The notes beneath the pieces are model-generated. The model had not been told where the DNA came from. It worked only from the letters and a program-made list of their open reading frames with translations, and did not search any database. A DNA stretch of 64,000 nucleotides from Planoprotostelium fungivorum (taxonomy: Eukaryota; Evosea; Variosea; Cavosteliida; Cavosteliaceae). The DNA is taken from the NCBI GenBank assembly GCA_003024175.1, contig MDYQ01000060.1, positions 39,289 through 103,288 on the forward strand, given 5' to 3'. Made by a program: the position numbers and the translations under genes. Below, piece after piece: positions 1 through 64,000 of this stretch (positions are counted from its first letter, which is position 1; the number at the start of each line of letters is the position of its first letter).

Positions 1-1217
1 AAAATGTGGAAGTCAAATCGAAAGAGCAGCTGAGAAAAGAGAAGGCAGAGCGCAAAGAAGCGAGACGATTGAAGAGAGAAGCGAAGCAGAAAAAGGCCGA
101 AGAGAAGGAGAAGAAAAGGATAGAGAAAGAAAAATCGACCAAGAAGGACGGTGGAAAGAAGAAGAAAAAGAAGGAAGAGGTCAGTGATGTTCCGAACCGT
201 ACTTAATGATGATCTGATGTGCGGCTGATTTCTCGATCTGATCGCAAATAGTCAGAGAAGGAAGAAGAGGAAGAAGAGGAAGAAAAAGAGGATGCAATGG
301 AGGTTGACGAGAAGGAAGAAGAGGAAAATGAGGATGCGGAAGATAAGAAACCACAGACTTCATTCCTTTCGATCGGTGGTCGTCCTTCCATCATCCCCAA
401 GGGATTCAAAGACGTCAAATTACAAAAGACAACAAACTATTTCGATACCATCCTAAAGGACCCAAAGAAGCAATTGTGGCTGATCAAGTTACCCCACGAG
501 GTTGACCAATTTACACTGTTGTAGTCTGATCTTTTCAGGTGGATATCGACCAATTCGATCAGAAAGAGATCACCCTGGACTTATCTTCAAAGAACAAGGT
601 TCGATTTTCCTCGTTTATTCTCTCACACCGTCACTGACTACAACGTTGTAGATCGGACAAGTTTCCCTGGGAGACCACGATTACGACATGACTCAGTTAC
701 CCGTGGAAGAATGTCAGCAGTACGTAACTGTCTTACCCTCTAAAGAGAAGAACGCCTTCGTAGCAGGTGACTCCAGCCCCTCCCCCACCCTCTCATCTAC
801 AACGCAGGAAAGCCCTTCCAGCGCTACCTGTCCCTGTCCGAGTCCGTGAAATTCAGCGGAAAAGTCGAACCACCCCGCGTGGAGAAGCTGAAGCATGAGG
901 TCGATGTGTCTCAATTGAGGCTGAGGTGGACACCACTCGGAATCAAAGCCCCTACGGCACAGCCACTCCCTGATTTCAAGACAAAAGAAGGAGAGAAGAA
1001 GAAAAAGAAGAAGGAAGAGAAGACACCAAAGAAGAAGAGAGGAGAGAAGGAAGAAGAGAAGACTCCAAAGAAGAAGGAGAAGAAGGAGAAGGAGAAGAAG
1101 GAAAAGAAGAGAGAAGAAGAAGAGGAGACTCCGAAGAAGAAGGAGAAGACTCCAAAGAAGAGGAAGGAGAGGGAAGAGGAAGAGACACCGAAGAAGGAGA
1201 AGAAATCGAAAAAATAG
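1..1217 (+). CDS. RNA polymerase I subunit RPA34-like protein (5' partial)
   Basis: The reading frame is open from the window edge, so the start codon lies upstream. Introns are at about 180-251, 501-538, 600-651 and 768-808; the third ends in a CTACAACGTTGTAG palindrome. A Lys/Glu-rich segment is followed by a globular core containing 'IIPKGFKDVKLQK', 'KQLWLIKLPHEVDIDQF' and 'LRLRWTPLGI', then a long Lys-Glu-Pro-Thr tail (TPKKKEK repeats). The order 'GFK...ELWLI-P-LP', then a W-TP-G motif, then a basic tail fits RPA34.5/PAF49 (CD3EAP), which pairs with RPA49 in Pol I and acts in the nucleolus. The Pol I assignment rests on motif order recalled from the family, and another basic nuclear protein is possible. 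The stop lies 12 bp from the stop of the converging gene. Confidence 0.55.
638..651. repeat. Representative CTAC-N6-GTAG intron palindrome
   Basis: CTACAACGTTGTAG, a perfect 14-bp palindrome that forms the 3' end of an intron of the RPA34-like gene. Related copies lie at 18288-18301, 21817-21830, 23917-23930, 24035-24048, 30309-30322, 47644-47657 and 53114-53127. Half-sites CTCGTTGTAGATG(G) occur many more times, mostly in introns. Confidence 0.8.
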
Positions 1218-1229
1218 ACTGTTTATCAT

Positions 1230-1869
1230 TCACACTGTGGGGATTCTGTCTTTCTCTTGTTGATGGACAAGGAGGATGTTCAGCATGAATTGGAGGAGGA
1301 TGCAGGAGCGAGCGACCTTCATAGGAACTAACGTGCTCTCCACTCCGATACTTGTCGTCGGTGTTGGTGATGTCGCATTGTCTGCTGGAGGTACTTCGTT
1401 CGTGCTATCATGTCCCATCTGGAGTGATGCCAACAGTTGTCCAAAGTCGAAGATCTGTACGATTGAGATGCATTGATCAGAAGGACGTCACCTGCGGACT
1501 GTTCTCTTTCGAGATGACGATGATACCGAGAAGGGTCAATAACTTCTCTCCATCACGATCGAGAAGAGGTTGCATGTCCATGATTTCTGGACTGACAACA
1601 GAAGCAAGAGGAGCCATGAGGTGATTGTCTGTCACATCTTCTAAACACGTGACCAGAAGTGCACCTCTGACGGATTCTGATAGCTGACTCCACCAACTCT
1701 TGAAAGCAGTTCCGCCCTTCCATAATTCTCCCACTGTCGTTCTCATATCGTCTCTTTCTCCCCTCCATTCCGTCAGCTGTTCAGTAAATGCGGGTGAGGC
1801 CATTTCAGCGGCCATGCGAAACAAATCAGCCTCATCTCCTGGAACGTCTTCTTTGCTCTCTGCTGTCAT
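1230..1869 (-). CDS. Hypothetical protein, about 195 aa
   Basis: Two exons read from the ATG at 1869. Exon 1 encodes an acidic-hydrophobic stretch beginning 'MTAESKEDVPGDEADLF', ending near 1493. A GTGACG...TACAG intron of about 37 nt follows. Exon 2 continues 'IFDFGQLLASLQMGHDS' to a stop at 1230. I see no signal peptide or membrane segment, and the helical amphipathic pattern suggests a soluble alpha-helical protein. I do not recognise a family. It converges with the RPA34-like gene (12 bp between stops) and diverges from the large HEAT-like gene (120 bp between ATGs), so its ends are well constrained by its neighbours. Confidence 0.6.
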
Positions 1870-1989
1870 GTCGTCCGTGTCGATGTGATGGTGACCCAGT
1901 TGAGGAAATTCAATTGTAGACGTTAGAGGCTCATTTTAGCCCGAATAACCGCCCAGCCTCGAAGGCGACAGCGACCCGCTAACTCTCTT
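1870..1989. promoter_or_regulatory. Divergent intergenic region, likely bidirectional promoter
   Basis: Only 120 bp separate the two divergent start codons at 1869 and 1990, so promoter elements of both genes must lie here or inside the genes. It contains an ATTGTAGACG copy of the recurrent GTTGTAG-type motif. No clear TATA box is visible. Confidence 0.4.
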
Positions 1990-4900
1990 ATGACCAACGA
2001 GAGCAGCAAGTCAGTCTTAGACTTGCTCGAAGAGCTGACCTCGCCCTCTGGCCTGGAGTTGTCAGCCGAGCTCTTTATATTGAGGGATCTGAAGAGGAAA
2101 TTCTCAAAGAGAGACAACATCCGGCTGTTATTCGAGGAGAACCCTTTTCTAAACGACTTCATCTGGTACATCTTCCATCGCAGATTCGGTTGGTCCGATC
2201 AAGTGGATAATGCAAGGCAGCCGGTGACAAGGGCGAGATCCGACTCTTTTGCAAGTGATTCGAAGAACAAGAAGCAGATCAATGATGTAGCCGATGAGTT
2301 CTTGTCCTTCTTAGCTCTTCAGCCACTCAACCCCGAATTGCTCAATTCTCTATCATTCTGCGCCAGCAAAGCGGCGACAAAGGCTGTGGTCAGACAACAG
2401 ACATTACAATTCTTCTTTTCGTGGCTGATACAGCAGATGAGAGAAGAAGAAGAGGGCAATGGACCCGCGTTATCGATTGTCAATAACTTCGCAGCCGTCA
2501 AGGTGAGCCTCACAATGCAACTCCCACTGATGCCTTACAGGATCTCATCATTGTGAGTCTGACGGACGTCTGGTCAGCCATTCGAAAAAAATGCTACAGC
2601 GGACTCTGTGCGGTGATGCCCTACTTCACGATGCCTCAGATCGAATCACTCTACGAAGGCTTTTCGAAGGTGATGTTGCACCAAATGACTCGACGGCGCT
2701 GAATCATCTCAGATCTGTCTGTCTGATTCCTTCACGTGGCAGCAAACGGAGGGAGGAATCCTGGGTGTCCTCTCCATCTTGAAGAGTTTTGACATGGAAC
2801 CAACTGCGACGTTCGCATTCGAAAGTACGAACAAGGGAGATCGTTTCGCTTTCGTATTGAAGGTGAGTCATGTCCTTTGACGACGATTGAGGATGTTGCA
2901 TCAGCTCGGAGAATTAAAGATGGACCGTCTACCGCCCTTCATCTCAGAGAGCATCCGGAATGTCATCTATGCCCTGTTGCCCAATCCTCAGTTGAGCATC
3001 CGCGAATACGCCATACAAGCATTCAACAGCTTTCTCGTTCGGAGCAGGCATCAGGTGAGTACAAAGAGGAAGTCGTCTTCGATTGAATGACATCAGGAAA
3101 CTCTCGATTCACTTCCTGACGTGATACATCGACTGTTGGGAAAATGTACGTTTTTGAGAGACAGGAACGGAAACCAATCGACACTAAACAATCTTTTATC
3201 CATACCTTCTGATCCGTGGGTCGACGCCTACGAAGCAGGTGAGAGACGCCTCTGATTCTATGTTTGGTTATTGTCATTCACACTTTCTATTCACTATTAA
3301 AAGAATCACTGTTGGGAGTGGCCGGATTTGTGGTCGGAAATGTTGCTTTTTTCTCACTTCCAGATTGGCAATTGTACCTCTTCACGCTCCTCTTGTATTT
3401 ATCACATCCCGCCAGCACGGTCCGACAGGTTTGTCCTTTCAACCTCCTCTTCTCACCCTCTCAGGTGTGCAGCGGCGCCTTCCGATCCCTCATGGTAAAA
3501 CATCCAGACGCCATCGTATCTAAATTGCTTTTCAACTGCCTCATCTGCCTCACCCCCATGGAGTCCGCTCTCTTACTCAGAAACAAAGTCATCCATCCAG
3601 AGGGCTTCTTGACGAAGAGCGAAGTGAGAACGAGAATGTAATGCGGACTGATCGCGTGATCAGATCATCAATCCACCACCCTTCTTGTCCAAACCATTTC
3701 AGATGTTGAACGGTGGAAAGAGATTATCTTGGGAGTGGACCGAAGGTCGTATGTTAGCCATCGAGCTCTTGTGTAAATTCACCCTGAACAACCACGTCCA
3801 CTACACTTTTCCATTCGATACGACGCCGAGAAACCAACAGACGAGAGGTTCAACACCACCCACGGCCCAAGTTGCCCGATCAGAAGCTCTCTCTAATGGC
3901 CGTCTCAGACGAAGTTCTTCCGAACAACAGATCAATTTCCCCGATCTGACCAATTTGACCATTCAGATCTCTCCACAGTCCAGGAGGATCAGTCCATCCA
4001 TCGGTGAGAAATCATCAAAGGACGTTAAAGCTGACGACGATTTCAGGTGACATCACCGACGTGGTCATCCGACCACTCCATGCGAGTCTCAGTGATCATC
4101 GACCCTCCACTTCACCAAAATCATTCAAGAGAGCCGTGAAGATCGAGCAGCCGGCAGCACCTTCTTCCCCGTCTCGCAGCATCTTGACTGGCTCACTCAT
4201 CGAACAACTCCACGCTTTAGACGCCAACAGTAGCCTCAGAGTCAAGAGTGACATTGATCCGGGAGTCATATCTCAATTGAAGGTGAGGGACGTGCGATGC
4301 ATCGAATCGACGATGCGACAGTTGTTATCGGCCGAAGGAGTCTTGGAGGCGATGTTCTTGCAGGTAGTCGATGGTTTGAGGGAATGCTCTCAGTGGGAGC
4401 TGTCCAGGATGTCAAATCAAGTTTTACCTCTTCTCACTCAAGTCATCTTCTTTTTAGACCCCAAGATTCTCGAGAGGGTGATCCCATCTTCTATCTTTTA
4501 ATCTCACTCGTACAGATCTGGAATGGCATCTTCTTACGTTCCACCTTTGATGAGGCCAATGCAGATCAGCAGGCTTTCTATCTGGCAGCCTGTATCTCTG
4601 TCAATCACGCCTTGAGAAAGACTTTTTACCTGGAAGAGAAGTTCATCATGAGATTGGGAGGCGAGCAGTCGTGGTCAAATCCGGCTGATCACGCGAAAAT
4701 CGCCACCTTATTGGAATTTGTCAAGAGTCTGCTACCTCCTCTGATGCCAAAGATTCTCGCCATATCACAAACGAATTGTTCGAACAAGTTGAAGACCGTC
4801 TCAACGGAGGTGAAGAATATCGTAGAGATGTACGGTTAACGGATTTAAGGTTTTACTCTTGTGTCATAGTTTCTGGGAGACAGATGTCGACATCAGCAGT

Positions 4901-6035
4901 ATATTGACCAATTTTTCCATCTTGAGTCTGAAGAATCCAACGCAATTGAAGGGCTCTCTATTGAACTCAGTTTATCCCATACTACCTCGCTTCGTGATGA
5001 AATGCTCCATCATTCAGATGGTGAGTTCTTTCAATCGAAGATCGAATCTGATCGTACATGGTAGATCAGATTGGCACCACAGTTAGTCGAACTTTTGATG
5101 ATTCACGACGACCCCGAAGTGCAGATCTCGCTCTTGGATAGTACAAATAAGATCTTATCTCATCTAGTTCAAACCATCAAGGATAAGTATGCGAAACCTT
5201 CCATCGACAAGTGAGTGAATCTCGTCAAATTTCGTCTGACGCTGGTAGGGGTGTGACGACCAATTTCTCCAAGATCTCAGATTTTATGGTGAACAAGATC
5301 TTGTATCTCATGGAGAATAAGACACTAGAGACCGTCATCATCCGGAAGGTGGATTTCGCCTCCACCTCTTCATCCTCTTAATCTTCATTTAGGTCCTTGA
5401 TGTCCTCTACTGGTTGAATGTTCTGTGGAGAGATTTCCGCTATCTCAATCCCATCTGCAGATACATTGCAAAGAGCATGAACCAGGACGTCATCTTGAAT
5501 GCCCTCTCTACGAAGCAGGCCGACTCCAACAGCTTACAGATCCTCTCGAACGACATTCGAGTTTCACCTCAGATGTTAGAATCTGCCGATACAAGTAAGT
5601 TTCTGATCATCATCATCGTCTTGATCTCTCATCATCATCATCTTGATCTCACATCATCATCAGCCGAGGGGGACTTCTCCTTAGATGAAGATGCGCCGTC
5701 TGATCCATTGGCAACGATCGTTCAAGACACGACAGAGAGCTTCGACGATGACGATTGGGACGACAGTGGGGACATGAACGTCACAGTCAACATCAAAGAG
5801 TTCTCCTCTTTCCTGTGTAAATTGAGCAGCCTGAAGGGAAACATTGTAGAACAGTCGAACCAGAAGAACTTGTGTTCGTCTCTGGGTATAGGTGAGGAAG
5901 AACCGATGGAACGATGATGATGACGATGAATCAGACTCGTGTCAAGCGAAGAGCTACCAGAAGAAGTTGGCAGATATTCCACCAGCGGATCGTAACACCA
6001 TCAACTGGCTCGTGACATCATCCGTCCTCGTCTGA
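1990..6035 (+). CDS. Large HEAT/ARM-like alpha-helical protein of unknown function
   Basis: More than a dozen short introns (for example 2503-2540, and GTGAG...CAG introns after 2860 and 3053) join into one frame of roughly 1,100 residues ending at 6035. The product is mostly amphipathic helices such as 'LSIREYAIQAFNSFLVRS' and 'LVELLMIHDDPEVQISLL', typical of HEAT or armadillo solenoids. A low-complexity Ser/Thr/Arg region lies in the middle (around 3840-4200). Near the C terminus is a very acidic block ('SFDDDDWDDSGDMN'). The acidic insert after a solenoid recalls importin or vesicle-coat scaffold proteins, but no diagnostic signature is visible and I do not assign a family. The ATG at 1990 follows the divergent promoter and is the first in frame. 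Confidence 0.7.
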
Positions 6036-6095
6036 TCACGATGACGCGCGATTCAATTTTCCCGAGTTGGAATAAACGTTCAACTCTTTCTTTTA

Positions 6096-7627
6096 TTACA
6101 AGTTGATGACACGAGAGAGTTTCTGAATGCGGTTCAGCATGAGATCGCCCTGCTTGATGGTCGATTGGTACTGGGCGTTCTTGCTGTCGGGTCTGTTTGT
6201 CTCTACAATGCCTCCCACTTTGTCGATCTTGGCGTGAAGTCTACCCGATGCGATGAATCTCGACAACTCCCTGACATTTCGTGAGTACGACTGGTTTTAA
6301 GGTTTAAGAGGATCGGAAACTCACTTGTCCAAAAAGTTGGGAGATACGCCGAAAGCGTTGGCCATGTTGGTCAATTGGACGCTCTTGTATGATTCCAACA
6401 TCTGAGAGTAAGCCAGCACTCTCATTTCCTTTGAAAAGTATTCTGCGTGTGCTGAGAGGTATCTGTTCCTCTTCATGACATCCGTGATGTCGGCTGATGA
6501 AGATGAATCAAAGGTGATGATGAGAGGTGTGAGGATGTGAGAGTGGATGGAAAGAGATATCTCACCAAGAGCAACGAGGAAGGGAGCGTAATTGCACTCG
6601 TAGAAGGACTTCAAAAGTGTCTGCAAGTTGGGAATGTTTCCGATCGATGTCAGGATCTCTGGTGCATTGATGACCTTTAGAGATGAGACGATCGTGTACA
6701 TCATCACGATCACCTTGTTCTTGATGGTGACTCTATCGAGAGCAACGGTGCACATCAGTACCGTGTAGAAGATGAAAGTGTCGTAGTCCAGCAGTTCGAC
6801 GGCAGTGAAGGTGGAGATGGTGTCTAAGAACAGGAGCGCGGATTTCTTGAATTCGCGAATGGACATGAGGTAGAGGGCTTCGTATACCTTCAGTCTGTTT
6901 CTTCTGTCCCAGTCGCTTCCTTGCTCGATCATGCTGTGATCGCTCCATCAGATGAAGCACAATGAAGGGTCATCATGAACAATGGTGAAGGTGTATCGTG
7001 ATGGTGATGACAAGAGACGCACCTCTTCGCTTGGTCGAGGTGGCGTTTGATGAGGGTGTGGTCGTTCCAGAAGAGACCGATTCTGAACATGTTGAAGACG
7101 ATGTCGAGCTTCTGTCCGAAACCGATAGTCTTCTCTAATGTCAACTTGTATTGGCTGATGGCCTTTTCCTATTTCACTTTGAGATGGACCGTATCATTCA
7201 ATTCACGAGACGACTTACCTTCTCTCCAATTCTGCTGAAGAAAGCGGCCTTAGCCTCCATAGCGTCTCTCACTTCACTCTCACCCAAGTTCTCCTGTGCA
7301 TCTTTGATCTTGTCATCGAGTGTCTTGAGTGTCTCCTCGTTGGCCTTTCTCGCCGTGTTCACCAACTCTGTGTCTTCTGACCATCCTAATTCTGAAGCTA
7401 CGATCTGATAGAATGGCAAAACGTCTGATATCATTCAGATATCGTCACAATACATCGTGTATGATTACAGAAACAATCAACGACTCACTGTCCGCCTTAA
7501 TAGCGGCCAAAAGTTTCGACTTGATCTCAGCCTTCTCTGCGTCTGAGATGAACTTCTGATGTAACAGAAAACGATACTCGGACAGAGTCTGATTGGGTAG
7601 GTTCTCGGGGGCAGCGTCTATTTCCAT
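6096..7627 (-). CDS. PSMD6: 26S proteasome regulatory subunit RPN7 (PSMD6)
   Basis: A lid component of the 19S regulatory particle. Exons read from the ATG at 7627: '[16 protein letters not shown]', then '[14 protein letters not shown]', then '[12 protein letters not shown]', '[17 protein letters not shown]', '[19 protein letters not shown]' and '[20 protein letters not shown]', the characteristic RPN7 core. A C-terminal PCI region follows and ends '...RVINL' at 6096. The N-terminal half has the TPR-like repeats of the family and the length (about 385 residues after splicing) is normal. At least six short introns interrupt it. Its stop is about 60 bp from the stop of the HEAT-like gene. Identification is confident because the whole length matches family order. 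Confidence 0.92.
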
Positions 7628-7646
7628 GTGTATCTCTCTTTGTCCT

Positions 7647-7865
7647 TCAATAATTTGAAGATGCTTCCTCTTTCATCGTCACCCTGACGTCACCAATGTC
7701 ATCGTTGTAGTTTCTCAAATTATTAATAATTTTCGCTCCTTTCATCTTTTCTACTCGTGAGACAACTCGCACTGCATTATCTACCTTTTCTGACTGTGAG
7801 TTCTTCAGTCTGGCAGCAGATTGCTGCATGTGATCTGATGCAACGAGCTCACTCTCATCTCGATC
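7647..7865 (-). other. Short open exon downstream of the CacyBP-like gene
   Basis: An open minus-strand stretch reads 'TLDRDESELVASDH' then 'MQQSAARLKNSQSEKV' to a stop at 7647. It is preceded by a plausible CAG acceptor just downstream of the CacyBP stop. It could be a separate 60-residue gene (ATG at 7829), an alternative C-terminal exon of the CacyBP-like gene, or chance. No family is recognised. Confidence 0.25.
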
Positions 7866-7908
7866 TAGTGTCCTGATGATGAGAAGAGCGAGAAACCAGT
7901 TGACGCAC

Positions 7909-8566
7909 TCATTTATTCAACAAAGAAAACCACTTGGTCTCCTTATCCAACTTGTGCAGAGTGACGATGATCTTACTCTTCAGACAGCGGTGGGTCGACT
8001 TTGTGGGGTCGATCTTCTCCTTCAGATTGGAGATCTTGAGTTGATGATGTTCCTTCTTGAAATCACTCAACAAGAGATCGAAGCCTCTCTCTGCAAAGGT
8101 GCAGTTGATCTTCTCGGCGAGGACTTCCCCCACTTCCTCCTTTGAGTCACCGACTTTGGCATACTCGATGTAAACTCTGATGGACCGTGTGAATCACACG
8201 AGGATGTGTTGGCGATCACTCACTTGATTTTCTCTCCATCGTCTAGCCATGAGTAATTGATGATCTGCTTGTATGTGGGAGCGGTGGGAACAGTTATGGT
8301 GACCTTCTCGAGCAGCTCTGGCATTCCAACCTTTGGAATCGATTTAGAGACATTTGGATGCCAGTAGTAGTAAGACTTGTCTCCTTTCGATTTATAAGAT
8401 GCTTCGGTGTAAGACATCTGTCCCTGTTCATTCCATTAGACAATCGTCTTGCCACGTGGGATGCATTTCGAATGGTGATGAGACAATCACCGGAGAGAAA
8501 AACAAATGCCACCTATTCTACCTGCTCTTCATTCGTCACCTCAGCCTTCACTTCTTCTGTAGACAT
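7909..8566 (-). CDS. CacyBP/SIP-like CS-domain protein
   Basis: Exon 1 (ATG at 8566) gives 'MSTEEVKAEVTNEEQ'. A long intron leads to 'MSYTEASYKSKGDKSYYYW', then a CS domain: 'VYIEYAKVGDSKEE', 'INCTFAERGFDLLLSDF', 'HHQLKISNLKEKIDPTKS', 'IIVTLHKLDKETKWFSLL'. The phrase pattern 'F-ERSFDL' and 'K-RKVE-TRWDYLT' matches calcyclin-binding protein (SIAH-interacting protein), an adaptor linking ubiquitin ligases to targets. The C-terminal SGS segment of animal CacyBP is missing because the frame stops at 7909 right after the CS domain, unless the downstream open exon (7647-7865) is joined. The start choice rests on splice phase. Confidence 0.7.
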
Positions 8567-8651
8567 GTTTCGCCCTTTGTATCACCGCCTCTCAATGGAT
8601 GTTTGTGGTGACCCGAAATATTAAACTATAAATATCATTAATTCCTCCATT

Positions 8652-9253
8652 ATGAAGTTTCCACGACTTTCACCACTTTCAATCAACAAGCTCAAATCTA
8701 CCACCATTGGGAGTCATCACACGACAGCATCTGTCGATGATAATCTTGTCGAAAGTCTTTACAGTTACGATCACTTGAACAACCTCGAAGAGCCTGAAAG
8801 CCTGCGGAGTGCAGTAGAGAGGACTGACGTCATCCACAGTGCTTTCAACCACGAAAACATCGCCACTCGCTTCGCTCAATCTGCCGCAGGGGATCTCGCA
8901 GTCACCAAGTTTATCGGTGAGCTGCTGAAGGGTAGCAACAAGCCGTTCATCATCACACACGGACTCTTAGTCGCAAAGTCCGGCATCGAACTATTGGAGG
9001 CCGACGCGGGAGAGTCCACCGGCTTTGCCGCCATCCGAGCCGAGTGATGGAGGAACTCGCACATCATCTTCTTCGTCAGGCTCGTGCTGATGTTCAGATC
9101 GATCAGATGACCAAAGAATCCAAAGTGCTTTCCCCCTTCTCTGATGGAATCGATGCCACGGCTAGACCGGTCTTTCTACTGATCAGCTCGGCCATCGCTT
9201 TCATGGAAGTGAAGCTGTTGACCACGTGTATGCGACTGCCAGCCGGCGCCTAG
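8652..9253 (+). pseudogene. Decayed or mis-spliced NAD-dependent epimerase-like locus
   Basis: The first open frame (8652-9047) contains 'SLRSAVERTDVIHSAFNH' and 'FIGELLKGSNKPFIITHG', closely following the pattern 'SLRAGA-GADGVIHLAF-HD ... L-GS-RPLIVTSG' of bacterial-type NAD(P)-dependent epimerases. The N-terminal Rossmann Gly motif is absent. The frame breaks with a TGA at 9045 and the reading continues in another frame as 'EELAHHLLRQARADVQ' to 9253, without a splice junction that keeps frame. It is therefore probably a truncated pseudogene, or a gene whose introns I placed wrongly. The source may be lateral transfer, which is an inference from the family's distribution only. Confidence 0.4.
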
Positions 9254-9481
9254 AGCGGCGACGTAAGCTGCTAAATAGCATGCAAGTGGTGTGTCCTCAT
9301 TGTGACTCTCTATTCACTCCGCCGCGATTCGCAGACGGGTCGAAAAGATAAATTGTTTCATCAGCAGATCTTATACCTGTAGTTGATGAGTTCTCGTGTC
9401 GATCATTTAGAGATGCTCAGACACAAGGATAGTTCATCATCAGTCTCGAGAAAGAAGAAGACAGATTCGATTCAGTTCGAT
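9254..9481. other. Intergenic stretch without recognisable features
   Basis: I see no long open frame, tRNA-like structure or strong repeat here. It separates the decayed epimerase-like locus from open frames on the minus strand. Confidence 0.4.
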
Positions 9482-10413
9482 TTATTCAAAGTTGGGCCTT
9501 CGTGCGTGTGAACGTCTCGATGCACACTGAAGAAAGAAGAAGGAACGCCGATGCTCTACCTGGGCTGGGTACGGCCATACTCCGTACACCACAGCCTCGT
9601 CAGACACTCGCCTGCCTTTCTCGTAGAGACCCTCGAAGGGTGTCTCCACTCCGGCCAGAATCAAACACTTTCGTGTATCATCTTCTGTGCGGTCGAGCCG
9701 AGGGCATACAATTTTCTGCCCGAAGGCAATACTGGCCGTACATCTCTCGTTCGTTTGTCGGTCTGACTCCTGGTAGCAGCCTCGTCACCTCACTTCGCCA
9801 ACTCAGGGCCAACAGTGTGTGATCATCCTCGAAAGGAGAGCAGAGCTACTTGTGATCACTGTCGTTTGAGAGGGTCGTTGGAGGTGGCTATAGACACGTT
9901 CTTGTCTTGTCTCTCGTGCAAAAGAGGCTCCTGTTGAAGGTGTTGAGCCCGTAGGATGGATACTCATTCCAATGGAAATGTTGTCTCAGTCGGTGGGGGC
10001 AGTCAAGAGTTTGGCTTTCGAAGGGTTGCCAGTGAGAGGCCAAAGAGGTGATGAGCCCGTGTGCTCTTGATCAGAAGTGGTTGTGGAGTTCTTGTGGACT
10101 GGTGCGTTCTACCGTTGCGATTTGTGTCTCAAAGGAGATCCTCGATAAGATATTCCATCGTTGTTGTGGCTGTCTACCTTTGTGGTTGCTGCTTTATGTG
10201 CCGAGCAGAAAATGATTTGCCGGTGCCTCAAACTGGTAAATCCTCTCTTTTCATCAGCTTACCGCGTTTTTGACGTTTAACAAACGCAACTTTCAAAAAA
10301 AAGTTGAGGAATTTCAAGTCACGTGACTGGGATTCCGCCCTTCTCATCCGGTCTACGCGTTGCATCTCCTCTTGTTGGTCATGAGAGTCTGCGAAGGCAC
10401 CCGTGATCACCAT
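9482..10413 (-). CDS. Possible minus-strand gene, exon structure unresolved
   Basis: From an ATG at 10413 the frame begins 'MVITGAFADSHDQQEEM'. A chain of open minus-strand segments follows: 'GLITSLASHWQPFES', 'HFHWNEYPSYGLNTFNRS', 'FEDDHTLLALSWRSEV' and 'RPTNEREMYGQYCLRA', ending with 'ILAGVETPFEGLYEKG' toward 9482. These look protein-like, but I could not join all of them with in-frame GT-AG introns, so it may be a pseudogene. No family is recognised. Plus-strand frames over the same bases look like shadows. Confidence 0.3.
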
Positions 10414-10897
10414 CAGATCTTACGCAATCACGATAATCCTCCTCTGTTTGAAGTGATTAGATCGTGGATGATGTCTTCACCTCTGCACCGTAGAATAGTT
10501 CCTTGCTCTCATGCTATTTCCTTCGAATCCTTAGTGTCGCGATCCTCCACTCGTTCACATCGGTCAATCAGACAACGAATTCATCTTCACACCATCTTCG
10601 AAGCACGACCGATCACGATGAGAAATGGCGCGTGCACGCGTGGAAGAGGTGAACGCTTGACCGTTCATTTTATTGCATTCTATACATTGCATTCCATAGA
10701 TGTTGCCCGAGATGTTGTGGGAATGATGACGGTCGTGATACCATTGGACGTTGTCCATGTGTGTGTCGATGGAACACTACTACTGGTAAGATGGAGTGGG
10801 CTTCTTTCTTCTCGTGAAACACATTCCCATTCTCTTCATCACTCTTACAAATCACAGCGTAAATCCAATAGAAAACTTTATGGAATTACAACAAGAT
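10414..10897. other. Intergenic stretch with an unsupported plus-strand ORF
   Basis: A 183-codon plus-strand frame (10360-10911) spans it and overlaps the 3' end of the GH71 gene. It has no recognised motif, a His/Arg/Ser-rich composition and no splice signals, so I do not call it a gene. Nothing else is visible. Confidence 0.35.
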
Positions 10898-13425
10898 CTA
10901 GTAGTCCATGACACCAGAGAAGGGGTTGAAGTTTCTGTACTGTCCGTAACCCTCGATATCGGGTCCGTTGGTGTTGGCGTTGGTGGTCTGTCCGTTGTTC
11001 TTCACGCTGACTCTGACGGCTCCAGTTCCTCCGTAGCTGACGCACCAGGTATCGGTGGTGCCGGAGATGGTGTGCCAGTTGTCTCTTCCACCTGTGGAGG
11101 TCAACGATGATCTACAACGAGCCAAGGAGACTCACCGATGTTGACGTTGACTTGAGCTCCGGGGTTGGCGGAGATGGCGTGCATGCTGACACAGTCGTTG
11201 GGCTAAAAATAGAGTGAGCTTGGTGGAGGCTGAGAATAGACTCACGGTCCAGTTCATGGTGAGGGCTCCTCTGTCGTCGTTTCTGTCTTGGTTGGTGGCG
11301 TGTCTTCTGTATGACCAGTAGACGCTGTTCTTGGATGGCTGAGAGCCTCCGGTCTTGAACCAGTTGGCGTAGTAGGCGGTCATTCCCTGGGAAGGGGTGA
11401 GTATGTGCGTAACGTACGTAGAAATAGCGGCTCACCCAGAAACCAGCGTGGAATTGTCCGTTGGTATAGAAGTCGGAGGCATCGAAAGTCTGTGCAAAGT
11501 CAGTGCTGTGTTGGATTTCCATTCGAATGAAAAGCTCACGTGTCCGGCATCTAGGAGAGGAGTGATGTATGAAGACTCAGAGTAATCGTTCCAGGTGATG
11601 ACTTCGACAAATTGAGCCGAAGACTGTCACGCGTCAAACGTGGCTCGTTGTAGATGGATGTCACCTTGATGGCCTGCTGCCAGCGGATGGCGTAGATGTT
11701 CTCGTCTCCGTCGGAGGTTCCCTGGGGCCAGACCCAGTTCTTACCCCACTGAGGCAAGTGGCAGAAGAACCATGGAGCGACACCAACCATGTACTGCTTT
11801 CCTCCCGATTGGCTCATGAGTCCGTTGTCACGGTCAGAAGAGGATTGTTTTCCCCAAGCGTCCCATCCAAAGAGACAGTCCACGTTGGAGTACCTAAGAC
11901 AATGAGTGGGTGTGTGGATAGAGGATGGACTCACTGCTGGTAGCTGTTGGGGAAGAAGTTGGGGCAGAGGTACAAGTTCTTGTTGACTCTCTATCGCATG
12001 ACGTCAGCTTGAGACTTGAAGTTCAAGATAGAGGTTCTCACGTTCTTCCAGTTTCCCCATGCGTTGTTGTCCATACCTCCAAAGTTGGCGTAGAAGGTGG
12101 AGACGAAGGGACGTCCGTTGTACTTGAAGTAGGCAGAGTTGTCGGCGAAGGAGTTCATCCAGTCAGTCATACCGTCCCAGCCATTGCTTCCCCATACTGT
12201 CATATCGAAGGAGACGAAGATCTTGAAGCCAACGTTGTTGGCGGCGGCCAGCATCTGTCCGATCTTATCCTTCTGCCAGCTGTCGGTTCCACAGTTGACG
12301 GCGAAGGCATCGATGCCGACGGCCTTGGCGAGCTTCATCTCCTTCTCGAAGTAAGACTGGTCGTTGTTGTTGGCGTATCCCATCATGTAGTGAGCGAACA
12401 CGGCACGACCGTTGCTGGGCTGGGGGGTGGGGTTCTGAGTTGTGGGGGTGGGTGTGGGGTTCTTGGTGGTAGGGGTGGGGCTCTGGGTGGTGGGGTTGGG
12501 AGAGGGTGTCTTACCGGTGGAGTAGACAGAGTTTCTCCAGCCAGATCCGCAGCGAGAGGAACCGTCGTTGCACTTCATGTTGCAGTCTGACTCGGGGGCT
12601 TGTCCGTAACGGCCGTAGCTGTTACCACAGAAGCACTGGGTGGAGTATTGGACAGCGAAGTAGCTGAAACCCTGGCAGATGCTGGCGCATTGAGCGACGC
12701 TGCCGACGTTCTCGGTGTACTTTCCGGTCAAATCTCTGTTGCCGTCGTCCTTGTAACAGCCGACGTATTGGTAGCCGTTGGAGGAGGTGGGCTGAGGTTG
12801 GGGCTGGGGAGAGCTTCCGTTGGTGGCGGAGGTGGAGAGGGTGTAAGAGTAAGACTGTCAGAGGATCAGATGTTGAACACGATGAAGAAGGAGGGATGGA
12901 AGACTTACGGCGACGATGCGGAAAACGACTCCTCCGTTCTGGTCGGCGGTGAAGTTGCAGTTGGGTCCGTTCATACCGACACAACCCCAGTTGACATTGT
13001 AAGATCCTCCAATGGTGACCTAAGAGTTCATCAGACATCTTCGGGCGGTCGTCCATCGTATCGTATCGGGAATCATTTTGTATGACATACCTTCCAGTTG
13101 TAAAGCTTTCCGGGGCGAAGTCCAGTGACGGTAGCCTTGTATTCACAAGCCTGGGCGTGAGTAGCGGTCATAACTCCCTTGGACTCATCAGCGGCCCAGT
13201 TGTTGGCAGATCCGGCATCTTGAGGCCAGTCTCCGACGGCGCGGTATACCTATTCCATCATCAGTACCTGCATCTTCGGGCGACGGATCCATTCGTTTCG
13301 AAATCAGGATCCAGAACGATATGACATTGACATACCTGATCTCCCCAACCACACTCGGGGTTGTTGGGATAAGCGACCTGCGCGGCGGCGAGGGCCAACA
13401 CAACCAATAAGACGAAAGACCTCAT
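10898..13425 (-). CDS. Secreted WSC-domain alpha-1,3-glucanase, GH71 family
   Basis: The start at 13425 gives a signal peptide ('MRSFVLLVVLALAAA'). An N-terminal beta-rich module of about 95 residues follows, with conserved Trp/Cys ('NWGCVGMNGPNCNF'). Next is a WSC carbohydrate-binding domain ('YVGCYKDDGNRDL', 'FAVQYSTQCFCGNSYG'), a Pro-Thr linker ('PTTQSPTPTTKNPTPTPT') and a GH71 catalytic domain: 'VFAHYMMGYANN', 'FKIFVSFDMTVWG', 'RPFVSTFYANFGG', 'CLFGWDAWG', 'FVEVITWNDYSESSYI'. The WNDY-ES motif is typical of GH71 mutanases, which cut alpha-1,3-glucan. A further C-terminal beta domain ends '...GVMDY'. At least eight short introns interrupt it. The natural substrate may be fungal cell wall or the amoeba's own coat; that is inference. 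Protein length is about 730 residues. Confidence 0.92.
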
Positions 13426-13817
13426 GACTGGGGTCTGTCTCCTTGTCGGATGTAAATCGAATGACCTACCGCCCCCGCTCGTCGTTCCACGCCATCCATT
13501 CTCAGCTCGTTGTAGAATGCCATACCTCGAGGCATCTGTGACAGCTGCATACGCCATTCTGAACAAGAGCCGACAGCGAGCCGCCACACCAGCGGTGAAT
13601 CGGGCAGCTCCCTCTCCCTTTAGACCTCGTCCTGGTACTGAGGGGCGGCTGTTCACGGACGGTCGCGAACTCGTTCGCGTGTGGAGGCGAATGGGGTCAG
13701 AAGAGGAGGCTGAAGTTTCCGCATCTCTTTTCGGGTCTTTATTTTGTCAACGCTTTGAAGTTTCTGTCTTCAACATGTGATGTCGATGGAGGAACGATGA
13801 AGAAGATGAGAGGGGTT
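13426..13817. promoter_or_regulatory. Upstream region of the GH71 gene
   Basis: The 390 bp between the SPT20 stop and the GH71 start are GC-rich and contain a small inverted repeat CGCGAAC-TC-GTTCGCG near 13664-13679. Open frames on both strands look like shadows. It probably carries the GH71 promoter. Confidence 0.35.
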
Positions 13818-16358
13818 CTATTGGGGTTGCATCTGTTGGAGTTGTTGCTGTTGCTGGAGCTGTTGCTGCTGGAGTTGCTGCAGTTGTTGTTGTTGCATGA
13901 GGTTCATCTGCGAGTTACCGCGGTACATCAACCTGCCTGTGGGAGGTCAACGATGTGATGACGTCATCTGACGTCACCTCCTGGGCCCGCCATGGTATTC
14001 GACGAGTTTCCCGCCATTTGGTGTCCGAAATTTCCCATAGCATTGGGGTTCATGCTCTGTATGATGATATTGGGACTGTGGACGGTCTGACCGGGCAAGT
14101 TGAGTTTCTGCACCTGCTCGGGGTGAGTCCCAATTTTAAACTTTAAATCGCCTCACCATCTTTTTATTGTTAGCCAATTGGGCCGCGTCGGGGGCGTTGA
14201 TGTTTCCCGCCATCATCCCAAGAGAAGAATTACTCCTGTTCATTTGGGACATGTGTAGAGGTACACCGGGTAGCTGTCACCGTCAGACGTCCATCCGTCG
14301 TCTATACCTCACGATCATCTGTGGCTTGTTCTGTGGATTGACCATCTGCTTGCCGTGGACGACCTGCACCGGCCCGGCCTCGCCCTCCGTTTCTTCTGAA
14401 TGAGAGTCCATGACTTGTCCTTCCTTCTCGTAGAGAGATTTGAGTTGCTGCAAGGTCAGATTGGCCGTGGCCGCGTTACCCAGAGGAAATCTGCCTCGTT
14501 GTAGATGGGATCGGGCGGGAAACTCACTCTGTCGTGTCGGTCTGTGAAGTTCGGAGGACGCCAGAGTAACCCGTACTCTGGTGATGATTGAGGTGAAACG
14601 AGCAGTATGGTTTTCCTGGAAAAAGTCAGGAGAAATCGTCGAAATTTCGTTTTGGCGGGAAAATAGATCACCGTTGACGTAGAATCGTAACTTCCGGTTG
14701 AGGAGACTGCTCGGATTTTCCGGCCTCTCGACGACTTTGACGGCGGCGGCGGTGCCTGCGGCGTTGTTGTATTGGTTGATGACCTTGTTGATGGCCTGAT
14801 GGATCGAATGTTCCAGGTGGTCGGAGACGTGATGCGTGTTCTCCTTCTTGTTTTGAATGATTTGAAGGAGTTTACTGTGTGGGTCGGTATACGTTTCGTC
14901 TTCATGATGTGATCTTGTGTGATGATCGATGATGGTGATGGGCATGATAACGATGATGATCATGATGGCCATGCTGACATGATGAAGATGATGACTCACG
15001 ACGTGGGAGCTGATGATGAGGCGGACAGTGGAACGCTAGGAACAAAATGTCTCCTCTTCTTAGGAACGTAATACTTGTGTCGATTGTAGTGAATCAGATT
15101 GTTCAGATAGGCCACCTACCCAGCGTCACCCACCGACTCTTCGCATTCACAGAATTCAGATCACCTCGATAGAAGGATCCAAACAGAGCGGTTCAGACTG
15201 AGCGTGAACATATTCCCTCTCTGCGGCGATCATCTGACTTGGTTCAGCACACGGGACGCCCAGGGAAACTCTCACGTCATCTACGGACCATCTGTCTCTG
15301 TCCTTCGACACGAGATTGTGTATATCATGAATGAGTGACGACGGTGTCGGTCTCAACAAGACTCGGCGCGTTGTAGTGACGGAGACGTAGACCGGGACGC
15401 CCGGTGCGGCCGGTGGAGGTGAAGCGCTGGGGGGCTGACACGTCGATCAGCTTCTCACTTATCATAGAAGGATCGAGGGCTCACCAGACTCTCTTCTTTT
15501 CCCTTCGAATTTTTCACGGAGATGCCGGGCTTCGCGGCCACTTTGGAGTTCTTCACTCGGGCACGATGAGGTGCGGTAGGTGCTCCAACTCCGGCCGTGT
15601 TCGTGTGCTCTTTCGTCAACTGTTGGGTGTCAATGTGGGAAGCGGGGTTTTATCGATCTACAACAGTGTAGAGAGATGACTCACCCTCTCCATTTCCCCC
15701 CTGTGATCGACGACATCGACTACGATGCATCCGTCGTACCAATGGACGCTGTTGGCGTTGTGGTTCTCGATGATGTCGACGAGATCGAATGGTATCTCTT
15801 GTCGGTTGATGAAGTCCATCAGGCTGTCTGCGTCTCGGTTGTAAGGATAAGATGGTCCCTGATGCGAGATCAGATTACGAAAATCTCATCGTCCAAGAGG
15901 ACAATCCATAACATTTGAGATGCACCTGTTCGTCGAGACAAAAATGAGGTATGTACAGGTGGATGGTGAAAGAGGACTTCAATTGGTCCATTCGATCGAT
16001 CAGCGTCGGCGATGGTCTGAATCGGGTATCGGCTGGTGCAGGCCTCGTTACGGCTGCTCTCAACAATTGATCTCCCAAAGAATCTTTTCGATAACCTTCC
16101 AATAATCCTTCATCTCCCTCTGTGACTTCCTGTATGTCGATTATAGCCGTTGAGATGATTCGAGATCTTCACCGTAGATTGAGCCTTGTTAGATATCTCT
16201 TCCCATTTCCTCTTCAGATGATCGCCCCAACGTCTGGCGAAGGGATTCAGTTTCACATTTTCCGCCGGTTGAGTGGTCGGAGTTGGATTGGGCTCTACGA
16301 CGACGATTGGATCGGTCTGGATGTTCTTGACCGTCTCCTCTTCGATAGATTCCTCCAT
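13818..16358 (-). CDS. SPT20: SPT20 homologue, SAGA complex subunit
   Basis: Exons from the ATG at 16358 ('MEESIEEETVKNIQTDP') run through 'NPFARRWGDHLKRKWEE' into the Spt20 domain: 'IPFDLVDIIENHNANSV' then 'HWYDGCIVVDVVDHR', equivalent to the family's 'LYDGCLIVEVRDHR'. Then come 'LLRPTPSSLIHDIHNLV' and 'AQSEPLCLDPSIEVI', matching 'ILLRPTPETLLSDI' and 'PLCLDPSP' of SPT20. The C-terminal part is rich in Asn/Gln and Met and ends with a poly-Gln/Leu tract ('QQQQLQQLQQQQLQQQQQ') at 13818. SPT20 is a structural subunit of the SAGA histone acetyltransferase coactivator in the nucleus. About ten introns. The neighbouring upstream gene encodes a bromodomain, also a chromatin function. Confidence 0.88.
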
Positions 16359-16464
16359 GGTGTTTGTATGGAGAAGATGTGATGTGATGCAGCTGTTTTC
16401 TGCGAATTTAAATTTCGCACATCACATCGCTGCATTCGTTAGGGAAGGAACTGTTTGCACAGAC
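16359..16464. promoter_or_regulatory. Divergent promoter region between SPT20 and ankyrin-BTB-bromodomain genes
   Basis: 106 bp lie between the divergent ATGs. It holds AT-rich sequence 'GCGAATTTAAATTTCGC' (16407-16423), a 17-bp near-perfect palindrome that could be a shared operator. Confidence 0.4.
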
Positions 16465-19303
16465 ATGACCAAAACTATCATCGAATGGACGATTGAAGGT
16501 GAGGAATCCTTTGGTAGACTTCATGTGATTGATCTTGGATCAAGGCAGCGCTGCGGGTGTGCGCAGGTGTTTGGAGAATGGAATGCCCATAGATTCACAA
16601 AACGAAGAAGGTAACACTGCTCTCTTCTACGCTACAGCCGAAGGACATATGGAGGTGGATGATTCATCTCTCTCTCCCTCACTCTGTTCAGATCATCTGC
16701 ATTTTATTAGAACGCGGATGTCGTCTTGATATCTCCAACAAATACGGTAGCACTCCATTGCATGAGGCAGCCAGATTGGCCAGACATCAGATCTTCGACA
16801 CGCTTATACAAGTAAGAGATGGAAAACCAACGATCCCATCTGAATCACACGACAGGCCGGTGCAGACATCCACGCTCGAGATGAAAACGATTGGGCCGTC
16901 ATCCATTATGCCGTCAGTTCACAAGACACAAAGATCGTCAACGCCGTCCTCGAAAAAGGTGACAATCACATCCATCATATCACATGCATCATCTCCGTAT
17001 CATCCACATTTCCACTCATCCACCTCAGCCGGTCAGATGTCCCTCGTGGCAACGACGAAAGAAGGTTACACTCCCCTGCACATCGCCGCCTCATGCTGCA
17101 ACATGGAGATGGTCAACTTCCTCCTCCAAAACGGCGCCACCTTCGACATGACAGACAACCAAGGGCGAACGGCTCTCTCTTTCATCTCGGTATCAGGTAT
17201 GACGTCTCACGAATGAATCGTGACGTCATTCATCGTGACGTCATTCATCGTTGTAGATGCCCCCGCTCCCGTCGAATTTCCTTCTCTTGCTTTGAGGGCC
17301 TCGGGAGTGTGTGCTGCTCTGAAGACAATGATCAACAAGCAAGATTTCTCTGACGTCACTTTCTCCGTACAACAAGACAATGCAGACCCAGTGACAATCT
17401 ATGGTGGGACCATCTCATCATCTCTCCATTCGTGACACACGTCGGAGACGATTGTGAGATTGTATGGATCTGACCGTGATGATAGGACACAAGGCCATCA
17501 TTTGCAGTCGCTCGGAACATCTGAACACGCTGATCGATCAATATTCCTCCACGGCTTCTTTCATGAACGAAGTCAACTCTCCCGTCATCATCACCGGCAT
17601 CCAACCTGCATCCTTCTTGGCCATACTCGAGTACCTCTACACGGGTGAGCGGATGAAATTTCGTCGAAATTTCGATGACGTCATCAGGTACCATCGATCG
17701 ATTTTGGATGGCAGACGGTCTGAGTGCACCTTACGAGGGCAGTCGAATGTCTAGAATGGTACAGACTGAAGAGGATACCTACCAGTGCATGCTGTTGGCT
17801 CTCGACTTGCACGTACAATCCGAAACGTGAGATCTCATCGAAATTTCATCGCGATTGACGCGAGACAGGTTCATGCTGGAAGACTTACGACAACTGTGCG
17901 AGAGAGTTCTCATGTTTGTCGTGCGTCCACGACAGCACACACCCATCTTAGAGATGTCACCCATCATCCAAGCCAGCGTGAGAGACGAAGAGCCTCCCTC
18001 TCCGTTCGTCAAGTTCTGTGCCACATATGTCATGCTCAACTACAATCTCATCATAGACATTCCAGAGTTAAAGAGGGCGCTATTGTTCGCCTCCGGTGTA
18101 TTAGATGCATCCATGCTCATCAGTCGGGTCAACGTCGATGTGAGTTGTAGATGGTCAATAAAATGACTTAACTTGGATCAGACGGCGAGAGGCATGAAAT
18201 GGTTGAAGCCGGCATCCACGGTGCAATGGACGTCACAGCAGAGTCTCATGACTGGAAAGAACCTGAAAACTGCACTGAGTGAGTCGTCTACATCGTTGTA
18301 GATGGATGACATCGCGGTAGGTATCTTCAACAAGAGCACGAAAGATCCGAAGGCCATGTATTTCTCCGAGCCCGTGGATCCCAAAAAAATTCACGCGCCA
18401 CTTTATTTTGAGACCATTCGATTTCCAATGGATTTCGGTACCATCAAGGTGATGACGTCACGTGACGTCACGCTGAAGCCTCCAGGACAAATTCGACAAG
18501 AAACTCTATCGCACGGTCGAAGAGTGGATCCACGACATGCAATTGGTCTTCTCCAACGCTGTCCTCTACAACCCGAAAGGTGACGCATCTGAAGTGATGA
18601 CGTGGTATGACGTCATCTGACGTCATCGTTGTAGAACACGAAGTCCACAAGACGGCGAATCACTTGAGCGGTCTCTTTGAGGGCAGACTGAGGAACGTGA
18701 GTTGGGAGGTGGCAACGAAGACGGAACAAGTCAAGTCATTGAAAGAGAAGAGGAGGAAAGAGAAGCGTAAGCCCTTAGAACCCGTTCACGTCCCCATCTC
18801 TAAGCCACAACCGGTGAGAACGATGACGATGTGATGGTGATGATGGTGATGATGATGATGATGCAGTTCACGGTGGAAGAGAGGATGCACCTGGCAAAGA
18901 CAGTCATCGGCTTGTCATCTGATCTCCTCTATCGGTCTCTCGAGATATTGAATGCCGGACACACGGTGGGCTCGTTGTAGATGGAATGGATCGAGGAGCT
19001 CACACAGTGACAGGTGCAGATGATGGACGATGATGACCAACCGATCGGGGAGGTACCCGTGGACACTGTAGACGTCGATTTCGGACAGGTGGTGTATGTC
19101 TTTACATCCATGAGTTGAAGGATCGCAGGTCAGCGACATCACTTTGAAAAAGTTGGAATCCATGTTCAAGAAGAACGTCCCCAACTATCAACCTCTACCG
19201 AAAGGTGATGCATCATCTCGTGTATGGAGAGTGATGCATTTTAGACAACACGAGTGTTCCGACGACGAGTATACCTGTTGGGGATCCAATGATCGAAATA
19301 TGA
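16465..19303 (+). CDS. Ankyrin-BTB-bromodomain-NET protein (predicted fusion)
   Basis: Domains in order: ankyrin repeats ('EEGNTALFYATAEGHME', 'YGSTPLHEAARLARHQ', 'EGYTPLHIAASCCNMEMV'), a BTB domain ('FSDVTFSVQ', 'GHKAIICSRSEHL', 'FLAILEYLYTG') and a BACK-like helical region. A bromodomain follows ('EPVDPKKIHAPLYFETIR', 'FPMDFGTIK', 'VFSNAVLYNP' with the acetyl-lysine-binding Asn), then a Lys-rich linker and a NET domain ('FTVEERMHLAKTVIGLS', 'VDVDFGQVVSDITLKKLE'). The BTB and bromodomain parts join through in-phase introns at 18140-18181 and about 18280-18318 with no stop and no room for a promoter. If the first of these introns were retained, the BTB part would stop at 18166. BET-type bromodomain plus NET reads acetylated histones; BTB usually mediates dimers or CUL3 binding. 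Confidence 0.75.
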
Positions 19304-19442
19304 AACAGATGTCTTTATTTCCTTGTCCATGTTCTCTCATTCTCATTTCCGGTGGGTTCGTAATGTTCGCAATCGTCTGTGCACATTCCGGCGGGATCAT
19401 TGTGGTTGATGGTGGCCACGCTTGAGACTCTTGACGAAGCTC

Positions 19443-20380
19443 TTAGCCTCGATTGGGCATAGCACGCCTTCGATCTGGATCTAGATGGTCACGACCCATT
19501 TTGTGATGGACGTCCTCACCCTCTGTGGCTGTTGAATCCATTTGTTTCCGTTGTGAAAAGCAAGAGAAGTTCATCATCTCAACACACTCGAAGCCGTCCT
19601 CCATGTATGTTGGCGCCTTGTTGGCATGTTCGAGAAGGTATATCGTCACGATGTCTTGATACAGGTTGTGATAGTCCATGGTGTCTCTGATGTGGGGTGT
19701 TTGTGTTGTTGTGTCGAGCAGAATGTAGAGAAAGCCGAGGAATCGGGGAGACTGCCGGCTTTCCTGTTTCAGAATAAAACCCGCGCGAAATTGGAACACG
19801 GCCTGTAGAGCGTTCGTGACATTCTCTTCTGTGAAATCGATCGTGATGACACTTCAGTTTCATGATGACGATGAAGGTGCGGTGCATTTACCTCTGATCC
19901 AAAGCGATGAGTAGATGGGTCAAGTAGCTGAGAGCAATTCTATGCTGACGATACCAATCGACTGAAGTTTGTGTGGTGTGCATCCGGCTCCTTATTTTGT
20001 GTCCTCGAACAGCGATAGGTCATGAAAAGTGTCTTTATACTTGAGCTCAGCGTTGTATCTGTAACTCGAGACGGTGACCGTCGATCATTCCCTCCTTCCA
20101 GTGATTCGCTATTAATCATTCTGGAGGCGAAGATGAACAATATTACCTTCTATTATGTGAAGCGGCGACAAGGATTAGCTGTCAGATTGCCTGTCTGCTT
20201 CTGTTCTATGAAATTCATCAAACATCCTGTGCACTTGGCTTTCTCTCGACAAACGTTCCTCCATATGGACTTCCTTACACCTCTTCGAACAGCTCTATTC
20301 ACCAAGTCACGTGACCATTTCGCCCAACCGTCGGTAGCGATCTCCAATACCCGGACGCGGCAGCTGATCACATCGATCAC
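19443..20380 (-). CDS. Unresolved minus-strand gene
   Basis: The space between the stop of the bromodomain gene and the divergent DEP gene fits one minus-strand gene. The best-supported exon ends at 19443 and reads 'NALQAVFQFRAGFILKQ', 'SPRFLGFLYILLDTTT' and 'DIVTIYLLEHANKAPTYME'. Upstream open segments include 'RIALSYLTHLLIALDQR' (before a GTAAAT...CACAG intron) and 'SCRVRVLEIATDGWAKW' with a CXXC pair ('KCTGCL'), starting at an ATG at 20380. I could not make all phases agree, and I do not recognise the family. The helical, hydrophobic exon pattern looks real. Confidence 0.45.
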
Positions 20381-20511
20381 ATCAGGGAGACGTTAGACCC
20401 ACAGGAGCAGCGATGATCGAGACCACACGACCTTCACCTCTACAATATTTTCGTGACAGTTTTCAAAAAAAAATATCCACAACAGGAAGCATCAACAACC
20501 AACACATCAAC

Positions 20512-22246
20512 ATGAGCGCCACAGAGGAAGAGCGCATGAACGCTCTGTCGATCTCTGGATCGTCTGATGCAGATAAGACGGAGAACCAAGAGAGTCCGGC
20601 ACAATCTCCAAGGATTGAGGAACCATCTCCAAAGATTGAGGTCACCACCTCTTCACCCCGTCAGACGGAACCAGATGGATTCAATCTGACCGAAGAGAGG
20701 AGAAAAGCAAAGAAGGGACGGGGTTTGTTTGGTGGAAAGACGAAAACAGAGAAGCAGGTGTCGATTAACGGTGAGAATCGTATGAACGTCGCGTATCGGA
20801 TTCTCATCTTCTTCAGCGTTCAACTTGGTGGACGAGACATACAGTGAAGAGGCGGTGGGTGTAATCGGTTGAGAGCTCTCGAATGACGTATAGTAGGTCG
20901 ATCAGATATGTGTGGATATGTTGGATCCTGACAAGGGAATTCCTTTGGGAAAGCACAAAAATGGCCTCTTAGAGACGGTAGATAACTGCTTCACCGGTGA
21001 TTAGATCGATGATATAATCTTCTCTTCCTCACATACGACTCAGGAGAGGAAGCTTTCGATTGGATCAAGAACAGATTGAATCTTTCCGGCGAAGATGAAG
21101 TGATTACCATCCATCATGATTACCTCTAAACCCAAAAGGTCATCCAAAAAGGGCAGACTCTGTTCATGAACCGAAACGTCTTCCATTCCGTGACAAAGAA
21201 ACACGCTTCCTTCCACAAGAAATCCGACATCCTCTACCAGTTCAGGGTAATGGTCGTCCATCACGATGTTCGTGTTGACGTGTGAAAGTTATACAACCCT
21301 CCATCGAACAACGAGCCCCTCAACACCCTCGCAAAGAGATACATGTCTGACTTCACAGAGAACGCTGCAGAGTTCTCAACGAACCTCGTCAACCTTGCCA
21401 TCCAGACTGTATCCGCCGCTCTCAACCCCAACGGAAGTCTAGATTACAAGGTGAGCTCTTCATCACCTCCATCGTGATGTCGTTGTCCATCATCTGATGA
21501 GTTTTGTAGAAGGCCGAAGCCTCCGAACAATTCAGAAGACTTTCCTTCTCTTCCACCACCCTCCAGAAGGTGATCCATCTACAACGATTCATTCGAATGA
21601 AACTCATCAGGTCAACGTCGACGGTCTGAACGAAGACGAACGACTTGTCTTCTTCATCAACGTCTACAACACCCTCTACCTCCACGCTCTCATCATGCAT
21701 GAGCTGCCGAGTTCGACTCAGGCGAGAAAAGCCTTCTGGCAGCACACCTACGACATTGGCAGCAAGCCCCACTCATTAGAATCCCTCCACTCTATTCTGA
21801 GAGGTGAGACTTCCGTCTACACCGTTGTAGATGACCGAATTTCAGGATTTTCCAAGTCGGTTGTATTGAAGGGTAACCCAATCATTCACGCCCTCTTGTT
21901 CAATGGTACGGACACTTCACCATCTGTGTCAGCCTACAGCGTGGCTAATTTTAGCACCGAGACCAAGGAGAAGGCCAGACTATATTTGGATCGTGCTGTG
22001 CAGTACAAGTCAGACACGGACGAGGTAGATCTACAACCCGCCATATTGTTTTCTCATGCGAGGCAGGTGTGGCTACCCAGACACTTTAAAGACTTCAAAG
22101 AGGACTTTGGAAGCAACGAGAGAGATGTTCTGACCTTCCTCGCTCAATATTCTGCGGACAAGACGTGCCATTATCTCAAGACGTACGTGAAGACCATCAT
22201 CATCAAGTACAACGAGAACACCACGGAGAAAGTCAAGATCGTATGA
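20512..22246 (+). CDS. DEP domain-DUF547 protein
   Basis: The N terminus is Ser/Glu-rich and disordered ('MSATEEERMNALSISG'), then basic ('KKGRGLFGGKTKTEKQ'). A DEP domain follows ('KNGLLETVDNCFTGEEAFDW', then 'LFMNRNVFHSV'). Next is a DUF547 domain: 'LNEDERLVFFINVYNTLYLH', 'PIIHALLFNGTDTSPSV', 'ILFSHARQVWLPRHF' and 'DVLTFLAQYSADK'. DEP domains usually place proteins at membranes or G-protein complexes; the DUF547 fold is thought to be papain-like but its role is unknown. The combination is known in protists and plants. Several introns near 20771-20900 and 21240-21290 were placed only roughly. The frame ends at 22246, or an additional exon may follow a GTATGA...CGCAG intron reading 'DPNACTCIESVSTIRTRM' to 22555. 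Confidence 0.82.
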
Positions 22247-23241
22247 GTCTAAATACGAAGATATTTATATAAATAAAAGTTGTCTCTCGCAGGACCCCAA
22301 TGCATGTACCTGTATCGAGTCAGTGTCCACCATTCGAACGAGGATGAACCCCAAGTTTGAAAGAAGAAGAGTCGTGGCAGAAGAGGTCAGAGACTCGAGA
22401 ATTCACTCTGCTCCTCTTAACACTCCGACTCGCCATTACGGCTGTCTTGAGGTTCGTAGAGTATGCTCGAGTTTCATCTCTGTCTCTTCCCTCTCATGTT
22501 CGTGCCCTCCCGTCTTCTCGCTGTTGCTGCCTCCCTCACCTCGTCGTCCGTGAAGAATGATAAACCAACCCCGGAAGGCTTTGACGGGAGCATTGCTAGA
22601 TCTACACAAGTTTTCCATCAATTCCAGGTTTTCGTCGGCTTTTCACCGATCGGCAGAGTTAGTTCGGCGATAAAAACACACGATGTGATACTTCGTCATC
22701 CAATCACCCAGCAACCTACAGTAGAAATGTCTTCAGGTGCTGATTGTTACGAAGCTAGTATAGAAGCTGACCCACCTGACGCCATACGAAACCCTGTAGT
22801 TTATCCTGGGCTTGCTCGAGGTTAGATCTAAGTGGTGGCGGGAGATTTGAAAATAGTAAACGGTTACGAGCCCTGGTTTAAGAGGTGCCTTCTGTCGGAG
22901 GTAGATGGGGGCAGATGGGGTCATTGATACTTAAACAGAAAACCCGTATTGTAAAGTGGAATCACAAGAGTGTCGGATTAGACATAAAGTCTCTAATGGG
23001 AGATGCAAAGAGGTGAGTTACTGTCAGGGTTACTTTTCGGTGGATGTCGATATGGACAATTGAAGAACAATAATGGCTGTGTAATGTGGTGAACACGAAG
23101 GAATGATAAAGGAAGAAGACTGCTTCAGAGAACTTATTGAGATGCATGAACCTGTTGTTTTCTTTTGTTTAATAGGAGCGGGTTGAAAAGAGGAGGCGAT
23201 CTGATTGGTGATGTGAAGTCCACTTTTATTCCCACATCCGA
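22247..23241. other. About 1 kb with no confident gene
   Basis: The first 300 bp may hold a C-terminal exon of the DEP-DUF547 gene. A 120-codon plus-strand frame at 22463-22825 ('NDKPTPEGFDGSIARS', 'HPITQQPTVEMSSG') has no recognised motif. I see no tRNA or snRNA signature. The last part should hold the methyltransferase promoter. Confidence 0.35.
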
Positions 23242-24892
23242 ATGACGGAACACATCATCATCCAGACGGAGCCTGGGTATGCTTCAAGGGTGATCGAGTA
23301 TTTAGAGGAGTTGTACCAAATCCAACCAACAGATCAAGCCGATGTGATCAAATCGGGTGATACATCATCGATTCATCTTTCACACCTTCTAATCCCGTCA
23401 GGATCAACTAAATTCATCCGTTACCAACGAGTCAGTGATGAGACGCTGAGGAGCATCAATAAACATGGCATCCTAAATCGCTACATCATTCGAGTGTATC
23501 ACTCTCAAATGACTTTCGATTCGAACGATCAAGTGAGAGATCTTCGTCTCATCAATTCTAACCATCTTCCAGATCTATCAGTGGCTGCGCGATCACCTCC
23601 ACCATCAAGATAGGTGATGTGATTCAACGATCGCCGACTGAATTCCATACAGATCGTCACGTCTGCAGTGTTATCCCCCCCAAGACACCATGAAGCTGGG
23701 CGACCTACTCCTGTCGAGCATGGAGAAGGAGACAGAACAAAGATTGTCCAACGATCCACAACTATCACGTGTGAGTCGAACGGCTGCATCAGTCACGTGA
23801 TCGATTCCAGGAACAAGAATTTTCCAAGATTTATCCTAGACTGAGCCCCACGAATTTCACGCACATCATCTCCCTCTTGAAATGTGAAAACAGGTGAAAT
23901 CCATCCAGTTATCGATCTACAACTCTGTAGATGGATGTGCGGTGTATACGATAAAGATCTGTGGTACGAACCAGATTCCAGCGGAACGGTCACTCGTGAA
24001 GATGGAAAGATCAAGAAGACCAAAGTGAGCTCGTCTACACTTTTGTAGATCGACACCGACATCATCAGAACAAGAACACGAAACTGTCACCCGCCGTGGT
24101 GGAGGAAGAAGAGAGTGGAGAGAATGTCATATCGAGGGCTTATCACAAGCTGAGAGAATCCGTGGAGCGATTCTCCATCGGTAGAGGTCACTTGACGTCA
24201 TACATCCTGATCTGAAGACAGAAATCCCAACGGAATTCCTCGCTATAGACATCGGATCTTCACCTGGAGGTATGACACAATACTTGTCGAATCGACTAGT
24301 CGACAAGGTGAGATGTGATGTACGTGATTCTCTTGTGCTGATGTGATCGTGTAGAGCTCGCAATCGAAGGTTTTACCTCCTCTCACCATTGTAGAAGAAG
24401 GGTCAACGTTACCTACAGAGCAGGTGATGAGAGGATATATATCCACGAGCCATCGAGTGACTCGTTGTAGATGATCAGAACGGGTGCCGTCATCTCCATC
24501 GATCCCGCCAACCTCACTCTACCGTCGGCACCCGGCGTCTTTCATCTATCTACAATGGCTGAGAAGGCCATCTTGCAACTCAACAGTCTCCCCCCCGTTC
24601 ATTTGATCGTGTGTGACATCAACACGATACCTGAAGAGGCCATAGACATCATATCACCTTTCGTGTCTCTCATCGGGAGTGGTGGTGAGAAGCATCAAGA
24701 ACACGATCGACGTGACGATTGATGAGAATAGGTTGGCTGGTGTGGACCATCAAGAGGTACAGATCTGCAGTGCACGTAGAAGATGTCGTGGAGACATTCA
24801 AGAAGAGATTTGGAGGGGATTTCGATCACGTTTCTGTTAAGTGGCTGCTATCCAATAGACAGGAGAGGATGGTTGCTGCACGAAAAAGATAA
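23242..24892 (+). CDS. FtsJ-like RNA methyltransferase
   Basis: Exons from the ATG at 23242 give an N-terminal alpha/beta domain ('MTEHIIIQTEPGYASRVIEY', 'STKFIRYQRVSDETL') of about 100 residues. Short linking exons follow, then a Rossmann methyltransferase: 'ISRAYHKLRESVERF' (FtsJ 'SRA-YKL' helix), 'FLAIDIGSSPGGMTQYLS' (SAM motif I), 'GAVISIDPANLTLP' (motif II) and 'VHLIVCDIN' (catalytic-Asp strand). It ends '...SNRQERMVAARKR' at 24892. The SRAY-KL plus D-G-SPGG pattern is typical of FtsJ/RrmJ 2'-O-methyltransferases. The acceptor before motif I must be GAAGACAG for the frame to hold. The substrate is unknown; the N-terminal domain might be an RNA-binding module. Confidence 0.75.
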
Positions 24893-25620
24893 AATCGATG
24901 TAAACGGATAATTGCGATGAGATACCGTCACAATAAGGATATGTGTAGATCGGATATGTACACCATTGATCTTGATCGGTCTATACATGATGAGGCTTAA
25001 GCCAACTTGATGAAGGCGTGAGACAAAACGTTGTCCGCAATCGTGATCATCATGATGATCGTGTCGCTGATCATCTCATTTTTTCACTCACCTCGTCCCT
25101 GAGAAAGGTGATGACGATCACACCTCTTGAGATCATGAGACTGAAAGTGTTCACATCCCCTCCTCTATAGGCTACCCTGCAGCTGATCGACAGTTTGGCC
25201 ATCCATGTCGGGTCACACACGGTGAGTCAGAACGCTCACGGACGTCTACAGCTGTGTGGTGCTGTGGACGTGAACTCGCACCGATGGAACTTCCGCTCAT
25301 CTTTCAGGAGAACGTGAGTCATAGAGTGATGAGGATCGTATTGTGAGCTATTCATGTCTTTCCAACTCTTACAGAGTGATCGATCGTGGTCCACAAAGAC
25401 AGACGAAAACTCTTGAGGATGATATCCATCACAATTTTATCCTTTATTCTCACGATGATCGAGTCGATCGTTGCCAACACAGTGCCACTCGGACGTTTCG
25501 AACGCTCTCTTTCATACCACCGTTGATGTAACACGTGTTCCTCATCCCATCATCTCGATCATCACTCACCTCTCGTTTCATGTGTCCCTGTCGATCATGT
25601 CGCTCACTACGGTTTTTTTC
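24893..25620. other. Small locus with competing exon models on both strands
   Basis: On the minus strand, 'DERKFHRCEFTSTAPHS' joins in phase over a GTGAGC...GATCAG intron to 'VAYRGGDVNTFSLMISRG' and 'VIVITFLRDE', and an open segment with 'SGTVLATIDSIIVRIK' lies upstream. On the plus strand, clean GTGAGT...CTACAG and GTGAGT...TTACAG introns flank short open exons ('ATLQLIDSLAIHVGSHT', 'LCGAVDVNSHRWNF'). A small gene is probably here, but neither model gives a complete recognisable protein. Confidence 0.35.
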
Positions 25621-25699
25621 CTCGTTGTTTGTGTGTAATCGTTTTTTAGACGATTATCTTACATTTTCGTGTCTTTTGATTATTTGAACGGTGGACGAA

Positions 25700-25955
25700 A
25701 GTCAGCTTCAGTGCAATGCTGAATTCATCCGTGTAAGAGGCACCTTCGCAAGCTCCGGTGTTGACCCTCTCACCCGTGAGAAAAATTAATTTAGTCGGAT
25801 GCCCTGGAGTACCCAGGGCTATCAGTCGACTAAACTGATAAGAACAGATACTACACTGCGGCGATATTAGACGAGTTTAAGTGATGATGTATGATGATGA
25901 TGATCGAAATAGAAAGGGGCGTGCCTTGATCTAAGCTTTAAAAAGCCGAGAAGAT
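25700..25955 (-). ncRNA. U2: U2 spliceosomal snRNA gene, interrupted by an apparent intron
   Basis: Read on the minus strand from 25955, the 5' part is ATCTTCTCGGC (U6-pairing helix II) followed by stem-loop I and GATCAAG. A 69-nt insertion follows (25924-25856). The sequence then resumes with TGTAGTATCTGTTC and TTATCAGTTTAG, the near-invariant U2 core including the GTAGTA branch-point-recognition element. Stem II (TTTAGTCG/CGACTAAA enclosing GCCCTGG/CCAGGGC), an AATTTTTC Sm site, stem III (GTGAGAGG/CCTCTTAC) and stem-loop IV (TTCAG-CATTGCA-CTGAA) follow. Without the insertion the RNA is about 187 nt, essentially the length of human U2. All functional elements are intact, so it looks like a working gene. 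It is presumably transcribed by Pol II and modified post-transcriptionally. Confidence 0.92.
25856..25924 (-). other. Apparent 69-nt GC-AG intron inside the U2 snRNA gene
   Basis: It sits exactly between GATCAAG and TGTAGTATC of U2. It begins GCACGC and ends GCCGCAG, with a pyrimidine-rich start, ATCATCATCATCATACATC in the middle and a branch-point-like TCTAAT 12-14 nt before the AG. Length and content resemble the protein-gene introns of this window, apart from the GC donor. Removal restores the conserved U2 sequence without changing any base. Confidence 0.75.
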
Positions 25956-26289
25956 GCTTCCAGGGGTGCCCGCGGTCTCAGGTAGCCGTTAAGTTGACCG
26001 CGAAAAATTGTGGGCTCCGAATAACAACCCTCCGCCTCTGAAACGGCCCGGCATCACCTGTTTCAGCGTTAGAAAGAGGTTATAGACACTTCGAAAGGTT
26101 AGTGTGACTATATGGTTACCAGGATAATCGATATGATGGATGCATGTGAAAAGATGAGGAGATAGGATAGAAAGGAGTCAGGGATACTTACTCATGGATG
26201 GGAAGAGGTTGAGAGTCTCAAGAGGAAGGATCGATGGAAAATGGAAGAGCTTTCTCGAAGGTAGATGGATATATAGATATAGATACTCA

Positions 26290-26450
26290 TACCCTATCGC
26301 CCATACCTTGATCTAAGACAAGCCGGGGCGGAAAGAGGAAAGACCATGCGGTTGGGGTAGCGTGGTGCGCGCGCCGAGGCCCTTTTTGAAAAATGAAAAT
26401 TTTTCGCGCGCGCAGTCTTGTTTACAACTTTGAACTGATAAGAACAGATT
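26290..26450 (-). pseudogene. Rearranged U2 snRNA fragments
   Basis: Two pieces of U2 recur 380-600 bp from the gene. CTTAGATCAAG at 26317-26307 is the end of U2 stem I, followed by GTATGG, a canonical donor at the same position where the functional gene has its insertion. ATCTGTTCTTATCAGTT at 26449-26433 shares 17 nt with the U2 core but lacks GTAGTA. Their order is swapped relative to a normal gene, so they are remnants or an alternative 5' exon, not a second functional copy. Between them lies a hairpin with TGCGCGCG/CGCGCGCA arms (26366-26414). Confidence 0.6.
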
Positions 26451-26796
26451 TTTTAGATGATTTTGAGGTGACTTTCTGAGCCTTGTCCTCTTAATGAGGC
26501 TTGATCCCCCTTTTTGCGTTGATTTAGGGAAAAGAACACGATCCGTCGGACCATTGAGATCGAACGCGCGATCTCTGTGCACAGAGATCATGATCTCACA
26601 CAACTTTCTGTAAATTGATTGTTCTTTGGGTGTTTTTCTCTGCCGATTGTCGTTACAATCCACCAACAACGAGATCTTCACCAACAGGACTGCTGTGTAC
26701 CCACGATTGAGGATCGTATACGATACCATTAGCTTCTCACGACAAGATGAACCACATTCACTTCAGCGGATGAGTCAAAGACACTCTCGTTCATCT
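26451..26796. other. Intergenic stretch between U2 fragments and AAR2
   Basis: Apart from the 20-bp palindrome at 26570-26589 I see nothing supported here. A 138-codon minus-strand frame (26313-26729) overlaps the U2 fragments and is not protein-like. Confidence 0.35.
26570..26589. repeat. 20-bp perfect palindrome
   Basis: GATCTCTGTGCACAGAGATC reads the same on both strands. Its centre TGTGCACA is shared with the 24-bp palindrome at 38473-38496, which may be coincidence or a common binding site. Confidence 0.8.
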
Positions 26797-28256
26797 TTAT
26801 TCCATCTCTACAATGACCGGGGCATATTCATCGTCTGAATCGAACTGTATCGTTGTCTTCTCTGCGAACGTCGAGCCAAAACGTTGGTGCAGATATTTTC
26901 TAAATTTCTTCGATCTCTTCTTCATCTTCTCTCCCAACTGGTCGTCATCAGTGATCTCGACGTAATTTCTCAGGATCTGCGTGAGAAAGTTGTCCGCCGA
27001 TAGACTGTCCTCGAAGAAGTCAGAAGGAACTTGTTTCAATTGAAAATGAAGAACGGCTGATCATCATCAGCTCATGATCACGATCGTGATGATGCAATAC
27101 TCACCGGAGAATTCGTAAAAAAATAAAGTGTTTGTAGATACGGCCGAATCACATTGACACAGAACACTGAGCAGCTTCTTCCACTGCTCGAACGCATCGT
27201 ATGATTGTCCCATGAGGAATACAACAAAGGCGAATTGGAGTTCACCCAGCAGTCCAAATTCTTCATCGAATCGATTCCTCAATTTTCTGTTGGTGATGAG
27301 ATCGAGAAGGATCATCGTGATGACTCACCGACATAGAGTTGACTTGTCAAAGTTTTGGATGTTAACGGAGCCGTTCATTTTACCGAGCTCTTTTGAAGTT
27401 GGGATGGAGGAAAATCTGTTTGTCATCAGATCCATCATGGAGGAGATGAATTCAAAATAGAGTTCAATGATTTTTGTTTGAATAAAGATCTTTAGAATGT
27501 TGCGTCTCACTTTGGACGGTAGCGTGTGGGGTCTTCATTAGAGGATGATACGACCACCGTACTCTGTTCCAATCGCTCCTTCTGTCCCTTCATGATCTGC
27601 TCCAGTTCTTTATCCGTCGTATCGTAGACAGAAGACATCCTCTTGGATGGTGATTCGAGATGATGCATCACGTGAGACGTGATGTACAGCGATAGAGTCT
27701 TCCAACGTTCGCTGTCTGAGGGATAAGGTCCCAGAAAACGATCGAAATCGAATTTACGGACGCCGTTGATATAGCGGGACACCTGAGGTTGATCAGATGT
27801 GACGACGACGATTGAAATATGGATCATTACTACCTCTTCCTGATCGAGCTCCTCGTCCAAGTCGTAATCCTCTGTGGAGGTATTCCATCTCAAAAGTCGA
27901 ACCTTTTTCTGGTCAGTTTCAACGTGATGAGATGATCCACTGACCTGACCTGGTTTGAGAAGCATGAATAGACTGGAACGAGGAGGACCGATTCCACCAT
28001 ATTTGGCACCAGCACTGCCCAGCATTAGATGCGATTGTGATCCTGATCATATCTTTGCGAAGATCGATCTCTCTTACCTGTAGAAAATGTAGTGGACTCC
28101 AGGTGGTATCAGCTTGATACCTTTGAAATTTGGACCCGTGGTGAATTCGTACTCGTCGATGCCAAACTCTGAGCTATTCGGGGTATCTAAACACAAGATG
28201 GTAGCACTGTTCTTATATTCATCAGAATCTGCAGACACGAAGGTTCTGTCGGACAT
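26797..28256 (-). CDS. AAR2: AAR2 splicing factor, U5 snRNP assembly
   Basis: Exons from the ATG at 28256: '[19 protein letters not shown]', then '[18 protein letters not shown]' (family: 'KFRGVKMIPPGIHFLHY'), '[17 protein letters not shown]', '[15 protein letters not shown]', '[17 protein letters not shown]', '[18 protein letters not shown]', '[15 protein letters not shown]', '[20 protein letters not shown]' and '[10 protein letters not shown]'. Every block aligns in order with human AAR2, so identification is firm. AAR2 holds the cytoplasmic PRP8-containing U5 particle before it is exchanged for BRR2. The protein is about 385 residues with six or more introns. It lies about 840 bp from the U2 snRNA gene, a suggestive but possibly chance neighbour. 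Confidence 0.93.
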
Positions 28257-28841
28257 GGTGACGATTGTGATGCGATGCTCGTTCTCGTCTTCGCAATTTT
28301 TTTCAGCTCATCTTCTACAGCCAAGAATAAACACATTAAATCCTTTCTCCAGTCACATTTCGCACCAGCAAGGACCTTTGTTCGATCACTGAGAGAGGAA
28401 CGTCACCAGGAGTGACAAAGGTTACAATTTCTACCGGAAGTGGTATGCAAGGGGAAGACTCGGACTTCTATACGAACACGAGCGTGGGGAGCTCTGTTCT
28501 CGTGGTGTGTTTGTGCTGAAGAAAGAAGAAGCAGGAGCTGTCAGGATCCTGCTTCAAAGGGAGATTCTTGTGAGACCCCTTTGCCTGTCCGCGTCGACAC
28601 ACGCATCACCTAATCTTCTTCTCGGAAGCACATACAGCACTCGCACGACCTTCCTCTTCTTACGCTCTCAGCTGAAGGGAACAGAATCCTTCACATCTTA
28701 ACAGGTGAGAGATCCTTGAACAACATCATCCGATGCTCGATTCGATTCGATTCGATTGCACCCCACAAATTGATGTGACTCTTTGACTCGTCGTTGTGTT
28801 CTGTGGATCATGCTTTCGTGATAGATGAAGATTCCGGACTG
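28257..28841. promoter_or_regulatory. Divergent region between AAR2 and the RhoGAP gene
   Basis: 585 bp separate the divergent starts. It contains a (TTCGA)n-type run GATTCGATTCGATTCGATT (28738-28756) and no convincing ORF. Both promoters are expected here. Confidence 0.4.
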
Positions 28842-30853
28842 ATGTATCGTGATAGAGGGCATCACATCATGTCCGCGAGCTCAAAGCTGTGGGACAAAGG
28901 TCTTGGCAAAGAGAAAAAAAAGTCGAATAGAAAGACAAGACAAACAAAGAAGGACGATGGTGCAATCAATCTATTCCTCTTCGATTCGAAGATCAATGAG
29001 GTCCCTATCGTCGTAGACCAATGCGTAGAGTATTTGGAGAAGAATGGTGATCGTAGAAGACATCGGGCCCTCTGATCTAATGTAGGTCTGGACGCCGAAG
29101 GTATCTTCCGACTCTCAGGCTCTTCCAGTGAAATTGAAAAACTGAAGAATCTATACATCGAAGGAAAGACGGTCGATCTCCATACATCTGCCAGAGATTC
29201 AAATGACGTCGCCGCCCTTCTCAAGTTATTTTTCAGAGAAATGCCCGAAGCTCTGTTGACCGCAGAGCTCTACGAATGTTTCTTAGCAGCCATCGGTGAA
29301 ATGACATCATGATCTCCTCCATCACTCACACGATTAGGTGTACCCGACAACACTGCACGTATTGCTTGTATTCAGAAGGTGTTGAACCTCTTACCTACGA
29401 CGAATCGCCTCGTGTTGGCTAGACTGATGGGCCTCCTGAACAAGATTTCAAAGAACTCGGCTGTCAACAAGATGACCCCATCTAACCTCGCCATCGTGTT
29501 CGCCCCGACCCTCTATCGGTGAGTGACATCTCATGCGAGCGACATTGACATCCATAGACCGAAAGAGGAGACGTTTCAGTTGGTCATGGAAGATGCAACG
29601 CACGCCACAACTCTCATGGAGACGCTCATCACACAACACGAAGAACTCTTTCTGGTGACACATCATCATCGGATCGAAGACATTTCTCATGCATTCCAGG
29701 CTCATCAACCCGAACCCACACCAGAGGTCGTCGGTGACAAGGCCATCTTGGAAGGATTCAACCACAAAGTGAATCATTTATTCTCCATTTTATTCGTCGA
29801 TGTCCATCATCCATCAGCATCATCATTCCACACGTCTCATCATCATCCAACACGTCTCATCATCGTGAGAAGAGGGAATGATTTCTAATCCTCCTTCAGA
29901 TCAAAACGGGCACCATCCGCATGGCCAAAAAGTTTCTCCTCGAAGAAAAAGAAGAGATCGCCCAGGTGGCCGAGGAGCCATCTACAACGAGCCCGGAAGA
30001 ATCTCCCGCCAAACCACACGAAGAGAGGAGGGACTCTTTAGAACCAGCCTCTACACCTTCTCCCTGCGACAGCCCGTCCTCTACTTCTCCGGTCATCAGC
30101 TCGAGAAACTCTGTCAACACGAAACCTGTCTTGGCTCGTTTCTCACAACACGTCGCAGTCAACCCACCTCGCGTGGCTGAACCAGGAAAATTGGCTTCGC
30201 CCAGATTGAGCGGGGGAGATAAGAGTGCAAATCAAACCAACCCCGGCCCACAGATCAACGCACCGTCGGCCAGAAAAGTCAGCGTGTCCACGGGAGGAAG
30301 GAGGTGATCTACAACGTTGTAGACGGACGAAGTTTCTGAAATTGAATAGTCCTTCGGCTTCGAACCCACCCAAGCCCCACATCAATCTGGGGGAGGTGAG
30401 GGTCGTGCGGCTCGAAATTTTGATCCACCTCAGGTGTCCCTGCATAAAGTGGCGCCGAAATCACCCGTTCTACAACCGACCAACAACGCCCCGGTCTATT
30501 CTCTTCCCGCCAAATCAAATTCCTCTTCTTTTCTCAACATCGAGTCAGACAAGGAGAAGTCACTCACACCCCCTCGACCCTCCTCTCGTACGTAACCGAG
30601 CGTAACGTCTCGTTGTAGATCGACCTCACGACTGACTCGAACAGTGTCTAAACCGACCTTGCCAAAGAAGGAAGAAGATGGAGCGCTTACGGCGAAGGCA
30701 CTGGTGGACAAGTTATTGGAAGGAAAGAATGTATTTGTCATGAATTATCTGGACACGCTCGAGGTGAGTTGTAGATGGAGGGTGGCTGGCTGACGGGGTC
30801 AGGTGTCGAAGAGGAAGGCCATTGTAGATGAGATGACGAGCATATTGCCGTGA
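28842..30853 (+). CDS. RhoGAP-domain protein
   Basis: A GTPase-activating protein for Rho-family GTPases. After a short basic N terminus ('LGKEKKKSNRKTRQTKK') comes the RhoGAP domain: 'EVPIVVDQCVEYLEKNG', 'GLDAEGIFRLSGSS' (arginine finger), 'AALLKLFFREMPEALL' and 'NKMTPSNLAIVFAPTLYR'. These are the canonical family blocks. The C-terminal half is Ser/Pro/Lys-rich and probably disordered, ending in a short helical segment 'VSKRKAIVDEMTSILP'. The ATG at 28842 is the first in frame; 28870 is an alternative. An intron at 30304 onward contains a perfect CTACAACGTTGTAG palindrome, and reading through it would give an immediate stop. It probably regulates actin-based movement. Confidence 0.87.
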
Positions 30854-30928
30854 GGAGTGTTGTTCTATATACACCGAATGAAGGTAGATGTCTCGTTTTT
30901 TTCGTTTCTTCTGGCTGGCACTGTCTTG

Positions 30929-30965
30929 TTCTCTCTCGTTCTCTCTCATTCTCTCTCGTTCTCTG
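30929..30965 (+). repeat. Pyrimidine-rich tandem repeat
   Basis: TTCTCTCTCGTTCTCTCTCATTCTCTC units repeat with a 10-nt period (TTCTCTCTCG/A) just after the RhoGAP stop, in the gap between convergent genes. It is probably a 3'-UTR or intergenic microsatellite. Confidence 0.7.
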
Positions 30966-31038
30966 GTCTTCAGCACGTGGAGATGATGATCATCACAACA
31001 TGAAAAAGTGAAATATATTGAGATTAAATTGATTTATT

Positions 31039-32519
31039 TTATACAGGGGTTGACGTGTGGACGTCCACCTTCTGAGATTCGTCTGCAGCCTTCATCTCTT
31101 CTTTTTGACTTCCAGTGTGGTTAGTGCTGGGTGTTCCGCTAGTAGCACTCCTGATGCCAAACAAAAGAGTGAACGGCAGGTAGATGTCGATGATGATCAT
31201 CCTGATGCACTGTGAGATACATCTTCTCTTCCTGTCCCATCACCTCGCTGTGGCCGTGAGAGCAGAGACGATCCCAGTCTTGATGAGAAATAATTCGACA
31301 CCCGGTGCTGATTTGACATTCGATGCAAAACTGAAGAGATTGGCGATGAGAAGGACGATGGCGACTGCCGTGATCTTCACGGTCAACTGTTCCAAGATGA
31401 GAAAGATCGATGAGATGGCTGTTGTTCCCCACTCTTCGAATACGGCGGCCCACTTGTTCGGGCATGAGACGGAACAACTTAAGGCCCGAGATCATGAAGC
31501 CGACCCCCAATATGATCCAGACAACGGCGAACCAAGTTACGAGAGCGACGTAGGTATAGAGGTCTGCTTTTCCGGTCGTGACCAAGCGCACGGTGAGCAT
31601 CTGGGAGACGGGATGAGAGTTGTGAGGGGTGCCACCGACTCACGAATGAAGCGAAGAAGGCGTAGCCGAAGACGGTCAGGAAGACCATAAGCATCTTAGC
31701 TTTCCGCATGTGAGACATCTGAAGAGCTTAGACCTTGCGATGAACGAGAGAATCACCTCAACGAGGATGTCTTCGAACGAAACTTGGCTTTGATAGGAAG
31801 AATTGATCTTCCTCAACATGTGCTCTTTCTTCATCTTGGTCACCAGCGCCTGATAGAAATCGATCCTGTCAACATTAAATGAGGCAGGATACGGTGAGTC
31901 TTCACCAATAGGCCAGAAGGATACTGAACATAAGGACCAAGTTTGGAGCCTCGATGTAAGTGAAGGTCTGCATGGCCCATACATTCGCCGTGTGAAATAT
32001 TCCTTTGAAATCGATTCCGTAGTTCAAAAATTGAACTATAATGGTGAGATGTGTTGAGAAGTGGTATCTGTATCGCTGCTAACTTACTGAATACATCGAG
32101 CCATAAGACTGCCAGAATCAGTCGAGTGATAGAGGGTGGAGCAAGCCCCTGACTCTTTGCCCTATTTTTGAATTCCAGGACGAGACGCCATGTGACCAAC
32201 AGCAGCTGGATTCCATAGATGACAGAGAATACTACTCTGAGAGCGATGATGTTACCTCTCCACCCCACGTCGAGAAAAGCTGCATCACTGTCATATGATC
32301 GGGTCGAAGAACATCATCATGCTCACTCGTTATACACTGAGAGTATCCGTCTGACGACACAGTCGGCACCCAACCTCTAAGGCAACGACACATTCCACTC
32401 GTCTGACAGATACCATATCCGTTGCAGCTTGGGGCACATCCTGAAGGAGCGCCCATCGTGTGATTCTGTGCCATGATCGACATCGGCAGGAGAAGAATGA
32501 TGATCAGTGACGACTGCAT
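31039..32519 (-). CDS. Membrane protein with EGF-like domain and several transmembrane helices
   Basis: The ATG at 32519 opens a signal peptide ('MQSSLIIILLLPMSIMA'). An EGF-like module follows ('CAPSCNGYGICQTSGMCRC', six cysteines). Then come hydrophobic segments: 'ALRVVFSVIYGIQLLLVTW', 'LILAVLWLDVFSKLAAI', 'TYIEAPNLVLMFSILLAYW', 'MLMVFLTVFGYAFFASF', 'YVALVTWFAVVWIILGVGF' and 'MIIIDIYLPFTLLFGI'. The C-terminal tail is polar and ends '...VHTSTPV' at 31039. The plan (extracellular EGF plus about six or seven helices) resembles a receptor, but no GPCR family motif is visible. I do not assign a class. About seven introns. Confidence 0.7.
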
Positions 32520-32943
32520 GGTGGGGGTAAATGTGCTGAATGCGTAGGCGAGCGAACGAATATATCGGGGCTCTATCCACTCCACATAGGATTAACCCGA
32601 GCTCTTTACGCAGGAAAATTCATCCACAGGGAGACCGTCGCGTCAGAGTGGCAGGGAAATGCTTCGTGGACTGTTTTTGACGGATCAATAGGCTGATGAG
32701 ATGGACGAAGACAAAGTCTCATGCAGTTCCACTGCCACGGGTGTGGCATTCCCAGTCGTCGAATGGTGCGAGAAGCTCACTCAAGGCTAGTGCCTTAATG
32801 GTCCATAAATCCAGGATCACATTTCTCTATGACCATACATAAGGTATCAGCTCCATTTCTCTATGGAGTCACCCGTGAGAGGATAAAGTGTCCAGACGGT
32901 TATCGATCTCCTCATATGACGAGACTCTTCGAACGCACACGCA
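32520..32943. other. Intergenic region upstream of the EGF-membrane gene
   Basis: 424 bp between the 3' end of the ABC transporter and the start of the membrane-protein gene. CATTTCTCTATG occurs twice (about 32820 and 32855), spaced 35 bp apart. No ORF or tRNA is seen, so it probably serves as promoter. Confidence 0.4.
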
Positions 32944-35941
32944 TTACTCTTTATGTCGCATGATCTTGAGGAAAACTTCCTCCATTGACGCCTGCGATAT
33001 CCCCCACTCTTCGATGCCACTCTTCTCTCTGTCTCTCTTCATCTCCACGAAGATGCTCGACAAGTCCACGTCCTGCGTCGGGAGATAAAAGTGAGCCACG
33101 TTGCCAGACACGGGATCACGCACTGCCCTGGGATACTTCTCCATGACGTAGAGCTCTGCCTCCGCCAACTGCGAAGGACGAGCGGATATGGACAGCCGGT
33201 AACCTCTTCCATACTGCCTCTTCAACTCGAGAGGTGATCCCATGCAGACCAGAAGACCTGGTGACGTCAGATGACGTCATCACACTCTCTCCACCGTCGG
33301 CTACGATGGCAATCTTTGAGGCTAACACGTCGGCTTCTTCCATGTTATGAGTGGTCAGCACGATGGCTCGATCTCTCTTCAGCCTCTGAATAAGTTCCCA
33401 TATGCTTCTCCTCGTATCAGGATCTAACCCAGTGGTAGGTTCGTCTCTGTCATCAGGTCAACGAGGAGAATTTCATCTTTTCGACTCACAAGATGAGGCA
33501 TTTGGGGCTGCCGATCAGAGAAATAGCGATAGCCATTCGTCTCTTCATTCCCCCCGACAGAGCAGAACTTCTCTTCTTCTTCTCAGAGATCAACCCTACG
33601 AGAGAGAGGATTCGGTCCTGCGAATACCGCGTGAGATAGATGATGAGATTTCGATTCCATCTCACGCATTCCTCGTCTTCGTAGTACTTGCTGATTCCTT
33701 TGATACGGATGTAGAAGATGAGATGTTCTTCCACGGTCATCTCCTGCCATACGATCTCGCTCTGCGGGCAGAAACTGATGATGACGTCACTCACTAAACC
33801 TTAAAACCCGTGTGAGAGGTTGTACGCACCCCATGACCTTCCTGGCGGCGTGGATGTGAGTGAAGATGTCGTAACCAGCGATCGTGGCTGATCCTCCGGA
33901 AGGTGGTAGGATACCACATAAGATGTGAGCCAGTGTGCTCTTACCGGCTCCATTGGGACCCAAAAGTCCCAGGCATTCTCCATCGCTCAACGTCAACGAG
34001 ACACCCCTCAGCGCGATCTTTCCAGGGTATTTCTTCTGTTTTATCCGTTTAGAGTTCAATTTCGTCGTGATAAGATGGATCACTGACCTCGATGTTGTCT
34101 ACGACTAGGATGTCTCCATCTTCATGTGATGACGCACGACTCTTTAGAGGTGTCGTCTCTGTGATGCCACCCAGGAGAGAAGTACGATTTCCCATTCTCT
34201 TGTGACGAGTGAACAGATCGACCATGTGATAGATGGGAAATAAGAAGGGCTCCCGTGTGCCGTGATCTTGTGGTAAGATGTTGTGCAGATAGAGGGTGGC
34301 GAGGAAATTGATGATGGACATGCCGATCAGCCAGGCGTAGACCTGTCGATCGTCCGTCCATGTTACGCGATCAACAGATTTTCTTCACCTGAACTAACTC
34401 TCCATGCCAAATGTCTGAGAAGGAGAGGGCAGTTCGATTCGGATCTATGATGCTGGAAGAGATGACGAATACACCTCGAATCATTGAAAAAGGTGTGAGC
34501 CACATCAAGTAAGCTGGGGCTTCCATTGGAGTCACTTTGAGTGATTTCAGCTTCTTCAAATCATATCACATCAAATCACATCGATTTGATGTGATATGAT
34601 TTGATGTGATGTGATGTTATCGGATCGTGATCAAATCGTGAAGACTCACCCATCAGGTTGAGAAACACGAACCCCGCGGAGGATAGAGAGGACAAGGACA
34701 TGACGATTCCGGCCGTCCTGGGTTGAGAGAAGAACGCGGCACACATCATCCCGAACGTCGGCTGTGCGATGGAGCTCAAGAGGAGCAGAATGATGTAAGA
34801 GGCCACGTTGGGAAGGAAGAAGAAGGGAAGTTTGCATGACACACCGATGATGACGATGATGGTGGCAGTGATGACGTTCAAGATGAAAGAGAAGGCCAAG
34901 GTGGAAGTCCAATAGGCCGTCATACTCAGACCCATCTACACAATTGGAATCAGTTGGCATGAGATCATCGACTCACGATCTTCATCATCTCGATCGATCT
35001 CGTCTTCTTATCTACGACGATGACGTAGGTGAGAGAGGGTATGGACAACCACAGTAGAAAAGGTAAGACGAACAAGAAGATCGTGGTGATGACGGAAGCA
35101 CTGTCGGAATACTTTGAATCACCGGTGGACTTGTAGAACCCGTGATAACCTTTGATAGAGAAGGGTGGATTCGCGGGGCTGAAATAACGTAGAGTGTTCT
35201 GAGTCTGTGTGGGATCCGTACAATTTGCGTGGAGTACGTTAGTCGTACCTGCACGTGTGAGATCATGCGATCTGTCGTGCGACGCACCGAGGGTGGTGAA
35301 TAGACTAGACAGGAGCTGCAATTTCGTCTGTGTATTGCGGAATGTCCACGGGCTTTCAGCTGTGGGACGATGAGATCATGTGGGTTTTCTTCATCTCACC
35401 TGATTCGAACTGGAAGATGACAGAGAGCCTCGAATCATCGACTGAGAGATCACGGAAGATGAAGCCAAATAAGTCAGGCAATGATGTGTTAAGAAGACAC
35501 TGGTCGAAGTCTTCCGTCGTTCCATTGAAGAGACCGATTTGACTGATGGAACTTGGGAGAAATCCAGAAAATCCACGATCACGTCCACCCAGAATGACCT
35601 GTCTCGAATTGCGATCATCGATGTTTACTCCAAAGAGGCCACTTTGTGAATACGTGACTTGCCAAGTCAATTCATGAGATGGGGTTACAGTCCAACTTTC
35701 GTTCCTATGATTCCATAAAATGTATGCTGATATCATGGACATAATGAAGATGGGTGCGAACAATTGAACTCCTAGCGTATATTGTCTAATCTTAAGAATG
35801 TGAGAAATCTCTCGATGTCTTCCTCACCGATAAGATGAGGTTCTTCCGAGATAATGCCCTCAGATGAGACATGAAAGGCGTCCTGACGTCCATGAGAGGA
35901 GCTTCATATTCTAAACGAGGCTCCTCCGTGTTGTCCTCCAT
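32944..35941 (-). CDS. Half-size ABCA-type ABC transporter
   Basis: From the ATG at 35941, a short cytosolic start leads to a first membrane helix ('[18 protein letters not shown]') and a large luminal/extracellular loop. Five further helices follow (such as '[19 protein letters not shown]' and '[18 protein letters not shown]'). The ATP-binding domain comes next: Walker A '[12 protein letters not shown]', Q-loop region '[18 protein letters not shown]', signature '[13 protein letters not shown]', Walker B '[13 protein letters not shown]' and H-loop '[11 protein letters not shown]'. One TMD and one NBD of about 800 residues make this a half transporter of the ABCA/ABCH type, as found in Dictyostelium and plants. 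A likely lipid substrate is an inference from the family. One intron carries a 21-bp inverted repeat (34557-34603). Confidence 0.9.
34557..34603. repeat. 21-bp perfect inverted repeat with 5-nt loop
   Basis: CAAATCATATCACATCAAATC (34557-34577) is exactly complementary to 34583-34603, with ACATC between. It lies at an intron boundary region of the ABC transporter and would form a very stable hairpin in either transcript. Further GATGTGATGTGATG repeats follow to 34618. Confidence 0.9.
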
Positions 35942-36173
35942 CCGATTTGCGATGTTTGTCTTGTCTGTCACACGTCTCAATTTCTCATCCTCACACTAAT
36001 CATCTTCTCAAGCTCTTCTTTGCTTCCATTGCTCGTGCGTATCGACCTGCATCATCTCTAACGTATCCTGTCGTCCTTTTTGTAGCCTGGTGCCAATTCT
36101 TGTGTTGTGGGTAGAATTACAACGGGTTCAAGAGCTGTCATCTTTCATTCCTTCTCTTCCGAACGACCCGAAC
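35942..36173. promoter_or_regulatory. Divergent region between ABC transporter and PLC-X genes
   Basis: About 230 bp between the divergent ATGs, pyrimidine-rich on the plus strand. It is a probable two-way promoter; no specific element was recognised. Confidence 0.4.
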
Positions 36174-38377
36174 ATGAACCTCTTAAAGAAGGTAGTTGCG
36201 ATCGATTTCGACAATCAAACCGACAACCTCGTACGTGTTTTGGGCGGTTATGGTTCCTCCTTCCATGTGTCTGAAGAGGATCTCAACAAGGTGAGCATCA
36301 GTTGAATCTCCTCTCGTTGTTAGTATTGACGCAAAGATGTGAAGATGGGTGAGTTTCCAAAAGGTTTGTACAACAGATGGGCGACCATATCACTCCCCAC
36401 AGCTACTTCTGAAGGAAACTGGGGTGAGTACGAAATCCATTCTTCTGATTTCATCTGATTCCACACAGGATGGATATATCTGTCCGCTCGCATCGATAAT
36501 GATACCAACGCGTACTTCTCGATCTGCATCTCTTATTCACGCCCTGGACTCTTTTCGGGGGAGCAGAAGCCAGTCGCCGCTGGTTTGTCTATGAGACACC
36601 CTTGGCAGCCGTGGCCTCAAGGAGGTATAGACATCGGATATGGAGTCAACGGCCTCCTCAGCGACAGTGTCGAAGTTCAATCCGGAAAAGTGAGACCGCC
36701 TCCTACATGAGAATGGATGATTCACTCTCCACCAGATCATCATTCGACTGTTACCGAAGCACATTCGAAGAGCTTCCATCGATTACAGGTGAAAATCGTC
36801 TAGGAGACACCGAAAGAGTCCGCATGCTCATGTCACGATAGGAGATGGCTGTCCGATCTTACCTTGACTCAAGAGGGTTCCTGGCTTCTGGACGCTCCCA
36901 TCACTCACCTTCGCTTCCCTGGAACTCACAACTCGGCCACTTACGGGGAGGGTGACGCATCTTGACATCATCGAATGCTCCCCGACGCAAAATAGGTTGG
37001 GCACTCATTCGAGAGAATTGGTGCTGTCAGAACCAGAATATCTACCAGCAGATCTGCTCGGGCATCCGTTACTTTGATCTGGTGAGATGGAGGCACGTTG
37101 TCGATGTGATGACTCATGATGTTTAGAGGTTCTCCACACGTTCGGACCTTGTCACTTTCTCTCCTTGTCACGGAATCAAAAAAGACACCGGAGACATACT
37201 CGCCGTCAGCTCTACCGAAGGTGTGAAATTTCCGTGACATTTCATCGAAATTTCTGAGACATTTCCAGAGGGTAAGGACACCATCGTGGGACAATTCCTC
37301 CGCTACTTCCGTGAAGAGAGAAAGGTGGGAGAGAAGAGGCGGAAATTTGGCTGAGATGTCGCAGGACAAACCCTCGAACGAGGTGTTCATTTTGGGTGTG
37401 AATTTGGACACACAGAGCAACAAGAGAGAGAAGCAGTTGGTCGAATTCTGGACTCAGTGGTTCAAACATTTGGGACAATATCTCATCCCTCACGATGCTC
37501 AGACCATGCCCAACCTTCGTCAAGTGAGTAGAAGGAGACAGAATAGAAATAGAATACGATACGTAGAGCACAGGAGATGGAATAAAATAGAATAAAAGAT
37601 ATACGTATGAATCAGACGGAAAGGAGAGCTGATGGAGAACAGTTGAGAGAGAGTGGAAGGAGGATTATGCTCTGGTCCAGCCACAACAACTTGGGTTACA
37701 AGTTATCCGAAAATCCTGAGATCTACGAGTTGTTCCAAAAGTGAGCCGAAACCGAACCTCTCGCCTTCATTTATTGTGTTTTATTTCCACCGACGCGTCA
37801 CCACAGGTACGTGTGGTCCACAGACGAGAGAACTTTCTCCCGAGGTGGCTGCTGGATCGAAAAAGAATGGCAGAGTGGAGACTACAATCGCGTGAGAATC
37901 ATCTACTTCTACACGGTCGATGTTTCTCACTCGTCCTTCAGTTGGAGAAAGCCATCGTCGCCGAGCATTTCAACGAGCACAGTCTGGCGAGAAATCACTT
38001 CTGGCAGGCTCAATTGCAGCTGACACCCAATTTCGGCAGCAAAGACTTCCTCACGACTGACGCTACGAAGAGGTTCTTCAGTCCACAAGTCTTGGCAAAA
38101 GACGTGAGATCTTCTCCCTCTCATTTCAATTGTCATGAAGAGAAAGAATGATGATAATTTATAGGGTAACCCACAAGTGGCTTTGCTGTTGCAGAAGGAA
38201 GAGTGGAAGGATCACATGTCGATCGTCAGTGTTGACTTTCCCACTACGGATGTGATCTATGAGGTGGTCGATGCCAATCGTCACCAAGTGAGAGTGAGAG
38301 AGGCCATCCAGAAGGGAGAGCCGGTGCCTGCTGATCCTCCCCTCGAAGTTGCATTCCAGCAAGCCGCACAGATTTAA
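36174..38377 (+). CDS. PI-PLC X-domain protein
   Basis: The N-terminal beta-rich segment ('MNLLKKVVAIDFDNQTDNLV', 'VLGGYGSSFHVSEEDL') is followed by the X domain: 'LDAPITHLRFPGTHNSATYG' with the first catalytic His, 'QNIYQQICSGIRYFDLR', 'FSPCHGIKKDTGDIL' with the second His, and 'FILGVNLDTQSNKREKQLVE'. This is the order in PLCXD-like and bacterial PI-PLC enzymes, which cleave inositol phospholipids without a Y or C2 domain. The C terminus ends 'VAFQQAAQI' at 38377. About ten introns, one (37219-37266) built from GAAATTTC palindromes. A start upstream of 36174 in the same open frame is possible. Substrate is not determined. Confidence 0.85.
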
Positions 38378-38472
38378 AGTGGAATGATTGTGTGCCTTCT
38401 CTGCGTTTTATTCTTTTCTCGTCGATTCGAAATAAGTATTATCCGGCGCGTTCAAATGCGAACGTTTTTTCC

Positions 38473-38496
38473 AAGCCTATTGTGCACAATAGGCTT
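38473..38496. repeat. 24-bp perfect palindrome
   Basis: AAGCCTATTGTG followed by its exact complement CACAATAGGCTT, in the 210-bp gap between two convergent stops. A second small hairpin, CGTTC-AAATG-CGAACG followed by six T, lies just before it. It could be a 3'-end/termination structure or a protein-binding site. Confidence 0.9.
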
Positions 38497-38589
38497 CTGG
38501 TATGATAACTTGATGCCACAATAACTAAATCTCTTCCGTGATCGATTTGAAAGACGTTTTGTACACGATTTATTTCGACTCTGAATGGA

Positions 38590-41500
38590 TCACGGGAGGA
38601 AGTCGTGCAGTTGTCTGCTCTCTTTCAATGGTAATATCGGTCGCAGAATAAACGGCAGTGAAGAGTTCTCATCGGTGTGACCCTTCCTCCTTCCAAACGT
38701 GTGGGGGACATCGTAGACCGCCGCCGCGACACTGTCTCGATCGTCAGCCGTGATCGTGATCGCGATGAGCGCGATGATCACCTCGGATCTTTCAACAGGG
38801 TGATGCACTCTCCCGCCCTCTGAGCTACGGCTGGATCTAAGAATTGCTCTCGTGACATGACTTTGGCCAAGCATAACATGACTTTGGATGCGATGGCTTG
38901 CCATCTCGACGCTAACTTCGTGAGGGCGGATATCAAGACCAATAAGAAACGTGTATCCGTGGATGTGTCTGTGCCTCGTACGATCTGTGAAATCGAATCA
39001 ATACAGATCTGATGTCGAAATAGTTGTGTATCATTCAGTTGGATGTCAATTTTCTCATAAGGTTATCATAATGGATACTATGAAATACCTCTTCTGATGG
39101 TAGTTCATCGTGAACAGATGTGATGCCTAATTTGATGAGAGATAATCTCTCAAATACCATCAGCTCTAACACCTACTCGAATTGAGTGATGTCCTACACA
39201 ATTCCTCTTATCCAGAAATATCACCTCGTGCAGTTCATCCATCAATTTGACGGTGAGATTCAAACTATCACTGGAAGTGTACTCTCCGAGGATGTAGATG
39301 AGGTTGATGACCAGCTCCTGTGTCTCTGGATTTGTGGCCTCTCGGATGGCATCGAAGATTAGAACCTGCGTGGATTCAGACGATGAGATGTCTCGATAAC
39401 CATTCGATCTCACTCTGTGAATGGGAATCATGATGGGATGTGTTCCAAAGAGTGACAAGATCTTATTCTCTATCACCTGTTACATTCGATCAGATGCGTG
39501 ATCGATAACGATGGTCGAGCTCACTCTTCTGATCGAAGCCTGATAAGATGCCACCGGATAGATCTGAGATAACCTCCTGAACATGATCGGAAGTAGTTCC
39601 GTCCACAGATCCTGCCAGCTCGCCTCACGGCTGTCGGTGTTCTCTATCATGACCTCGAAGAATTTATCCAGCAGAGAGGGACACAAGAAACAGACGTCGC
39701 TGACTCTCTGACTGGGTGGTACGTCCTGCACGTGGATCCATCAGGATGATCGTAAGAGCCGAATCATCTCTTATCATCGAGGAGGCTCACCGTTACGAAT
39801 TGATCGACGAGGGAGGAAATGGAATCCCAGAGATTGACGGTGACTCCGTTTTCGTTTCTCAAGAAATGATTGTACAACACTCGATAGGTCACCTTTGTCC
39901 ATTCAGCCCTCATGATCGTGATCATGATCCATCATCATGAGATCACATCATCAACTCACGAGGTTATCTCTCATGGAAGAAGATCGTTTGATCAATTCTC
40001 TGTAATTACCAAAGGAAGAATTAGAACCTTGAGCTGATTCCGAATCGGCACTTCCCTCTGTCGTGCGTCATGACGATGAGACGACCTCATCTGCATCATG
40101 ACCGCTCACCTTTCTCGTTCTGTGATCTCTCCAAGAGAGCAGCTACCAAGGGTAGATCGATGATGTGATGGAAGATCTCCAAACAACTTCGAGCGGATAA
40201 GAAGCAGGGTAATAGGTATTTGATGTCCCTGCTCGTCTCAATGTTTCGGTCCAACAGACTTCTCACCGGTAGGAGGAACGGGGGGACCAAGCGAAAACCT
40301 TAAACAGGGGGAGAAAATGTACGGAGAATAAATTCGATTGAAATAAGATTCTCTCTCGGTTTTTTGTGTACAGTTTGAGCAATTCGAATGCCAAGTAAGG
40401 ATCATCCACTGAGAGAGTCAGGAAAACTCGATGTGATTCCACGGAAATGTCTCACGAAATTTCGGTAGATGTTCGTGGAAAAAGATCCTCATAGCTGGGC
40501 CGACGTCGTGCATCATCACGTGACCGTGACAGATGAAAAATTCGATGACACTCAGCATGACGTGAGCGTTGTAGACGGTCAGTGGCTTCTCCCCGGCAGG
40601 TTTGGCCGCTCTACAATGGTTGAGAAAAAGATGAGAACGGATGATGGTACCTCGCCAATATCTTTTTCAAGGTGGGAGCCACACGTGGAAGCTGTGAGAG
40701 ACATCATCAGCTTCATCTCAACGTGATGAGGTGATGGGGAGTGACGTAGTGACAACGATCTCTTCGATCACATGATATGTGGTGTCTATTGGTGATGATG
40801 TTGTGATGTGACACGATGGAGCTGATCATGACATGTGTCATGTTGACTTCTCACCACGGAAGTGTTCTCTCTGCAGATGTGATCCAATATCCTCACAACT
40901 TCCACGGTGCACACTTCAGCCAGTCCCCTGCCCTCCTTCTTCTTCTCCGGTGAAGTCACCGATGTGATGGATTTGAAGGATGAACTGCTCTGCTGCTGAG
41001 ACAGGGAGGCCTGCTCCATGATGCGTAAACAGATGTCCACCGTAGATTCCTCGAAACGAGTGGAGATCCTGGGAATATGGGCCATCTACAACGATGACGT
41101 ATTGATCACCTGGATGTGCCTTGGTTTCCTTCATCATCAGATGATCCCACACCGAGACTGTTACGGATGGAAAGTTTTTCCCGCCTGAATATACCGTGAG
41201 ATTTACGCGGAATTTCACGTATATTTCAATTTGACAGATAGATCACCCCAGTTCGGGTCCCTCTGCGGTGTAGATGGCATGGATCCATCGTTGTAGACAG
41301 GAGAAAGCCATCACGTGACTCATCTGTTCATCCGTAGTGACCTCACCTGCTTGTACGTCACATCACGATGAGCGAACGGCTTCACCTTTCTCTTCTAAAC
41401 GAGACAGAACCGTGAAATAATCGTGAGAAGCTGCATCACCCATTCCCTCCATCAGATCTTCATCCATCATTCATCATCATGGTCTTTGCGATCGTGCGCA

Positions 41501-42230
41501 CGATGATGACAACTCACTCTTCTTTTGCATTCCTGATGATTGTCTACGGTAGACAGGGGTACCCGTGAGAACGTCTGAGAGAGAATTCTCCAGCGTAGAG
41601 ACTTTTCCTTCACTCCACACGTCCCGATGCGTTTCGGCTGTATGGACATCAGCCGACAAATCACTCGTGCTGATGCTCACCCGTTTGACACAAGAGAGGT
41701 AAGACTTTGTCGTTGTGATCTTGACCTCTGGAGCGGTACCATGATAAGAGAGACGAAAGGAGGTCTCTCGATAGATCACGATCTAGACAGCGTGAAATGA
41801 GATGAACGTAAAGAGAGAGACTTCTTGGGTCTGGAACGGAACGAGGTGGTAAGCTGTGAGATGATTGAGATGAGATTGCATTCTGTGTCTTCACCGAGAT
41901 GACAACTCTCTCTGATTCTTTGTTCTCAAGATGCTGAGAATGGAAACACAGAGGAGTCTCCCCTTCACGGAAAATGAAGTGTCTCCTAACAGCTGCCACC
42001 TGATTCAGCGTGAGAAGGACATCATTGGATCACGTCTCACAGTAGATCATAGATCTCAGGTGGAACATTTGATGGACTGGCATCACTGGTAGCGACTACA
42101 TACAGTTGTCGCAATGCATCGAGAAGATCTCTCCCGCGATTCTTCACGGCAATCTGAAACGATTGAGTGACGGTCAGGTGAAGAGGTCTCTCACGATCAG
42201 TGCTTTCTTAGCGGTGGAAGATAGGTCCAT
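38590..42230 (-). CDS. AP5Z1: AP-5 complex subunit zeta (AP5Z1)
   Basis: Exons from the ATG at 42230 ('MDLSSTAKKALI', 'RDLLDALRQLYVVAT') run through a helical solenoid. Diagnostic blocks near the C terminus match human AP5Z1 in order: 'CLEIFHHIIDLPLVAALLE' (family 'LHALLDLPCLTAAL'), 'LVINLIYILGEYTSSDSLN' ('WAIGEYLSVTYDR'), 'LASRWQAIASKVMLCLAK', 'CITLLKDPS', and the end 'TDENSSLPFILRPILPLKE' ('RDANTALPLALRTVSRLVE'). AP-5 zeta is a scaffold of the AP-5 adaptor that binds SPG11/SPG15 on late endosomes. About 850 residues with many short introns. AP-5 is patchily kept among eukaryotes, so its retention is informative. Confidence 0.82.
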
Positions 42231-42432
42231 TTGAGTTCATCGGCAGTGATTGATTGTCTGGACACGATTGTTTGTGACAGCGTCACCCTTTACAACGATT
42301 CGCATGGTTTTGGCAAGGATGCGCTGATGCAATTACACAAAGAGGACTGAGGATTCTAAACATTCATACAACATCTCCTTATTTATTTTACGTGCGGTGT
42401 GAGATGATGGAGATGTACAAAGACGTAACATC

Positions 42433-42912
42433 TCAATTATCTTCATCTTCTTCCTCATAAAAGTTCTCCTCTCCCTCATCGTCTTCATCGTCTAATTCGT
42501 CTTCCAGATCATCCAGCTCATCTTCCAGATCGGCGAGCTCATCTTCTGACATCTTCCCTTCGTCCATATCCTCTCCATCTACAACTTCGGCCACGGCGAT
42601 CAGGTGAGCCCCATCGGCAGATGTGTCTAGCATGTTCGTGACGGTCTCTATGGGGTCCGCAAGTGAATCTTCGTCGTCATCGTCTTCATCTTCTGAAGAG
42701 TCCTCCTCAGGTATATATTGTGCTTTGTAACAGTGTGCTGCGTATGAATCTTCGTTGTCTGAATCCCAGAATCCCTCTTGCCACGGCAGTCTCGATTTTC
42801 CTGATGGATTTGGTATCGGTTTCTGTTTCAGCTCAACCAAATCTGAAAATCCTCTGTGGAGTTCTCTGTGCAGTGGTGCTGGGAAATTGATCTGGAAAGA
42901 GCGTATGGACAT
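42433..42912 (-). CDS. Acidic hypothetical protein, about 160 aa
   Basis: The ATG at 42912 opens 'MSIRSFQINFPAPLHREL', then 'FSDLVELKQKPIPNPSGKS', 'RLPWQEGFWDSDNEDSY', and three acidic tracts ('SSEDEDDDDEDSLADP', then repeated 'ELADLEDELDD') to the stop at 42433. An upstream in-frame ATG at 43029 would add 39 residues. It is predicted mostly disordered. Its role is unknown; acidic tails of this type occur in histone- or ribosome-binding chaperones, but that is no more than an analogy. Confidence 0.6.
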   Translation of the reverse strand: MSIRSFQINFPAPLHRELHRGFSDLVELKQKPIPNPSGKSRLPWQEGFWDSDNEDSYAAHCYKAQYIPEEDSSEDEDDDDEDSLADPIETVTNMLDTSADGAHLIAVAEVVDGEDMDEGKMSEDELADLEDELDDLEDELDDEDDEGEENFYEEEDEDN

Positions 42913-43060
42913 GATGTGCGTGATGTGATCTGCAAAGCGTGAAATGCGATCGTTGTAGAAATGGATTTTATCTTTTAAAATATGTGAATAAATGGAATAT
43001 CGCACAAGCAACAGATCATCATTCTTCATTATGAGTCTTCATACACGTTCTATCTACAAT

Positions 43061-46000
43061 CTATTTGCTTAACCATTCCATCTGATCGTACAATTCACCA
43101 TAGAACTCTATGCCTGACAGAGACAGAAAGTTGTGATTCGAAGAGTTATGTCCAGTCTGTAAGATTCGAAAATAACGAAAAGGTTTCGTGGCTGAGCTGA
43201 TGGGCCAAGAGTAGGTCGCGTAATTCGAGTCTAACACCTTCTCGTCTCTGTGTCTCAACAGAACGTGCCAGCGGATCATGTCATCAGAGGCCTGCAGGAC
43301 CCAATTCCTCAGGCAGTCTTGGCGAGAGCTACCTCCGTGTCTGATGGATGTCAGCTCGGGTCATGATGATCATGATGAGTTGTAGACGTGACGAACCTGA
43401 GAGTGTAATAGGTGGGGAGGAGAGAGCGAGAAGCACCGAGATCGACGCAGTACCACGAAGAGGGAACATCATCCGTCCAGATGTCTTTCGGCTTGATGTA
43501 GTCTGCGATGTCGAAGGGGTTACCTGTGTCAATCGATCAGACATCGTGTGATGTGATGAGGTGATCAAGTGATGTGTTTCGATGAGGTAGAGAATGGATG
43601 TGATGGCTGACCCTTGTTGAGACTGGATGCGTGAATGACGATACCATTGTCCAGCACGCATGGATTCCTCCACTTGCCCGTCCCTCCTTTCGTGCCGATC
43701 CAATACAAGACACCCCCTTCTAGATCCGTCTTGTACTCGAATTGGAAGCCGTATGGCGCTCTCTTTTGTAATCTGATCCATCATGTCATCTCATGATCAT
43801 CATCGGATGAGTCCCCTCACCTCTTCTGCTGAGTCTTCGCCTTCTCTGGACACTCGTGAGAGGCGATCCTGATCATTAGAGCTTCTAATAATATAGCTTT
43901 CGGTAAGAGAGCCTCTTGACTGGCTCGTTGTAGTTCCTCGTAATCCATGGACGGCAGTCTGACGCATTCGAATAGACTCTTACGTACCGAGTAAGGAACG
44001 AGAAATCCACGAGAATTCTTCATCGATGGCTCCTGATATGAGGTCACGTGATCGTTGTAGAGTGACTATAAAATCTCCCACCTCTTCCGTGGTACTACCA
44101 TCGTATTGTGATGATAACAACTCCTTCGAATGGTTCAGATAAGTGACTACCGTCTCAAACACCTGATACAACGTCAACGTGACGTGACAATATACATCTC
44201 ACCATGCTTTCGTTATGTACCGCTAACGAAGTGTGATTCAACAGTTGCACTGCGTAAGCATAAGGTAAGAAATTGATGAAAGAAGGTCCGTGCATGGTGA
44301 AGAGAGAAGAGAAGTTTTTGGCCACCACCAAGATGCATTTTTCGATGACTTCCTCTGTGTGACGTCACGATGACGTGTGATGACGTCATCGATACGTACC
44401 GGCGTGGTAGTTGAGAGCTCGCTGGAAGTTCTCGAGGACGTTATCTCGAACGATGTTCTTGAGGAGGAAGCCGGAGACTTGTCCCTTTAATTCTTCGATC
44501 CCGAGGAAAGCTGCCATCTTCAGAACGGCTATGGCATTGCTCTGTTGATGTTCGTCAGATGAGATCATCACGATGATCGAGTCGTAATGATGATCGCGAT
44601 GATCAGATGATGATGTGATGTGATCGATGAAGAATGATCGTCACCTCGCGAAGCGTGATTGTTCCTTTGTAAATGTAATCTAAAACCAGTGGAAACACAT
44701 TCTCCGGATCAGGAAAGCTCAACTTGATCACCTTCTTACTCCTCTCCGTCTCCTCCTTCTCTTCTGGCTTCTCCATTTCAGCCGAGAATTCAAAATCATT
44801 TCGAAATAAAATAAGAAAATAAAATACGAGATGAAATGATCACCGTGTGAATGGGAGACATAGAAGAGGGAGACTCTGCATCAGAAACGAGTCCCTTCTC
44901 TTTCATCAGATCATCCAATGCGATCACATCCAGAGACTACGGGACGTCAGCCGTGGGACCCATACGTACGGTACTCACCGTGGGAGAATTCTCTCCCACG
45001 GAAGAAGTGAGCGACGGAGTTGGAGTGATGGTGGAGGGGCTCATGAGGCCCAGACTCCTCCTCTTGACTAGATTTTCTAATTTAGTGTGATCCGTCTGTA
45101 GAACCGGAGTCTTTCGAAGGGTGAGAGCAAAATACTCCGAAGAGTGGGCGAGGATGATCTGAAGATCGGGGTCGGAATTCAGCATCGGGAAGTCGGGGTT
45201 GAAAAAGGCGGGAACGGCCTCTCACCTGGTGTACGTGGTAGCAGGCGCGTTGGTGATGCAGGATGAGGTCGGAAAACATTCCGTCGGATAAGAAATCTCC
45301 AAAGCCATTTCGAAACAGAGGTTGTACCATGTTGGCCCTCTGTGTCGATCGCTGACATTCTCATCAGCTTCATCTTTCACATGCGACTCATCACCGAGTT
45401 GGGAGGTGATGATGCACCACTGCGGTTGGGTCCGTAAGAGTTGAAAGAGTTCTGAGGCTTTCCTGGGGCGTTCGAGCTCTCGAGTATGCCGGGAAGGGTG
45501 TATCGCCGATCGGATGGTGGTGCGGCTGATGGAAGATCATCATCATCATCGTGTCGATCCGTGATGATGGACTCACCGGGTGGGTTGGGAGGATTTGTGA
45601 CTCCGATATTTGGAAAGAGTTGTGATCTGTCGGTGTCGATATCAGATATGGTCACATGAAGAGTCCTACCTCCTGGATCCCACAGACAATCTGGGTGCAG
45701 GTGAATTTGGAGGAGAGATGTGTGGAACCATCGGCGAAGAGATGGGCGTCTGTACTCGACTCGATGGCTTCTGTGGCTGGATCCACACTTTGAAGGTCAG
45801 TGAAGGACACGTGATGCAGATGCATACCCGGTTGAGACAATGATTTCCCCGAACCTCCCGAGCTGGGTGATGTCTGTGTGATTTGTGTGCTCTGACTCTG
45901 ATTCGAGTGATTGACGATCGATATACTCTGACTATTGCTGGGAGGAGATGACGAGTCTGAGTTATCACTCTGAACTCCGATGCTCAGTGTCGATCCTTGA

Positions 46001-46196
46001 ATATCATTTGTCAGCTCGATGGGCCTATCATCTGAAGAATTAGATACGAGAGATAGAGGACGAGAGTTGCACTGAGTGATGTTAGTTCAAGATGTGAGAT
46101 TCAGAATGTGCTCACAGGTGAAGTCTGTCCAGCTGGATCCCAGGGAGCACCCACCGGTGGCTCTAAAGAGACCGGACGTGAAGGCGGACCAGTCAT
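43061..46196 (-). CDS. BTB-BACK-discoidin (F5/8C) protein
   Basis: The ATG at 46196 ('MTGPPSRPVSLEPPVGAP') begins a long Ser/Pro-rich N terminus. A BTB domain follows ('FGDFLSDGMFSDLILHH', 'IILAHSSEYFALTLRK', 'VFPLVLDYIYKGTITL', 'AIAVLKMAAFLGIEELK'), then a BACK region ('FLLKNIVRDNVLENFQRALN', 'FINFLPYAYAVQLLNHTSL', 'LFECVRLPSMDYEEL') and a C-terminal F5/8 type C (discoidin-like) domain ('PSSWYCVDLGASRSLLPTYY', 'RNWVLQASDDMIRWHVL', 'FRYFRILQTGHNSSNHNFL', 'SGIEFYGEL'). This plan resembles BTBD9-type CUL3 adaptors. The BTB is split by a Ser/Pro insertion. About twelve introns. It diverges from COX16 by only 76 bp. Confidence 0.85.
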
Positions 46197-46272
46197 ACAG
46201 TGGTCGCCGTTCGCGAGAAATTTGTGAGCGATGTGATCTTCGCATCAAAAACAGATCATCAACAACTTCGAA
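46197..46272. promoter_or_regulatory. 76-bp divergent promoter region
   Basis: The two ATGs at 46196 (minus) and 46273 (plus) leave 76 bp. Promoters must overlap each other or the first exons. It contains GCGATGTGATCTTCGCATC but no known element. Confidence 0.4.
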
Positions 46273-46633
46273 ATGAACAGGGGACGCATGCCAAGATCGA
46301 AATCAGTCTTCTCTCAGAATTTTGTTCGAACGGGAGGACCAGCTATTGCCATCATTGTCGGCTCATCATTTCTGCTCGCCACATTTCTACAGGGGAGAAA
46401 CGAATATAGAGATCGAAGTGAGAGTGGTCCCACCGCAGAGAATGAAGTCTTCAAGACGAAAAAGTCGACACGTGTCCAGAAGGAATTTGACCTTGAAGAG
46501 GAATACAAGGTATGTGATCACAATAATGGATGAGAGCCCCTCTCAGATTCTACAGAAAACTATGCAAAAGTTAGATATCGAGAACTGGAAGAATGTTCGA
46601 GTGCAGAGACCACCGGGAGTAGATGATGAATGA
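46273..46633 (+). CDS. COX16: COX16, cytochrome c oxidase assembly protein
   Basis: The start is basic ('MNRGRMPRSKSVFSQNFV'). One membrane helix follows ('GGPAIAIIVGSSFLLATFL'), then a charged tail. After a 42-nt intron (GTATGTGATC...TCTCAG) comes 'DIENWKNVRVQRPPGVDDE'. The 'WKN-R--RP' signature and one-helix layout are those of COX16, a mitochondrial inner-membrane factor that helps insert copper into COX2 and build complex IV. At about 106 residues it has the family's normal size. The basic N terminus can act as the targeting signal. Confidence 0.9.
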
Positions 46634-46902
46634 GAGACAGAGATAGAATCGACACCGAATGTACATGGATAATCATCAAAGAGCATCGTAACGACAAATC
46701 GATATTTACAATAAATCGATAATGCAGATGAATCTTCTGTCTTGGCAATGATGCGAGGTACCATTCGAAGAATCATCCTAACACATGTCTCAATCACCGA
46801 TGAAAAGCCTGAGCGCACCGTTCATATCGACGAGTTTGCTTTCTCAGAATATTCCCCAACATCACATCACATCGCATTCCGAATCCTTCACATCACAGTC
46901 GA

Positions 46903-48557
46903 ATGGAAGAGGACGCAGAGAACAACCTCTTTGGAGATCTCAGTGTCGATGCGGACGACTTCGCATCACCCGATTCCGACCACAACAAGTACAATGAGAA
47001 GACCATAGCTCGTTTCGCTCGCAGACAGGAACAGAAATCGAAGCCAGAGGATCAGAAGGAGAAAGTTCCCAGGCCTAGTGGAAGAGAACCCAGGGAATCA
47101 GACAAGTTTGGAAACTCATTCTGGCGTCTCAAATCGGACGATGGAAAAGGAAGTGAATGGAAGGATGCCTTTTGGAGGTGAATCACGGCGGATCATCCAT
47201 TACTGCTGTGCAATGATGATGTGTGGTGTTGATGTTCATCCAGATACTGTAAAGACGATGACACGAAAGACACGGATGGTATCGAAGAAGAGACAGAGAA
47301 GAGTTGGAAGGAAGTCTCATGGGACGTTGCCAGAGAAGAAGTTGCCAAACAGTTTGAAGAGAGCACCCACACCGTTGACACCCAAGTCAGGGGTGGGTTT
47401 CATTCCAACGAATCGTTGTAGATTGACGTCACCTCCAGAGCAGTACGAGGACCAAGCGGGAGACTACTGGGAGAAGTTCTACGTGAAGAACCAAGGCAAA
47501 TTTTTCAGAGATAGACACTATTTGGGTTACCAATTTCCCATCTTAAGGAGAGAAGAGAATGAAGAGAGTCGCCTGAAGAATTGGAAGATCATGGAAGTTG
47601 GATGTGGTGAGTCATCGGTACGATGAGTGATGAGACGATCGATCTACAACGGTGTAGATGACGTGAAATAGGTACGGGTTGTACGTTGTATCCCCTGTTG
47701 GAATCACATCCTGATTCGAACTATTACGTCTTCGACTTCTCCGCTCAGGCCGTGCAAGTATTGAAGGTCCACATCTCCTCTTTGACTTATCACTTTCTCA
47801 TTATCCATTCACCTATTCTCAACCTTCATCCATTCTATCCATTCGTCCATTCTCTCGTTGATCTTCTACATCCATCCACCTCATCTTCGTGTCGATTCTC
47901 TTCACAGACTCTTTCGATGTAGTGGATTTATTTCTTCTTTTCGTTTTTCACTTGGTAGATTCTCACACGATGATAGGAAAACGAGAAATACGACGAGAAG
48001 AAAGTGAAAGCCTTTGTCTTGTGAGTCCATCACGACAGATGATCGACTGACTTGGAAAGGGACGCGAACAAAGATCCACTGCCTGAATTTATAGAGGATG
48101 GCTCACTCGATCTCATCATCATGGTCTTCGTCCTGTCGGCCATCAACCCGGATGACATGAAGAACATGCTCACCAAGTTGAAGAAGGTGAAGCGTTCTCT
48201 ATATATCGTTCTTTCTCTCACCTTCTCAGGCACTCAAGCCCGGAGGACTCTTCTTAGTGAGAGACTATGGACTGTATGACATGACACATGTGAGGTTCAT
48301 GTATAAAGAGGGGAGGAAGTTGGGAGACAAGTACTACGTCAGAGCGGACGGCACTCGCGTCGTCTATTTCACTCCGGGTGGGTCGCATGCTGAGATGCAA
48401 TCATCTCATAGACAACGCAGAGACCCTGGAGAAATTGTTCGTTGAGAGCGGATACACTGGAAAAGCCACCTTCGATACGAGAGAGCTCCGAAATCGAAAG
48501 AAGATGATCAACATGTATCGCGTGTGGATCAATGGAGAGTTTATAAACACGCCGTGA
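46903..48557 (+). CDS. METTL2/8-like methyltransferase, tRNA m3C type
   Basis: The N terminus is acidic ('[19 protein letters not shown]'), then '[16 protein letters not shown]' and '[18 protein letters not shown]'. Next is the family's '[20 protein letters not shown]' (METTL2: 'WDKFYKRHENRFFKDRHWL'). SAM motif I is '[16 protein letters not shown]', then '[15 protein letters not shown]', '[19 protein letters not shown]', '[18 protein letters not shown]' and '[15 protein letters not shown]'. The FYxxH...RFFKDRH block defines the METTL2/6/8 group, which adds m3C at position 32 of tRNAs. It ends '...[10 protein letters not shown]'. One acceptor near 47440 (GTCAGG...CAGAG) is uncertain. A GTAGATTG copy of the recurrent motif lies in that intron. 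Confidence 0.87.
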
Positions 48558-48895
48558 CCTCTGGGCGTTTCGATATTAGAGAATAAGATTCTAAAATAAC
48601 ACAAAGGTCCCCCAAAGGGCGAGGTCTCCGTCAAATCAGACCGCTTTTATACATTTACATGGAGGGCGACAGCCCTATTCGTCCCCAACTGAGTCCAAGT
48701 CATTGGTTCATCGTCTCGTATCGTTGTTGGTCTTGCGCTCGTTCTCTCTTAATTCCGATTCCCTACTCCTGTGGGATGCGTGAGAACCTCATTTTACAAA
48801 CATGATAAGGCAGCTCACCACTATCTGGTATCTCTCAAAAAAGCGTTGAGCGGACTCTTCGTTCTCTTTCTGCAGCGACGCGAGTAATTTTGCAC
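48558..48895. other. Intergenic region, 3' to the methyltransferase gene
   Basis: 338 bp with a small hairpin GGGCGACAGCCC near 48662. No ORF on either strand is convincing, and no snRNA or tRNA signature is seen. Confidence 0.35.
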
Positions 48896-49231
48896 CTACT
48901 CCATATTCAGAATGAAGTCCTCATTATCATCCGGGGTCGACTCACCGTCTATCGGTTGCGTTCCAAAGAGTCTCCGGGCTACCGGTCTCTTTGTTATCGT
49001 CTTCTTCACTTCCATTATTCTCTCCTTGACATCCACTGCCAGGCATTCAACAGCCACACTTGTAACTAGATTCGATGGCATTATGCGTGTATCTCTTCGT
49101 TGCTGATGCTCCCTGCCGTCTTCGTTCCTGGCTTGCCTTTGGTCTGAACAAACAGCATTTTCTCCTGAAGTCGGAGTTTTCGAAATTTCATTCAAAAGAC
49201 CCTCAGCTGAGTGGCCACTCTGCAAGAGCAT
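48896..49231 (-). CDS. Small hypothetical protein with a cyclin-binding-like RRLFG motif
   Basis: The frame opens with ATG at 49231 ('MLLQSGHSAEGLLNEIS') and ends '...DNEDFILNME' at 48896, about 111 residues and apparently unspliced. The C-terminal half has 'VKKTITKRPVARRLFGTQ', where RRLFG is the exact core of the RxL cyclin-docking motif of CDK inhibitors and substrates. The rest is charged and probably disordered. A CDK inhibitor-like phospho-motif cannot be shown. The true 5' end could lie in an upstream exon, since CTCTTGCAG just before codon 5 is a plausible acceptor. Confidence 0.45.
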   Translation of the reverse strand: MLLQSGHSAEGLLNEISKTPTSGENAVCSDQRQARNEDGREHQQRRDTRIMPSNLVTSVAVECLAVDVKERIMEVKKTITKRPVARRLFGTQPIDGESTPDDNEDFILNME

Positions 49232-49487
49232 CACCCGTGTGATGGATCACCCCCGAAACTCCGTCTAAACATCCTTACCAGACTTTTCATCGAACCTGAC
49301 CCCACCTAAGTGCTAACACACGTCGCCTGCGACACCGCCCCAGCCTTAATCCACCTCTATCGCTAGGGTAGGACGCTGGCATCAGCCTGAATTGATTCTT
49401 GTCTCGTGAAGAGGAAGAGGAGACACTGTGGTTCCCATCGAAAAACGCATTTATTATTTTTCTCTTGTCCTTCTCAGTGGGAAAAGA
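49232..49487. other. Intergenic region upstream of the RRLFG gene
   Basis: 256 bp, C-rich on the plus strand. I saw no ORF, tRNA or known snRNA signature; it probably holds promoter or 5' UTR sequence. Confidence 0.35.
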
Positions 49488-52015
49488 TCAGGCTTGGCTT
49501 GTGAGTGGACGGAGAACTTGAAGGGATTTCTCGTCCTTGCCGAGGGAGATGAGAGCACGAGCGGCTGCCGGGGATAGACGTTCGTCTCCGGAGCGGAGAC
49601 AGAAGATGACTTGTTGGATGTGTTGGATGGAGCCGATCAACCACTCGTGATGGGTCGCTGAGAGGATGAGAGGGAGAATGAGGAATGGGACTCACGATGT
49701 CTGCAGAGGGTGTTGATTAGCCAACAGGCAGCAGATCGTAGAGGACGATCATCGACGAGATGAGATCTCTGAGGGAAGAGAGTCGAAGATAAGATGATCA
49801 TCAGACTGTCTGCTACCGCATCTGCGGCCGCGGCTGTGATGATTCAGATTTCATAATACGGTGAAGAAGACTGACCGTTATCTAAGAGGGTGGTGAGGGC
49901 CCACATGCAGTTGGTCTTGATCTTGATGGACTGCTCTTCCATGCATTCGGCAGACAATATGTAATCGGCCAGAGCCTTGTGAACGGAAGAGCTGATCTAT
50001 TCCATCGTGTCAGGCGATATAAAGAAATAGGAGGTCACCATCTTGTCTCTGTGTCTCTCGTTTTGTGATAGAGCAGCTATGGCTCGCGAAGCTTCTTCTT
50101 TCAGTGACCAAGATATCTAAGAGAAGATGAGAATTCATGCTGCGACCTCTCAAGATGGAAGCATCGAAGGCGGATCGTATGATGATGTTGATGACGATGT
50201 CTTCACCTGTGCATTCGAGGTGAGAGGAGTGGTGAGTATTTTCATCAGAATCGGCATGCAATCTGATTCTTCAATACTCGTCACCATCTGATCTGTATCA
50301 CCTTCAGATCCATGACTCTCCATCACACGAGAATTCACCGTAACGAGCCACATTAGCCAGACATGAGATGGCTTTCAGTATGAGACGTAATACTACGAGA
50401 TTTGCTGATGGAGAGTAGGATGCCACGATCTTTGGTATGGCAGCTGCGCTTCCAGATTTCAAGAGGTTCATCTGTCCCGGTCCTGCTCATCGGTCACTCT
50501 TTCATCCGCATCACACGATGGTGTGATGGGAGGTGTCATGAAGATCACGATGATGATGATGAAGGAGGGATGGTGGTTCACCGGATAGCGTTAGATGTGA
50601 CAGTAACCACAAGATGTGATAAGCGATCTCCAATCTCTCGCAATTTCCCAAGTGAGAGACGACCATGAGAGTCACCAATTCATCTTCTCTCGTTGGAATA
50701 TCTTGTGCATCACCTTTTCTCTTCAATCTTTCCTCTATTCTATCTCTCTTCTGTTCTATTCTATCTCCTCTTCTATTCTATCTCTCTTCTATTGTATCTT
50801 ATATCCTATCTCTTCTCTATTCTATCTCTCTTCAATTTTATCTATCTTCCATTCTATCTCCTCTATTCTATCTCCCTCACCTTCGGCCGTTACATTGATG
50901 AAGATCCTGAGTAGATAAAGGAGAAGATTTTCGTGATCTTCCTTCTTCAAATCGTTTGAGAAGGCCCTCTCGAACGCAGAGAACATGAGACGGAGGAGAA
51001 ACCCGATGTCAGCGATCTTCTTGATGTCCCTCGCTCCTTGATCTACAATTGGAGTCGGAATTTCGATGAATTCTGGTAGAAATTTCGATCACCTCGGGAG
51101 GACCAGTTACAGAGGGCCCAGATGCATTGAGATTGGATCTCACCGCTCGTTGTAGATGCGATGATGCGGATAAGGGGAACGATGCACTCGGGCGTGGCGG
51201 CTGTCAGACACGTCAGTTTGACATTGACACGTGTCAGATGTCACACCCGGGTGATTCGAGAAGCTGGCCAATATCCAAACCACTCTGAGTAGGGTGGTCT
51301 CGTCCTTCAAGCTGTCGATTCTTCAGGGAGATTCGGGTGAAATTTCGATGAGATCTACCTCTCGTGATAAGCATCGAGGTAAGCCGCCAGCATCTGAGGC
51401 CCCTTCACTTCGATGAAAATATTCCTCGCCACGGCTATTTTCCGTAAATGTTCCGGTCGCATTTGATTGAGACCCACACTCTAACACGGTAGAAGTGAGC
51501 TCGGCCACGGCCTCGTTTGTTTGCACTGGATCAGTTGACCACAGAGCTCTGACTAGGCCTTCTAACGCCTTCTTCTTCTCAAAGGTTGTCAGCGTCGGTG
51601 AATGCACTCCACTCTTCATCGAGGTCGATAGAGATGAATCTGCCAAGACATCGATGGTGCCCCTCCTCGATCTACAACGCGTCAATTTTCGTCGGGATTT
51701 CGATGACATTCGTGAAGGGAATTGTAGATGGACGCACTTGGAATGCGAGGGGGAGGGTGAGTTGACGTTTGTGTACACAGATTGTCTCCTGCTGTACGAC
51801 ATTTCGGACAATGTGTCGGTATCACTTTGCTCAGGAGACGAATGCATGCTGTCGTGTTCAAACTAAAACGGTCACTTGACACGCATTCCCGGGAACTCAC
51901 TTGGATCTTGGGAAACGTCTTGTTTCTCTCGTGTAGGTCGGTCAGGATCTTCTTCATGGCGGGATTGAGGTTCATCTTCTCTAATTCGGCGGGAGATAGA
52001 TCTGCGTTGCTCATC
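49488..52015 (-). CDS. Armadillo-repeat protein, importin-alpha-like
   Basis: From the ATG at 52015 ('MSNADLSPAELEKMNLNPAM') a Ser-rich disordered N terminus follows, with no typical Arg/Lys importin-beta-binding block. Armadillo-type repeats come next: 'KKKALEGLVRALWSTDP', 'TTLLRVVWILASFSNHP', 'IVPLIRIIASTTSGEIQSQ', 'CIWALCNWSSR', 'LILKAISCLANVARYGEF', 'IKTNCMWALTTLL' and 'PAAARALISLGKDEKSLQVL'. The stop is at 49488. Repeats with 'WALTNIA'-like helices resemble karyopherin alpha, but key Trp/Asn ladder residues are only partly visible. About fifteen introns, including one with a pyrimidine microsatellite (50731-50879). A sequence search would decide between importin-alpha and another ARM protein. 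Confidence 0.65.
50731..50879 (+). repeat. Pyrimidine microsatellite TCTATTCTATCTC
   Basis: About ten degenerate copies of TCTATTCTATCTC(CTCT) fill 150 bp in an intron of the ARM-repeat gene (purine-rich on the coding strand). The surrounding gene is otherwise compact, so this is recent slippage growth. Confidence 0.85.
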
Positions 52016-52219
52016 TTTGGCTGAGATGATGTAAGTTGTTTGAACGTATAAATAGAGAGGAGGTGAGAGAGAGAGTGAAACGAAAGAGATGAGATGTGAT
52101 GGTACGAGAGATGATGATCACACCGATGCAGGCATGAGGGGAGAAGTAGCTCGACTGACGGATGATGAACGAGCACTGGAAGTGATGTCATCTTTTTTAG
52201 AGATCGACGATGATGCAAT

Positions 52220-52733
52220 TTACCTCATCTCGAAAGAGATGCGGACTTCGCCCAATGGCATGTGACCCTCGATTCCTGGAAATGAAAACCAATTTTCGAC
52301 AAAGGGTGATCGTGAGAGATCGGCACCGATCGAGTCGAAGGCCAATCGCATGGAAGAAACTACCTCTACATCCTATCGTCAATCACATACACCTCAGGAT
52401 CACATATGAAATCGAAGACGGAGGGTCGAACCTGAAGTAGTACTATCGACCATTTCCGTTTTGAATTGTTTGGGTCCCTTCGTAATGTCACTGTGCCATG
52501 CCTTCAGTGATGATGTCGAAGATGATAACATCGCCCTCACAATCGAAATTGATGATGCCATAAGATTCCATTCCCCTTTGGAATAGATGATGTCTTGTGA
52601 GACACATCATCAAGCGACACCACTGCGTGGAGTGTCTTATTTACATTGAATCCTCTCAATTCAGAGACTGTAATACATCAGTGCGAAGCACAAACGATTG
52701 ATTCCACTCACTAGAGACGATAAAGAAGGTCAT
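52220..52733 (-). CDS. Possible C2-domain-like small protein
   Basis: The ATG at 52733 starts 'MTFFIVSISELRGFNVNKTL' after a 43-nt GTGAGT...TTACAG intron, then 'HAVVSLDDVSHKTSSIPKG', 'GILWHHQFRFDITKG', 'DVEVVSSMRLAFDSIGADL' and 'FVENWFSFPGIEGHMPLGE', ending 'VRISFEMR' at 52220. The sequence of beta-strands, 'W-HQF-F' in the middle and '-W---...GE-RISF' at the end, follows a C2 domain's order; Ca-binding aspartates are not evident. Two internal junctions are ambiguous, so the assignment is tentative. Confidence 0.45.
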
Positions 52734-52838
52734 GGCGGTTGATGTGCTTCCGCGCGGAGATGTCAAACAGACGGTCGATCTTCGTTGTAGATGTCATAAG
52801 ATTAAAATTTCGAATTTCAGTCTTTTATCTGTGTCTCT

Positions 52839-54070
52839 TCACAAGAAGGTGTTCTCTTTCTTGCTCTTCACAAACTTCTCAAAGTCTTTCGAGTGGTCTG
52901 GATGCCATCTCGATAGAGCAGGACGGTTCTTATTAGATGATTAGACGATGACGATCGTCGTCGTTTCGATCATCACCTTGATGATGTCATTGGCCGTCCA
53001 TTCGATTCTGAGCTCGTCTGTCTGTCTGTCCACAGAATTATCCGGACAGAGAATGTAAAAGTCTCCACGATTCACACTCTCCACCATGAACCGAGCCACC
53101 TTCACTCGTCAATCTACATCGATGTAGACGAGCTCTTCTCACTTGATCGGACGTCCAAGCCCCGTCAGGTTTCTTCTTACCTTCACCTGATCCAGTCATT
53201 CCAGTGAATGTCTGGTTGTAGTCAGTCGATTTCGATACATCTCATCGCACCCAACCCGGGATGAGAAGGTGAGCGGTGACTTTGCAGTCGCTCTTCTGTC
53301 TCAATTCCCACGACAGATGTTCGGTGACCATCTTGACTGCCGCCTTCGACACGTTATACGATGCATTACCGGGAGGACATCTACTTGATGTTAACATCAT
53401 CGTCGCGGACCTCCTTAATTGGATCGTGTAGATCCTCACGTGATTCCTTGTTTAGAACCTGTGTTGATGATGAGAGCTGGTTTTCCTTGGGCGATCATGG
53501 CAGGTGCGAAGACTTGAACTCCATGGACGATGCCGAATGTGTTGACGTTCAAGACGTTTTGGAAGTTCTCGATGTCTCCGTCGAGAAGGCTGCTTCCCTA
53601 GGACATATGAACATGGACAATGGAAGATATGATGTACACCTTACCGCCAATGCCGGCGTTGTTCATCAAGATGTGAACCTGTTGGCGTGAGGAAGAGCGA
53701 CGTTGGGAGAGAAGAATGGGTCACCTCTCCAAAGGTAGAGTACACTTCATCTTTCAGTTTCTGGACTTCTGGTAACTTCGAAACGTCGGTTCTGATGGTG
53801 CGATATTCTTTGGTCAATTGAGATAACTGTCTTGCGTGTGAACATGATGATGTGCGACAATGTGTGCACCTCTTCGGAGGCCTTCTTCAACTGTTCTTCG
53901 TTGGCATCAGCAACAACGACTTTCAGGCCAAACTTGGAGTCTATCAGTCATAATTCGTATAGTATGTCTCTGACCTTTGCAAAGAGCTTGGCGCAAGCAA
54001 GACCTATACCGTTAGCACCTCCTGTGATGACGGCTACATTGCCCGATGTGAATGCTGGGTGGTCGCTCAT
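52839..54070 (-). CDS. Short-chain dehydrogenase/reductase
   Basis: A classical SDR. The start at 54070 gives 'MSDHPAFTSGNVAVITGGAN' with the cofactor motif TGGxNGIG ('VITGGANGIGLACAKLFAK'), then 'VHILMNNAGIGG' (NNAG), 'NVLNVNTFGIVHGVQVFAP', 'ALIINTGSKQG' (catalytic Ser region) and 'NASYNVSKAAVKMVTEHL' (YxxxK). After 'CKVTAHLLIPGWV' and 'GKKKPDGAWTSDQ' the C-terminal part reads 'RGDFYILCPDNSVDR' to a stop at 52839. The substrate cannot be read from the sequence. An in-frame ATG at 54100 would add ten residues. Divergent from NEIL1 with 167 bp between starts. Confidence 0.87.
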
Positions 54071-54237
54071 GTTTGTTTTGTATGATCTGGCAGGGTCCAT
54101 CGTGCTGACGTGAGCGATTACCATTTTACAACCCACAAGTTATCTCGATTGCACGCCACGATCTGATCATTGACCTGAAACAAGAAGAAATTTCACACGC
54201 GATCTCACGCATCTCATTCGACAGCGAGTACTTGACC
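54071..54237. promoter_or_regulatory. Divergent promoter region between SDR and NEIL1 genes
   Basis: 167 bp between the start codons. No TATA-like box is certain. TCACGCGATCTCACGC is a short direct repeat of ATCTCACGC-like sequence. Confidence 0.35.
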
Positions 54238-55463
54238 ATGCCAGAGCTCGCAGAGGTTCTTCACATGTCTGAAGACATCAATCGGTAATTACCTCACGTG
54301 AGCCAATGTCCACTGATCGAACCACAGATGGTGCGTAGACAACACCTTCCATCACATCCACCTGTCTGAATCAAGGAATCCTAGAAATCCAATCATAGAG
54401 CCACCACCATGGCCGTTCACAATATCTTCAGAGTCTTACGGAAAGGAACTGAGGCTACTGCTGAGGGGAAGCGAGGAGGGGCAGACGATGTCCATCGTGA
54501 TGGGAATGGGAATGTGGGTGTTCCATCACATATCATCATCTGATCATGTGAACGACAGGTCTGGCAAGTGGTTGTGGACTACGACAGGTCTGGATGTGCC
54601 AGACAGCCAATTGAGATTCGACACGAAAGACGGCCACACGCTACAGTGAGACCGCCGTGTCTTCATCATCGTCTTTACCCTCTTCAGTTTCATCGACTGG
54701 AGACGATTCGGCCGGTGGAAGATCGGCGATTTTTCGAAAGATAGAGGCCCAGGTATTTTCATCGCGTCTCTCCTACATCATCATCTCATTTCGTATGAAC
54801 AGATCCCGTCATCGACTTCGAGCCGTTTTGTGAGAACATAGCGCGCTCGTTGCATCTGAGGAGCTTCGAGAAACCCATCTGTGAGGTCTTGCTGGACCAA
54901 AAATATTTCAACGGAATAGGGAACTACCTCAGAGCGGAGATATTAGACCGATCAGGTACCGAGCCACTACAACCGGCCAAACTTGCCTTAGCCCCGGCTG
55001 TGGATCTCATCCGATCTGGTGGTGAGTTTGAAATCGTCACGACGATGATCGACGACGGCAGGGCCGATGATGATGCAGGGACGCACCAACGTCATCACCC
55101 TGTGCAGAGGTGATTTTGTTGATCCACGATCGACCATTACATTGTCGGTCATGTCTTCATTGCATGTCATCATCGTGTCATGAGAAACTGATCTTGCGAT
55201 AGACATACCAAAGGAAGTGATCGATATGAGGCTCAAGGAAGGCTCCAGAGACAGATTCACATCGTGGCTGAGGTGACCTGAAATTTCGAAGAGATTCCGA
55301 GGATGACAGGTGTTACGGGAAGGGAAAATCCATTGTAGATGGCACTGGACGGAGGATATGGTATAATGGGGAGCTTGGAGGACAGTTGAGAGAAAAGAGG
55401 ACAGTGGTTCCGAAGAGGACCTTCTGTGTACATGTTTCTCGAACTCTCATGATGATCAGATGA
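54238..55463 (+). CDS. NEIL1: NEIL1-like DNA glycosylase/AP lyase
   Basis: It begins 'MPELAEVLHMSEDIN', with Pro2 and Glu3, the catalytic pair of the Fpg/Nei family, which fixes the start. Then come 'ESYGKELRLLLRGSEEG', 'RRFGRWKIGDFSKDRGPD', and the helix-two-turn-helix region 'KPICEVLLDQKYFNGIGNYL' followed by 'RAEIL', near identical to human NEIL1 ('RPICEALLDQRFFNGIGNYL'). The C-terminal 'DGTGRRIWYNGELGG' matches the zincless finger of NEIL1 and lacks Cys4. The enzyme removes oxidised pyrimidines in base excision repair. The last intron (GTGACC...GACAG) must be spliced to reach the zincless finger; otherwise the protein would stop near 55278. Confidence 0.9.
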
Positions 55464-55691
55464 TGTTCTGAACGGACGATCACTGTTTTGTGGACGCTTC
55501 AGATGTTCATGCTACACATGAGATGTATATAATATATGCCTCGGGTGACTCTTGATCCTCTTCTTCTCCTCTCCTTGTGGAAGCACCTCTTCTTTGCATT
55601 ATGACCCATCATCAGTCGAAATGAATGCAGCTTTACAAGATCATATACATTTATTCTAAATCATAGCCGAGGACTTGTCTCGACGAACTTG

Positions 55692-58165
55692 TTACTTCGT
55701 GTTGCCTCTCAGTTCCTCCAACTTGTCGACCACTGAATCGATGGACGGTCTCGATCTAGGTTGGCGGCTCATCATCCTGCATCATGTCACTCTCCACTCT
55801 CCCTTCTCCTCTCACCTGCCCAGGAGGAGTATCATGCCATAGTCGTTGACCTTCTTCAAACTCTCTTGAATGGCATCGTTGAACGTCTTCTCCTGCCTCA
55901 TGGTCCTCTCAGGTATCTCCTCCATCGTCACTGTCTTCCGTTGAGTCCGTGTGTCATCGTCTCATCATGATCTCACCTCCCAAGAGAATCTCGTAGAAGA
56001 TACAGGCGAGAGAATATACCTCAGAGGCCTTTCCTTCGTCTTCCCTCAAGAGGATCTCGGGTGCAGAGTAGGTCGTTGTTCCACTTCCAGCGTAGATCCA
56101 CTCTTCAAAGATGTACCTCGCCAGACCCCAGTCTGCTATCTTGGGCTTGCCTCTCACCATCAAGACGTTGCTGCTCTGTGGAGGTCAGTGGACATTGTCT
56201 CTCGTTCTTACCCTGAGGTCCAAGTGAATGACCTTTCCCTTGTGAATGCCTTGGACGGCCTCGGCCAGCTGCTGCATGACTTGCTGGATTCTAAAAGTGC
56301 TCGATCTCTCTCGAATGAAATGGTCGAGCGTGCAGTCGGCCCTGAGACGGTTCAGATGATGAGGGGGATGAGATGAGGTTCACCTTTCCATCACGGACAC
56401 CATGATGTCGTCTTCCTTCTCGGTGATGTCTCTGATGCTGAAGACTTCCTTCGTGGAGATGACTCCAGCTCTCGACACTTCTGTCTTGGACATGTCCATA
56501 GAGATGCCTCACTGCACTCTGTCAGATCTGAAACATGATGATGATGATGGACTACCTCTCGTCTGCACCAGAACGGTCCAACTTGATGGCGTAGACTCGA
56601 TCAGATTGCCAACCCTCCACAATGATGGCATAGCCGCCTCTTGCGATGACCTTTCTAAACTTGTAGTTGATGCCCTCCGTCCATTCTACCCTTCCCATGT
56701 TCACTCTGCCCCTCTCTGTGTCCATCAGTCTCGCATGGTGGAGAGACATCACCTTTTCTCTTCTCATCGACGATGATGTAAGCGGTGTGGCTCGTGAGGA
56801 CATCGCAGTGGACTACCTCTCTTTGGCACAAGAGAGTGTAGCCTTGGACCTTCCTGTGTCTCTTCAGTTTCATCACGCGATGATTTCTCTTCACATGCTC
56901 TCGATGGTCCATATGTTGAGCGTGTTTTCGATCTTGGCGACCTCCTTTCCATCCATCACGAGGTAATGGAGGTGTTCTGATTCGGTCTTGATGAGAACAT
57001 TATCCGTCTTCACGTGTCGGATGTCGAAGTCCTTCGAGGGAGGTTCCTCCAGTATGATGGACTGTGAAGACGTCAGTTACGGCTAGAAACGGAAGTATCA
57101 CCTCGTCAGATGATCCTTCCGGATGTTCTTCTTCGCTGTGGTTCTTGTTGGCTGCCTCCAGGTCTGGTGCTGGATGGATCGAATCACATTCGATCTCAGG
57201 CTGCTCTTGGATCGGAACAGAATCGGTCGGTTCTACCTCCTCCCTCTCAGGTGGAGCTTCATCTTCGCGTGGTTCCTGTCGCGAGGTGTGAGATCGTGTT
57301 CCTCTCGGTGTGACGTCTTACCTCTTCGATGACATCTCTCTCCTCATTTCCTTGTGCCTGACTGTCCGGAGAGGTGAGGGTTGGCTGTGCCTCGCAGCTG
57401 TCAACCTGTGGTTGTTAGAAGATGCGAAGTCCACGGACGAGCCGTACCTCCTGGGCTTCAGAGTTGTCTCCGTCTACGATGTGAGCGGGAGGGAGGTCTT
57501 CCGTGGTGGGGACTTCTAAAGTCTCGTTGGTGAGTGTCTCATTCGCATGAAGTTCGATATGAGAGCTGTCCAGATCGGAGGAGGGTTGTTCGATGAGCTG
57601 TTGGTGGGGTTTCTCTCTTTCCTCCTGGGATTTAGCTGCCTGGAGGTGCTCTTCGAGAAGTTTGGAGAGTGCTTCGTAACGAGCCGTCATATCAGAGAGC
57701 ATGAGGCGTGTCTGTGCGTGTCCTTCCTTCTCGGTCAAGAAGAGTCTGGTGACAAAGTCAAACATGTCTTCAGTCCTCTTCAATTCGATTTGGAGGGCAT
57801 GGGAGCTCTCCGGGGTGGGCACCTGCGGCACATTTAGATATGAGACGTGAGAAGTTAAGAGGACGAACCATATGATCATGATCTTCGGTGTTCTGCATGT
57901 CTTTGGAAGATACCAAAGATGAGTCTCCCTGTTTGTTCGTGTGAGTAGTTGTGGATGTCGGTGGTGGTCTTACCTGAGCCTCTGCTCGGACAGGTTCATC
58001 CTGAGCTTGATCTGGGATCATTGCGTTGCCATCTTCCAGGGATGCCTCCAGGAGGGTGGACTTAGCCTCTACGACTTGTTCGGTAGAAGCATCTGAGGCC
58101 GTGGCCTCATTGGACTTGATCGCACTGCTGATCCTCACGCCAAGGAGCTCGAGAGAGAAGACCAT
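55692..58165 (-). CDS. Protein kinase with coiled-coil N terminus
   Basis: The ATG at 58165 opens 'MVFSLELLGVRISSAIKS', followed by an acidic, Gln/Glu-rich coiled-coil region ('LLEEHLQAAKSQEEREKPHQ'). An inserted domain follows ('DIRHVKTDNVLIKTESEHLH'), then the kinase domain: Gly-rich 'VIARGGYAIIVEG', 'VYAIKLDR' (ATP Lys), 'KVIHLDLR' (HLD instead of HRD), 'KPKIADWGLARYI' (DWG instead of DFG) and 'TTTYSAPEILLREDEGKA'. The catalytic Asp residues are kept, so activity is plausible. 'VYSLACIFYEILLG' closes the C lobe. The stop is at 55692. The HLD and DWG variants occur in some non-RD kinases; the group is not determined. Confidence 0.8.
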
Positions 58166-58662
58166 GAGATATACGATGAAGTAGTGATTCTATAGACGTT
58201 CATGTTGGTGTGTGTTGTGCGTTTGCCAGAAACTGAAACAATGAAAATTGTGAACCCAATCGACAATTTAGCCTTCTTCTTTGCTTTTTCTAGGCTGTTT
58301 CCCAAATTTCCTCCACATTTCTGGCGACGTCAGAAGGGTGACACATCCGCCCAAGAGGCTCGTTTATGTGTACGAGTCAGACTCTAAAGGGGTTTAGAAG
58401 GTTTGGCGTGAGACGGTGGTGATCGATGAAGCTTCATCTCGCAGGGGATCGACTATCAACTTAAAGTCACTGCGTGTGCTTCGTAGACTAGACACGAAAC
58501 ACATATCGACGGGCTTCTGTCTATTCATATCACTCAACCTCAGAGGTGATCTCATGTTCCGTCATCGCAGGACACTGAATCTTAGACATACAACACTCTC
58601 ATCACTCCACCATTCCACCCTCTCCATAAAGCCCATCGTCCATCACACCTTCGTCTATCTAT
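58166..58662. other. Intergenic region between kinase and KIN17 genes
   Basis: About 500 bp, AT-richer than its neighbours, without a supported ORF. It should hold the kinase promoter and the 3' end of KIN17. An ACTCTCATCACTCCACC pyrimidine run lies near 58600. Confidence 0.35.
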
Positions 58663-60111
58663 TTATTGTGTATACAACTTGCTGAAGTCCTCGTAAGGCA
58701 GAGACACCGTTCTCCCATGATAAGGACCGTTGTCGATTCTGACTTGTCCCTTGAACTTGTCCTCTTCGATGCACTGCAGTGTGCCCTCGAAATCTCGGTA
58801 GCCTCCGTTGAGAATCAACACTTTTCCACCGAAAGAAGGGAGGACGGTCTCCAGCTGGTCTTGGTCCAATTTGATCTTGTCTCCTCCCTCGATCATCTGG
58901 ACGACTCCGACGTATTTGTCGATGACTTCTCTCACGATGGCTTTCTCCCTGCATTCTTCTCAGTCATCTGTCTCGTGATGGTGATGATGTCATCTCACTT
59001 GTAATATTTTCCGTCTTTCAGTCTCTTGTTCATGACTTTGACGACGATTCCTTCTTTCAACCAGTAGTCCGTTCGGTTCTTTCGGTCTCTCTTCCTCTCT
59101 TCTTCCATCATGATGTCTTCCATCGCGTTGGTCGTCTTCTTTATGGTCTCCTCCTTCCTCTCCTTCTGATCCCACTTGGTGTCTGCATAGTTGTTCGTTG
59201 TAGATGGTATCTCTATCACTGGCGCCTGAATCGCGGTCAGAAGGTAGACTTTAAATTGAAATGCGAGATGAGTGATCACCTTCTCGATGGGCTCAGCCTC
59301 CATGGCTTCCTCTTTTCCGTTCGTCTCTTCTTCCACAACCTCTATCTTCTTAATAGGCTTCGCGAGGGTGGGGAGCTTGCTGCCCAATCCTAATGAGAAG
59401 CCAATGGGCCTGTCTATCGGCTTCATTTCGGTGGGTTTGACCTGCCATCTGAGTCAATCTCACACAGTTAAGAGATCATGGATAGATAACGACTCACGTC
59501 GGTGACGGTGGAGTGTTGCTGTGCGTTCTTGACTCTCCTCTCGATGTCCAATTTCTCCCTCTCCGTATCATCCAATTCCATACGTTCCTTCTTCTCCGCA
59601 GCAGCTTGCCTCTCTAACAGAACGGGATCTCTCTCGATGTATGTGATGTACCAGCCCTTAGGAGTTTCCTCCACCTACAAAATGTTCAATCGTTCACGTA
59701 AAGATGGATAAGACCTCTACACACCTTACATCTACCGGTTTTTCCGAGATGCATAACGAAACCAGTTAGAGTCACCCAATGTGTTGCATTCATGTGAATG
59801 TGTGTCTTGTCTTTGATGTACTCTCGATACACTACGTTAGCTTGAACGCGTGTGCTCTTAAAGTTGTTGGCTATGATGGACATCATTCCCGATTCGAATT
59901 GCTTCGAAAAGGTGTTGATGTATTTGCTAGGTTTCTCTGCGAACAGAAGCATGTTCCTCTGATGTGACTCTGATTCTACGTGACATTTGAAACCATTTGC
60001 ATCACGGCACTGTTTGCTACACATTTGACAGTACCATCTCAACTTCTGGAGTCCTTTCGCTTTGATACGATTGGCTATGGCCTTTGGTGACATAACATCG
60101 TGCTTCGGCAT
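58663..60111 (-). CDS. KIN17: KIN17 DNA/RNA-binding protein
   Basis: The start at 60111 gives 'MPKHDVMSPKAIANRIKAKG' then 'LQKLRWYCQMCSKQC', a C2H2 zinc finger ending 'HVESESHQRN'. The winged-helix-like KIN17 domain follows ('YREYIKDKTHIHMNATHWVT', 'GWYITYIERDP'), then a charged linker and a C-terminal KOW-type domain pair ('GIVVKVMNKRLKDGKYY', 'KAIVREVIDKYVGVVQMIEG', 'FEGTLQCIEEDKFKG'). Blocks align end to end with human KIN17, a nuclear protein linked to replication, repair and the spliceosome. It ends 'PYEDFSKLYTQ' at 58663. About five introns. Confidence 0.93.
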
Positions 60112-60405
60112 GTTGATTCGTTTTAATGTGGTGTGATGCCTCCCCGTCGCACTTTCGCGAGTGTTGTCGCATTTTTTAGAATACCAACCCTTGAACTGAG
60201 AACAACTCACGTCATAGAGGACAGTCACAGACATCTCGGCGCTCATCGTCCATATCAACGAGGTACAGTCTAGCCCGAGCTCTGCGGTTGGCTAATCAAA
60301 CCGCTGACAGATTCACCTCTGTGTCAGCTGCAAGTAGTATCCCTCGGAACCCAACAACAACAGCAGAGTCCGCAGTCGGAATCAGTACATTCCATCGCGA
60401 GCCTC
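60112..60405. promoter_or_regulatory. Divergent region between KIN17 and F-box-ankyrin genes
   Basis: 294 bp between start codons, containing no repeats of note. Both promoters are presumably here. Confidence 0.35.
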
Positions 60406-61646
60406 ATGCTGGATGACGTCCCAAGTGACCTTCTGACCGAGATCGTTGCGTACATCGATCCAATCAATCTCATTCCCGTCTCATTTGCCTCACGCCGGTT
60501 CTTCGTCCTCTCTTATGGAAAATACGATGTAGATATATACTGGGCTACGTATGATCAACTACCTGATGGCGGGTATGATATGATGGAGTGGTACTCTAAC
60601 GTGTTTGGCATGACCATCACGAAGACGCTGAAGGGAAAAGCAGCAGAAGAGGGGAGAATAGAAGCATTGGAGTGGATGATTTGCAATGACCTCCTCGATA
60701 CTGAGATGTACCGCAGTGCAGCAGCGTCGGGGCGCCTGCCAGTCATCCAATATCTCTTCGACGTGGGACGTCCCCCCAACAAGTGAGTCATCGGATGAAC
60801 ATTCACCTCCTGACGTCATATAGTCTCATGTTGAACGCGGCCATTTCAGAGGGCAGATTAGAAGTCGTTCAATGGCTACACGATCGCGGTTTCTCCCTCA
60901 ACTCTGCGTCTCAAGTCGCAGTCATGTCCGGCCAGATCGAGATTTTGAGATGGCTCCATGCCAAGGGCTGCCTCAAAGACGACCTCTGTGATCTCGCCGT
61001 ACGACACGCCCAGGCCGAGGCGTTGGACTTTCTCCATTCCGTTGGTCAAGAACTCAAGGAGAACATCATGCGGAGTGCAATGGACGGTTACAATCTCATG
61101 CCGATCGAGAAGAGGATCGAAGTGTTAGAGTGGCTCTACATCAGAGGTCTGGGCTGGAACCCAAACACACCGGCTCAGGAGCTCTCCCAGTGGGACTTTG
61201 TCCTCCTGCACTGGATGTTGAACAAGGAACACATGATGAACGACGACGACACCTTCTACACCCCCGCCCACACGTTGAACTTCATCATCCGAAGAGGTGT
61301 CATCATCGACAGCCCCGTCTATCGGAGAGCCCTCGACTTTGGTCCTGACGTCATGGACTGGCTCCACACACATCGCATGCCGCTGAGTGAGAAGGACTCG
61401 AACAACGTCGTACACTTTGGCAATTTAGAGGCTCTCAAGTGGCTGGTCAGTCACCGAGTACCTTGGGACGCGGGAAAACTGTGTGAGATCGCGGCACTCA
61501 AAGGACACATGCACATTCTAAAGTGGCTATACGGCCAAGGTTGCCATCCCGATATGAGTCGCATCATGCACAAGGCGAGAGAGCAGAGACAGAAGGAAGT
61601 CTATCTGTGGGCAGTATCGATGATAAAATACAACGAGTTACGATGA
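60406..61646 (+). CDS. F-box-like, ankyrin-type repeat protein
   Basis: The N terminus 'MLDDVPSDLLTEIVAYIDP' and 'INLIPVSFASRRFFVL' is an F-box-like helix pair. Then come repeats of 28-35 residues with the shape '-EAL-WL---G' ('SGRLPVIQYLFDVG', 'EGRLEVVQWLHDRGFSLN', 'SGQIEILRWLHAKGCLKDD', 'KRIEVLEWLYIRGLGW', 'KGHMHILKWLYGQGC'). One 42-nt intron (GTGAGTCATC...ATATAG) splits it near 60784. F-box plus WLH-G ankyrin-type repeats are expanded both in amoebae and in giant viruses of amoebae; here the intron and host-like codon use argue for a cellular gene. It is likely an SCF ubiquitin-ligase adaptor. Confidence 0.75.
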
Positions 61647-61936
61647 AAAGAGGATGCATCTTCTGTGATATATACGTTATCCTGCAGTGTGTCTCTGTCG
61701 TGGTGGCAAAGGACAAGTTTGTAAATCGCGGAAAGAGATAATGGACTAAGATATCTTATCTTCCCGGCTCGAGAAAAAGGAGAGAACCGTTCCATCTCTT
61801 GCCCATCTCAGACTCATCAGCCACATTCTACGTTTGAGTGTAGTTTTTGGTGAGTTCACGAGGATTATATTTCCACTCGTCTGATGTCTATATCAGATCA
61901 GATTCGTGAAGAGAGTTTAGTAAGACACTCGTAAAT
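61647..61936. other. Intergenic region between F-box-ankyrin and eIF4B genes
   Basis: 290 bp upstream of the eIF4B-like start. It has TTCACGAG and repeated GGTGAGTTCACGA (about 61850 and 61952) spaced about 100 bp; the second copy is the donor region of the first intron. Confidence 0.35.
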
Positions 61937-63958
61937 ATGGCGAGCAAGACCGGTGAGTTCACGATCTCTTCACGACCTTTCGTAAACTCACTCTCTTCAT
62001 TTAATCTGATTATGATATAGACGTTAAGAAGCCAAGCACCTCTTGGGCCGACGAAGCAGACGAAGAGACTCCCGTCGTCAGTGAGTCAACTCTCTCCGTC
62101 TTCTCATTTTAAATGATCGTTAGAGCACACCCCTGCTCCTTGGGCCAAGACTGCCGCTAAACGTGAGAACACATTTTCGCTTCGTCTCCTCTCATTCAAC
62201 CGTATGACTCCATATCAGCCGCAGCTGCCAGTGTTACGAAGGACTTCCCCACTCTGAGCGGAAAGGAGGACTTCCCTCCTCCAGGCGCCAAGTCTAAGCC
62301 AGCCGAGCCCGCTGCCTCCAGCAGATCCGAGAGGAGCTACGAGGAGCCCAGACACGATAGAGGGCCCAGGGAATCTCACAGAGGCGGAGACGACTTCAGA
62401 GGTCCCCGCGACGACGCCGCACCTCGCCGTGATTATCGCGATGAGGGTCGATCGACGAGAGAGTACCCACCCAGAGGTGAATCATCCTTCAGAGGAGGCG
62501 ACAGAAGCGAGAGAAGAGGAGGAGAAGACAGAACAGACAGCAGAAGAGACGACTTTGACTTTAGAGCCCCCGGTGGTGAGGCCAGAAGAAACAACGACGC
62601 CCCCAGCGAGATTCCCACCAGAACCTACTACTCTAGAAACACAGAAGAGGGAGAGAAGAGAAACACCTTTGGTGATCGCGATCGCGGTTTCAACTCGAGA
62701 GGTGAGGAGAAGAAGAGAGAAGGAGCTGAAAGACATAGACTCTGGCAACTCTTTCCGTGGAGGCTTCAGAGACAGCCACGACAGAGAGAGAGGAGACAGA
62801 GGAGGAGACAGAGAGTTCAGAAGAGACGATCGTCGTGAGTCCCAAATCATTTTCCCGCCCTTTCTCACCCCCACAGGCCGAGAGCCCCTCGCCCCCGTTC
62901 CCTTCCCAGAGGCTGCCCCCTTCACCGCATTCATCTCCAACCTCAGTTGGGACGTCACAGCCGATCAACTGAAGGAATACTTCCAGTCCACTCTCAACTT
63001 CAACGTGGTCTCCGTCCGAGTTCCACCCTTCAGCGATCCCAGCCGACAGAACAAGGGCTTCGGTTACGTTGAATTGGAGAGCTTGGAGGATCTCAAGAGC
63101 GTTGTAGAGCAAGGACAGACCGGCATCACCCTCCAGGAGAGAAACTTGAAGGTACTCGTGGCCACACCCGAGAACAAGCAGAGAACCGACGACGAGAGGA
63201 AGGAGAGACCCAGACTGAACCTCCAACCCAGAAGTGTCTCCCACGGTGACAACAGTGAGGATGGTTCCGGTGACTCGAGAAAGAGCAACCCCTTTGGTGC
63301 CGCAAAGCCGAGAGACGAGGCGGCCATTCTGAGGAGAAAAGAGGAAGAGAGGAAGGAGAGAGAGAAGAAGGACGGAGGAGAGGCAAAGGAGGGAGAGACC
63401 GGCGAGGAAGAAGAGGAGGGAGAGGAAGACAAGCCTCGCAGACAGGACCAGAAGCTGTACAATGCACCCAGGGGAGGAGGATACTCCAGAGGTGATGGTG
63501 AAGTTGGAATGTGTGAGATTTCTCTGAGGTGAATAGGTGGACGTGGAAGAGAAGACAGGGGACCGAGAGAAGAGAGGGCCCCCAGGGAAGACAGAGGACC
63601 GAGAGAAGACAGAGGACCGAGAGAAGACAGACCACCCAGAGAGGACAAGAGGGGAGGTTTCGGTGGTGAGGCTTGTTGTAGATGGATGAGGTGCTGATTC
63701 ATTCAGGCTCGTTCCGCGGACGTGGTGGCAGCGACAGGGGAGGCCGTAGCTTCGAGAGAAGAGACGACAGAGGCAGCAGCAGCACCAGAGGTGATCGAGC
63801 TGAGAGAGGAAGAGGAGGTCGTAGAGATACTGCCGAGAAGACAGCCGATAACAAAGTGAGTTCATAGTTAGATACATAGAAGAGAGAGCTGATAGAGATA
63901 GTTCCAAGCCAAGTCAGCCAACTTGTTTGAAACCTTGGGGGAGGAGGAGTCGAATTAA
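61937..63958 (+). CDS. eIF4B/eIF4H-like RRM translation initiation factor
   Basis: It begins 'MASKTDVKKPSTSWADEADE' (eIF4B-like 'WAD' N terminus), then 'TPAPWAKTAAK'. A long Arg/Asp/Gly/Ser region (DRGPRESHRGG-like) follows, then one RRM: 'FTAFISNLSWDVTADQLKEY' (RNP2) and 'NKGFGYVELESLEDLK' (RNP1), 'LQERNLKVLVATPEN'. After the RRM comes a charged Arg/Glu/Lys tail with 'REDRGPRED' tandem copies (63547-63650), ending 'SANLFETLGEEESN' at 63958. Introns include a short one near 62701 (GTGAGG...GAAAG) and one at 62835-62876. The plan fits eIF4B, which stimulates the eIF4A helicase during scanning. Confidence 0.8.
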
Positions 63959-64000
63959 ATGTAGTCCCCGTGTCTCGAGAATAAAAGAGAAAATGACCAA

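Follow-up and report, generated by a model that had tools for sequence, protein, structure and literature searches.

The window, that is, the whole 64-kb stretch of DNA analysed here, carries on its minus strand a U2 snRNA gene split into two pieces (25955-25686), recognised both by direct reading and by Rfam, and the existence of this split gene is confirmed. Exon 1 (25925-25955) corresponds to U2 nt 1-31 and contains stem-loop I; its sequence is ATCTTCTCGGCTTTTTAAAGCTTAGATCAAG, with the 3' end ...AGATCAAG. Exon 2 (25690-25855) starts from U2 nt 32, opens with TGTAGTATCTGTTCTTATCAG, and has an uncertain 3' end, the Rfam match reaching 25686. The 69 nt lying between them (25856-25924, same strand) are what we read as a GC-AG spliceosomal intron. 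One base past the insertion point lies the branch-recognition hexamer GTAGTA (25849-25854), and further downstream comes AATTTTT (25781-25787, nt 100 of the joined RNA, as numbered on its 201-nt form), which we take to be an Sm-like site. A previous sequence-only reading had placed all the U2 landmarks on the minus strand, and stem I, GAUCAAG, GUAGUA, the Sm site and the 3' stem-loops were indeed all found there.

The upstream neighbour of the U2 gene, on the same strand, is an AAR2 gene, read from 28256 to 26797. Its N-terminal domain is recognised by Pfam (AAR2_1st, E 3.9e-9, on the ORF at 27510-28046), the remainder of the gene model being a reading of frames, and no PDB relative of this ORF was found. 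AAR2 is a U5 snRNP assembly factor. On the strand opposite to U2, a reading frame at 24185-24343 contains a short FtsJ-like stretch (E 0.0029, 18 bits, under the cut-off of 24.1). U2 thus seems to be its own unit between genes. The gene content of the window also includes RPN7, a GH71 protein with WSC, KIN17 and DUF547, a set that was judged compatible with a fungus, the density of introns prompting the guess of a basidiomycete. At 34556-34604 a short palindrome weakly matches a microRNA family, whichever strand is read (RF03652, 35.6 bits against a cut-off of 90).

Two further features were noted upstream of U2 on the minus strand. The first is a good-looking 134-nt intron (26191-26058, GTAAGT...CTAAC...CAG) between ATGA and GTGATGCC; read by eye, the joined sequence would encode an ORF of 27 codons that stops about 23 nt ahead of U2. 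The other is an exact 17-nt copy, in sense orientation, of U2 nt 38-54, ATCTGTTCTTATCAGTT, at 26449-26433; its score of 34 compares with 33 for the best of 200 shuffles, and it is also an 8.9-bit match to the U2 profile described below. It is preceded at 26462-26450 by AATCATCTAAAAA, resembling the 3' flank of U2, AATCGTCTAAAAA, at 25655-25643. The 17-mer and this flank may be what is left of a tandem copy of U2.

The Rfam family RF00004, whose search had been proposed as a check by the sequence-only reading, matches 25885-25686 with 80 bits (E 3.9e-14) against a gathering cut-off of 46. In this match the 5' end of the U2 model is forced onto the insert, and annotation can miss genes of this kind when intron sequence is placed where the true 5' end belongs. 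When 25925-25990 was searched alone, model positions 1-31 were matched at 25957-25925 with 22.5 bits (E 0.0023), a score under the family cut-off of 46 that belongs to a piece of only 31-33 nt, incomplete at its 3' end, where it reaches the end of the searched stretch. The start given by Rfam, 25957, is two bases ahead of ATC. Exactly 69 nt (25924-25856) lie between U2 nt 31 (G, 25925) and nt 32 (T, 25855) and, because the two model matches abut, exon 1 being U2 1-31 and exon 2 starting from 32, zero bases have been lost at the junction. This bears out the interruption at 25924-25856, with no base missing, that had been proposed from the sequence. In the joined RNA, GATCAAG is directly followed by TGTAGTATC, and GUAGUA starts at nt 33, its usual number in U2. 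The length of about 187 nt that had been expected after excision needs correction, as it is probably 10-14 nt short: because the Rfam match extends to 25686, the joined U2 would measure about 197-201 nt, its 3' end being unfixed. Within the 64-kb window, an Rfam search at E up to 2 found no second U2.

That excision of the insert restores U2 exactly is supported, besides the Rfam positions, by scoring against a small three-sequence U2 profile built from human U2, locus L001, and loci L003 and L002 combined. The joined form reaches 66.6 bits over 3-185, whereas the unjoined form gives 46.4 bits, covering exon 2, and a match of its own for exon 1 at 5.0 bits. The three loci came from a genome-contig collection searched with a 22-nt U2 pattern; they lie on two contigs of bacterial MAGs with a eukaryote-like U2 that is unbroken at this site, L001 and L003 continuing through GATCAAGTGTAGTATC without interruption. 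They serve as comparators only. Locus L002 also has, near 785 on its minus strand, a U2 fragment, AAGATCAAGTGTAGTATCTGTTCTTATC, amid unrelated flanks, and the contig, filed as bacterial, bears a full U2 gene as well. In a viral-contig collection, neither a 26-nt U2 pattern nor the split-U2 pattern gave any match, and none of the eight loci matching an 18-nt U2 pattern continued as U2.

As for the insert itself, it opens with GCACGC (25919-25924, preceded by exon AAG), with GC in place of GT, and closes with TCTAATATCGCCGCAG, the last three bases being the 3' splice site CAG (25856-25858). A branch-like motif, TCTAAT (25866-25871), ends 10 nt short of that site. Inspection by eye gives no alternative placement that both restores U2 and has standard ends. 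Folded alone, the insert has an MFE of 0 kcal/mol and no predicted fold, all of 200 shuffles folding at least as well. Its signature (GT or GC start, AG end, CTRAY 8-12 nt before the end) is shared by 24 of the 127,862 69-mers on both strands of the window, or about 2 in 10,000, a figure that is a guide and not a test, the criteria having been chosen after the insert was seen. Gaps of 5, 6 and 7 nt between CTRAY and YAG occur 19, 25 and 16 times in the window, where 20 shuffles average 12.6, 11.8 and 10.3, and the gap in the U2 insert is 7 nt. When donor, branch and acceptor are combined, the counts do not clearly exceed those of shuffles, be it with GTRNGN (23 against 18.7) or with the GC donors GCRNGN (15 against 15.7) and GCACGN (1 against 2.3), so the case is carried by how exactly U2 is interrupted and not by the rarity of the motifs.

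The idea of a spliceosomal intron in U2, as put forward by the sequence-only reading, thus holds up in the exact excision, the AG acceptor, the spacing of the branch-like motif, the length and the lack of a fold, and is weakened at the donor, whose GC and general weakness that reading left unmentioned. Known GC-AG introns tend toward an otherwise strong donor. This does not apply to AAG|GCACGC, which by eye departs from the consensus not only in its GC, but also in the C at +4 and +6. Such a weak donor could reflect inefficient or regulated splicing, a GT donor that has since decayed, or an error of one base in the sequencing.

A local yardstick was provided by 14 introns placed by hand from the reading frames of RPN7, KIN17 and AAR2, with RPN7 introns 4 and 5 and KIN17 intron 1 also bracketed by PDB alignments, and an unclear fourth AAR2 intron excluded. 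A scan of the reading frames had returned 984 raw candidate pairs, and the list thinned for overlaps held many doubtful entries. The 14 introns measure 39-95 nt, a range that includes the 69 nt of the U2 insert. All 14 start with GT, unlike the GC of the insert, and 11 have, by eye, G at +5. The strict CTRAY, also judged by eye, lies 9-13 nt before the end in 5 of the 14, and even YTRAN is absent from the searched range in four, so the branch motif is not universal in the window. AAR2 intron 1 has the identical TCTAAT hexamer, 9 nt before its end.

Outside the insert, several features favour a maintained U2 gene whose expression is predicted. The alignment to RF00004 takes in the whole of its model, the conserved 5' domain (stem I, GAUCAAG and GUAGUA) is in place, and the joined RNA has the Sm site AAUUUUU and the 3' stem-loops. 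Pairing in the joined RNA is complete in the upper arms of stem I (GCTT/AAGC, 4/4), in IIa and IIb (7/7 each) and in the outer part of IV (6/6), and nearly so in its inner part (5/6), the paired sequences differing from the human ones; the lower values for the lower part of stem I (2/3) and for III (6/10) come from registers set by hand, which were probably wrong. For the unspliced precursor, the predicted fold is better than that of every one of 200 shuffles (z -3.06). Exon 1, taken without its last 11 nt, resembles the 5' ends of human and L001 U2 (none of 2000 shuffles reaches the score), and its likeness to that of Saccharomyces cerevisiae is not above shuffles (275 of 2000).

These observations bear on the alternatives to a functional gene with an intron. 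The copy may be a disabled or minor one, silenced by the insertion or by decay of a GT donor while an intact U2 elsewhere does the work. The weak GC donor would fit this explanation, as would the 17-nt sense copy upstream, which suggests local duplication and loss of U2; nevertheless, we consider it improbable, since outside the insert the gene looks maintained, with its 80-bit match, its paired stems unlike those of human, and its exact junction. Far less probable is that the spliceosome does not splice the insert at all, which would either be kept in the mature RNA or be removed without rejoining, leaving a two-piece U2. The site does lie in a stretch drawn as single-stranded by the Rfam model, and split structural RNAs occur in other lineages. 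However, an intron is what the ends and the branch motif suggest, no fold is predicted for the insert itself, and at one base from GUAGUA either a split or a bulge of 69 nt would presumably sever or disturb the core strand.

The acceptor at 25856 might also be served by another exon. An alternative first exon upstream, CTTAGATCAAG, followed by GTATGG at 26317, would donate to it, the nearer exon being a relic. What recommends this arrangement is a 12-mer on the minus strand (26317-26306, CTTAGATCAAGG) that repeats without a mismatch the last bases of exon 1 and the G after them, and is succeeded by the donor-like GTATGG, which offers a GT donor. The similarity score of this 12-mer is 24, against a 95% level of 26 in shuffles. 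At E up to 10, nothing in the stretch 26307-26372 matches U2; past the shared 11 nt, its likeness to four U2 5' ends is reached by 523-723 of 2000 shuffles; and the implied intron of 451 nt is far over the 39-95 nt of the placed introns. A likeness to yeast U2 seen by eye was lost on shuffling, and the 12-mer was rejected as a first exon, which leaves this explanation with the slightest probability of all.

In all likelihood, then, this is a working U2 gene, whose transcript would carry a single 69-nt GC-AG spliceosomal intron between U2 nt 31 and 32. We infer both the splicing and the function of this copy from its sequence. Pre-existing spliceosomes would act on the U2 precursor by way of its GC donor, its TCTAAT branch site and its CAG acceptor, and the joining of the exons would yield an ordinary U2 of the length given above. 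With an intron inside U2, cutting of the RNA would fall to the very machinery of which it is a part. As to its origin, the intron may have arrived by reverse splicing into a U2 held in the catalytic centre, an idea drawn from older work on U6 and U2. A more elaborate version, to which we give little credence, would make this the sole U2 gene, with the weak GC donor tying U2 maturation to the level of active spliceosomes, so that U2 would control its own supply, and with the site fixed where a lariat could reverse-splice into U2 paired in the core.

Noncoding RNA genes are sometimes interrupted by spliceosomal introns, according to a passage of PMC2586383, which cites an mRNA-type intron in the U2 gene of Rhodotorula hasegawae (Takahashi et al. 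1993, PMC360287). The present U2 intron is hence not the first, that of R. hasegawae (now Erythrobasidium hasegawianum) having been reported in 1993. Both are introns of the pre-mRNA type in a U2 gene, adjoining the branch-recognition region. The Rhodotorula intron is reported to be 60 bp long and to lie just downstream of the branch-recognition domain. The present one, in contrast, is 69 nt long, has a GC donor and lies one base upstream of GUAGUA; if the reported downstream position holds, the two sites would differ, and 31|32 would be a separate U2 insertion site.

The introns of U6 lie near the catalytic centre, and the older literature explains them by reverse splicing. Those in fungal U6 snRNA genes (Canzler et al. 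2016, PMC4829304, as cited in a passage of PMC5832005) are likewise spliceosomal introns in an snRNA, although in U6 and not in U2. Fungal U3 snoRNA genes, in turn, have pre-mRNA-type introns, broadly in Basidiomycota (same passage of PMC5832005), and resemble the present U2 in that the gene of a structured small RNA is interrupted; because U3 does not belong to the spliceosome, no self-dependence arises there, unlike in U2. A U2 intron at 31|32 is not named in the titles and abstract openings surveyed, an absence that says little, and introns of snRNA genes are absent from the passages considered of PMC5709842, PMC8283771, PMC5322907 and PMC2911113. If spliced and essential, this U2 would at once be produced by the splicing machine and belong to it, and a second apparent U2 insertion site by the catalytic core bears on whether snRNA introns arise via reverse splicing of lariats into the spliceosomes' own RNAs. 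Compared with these systems, the intron of the present U2 gene, probably a GC-AG spliceosomal one, is a known kind of oddity at an apparently new place.
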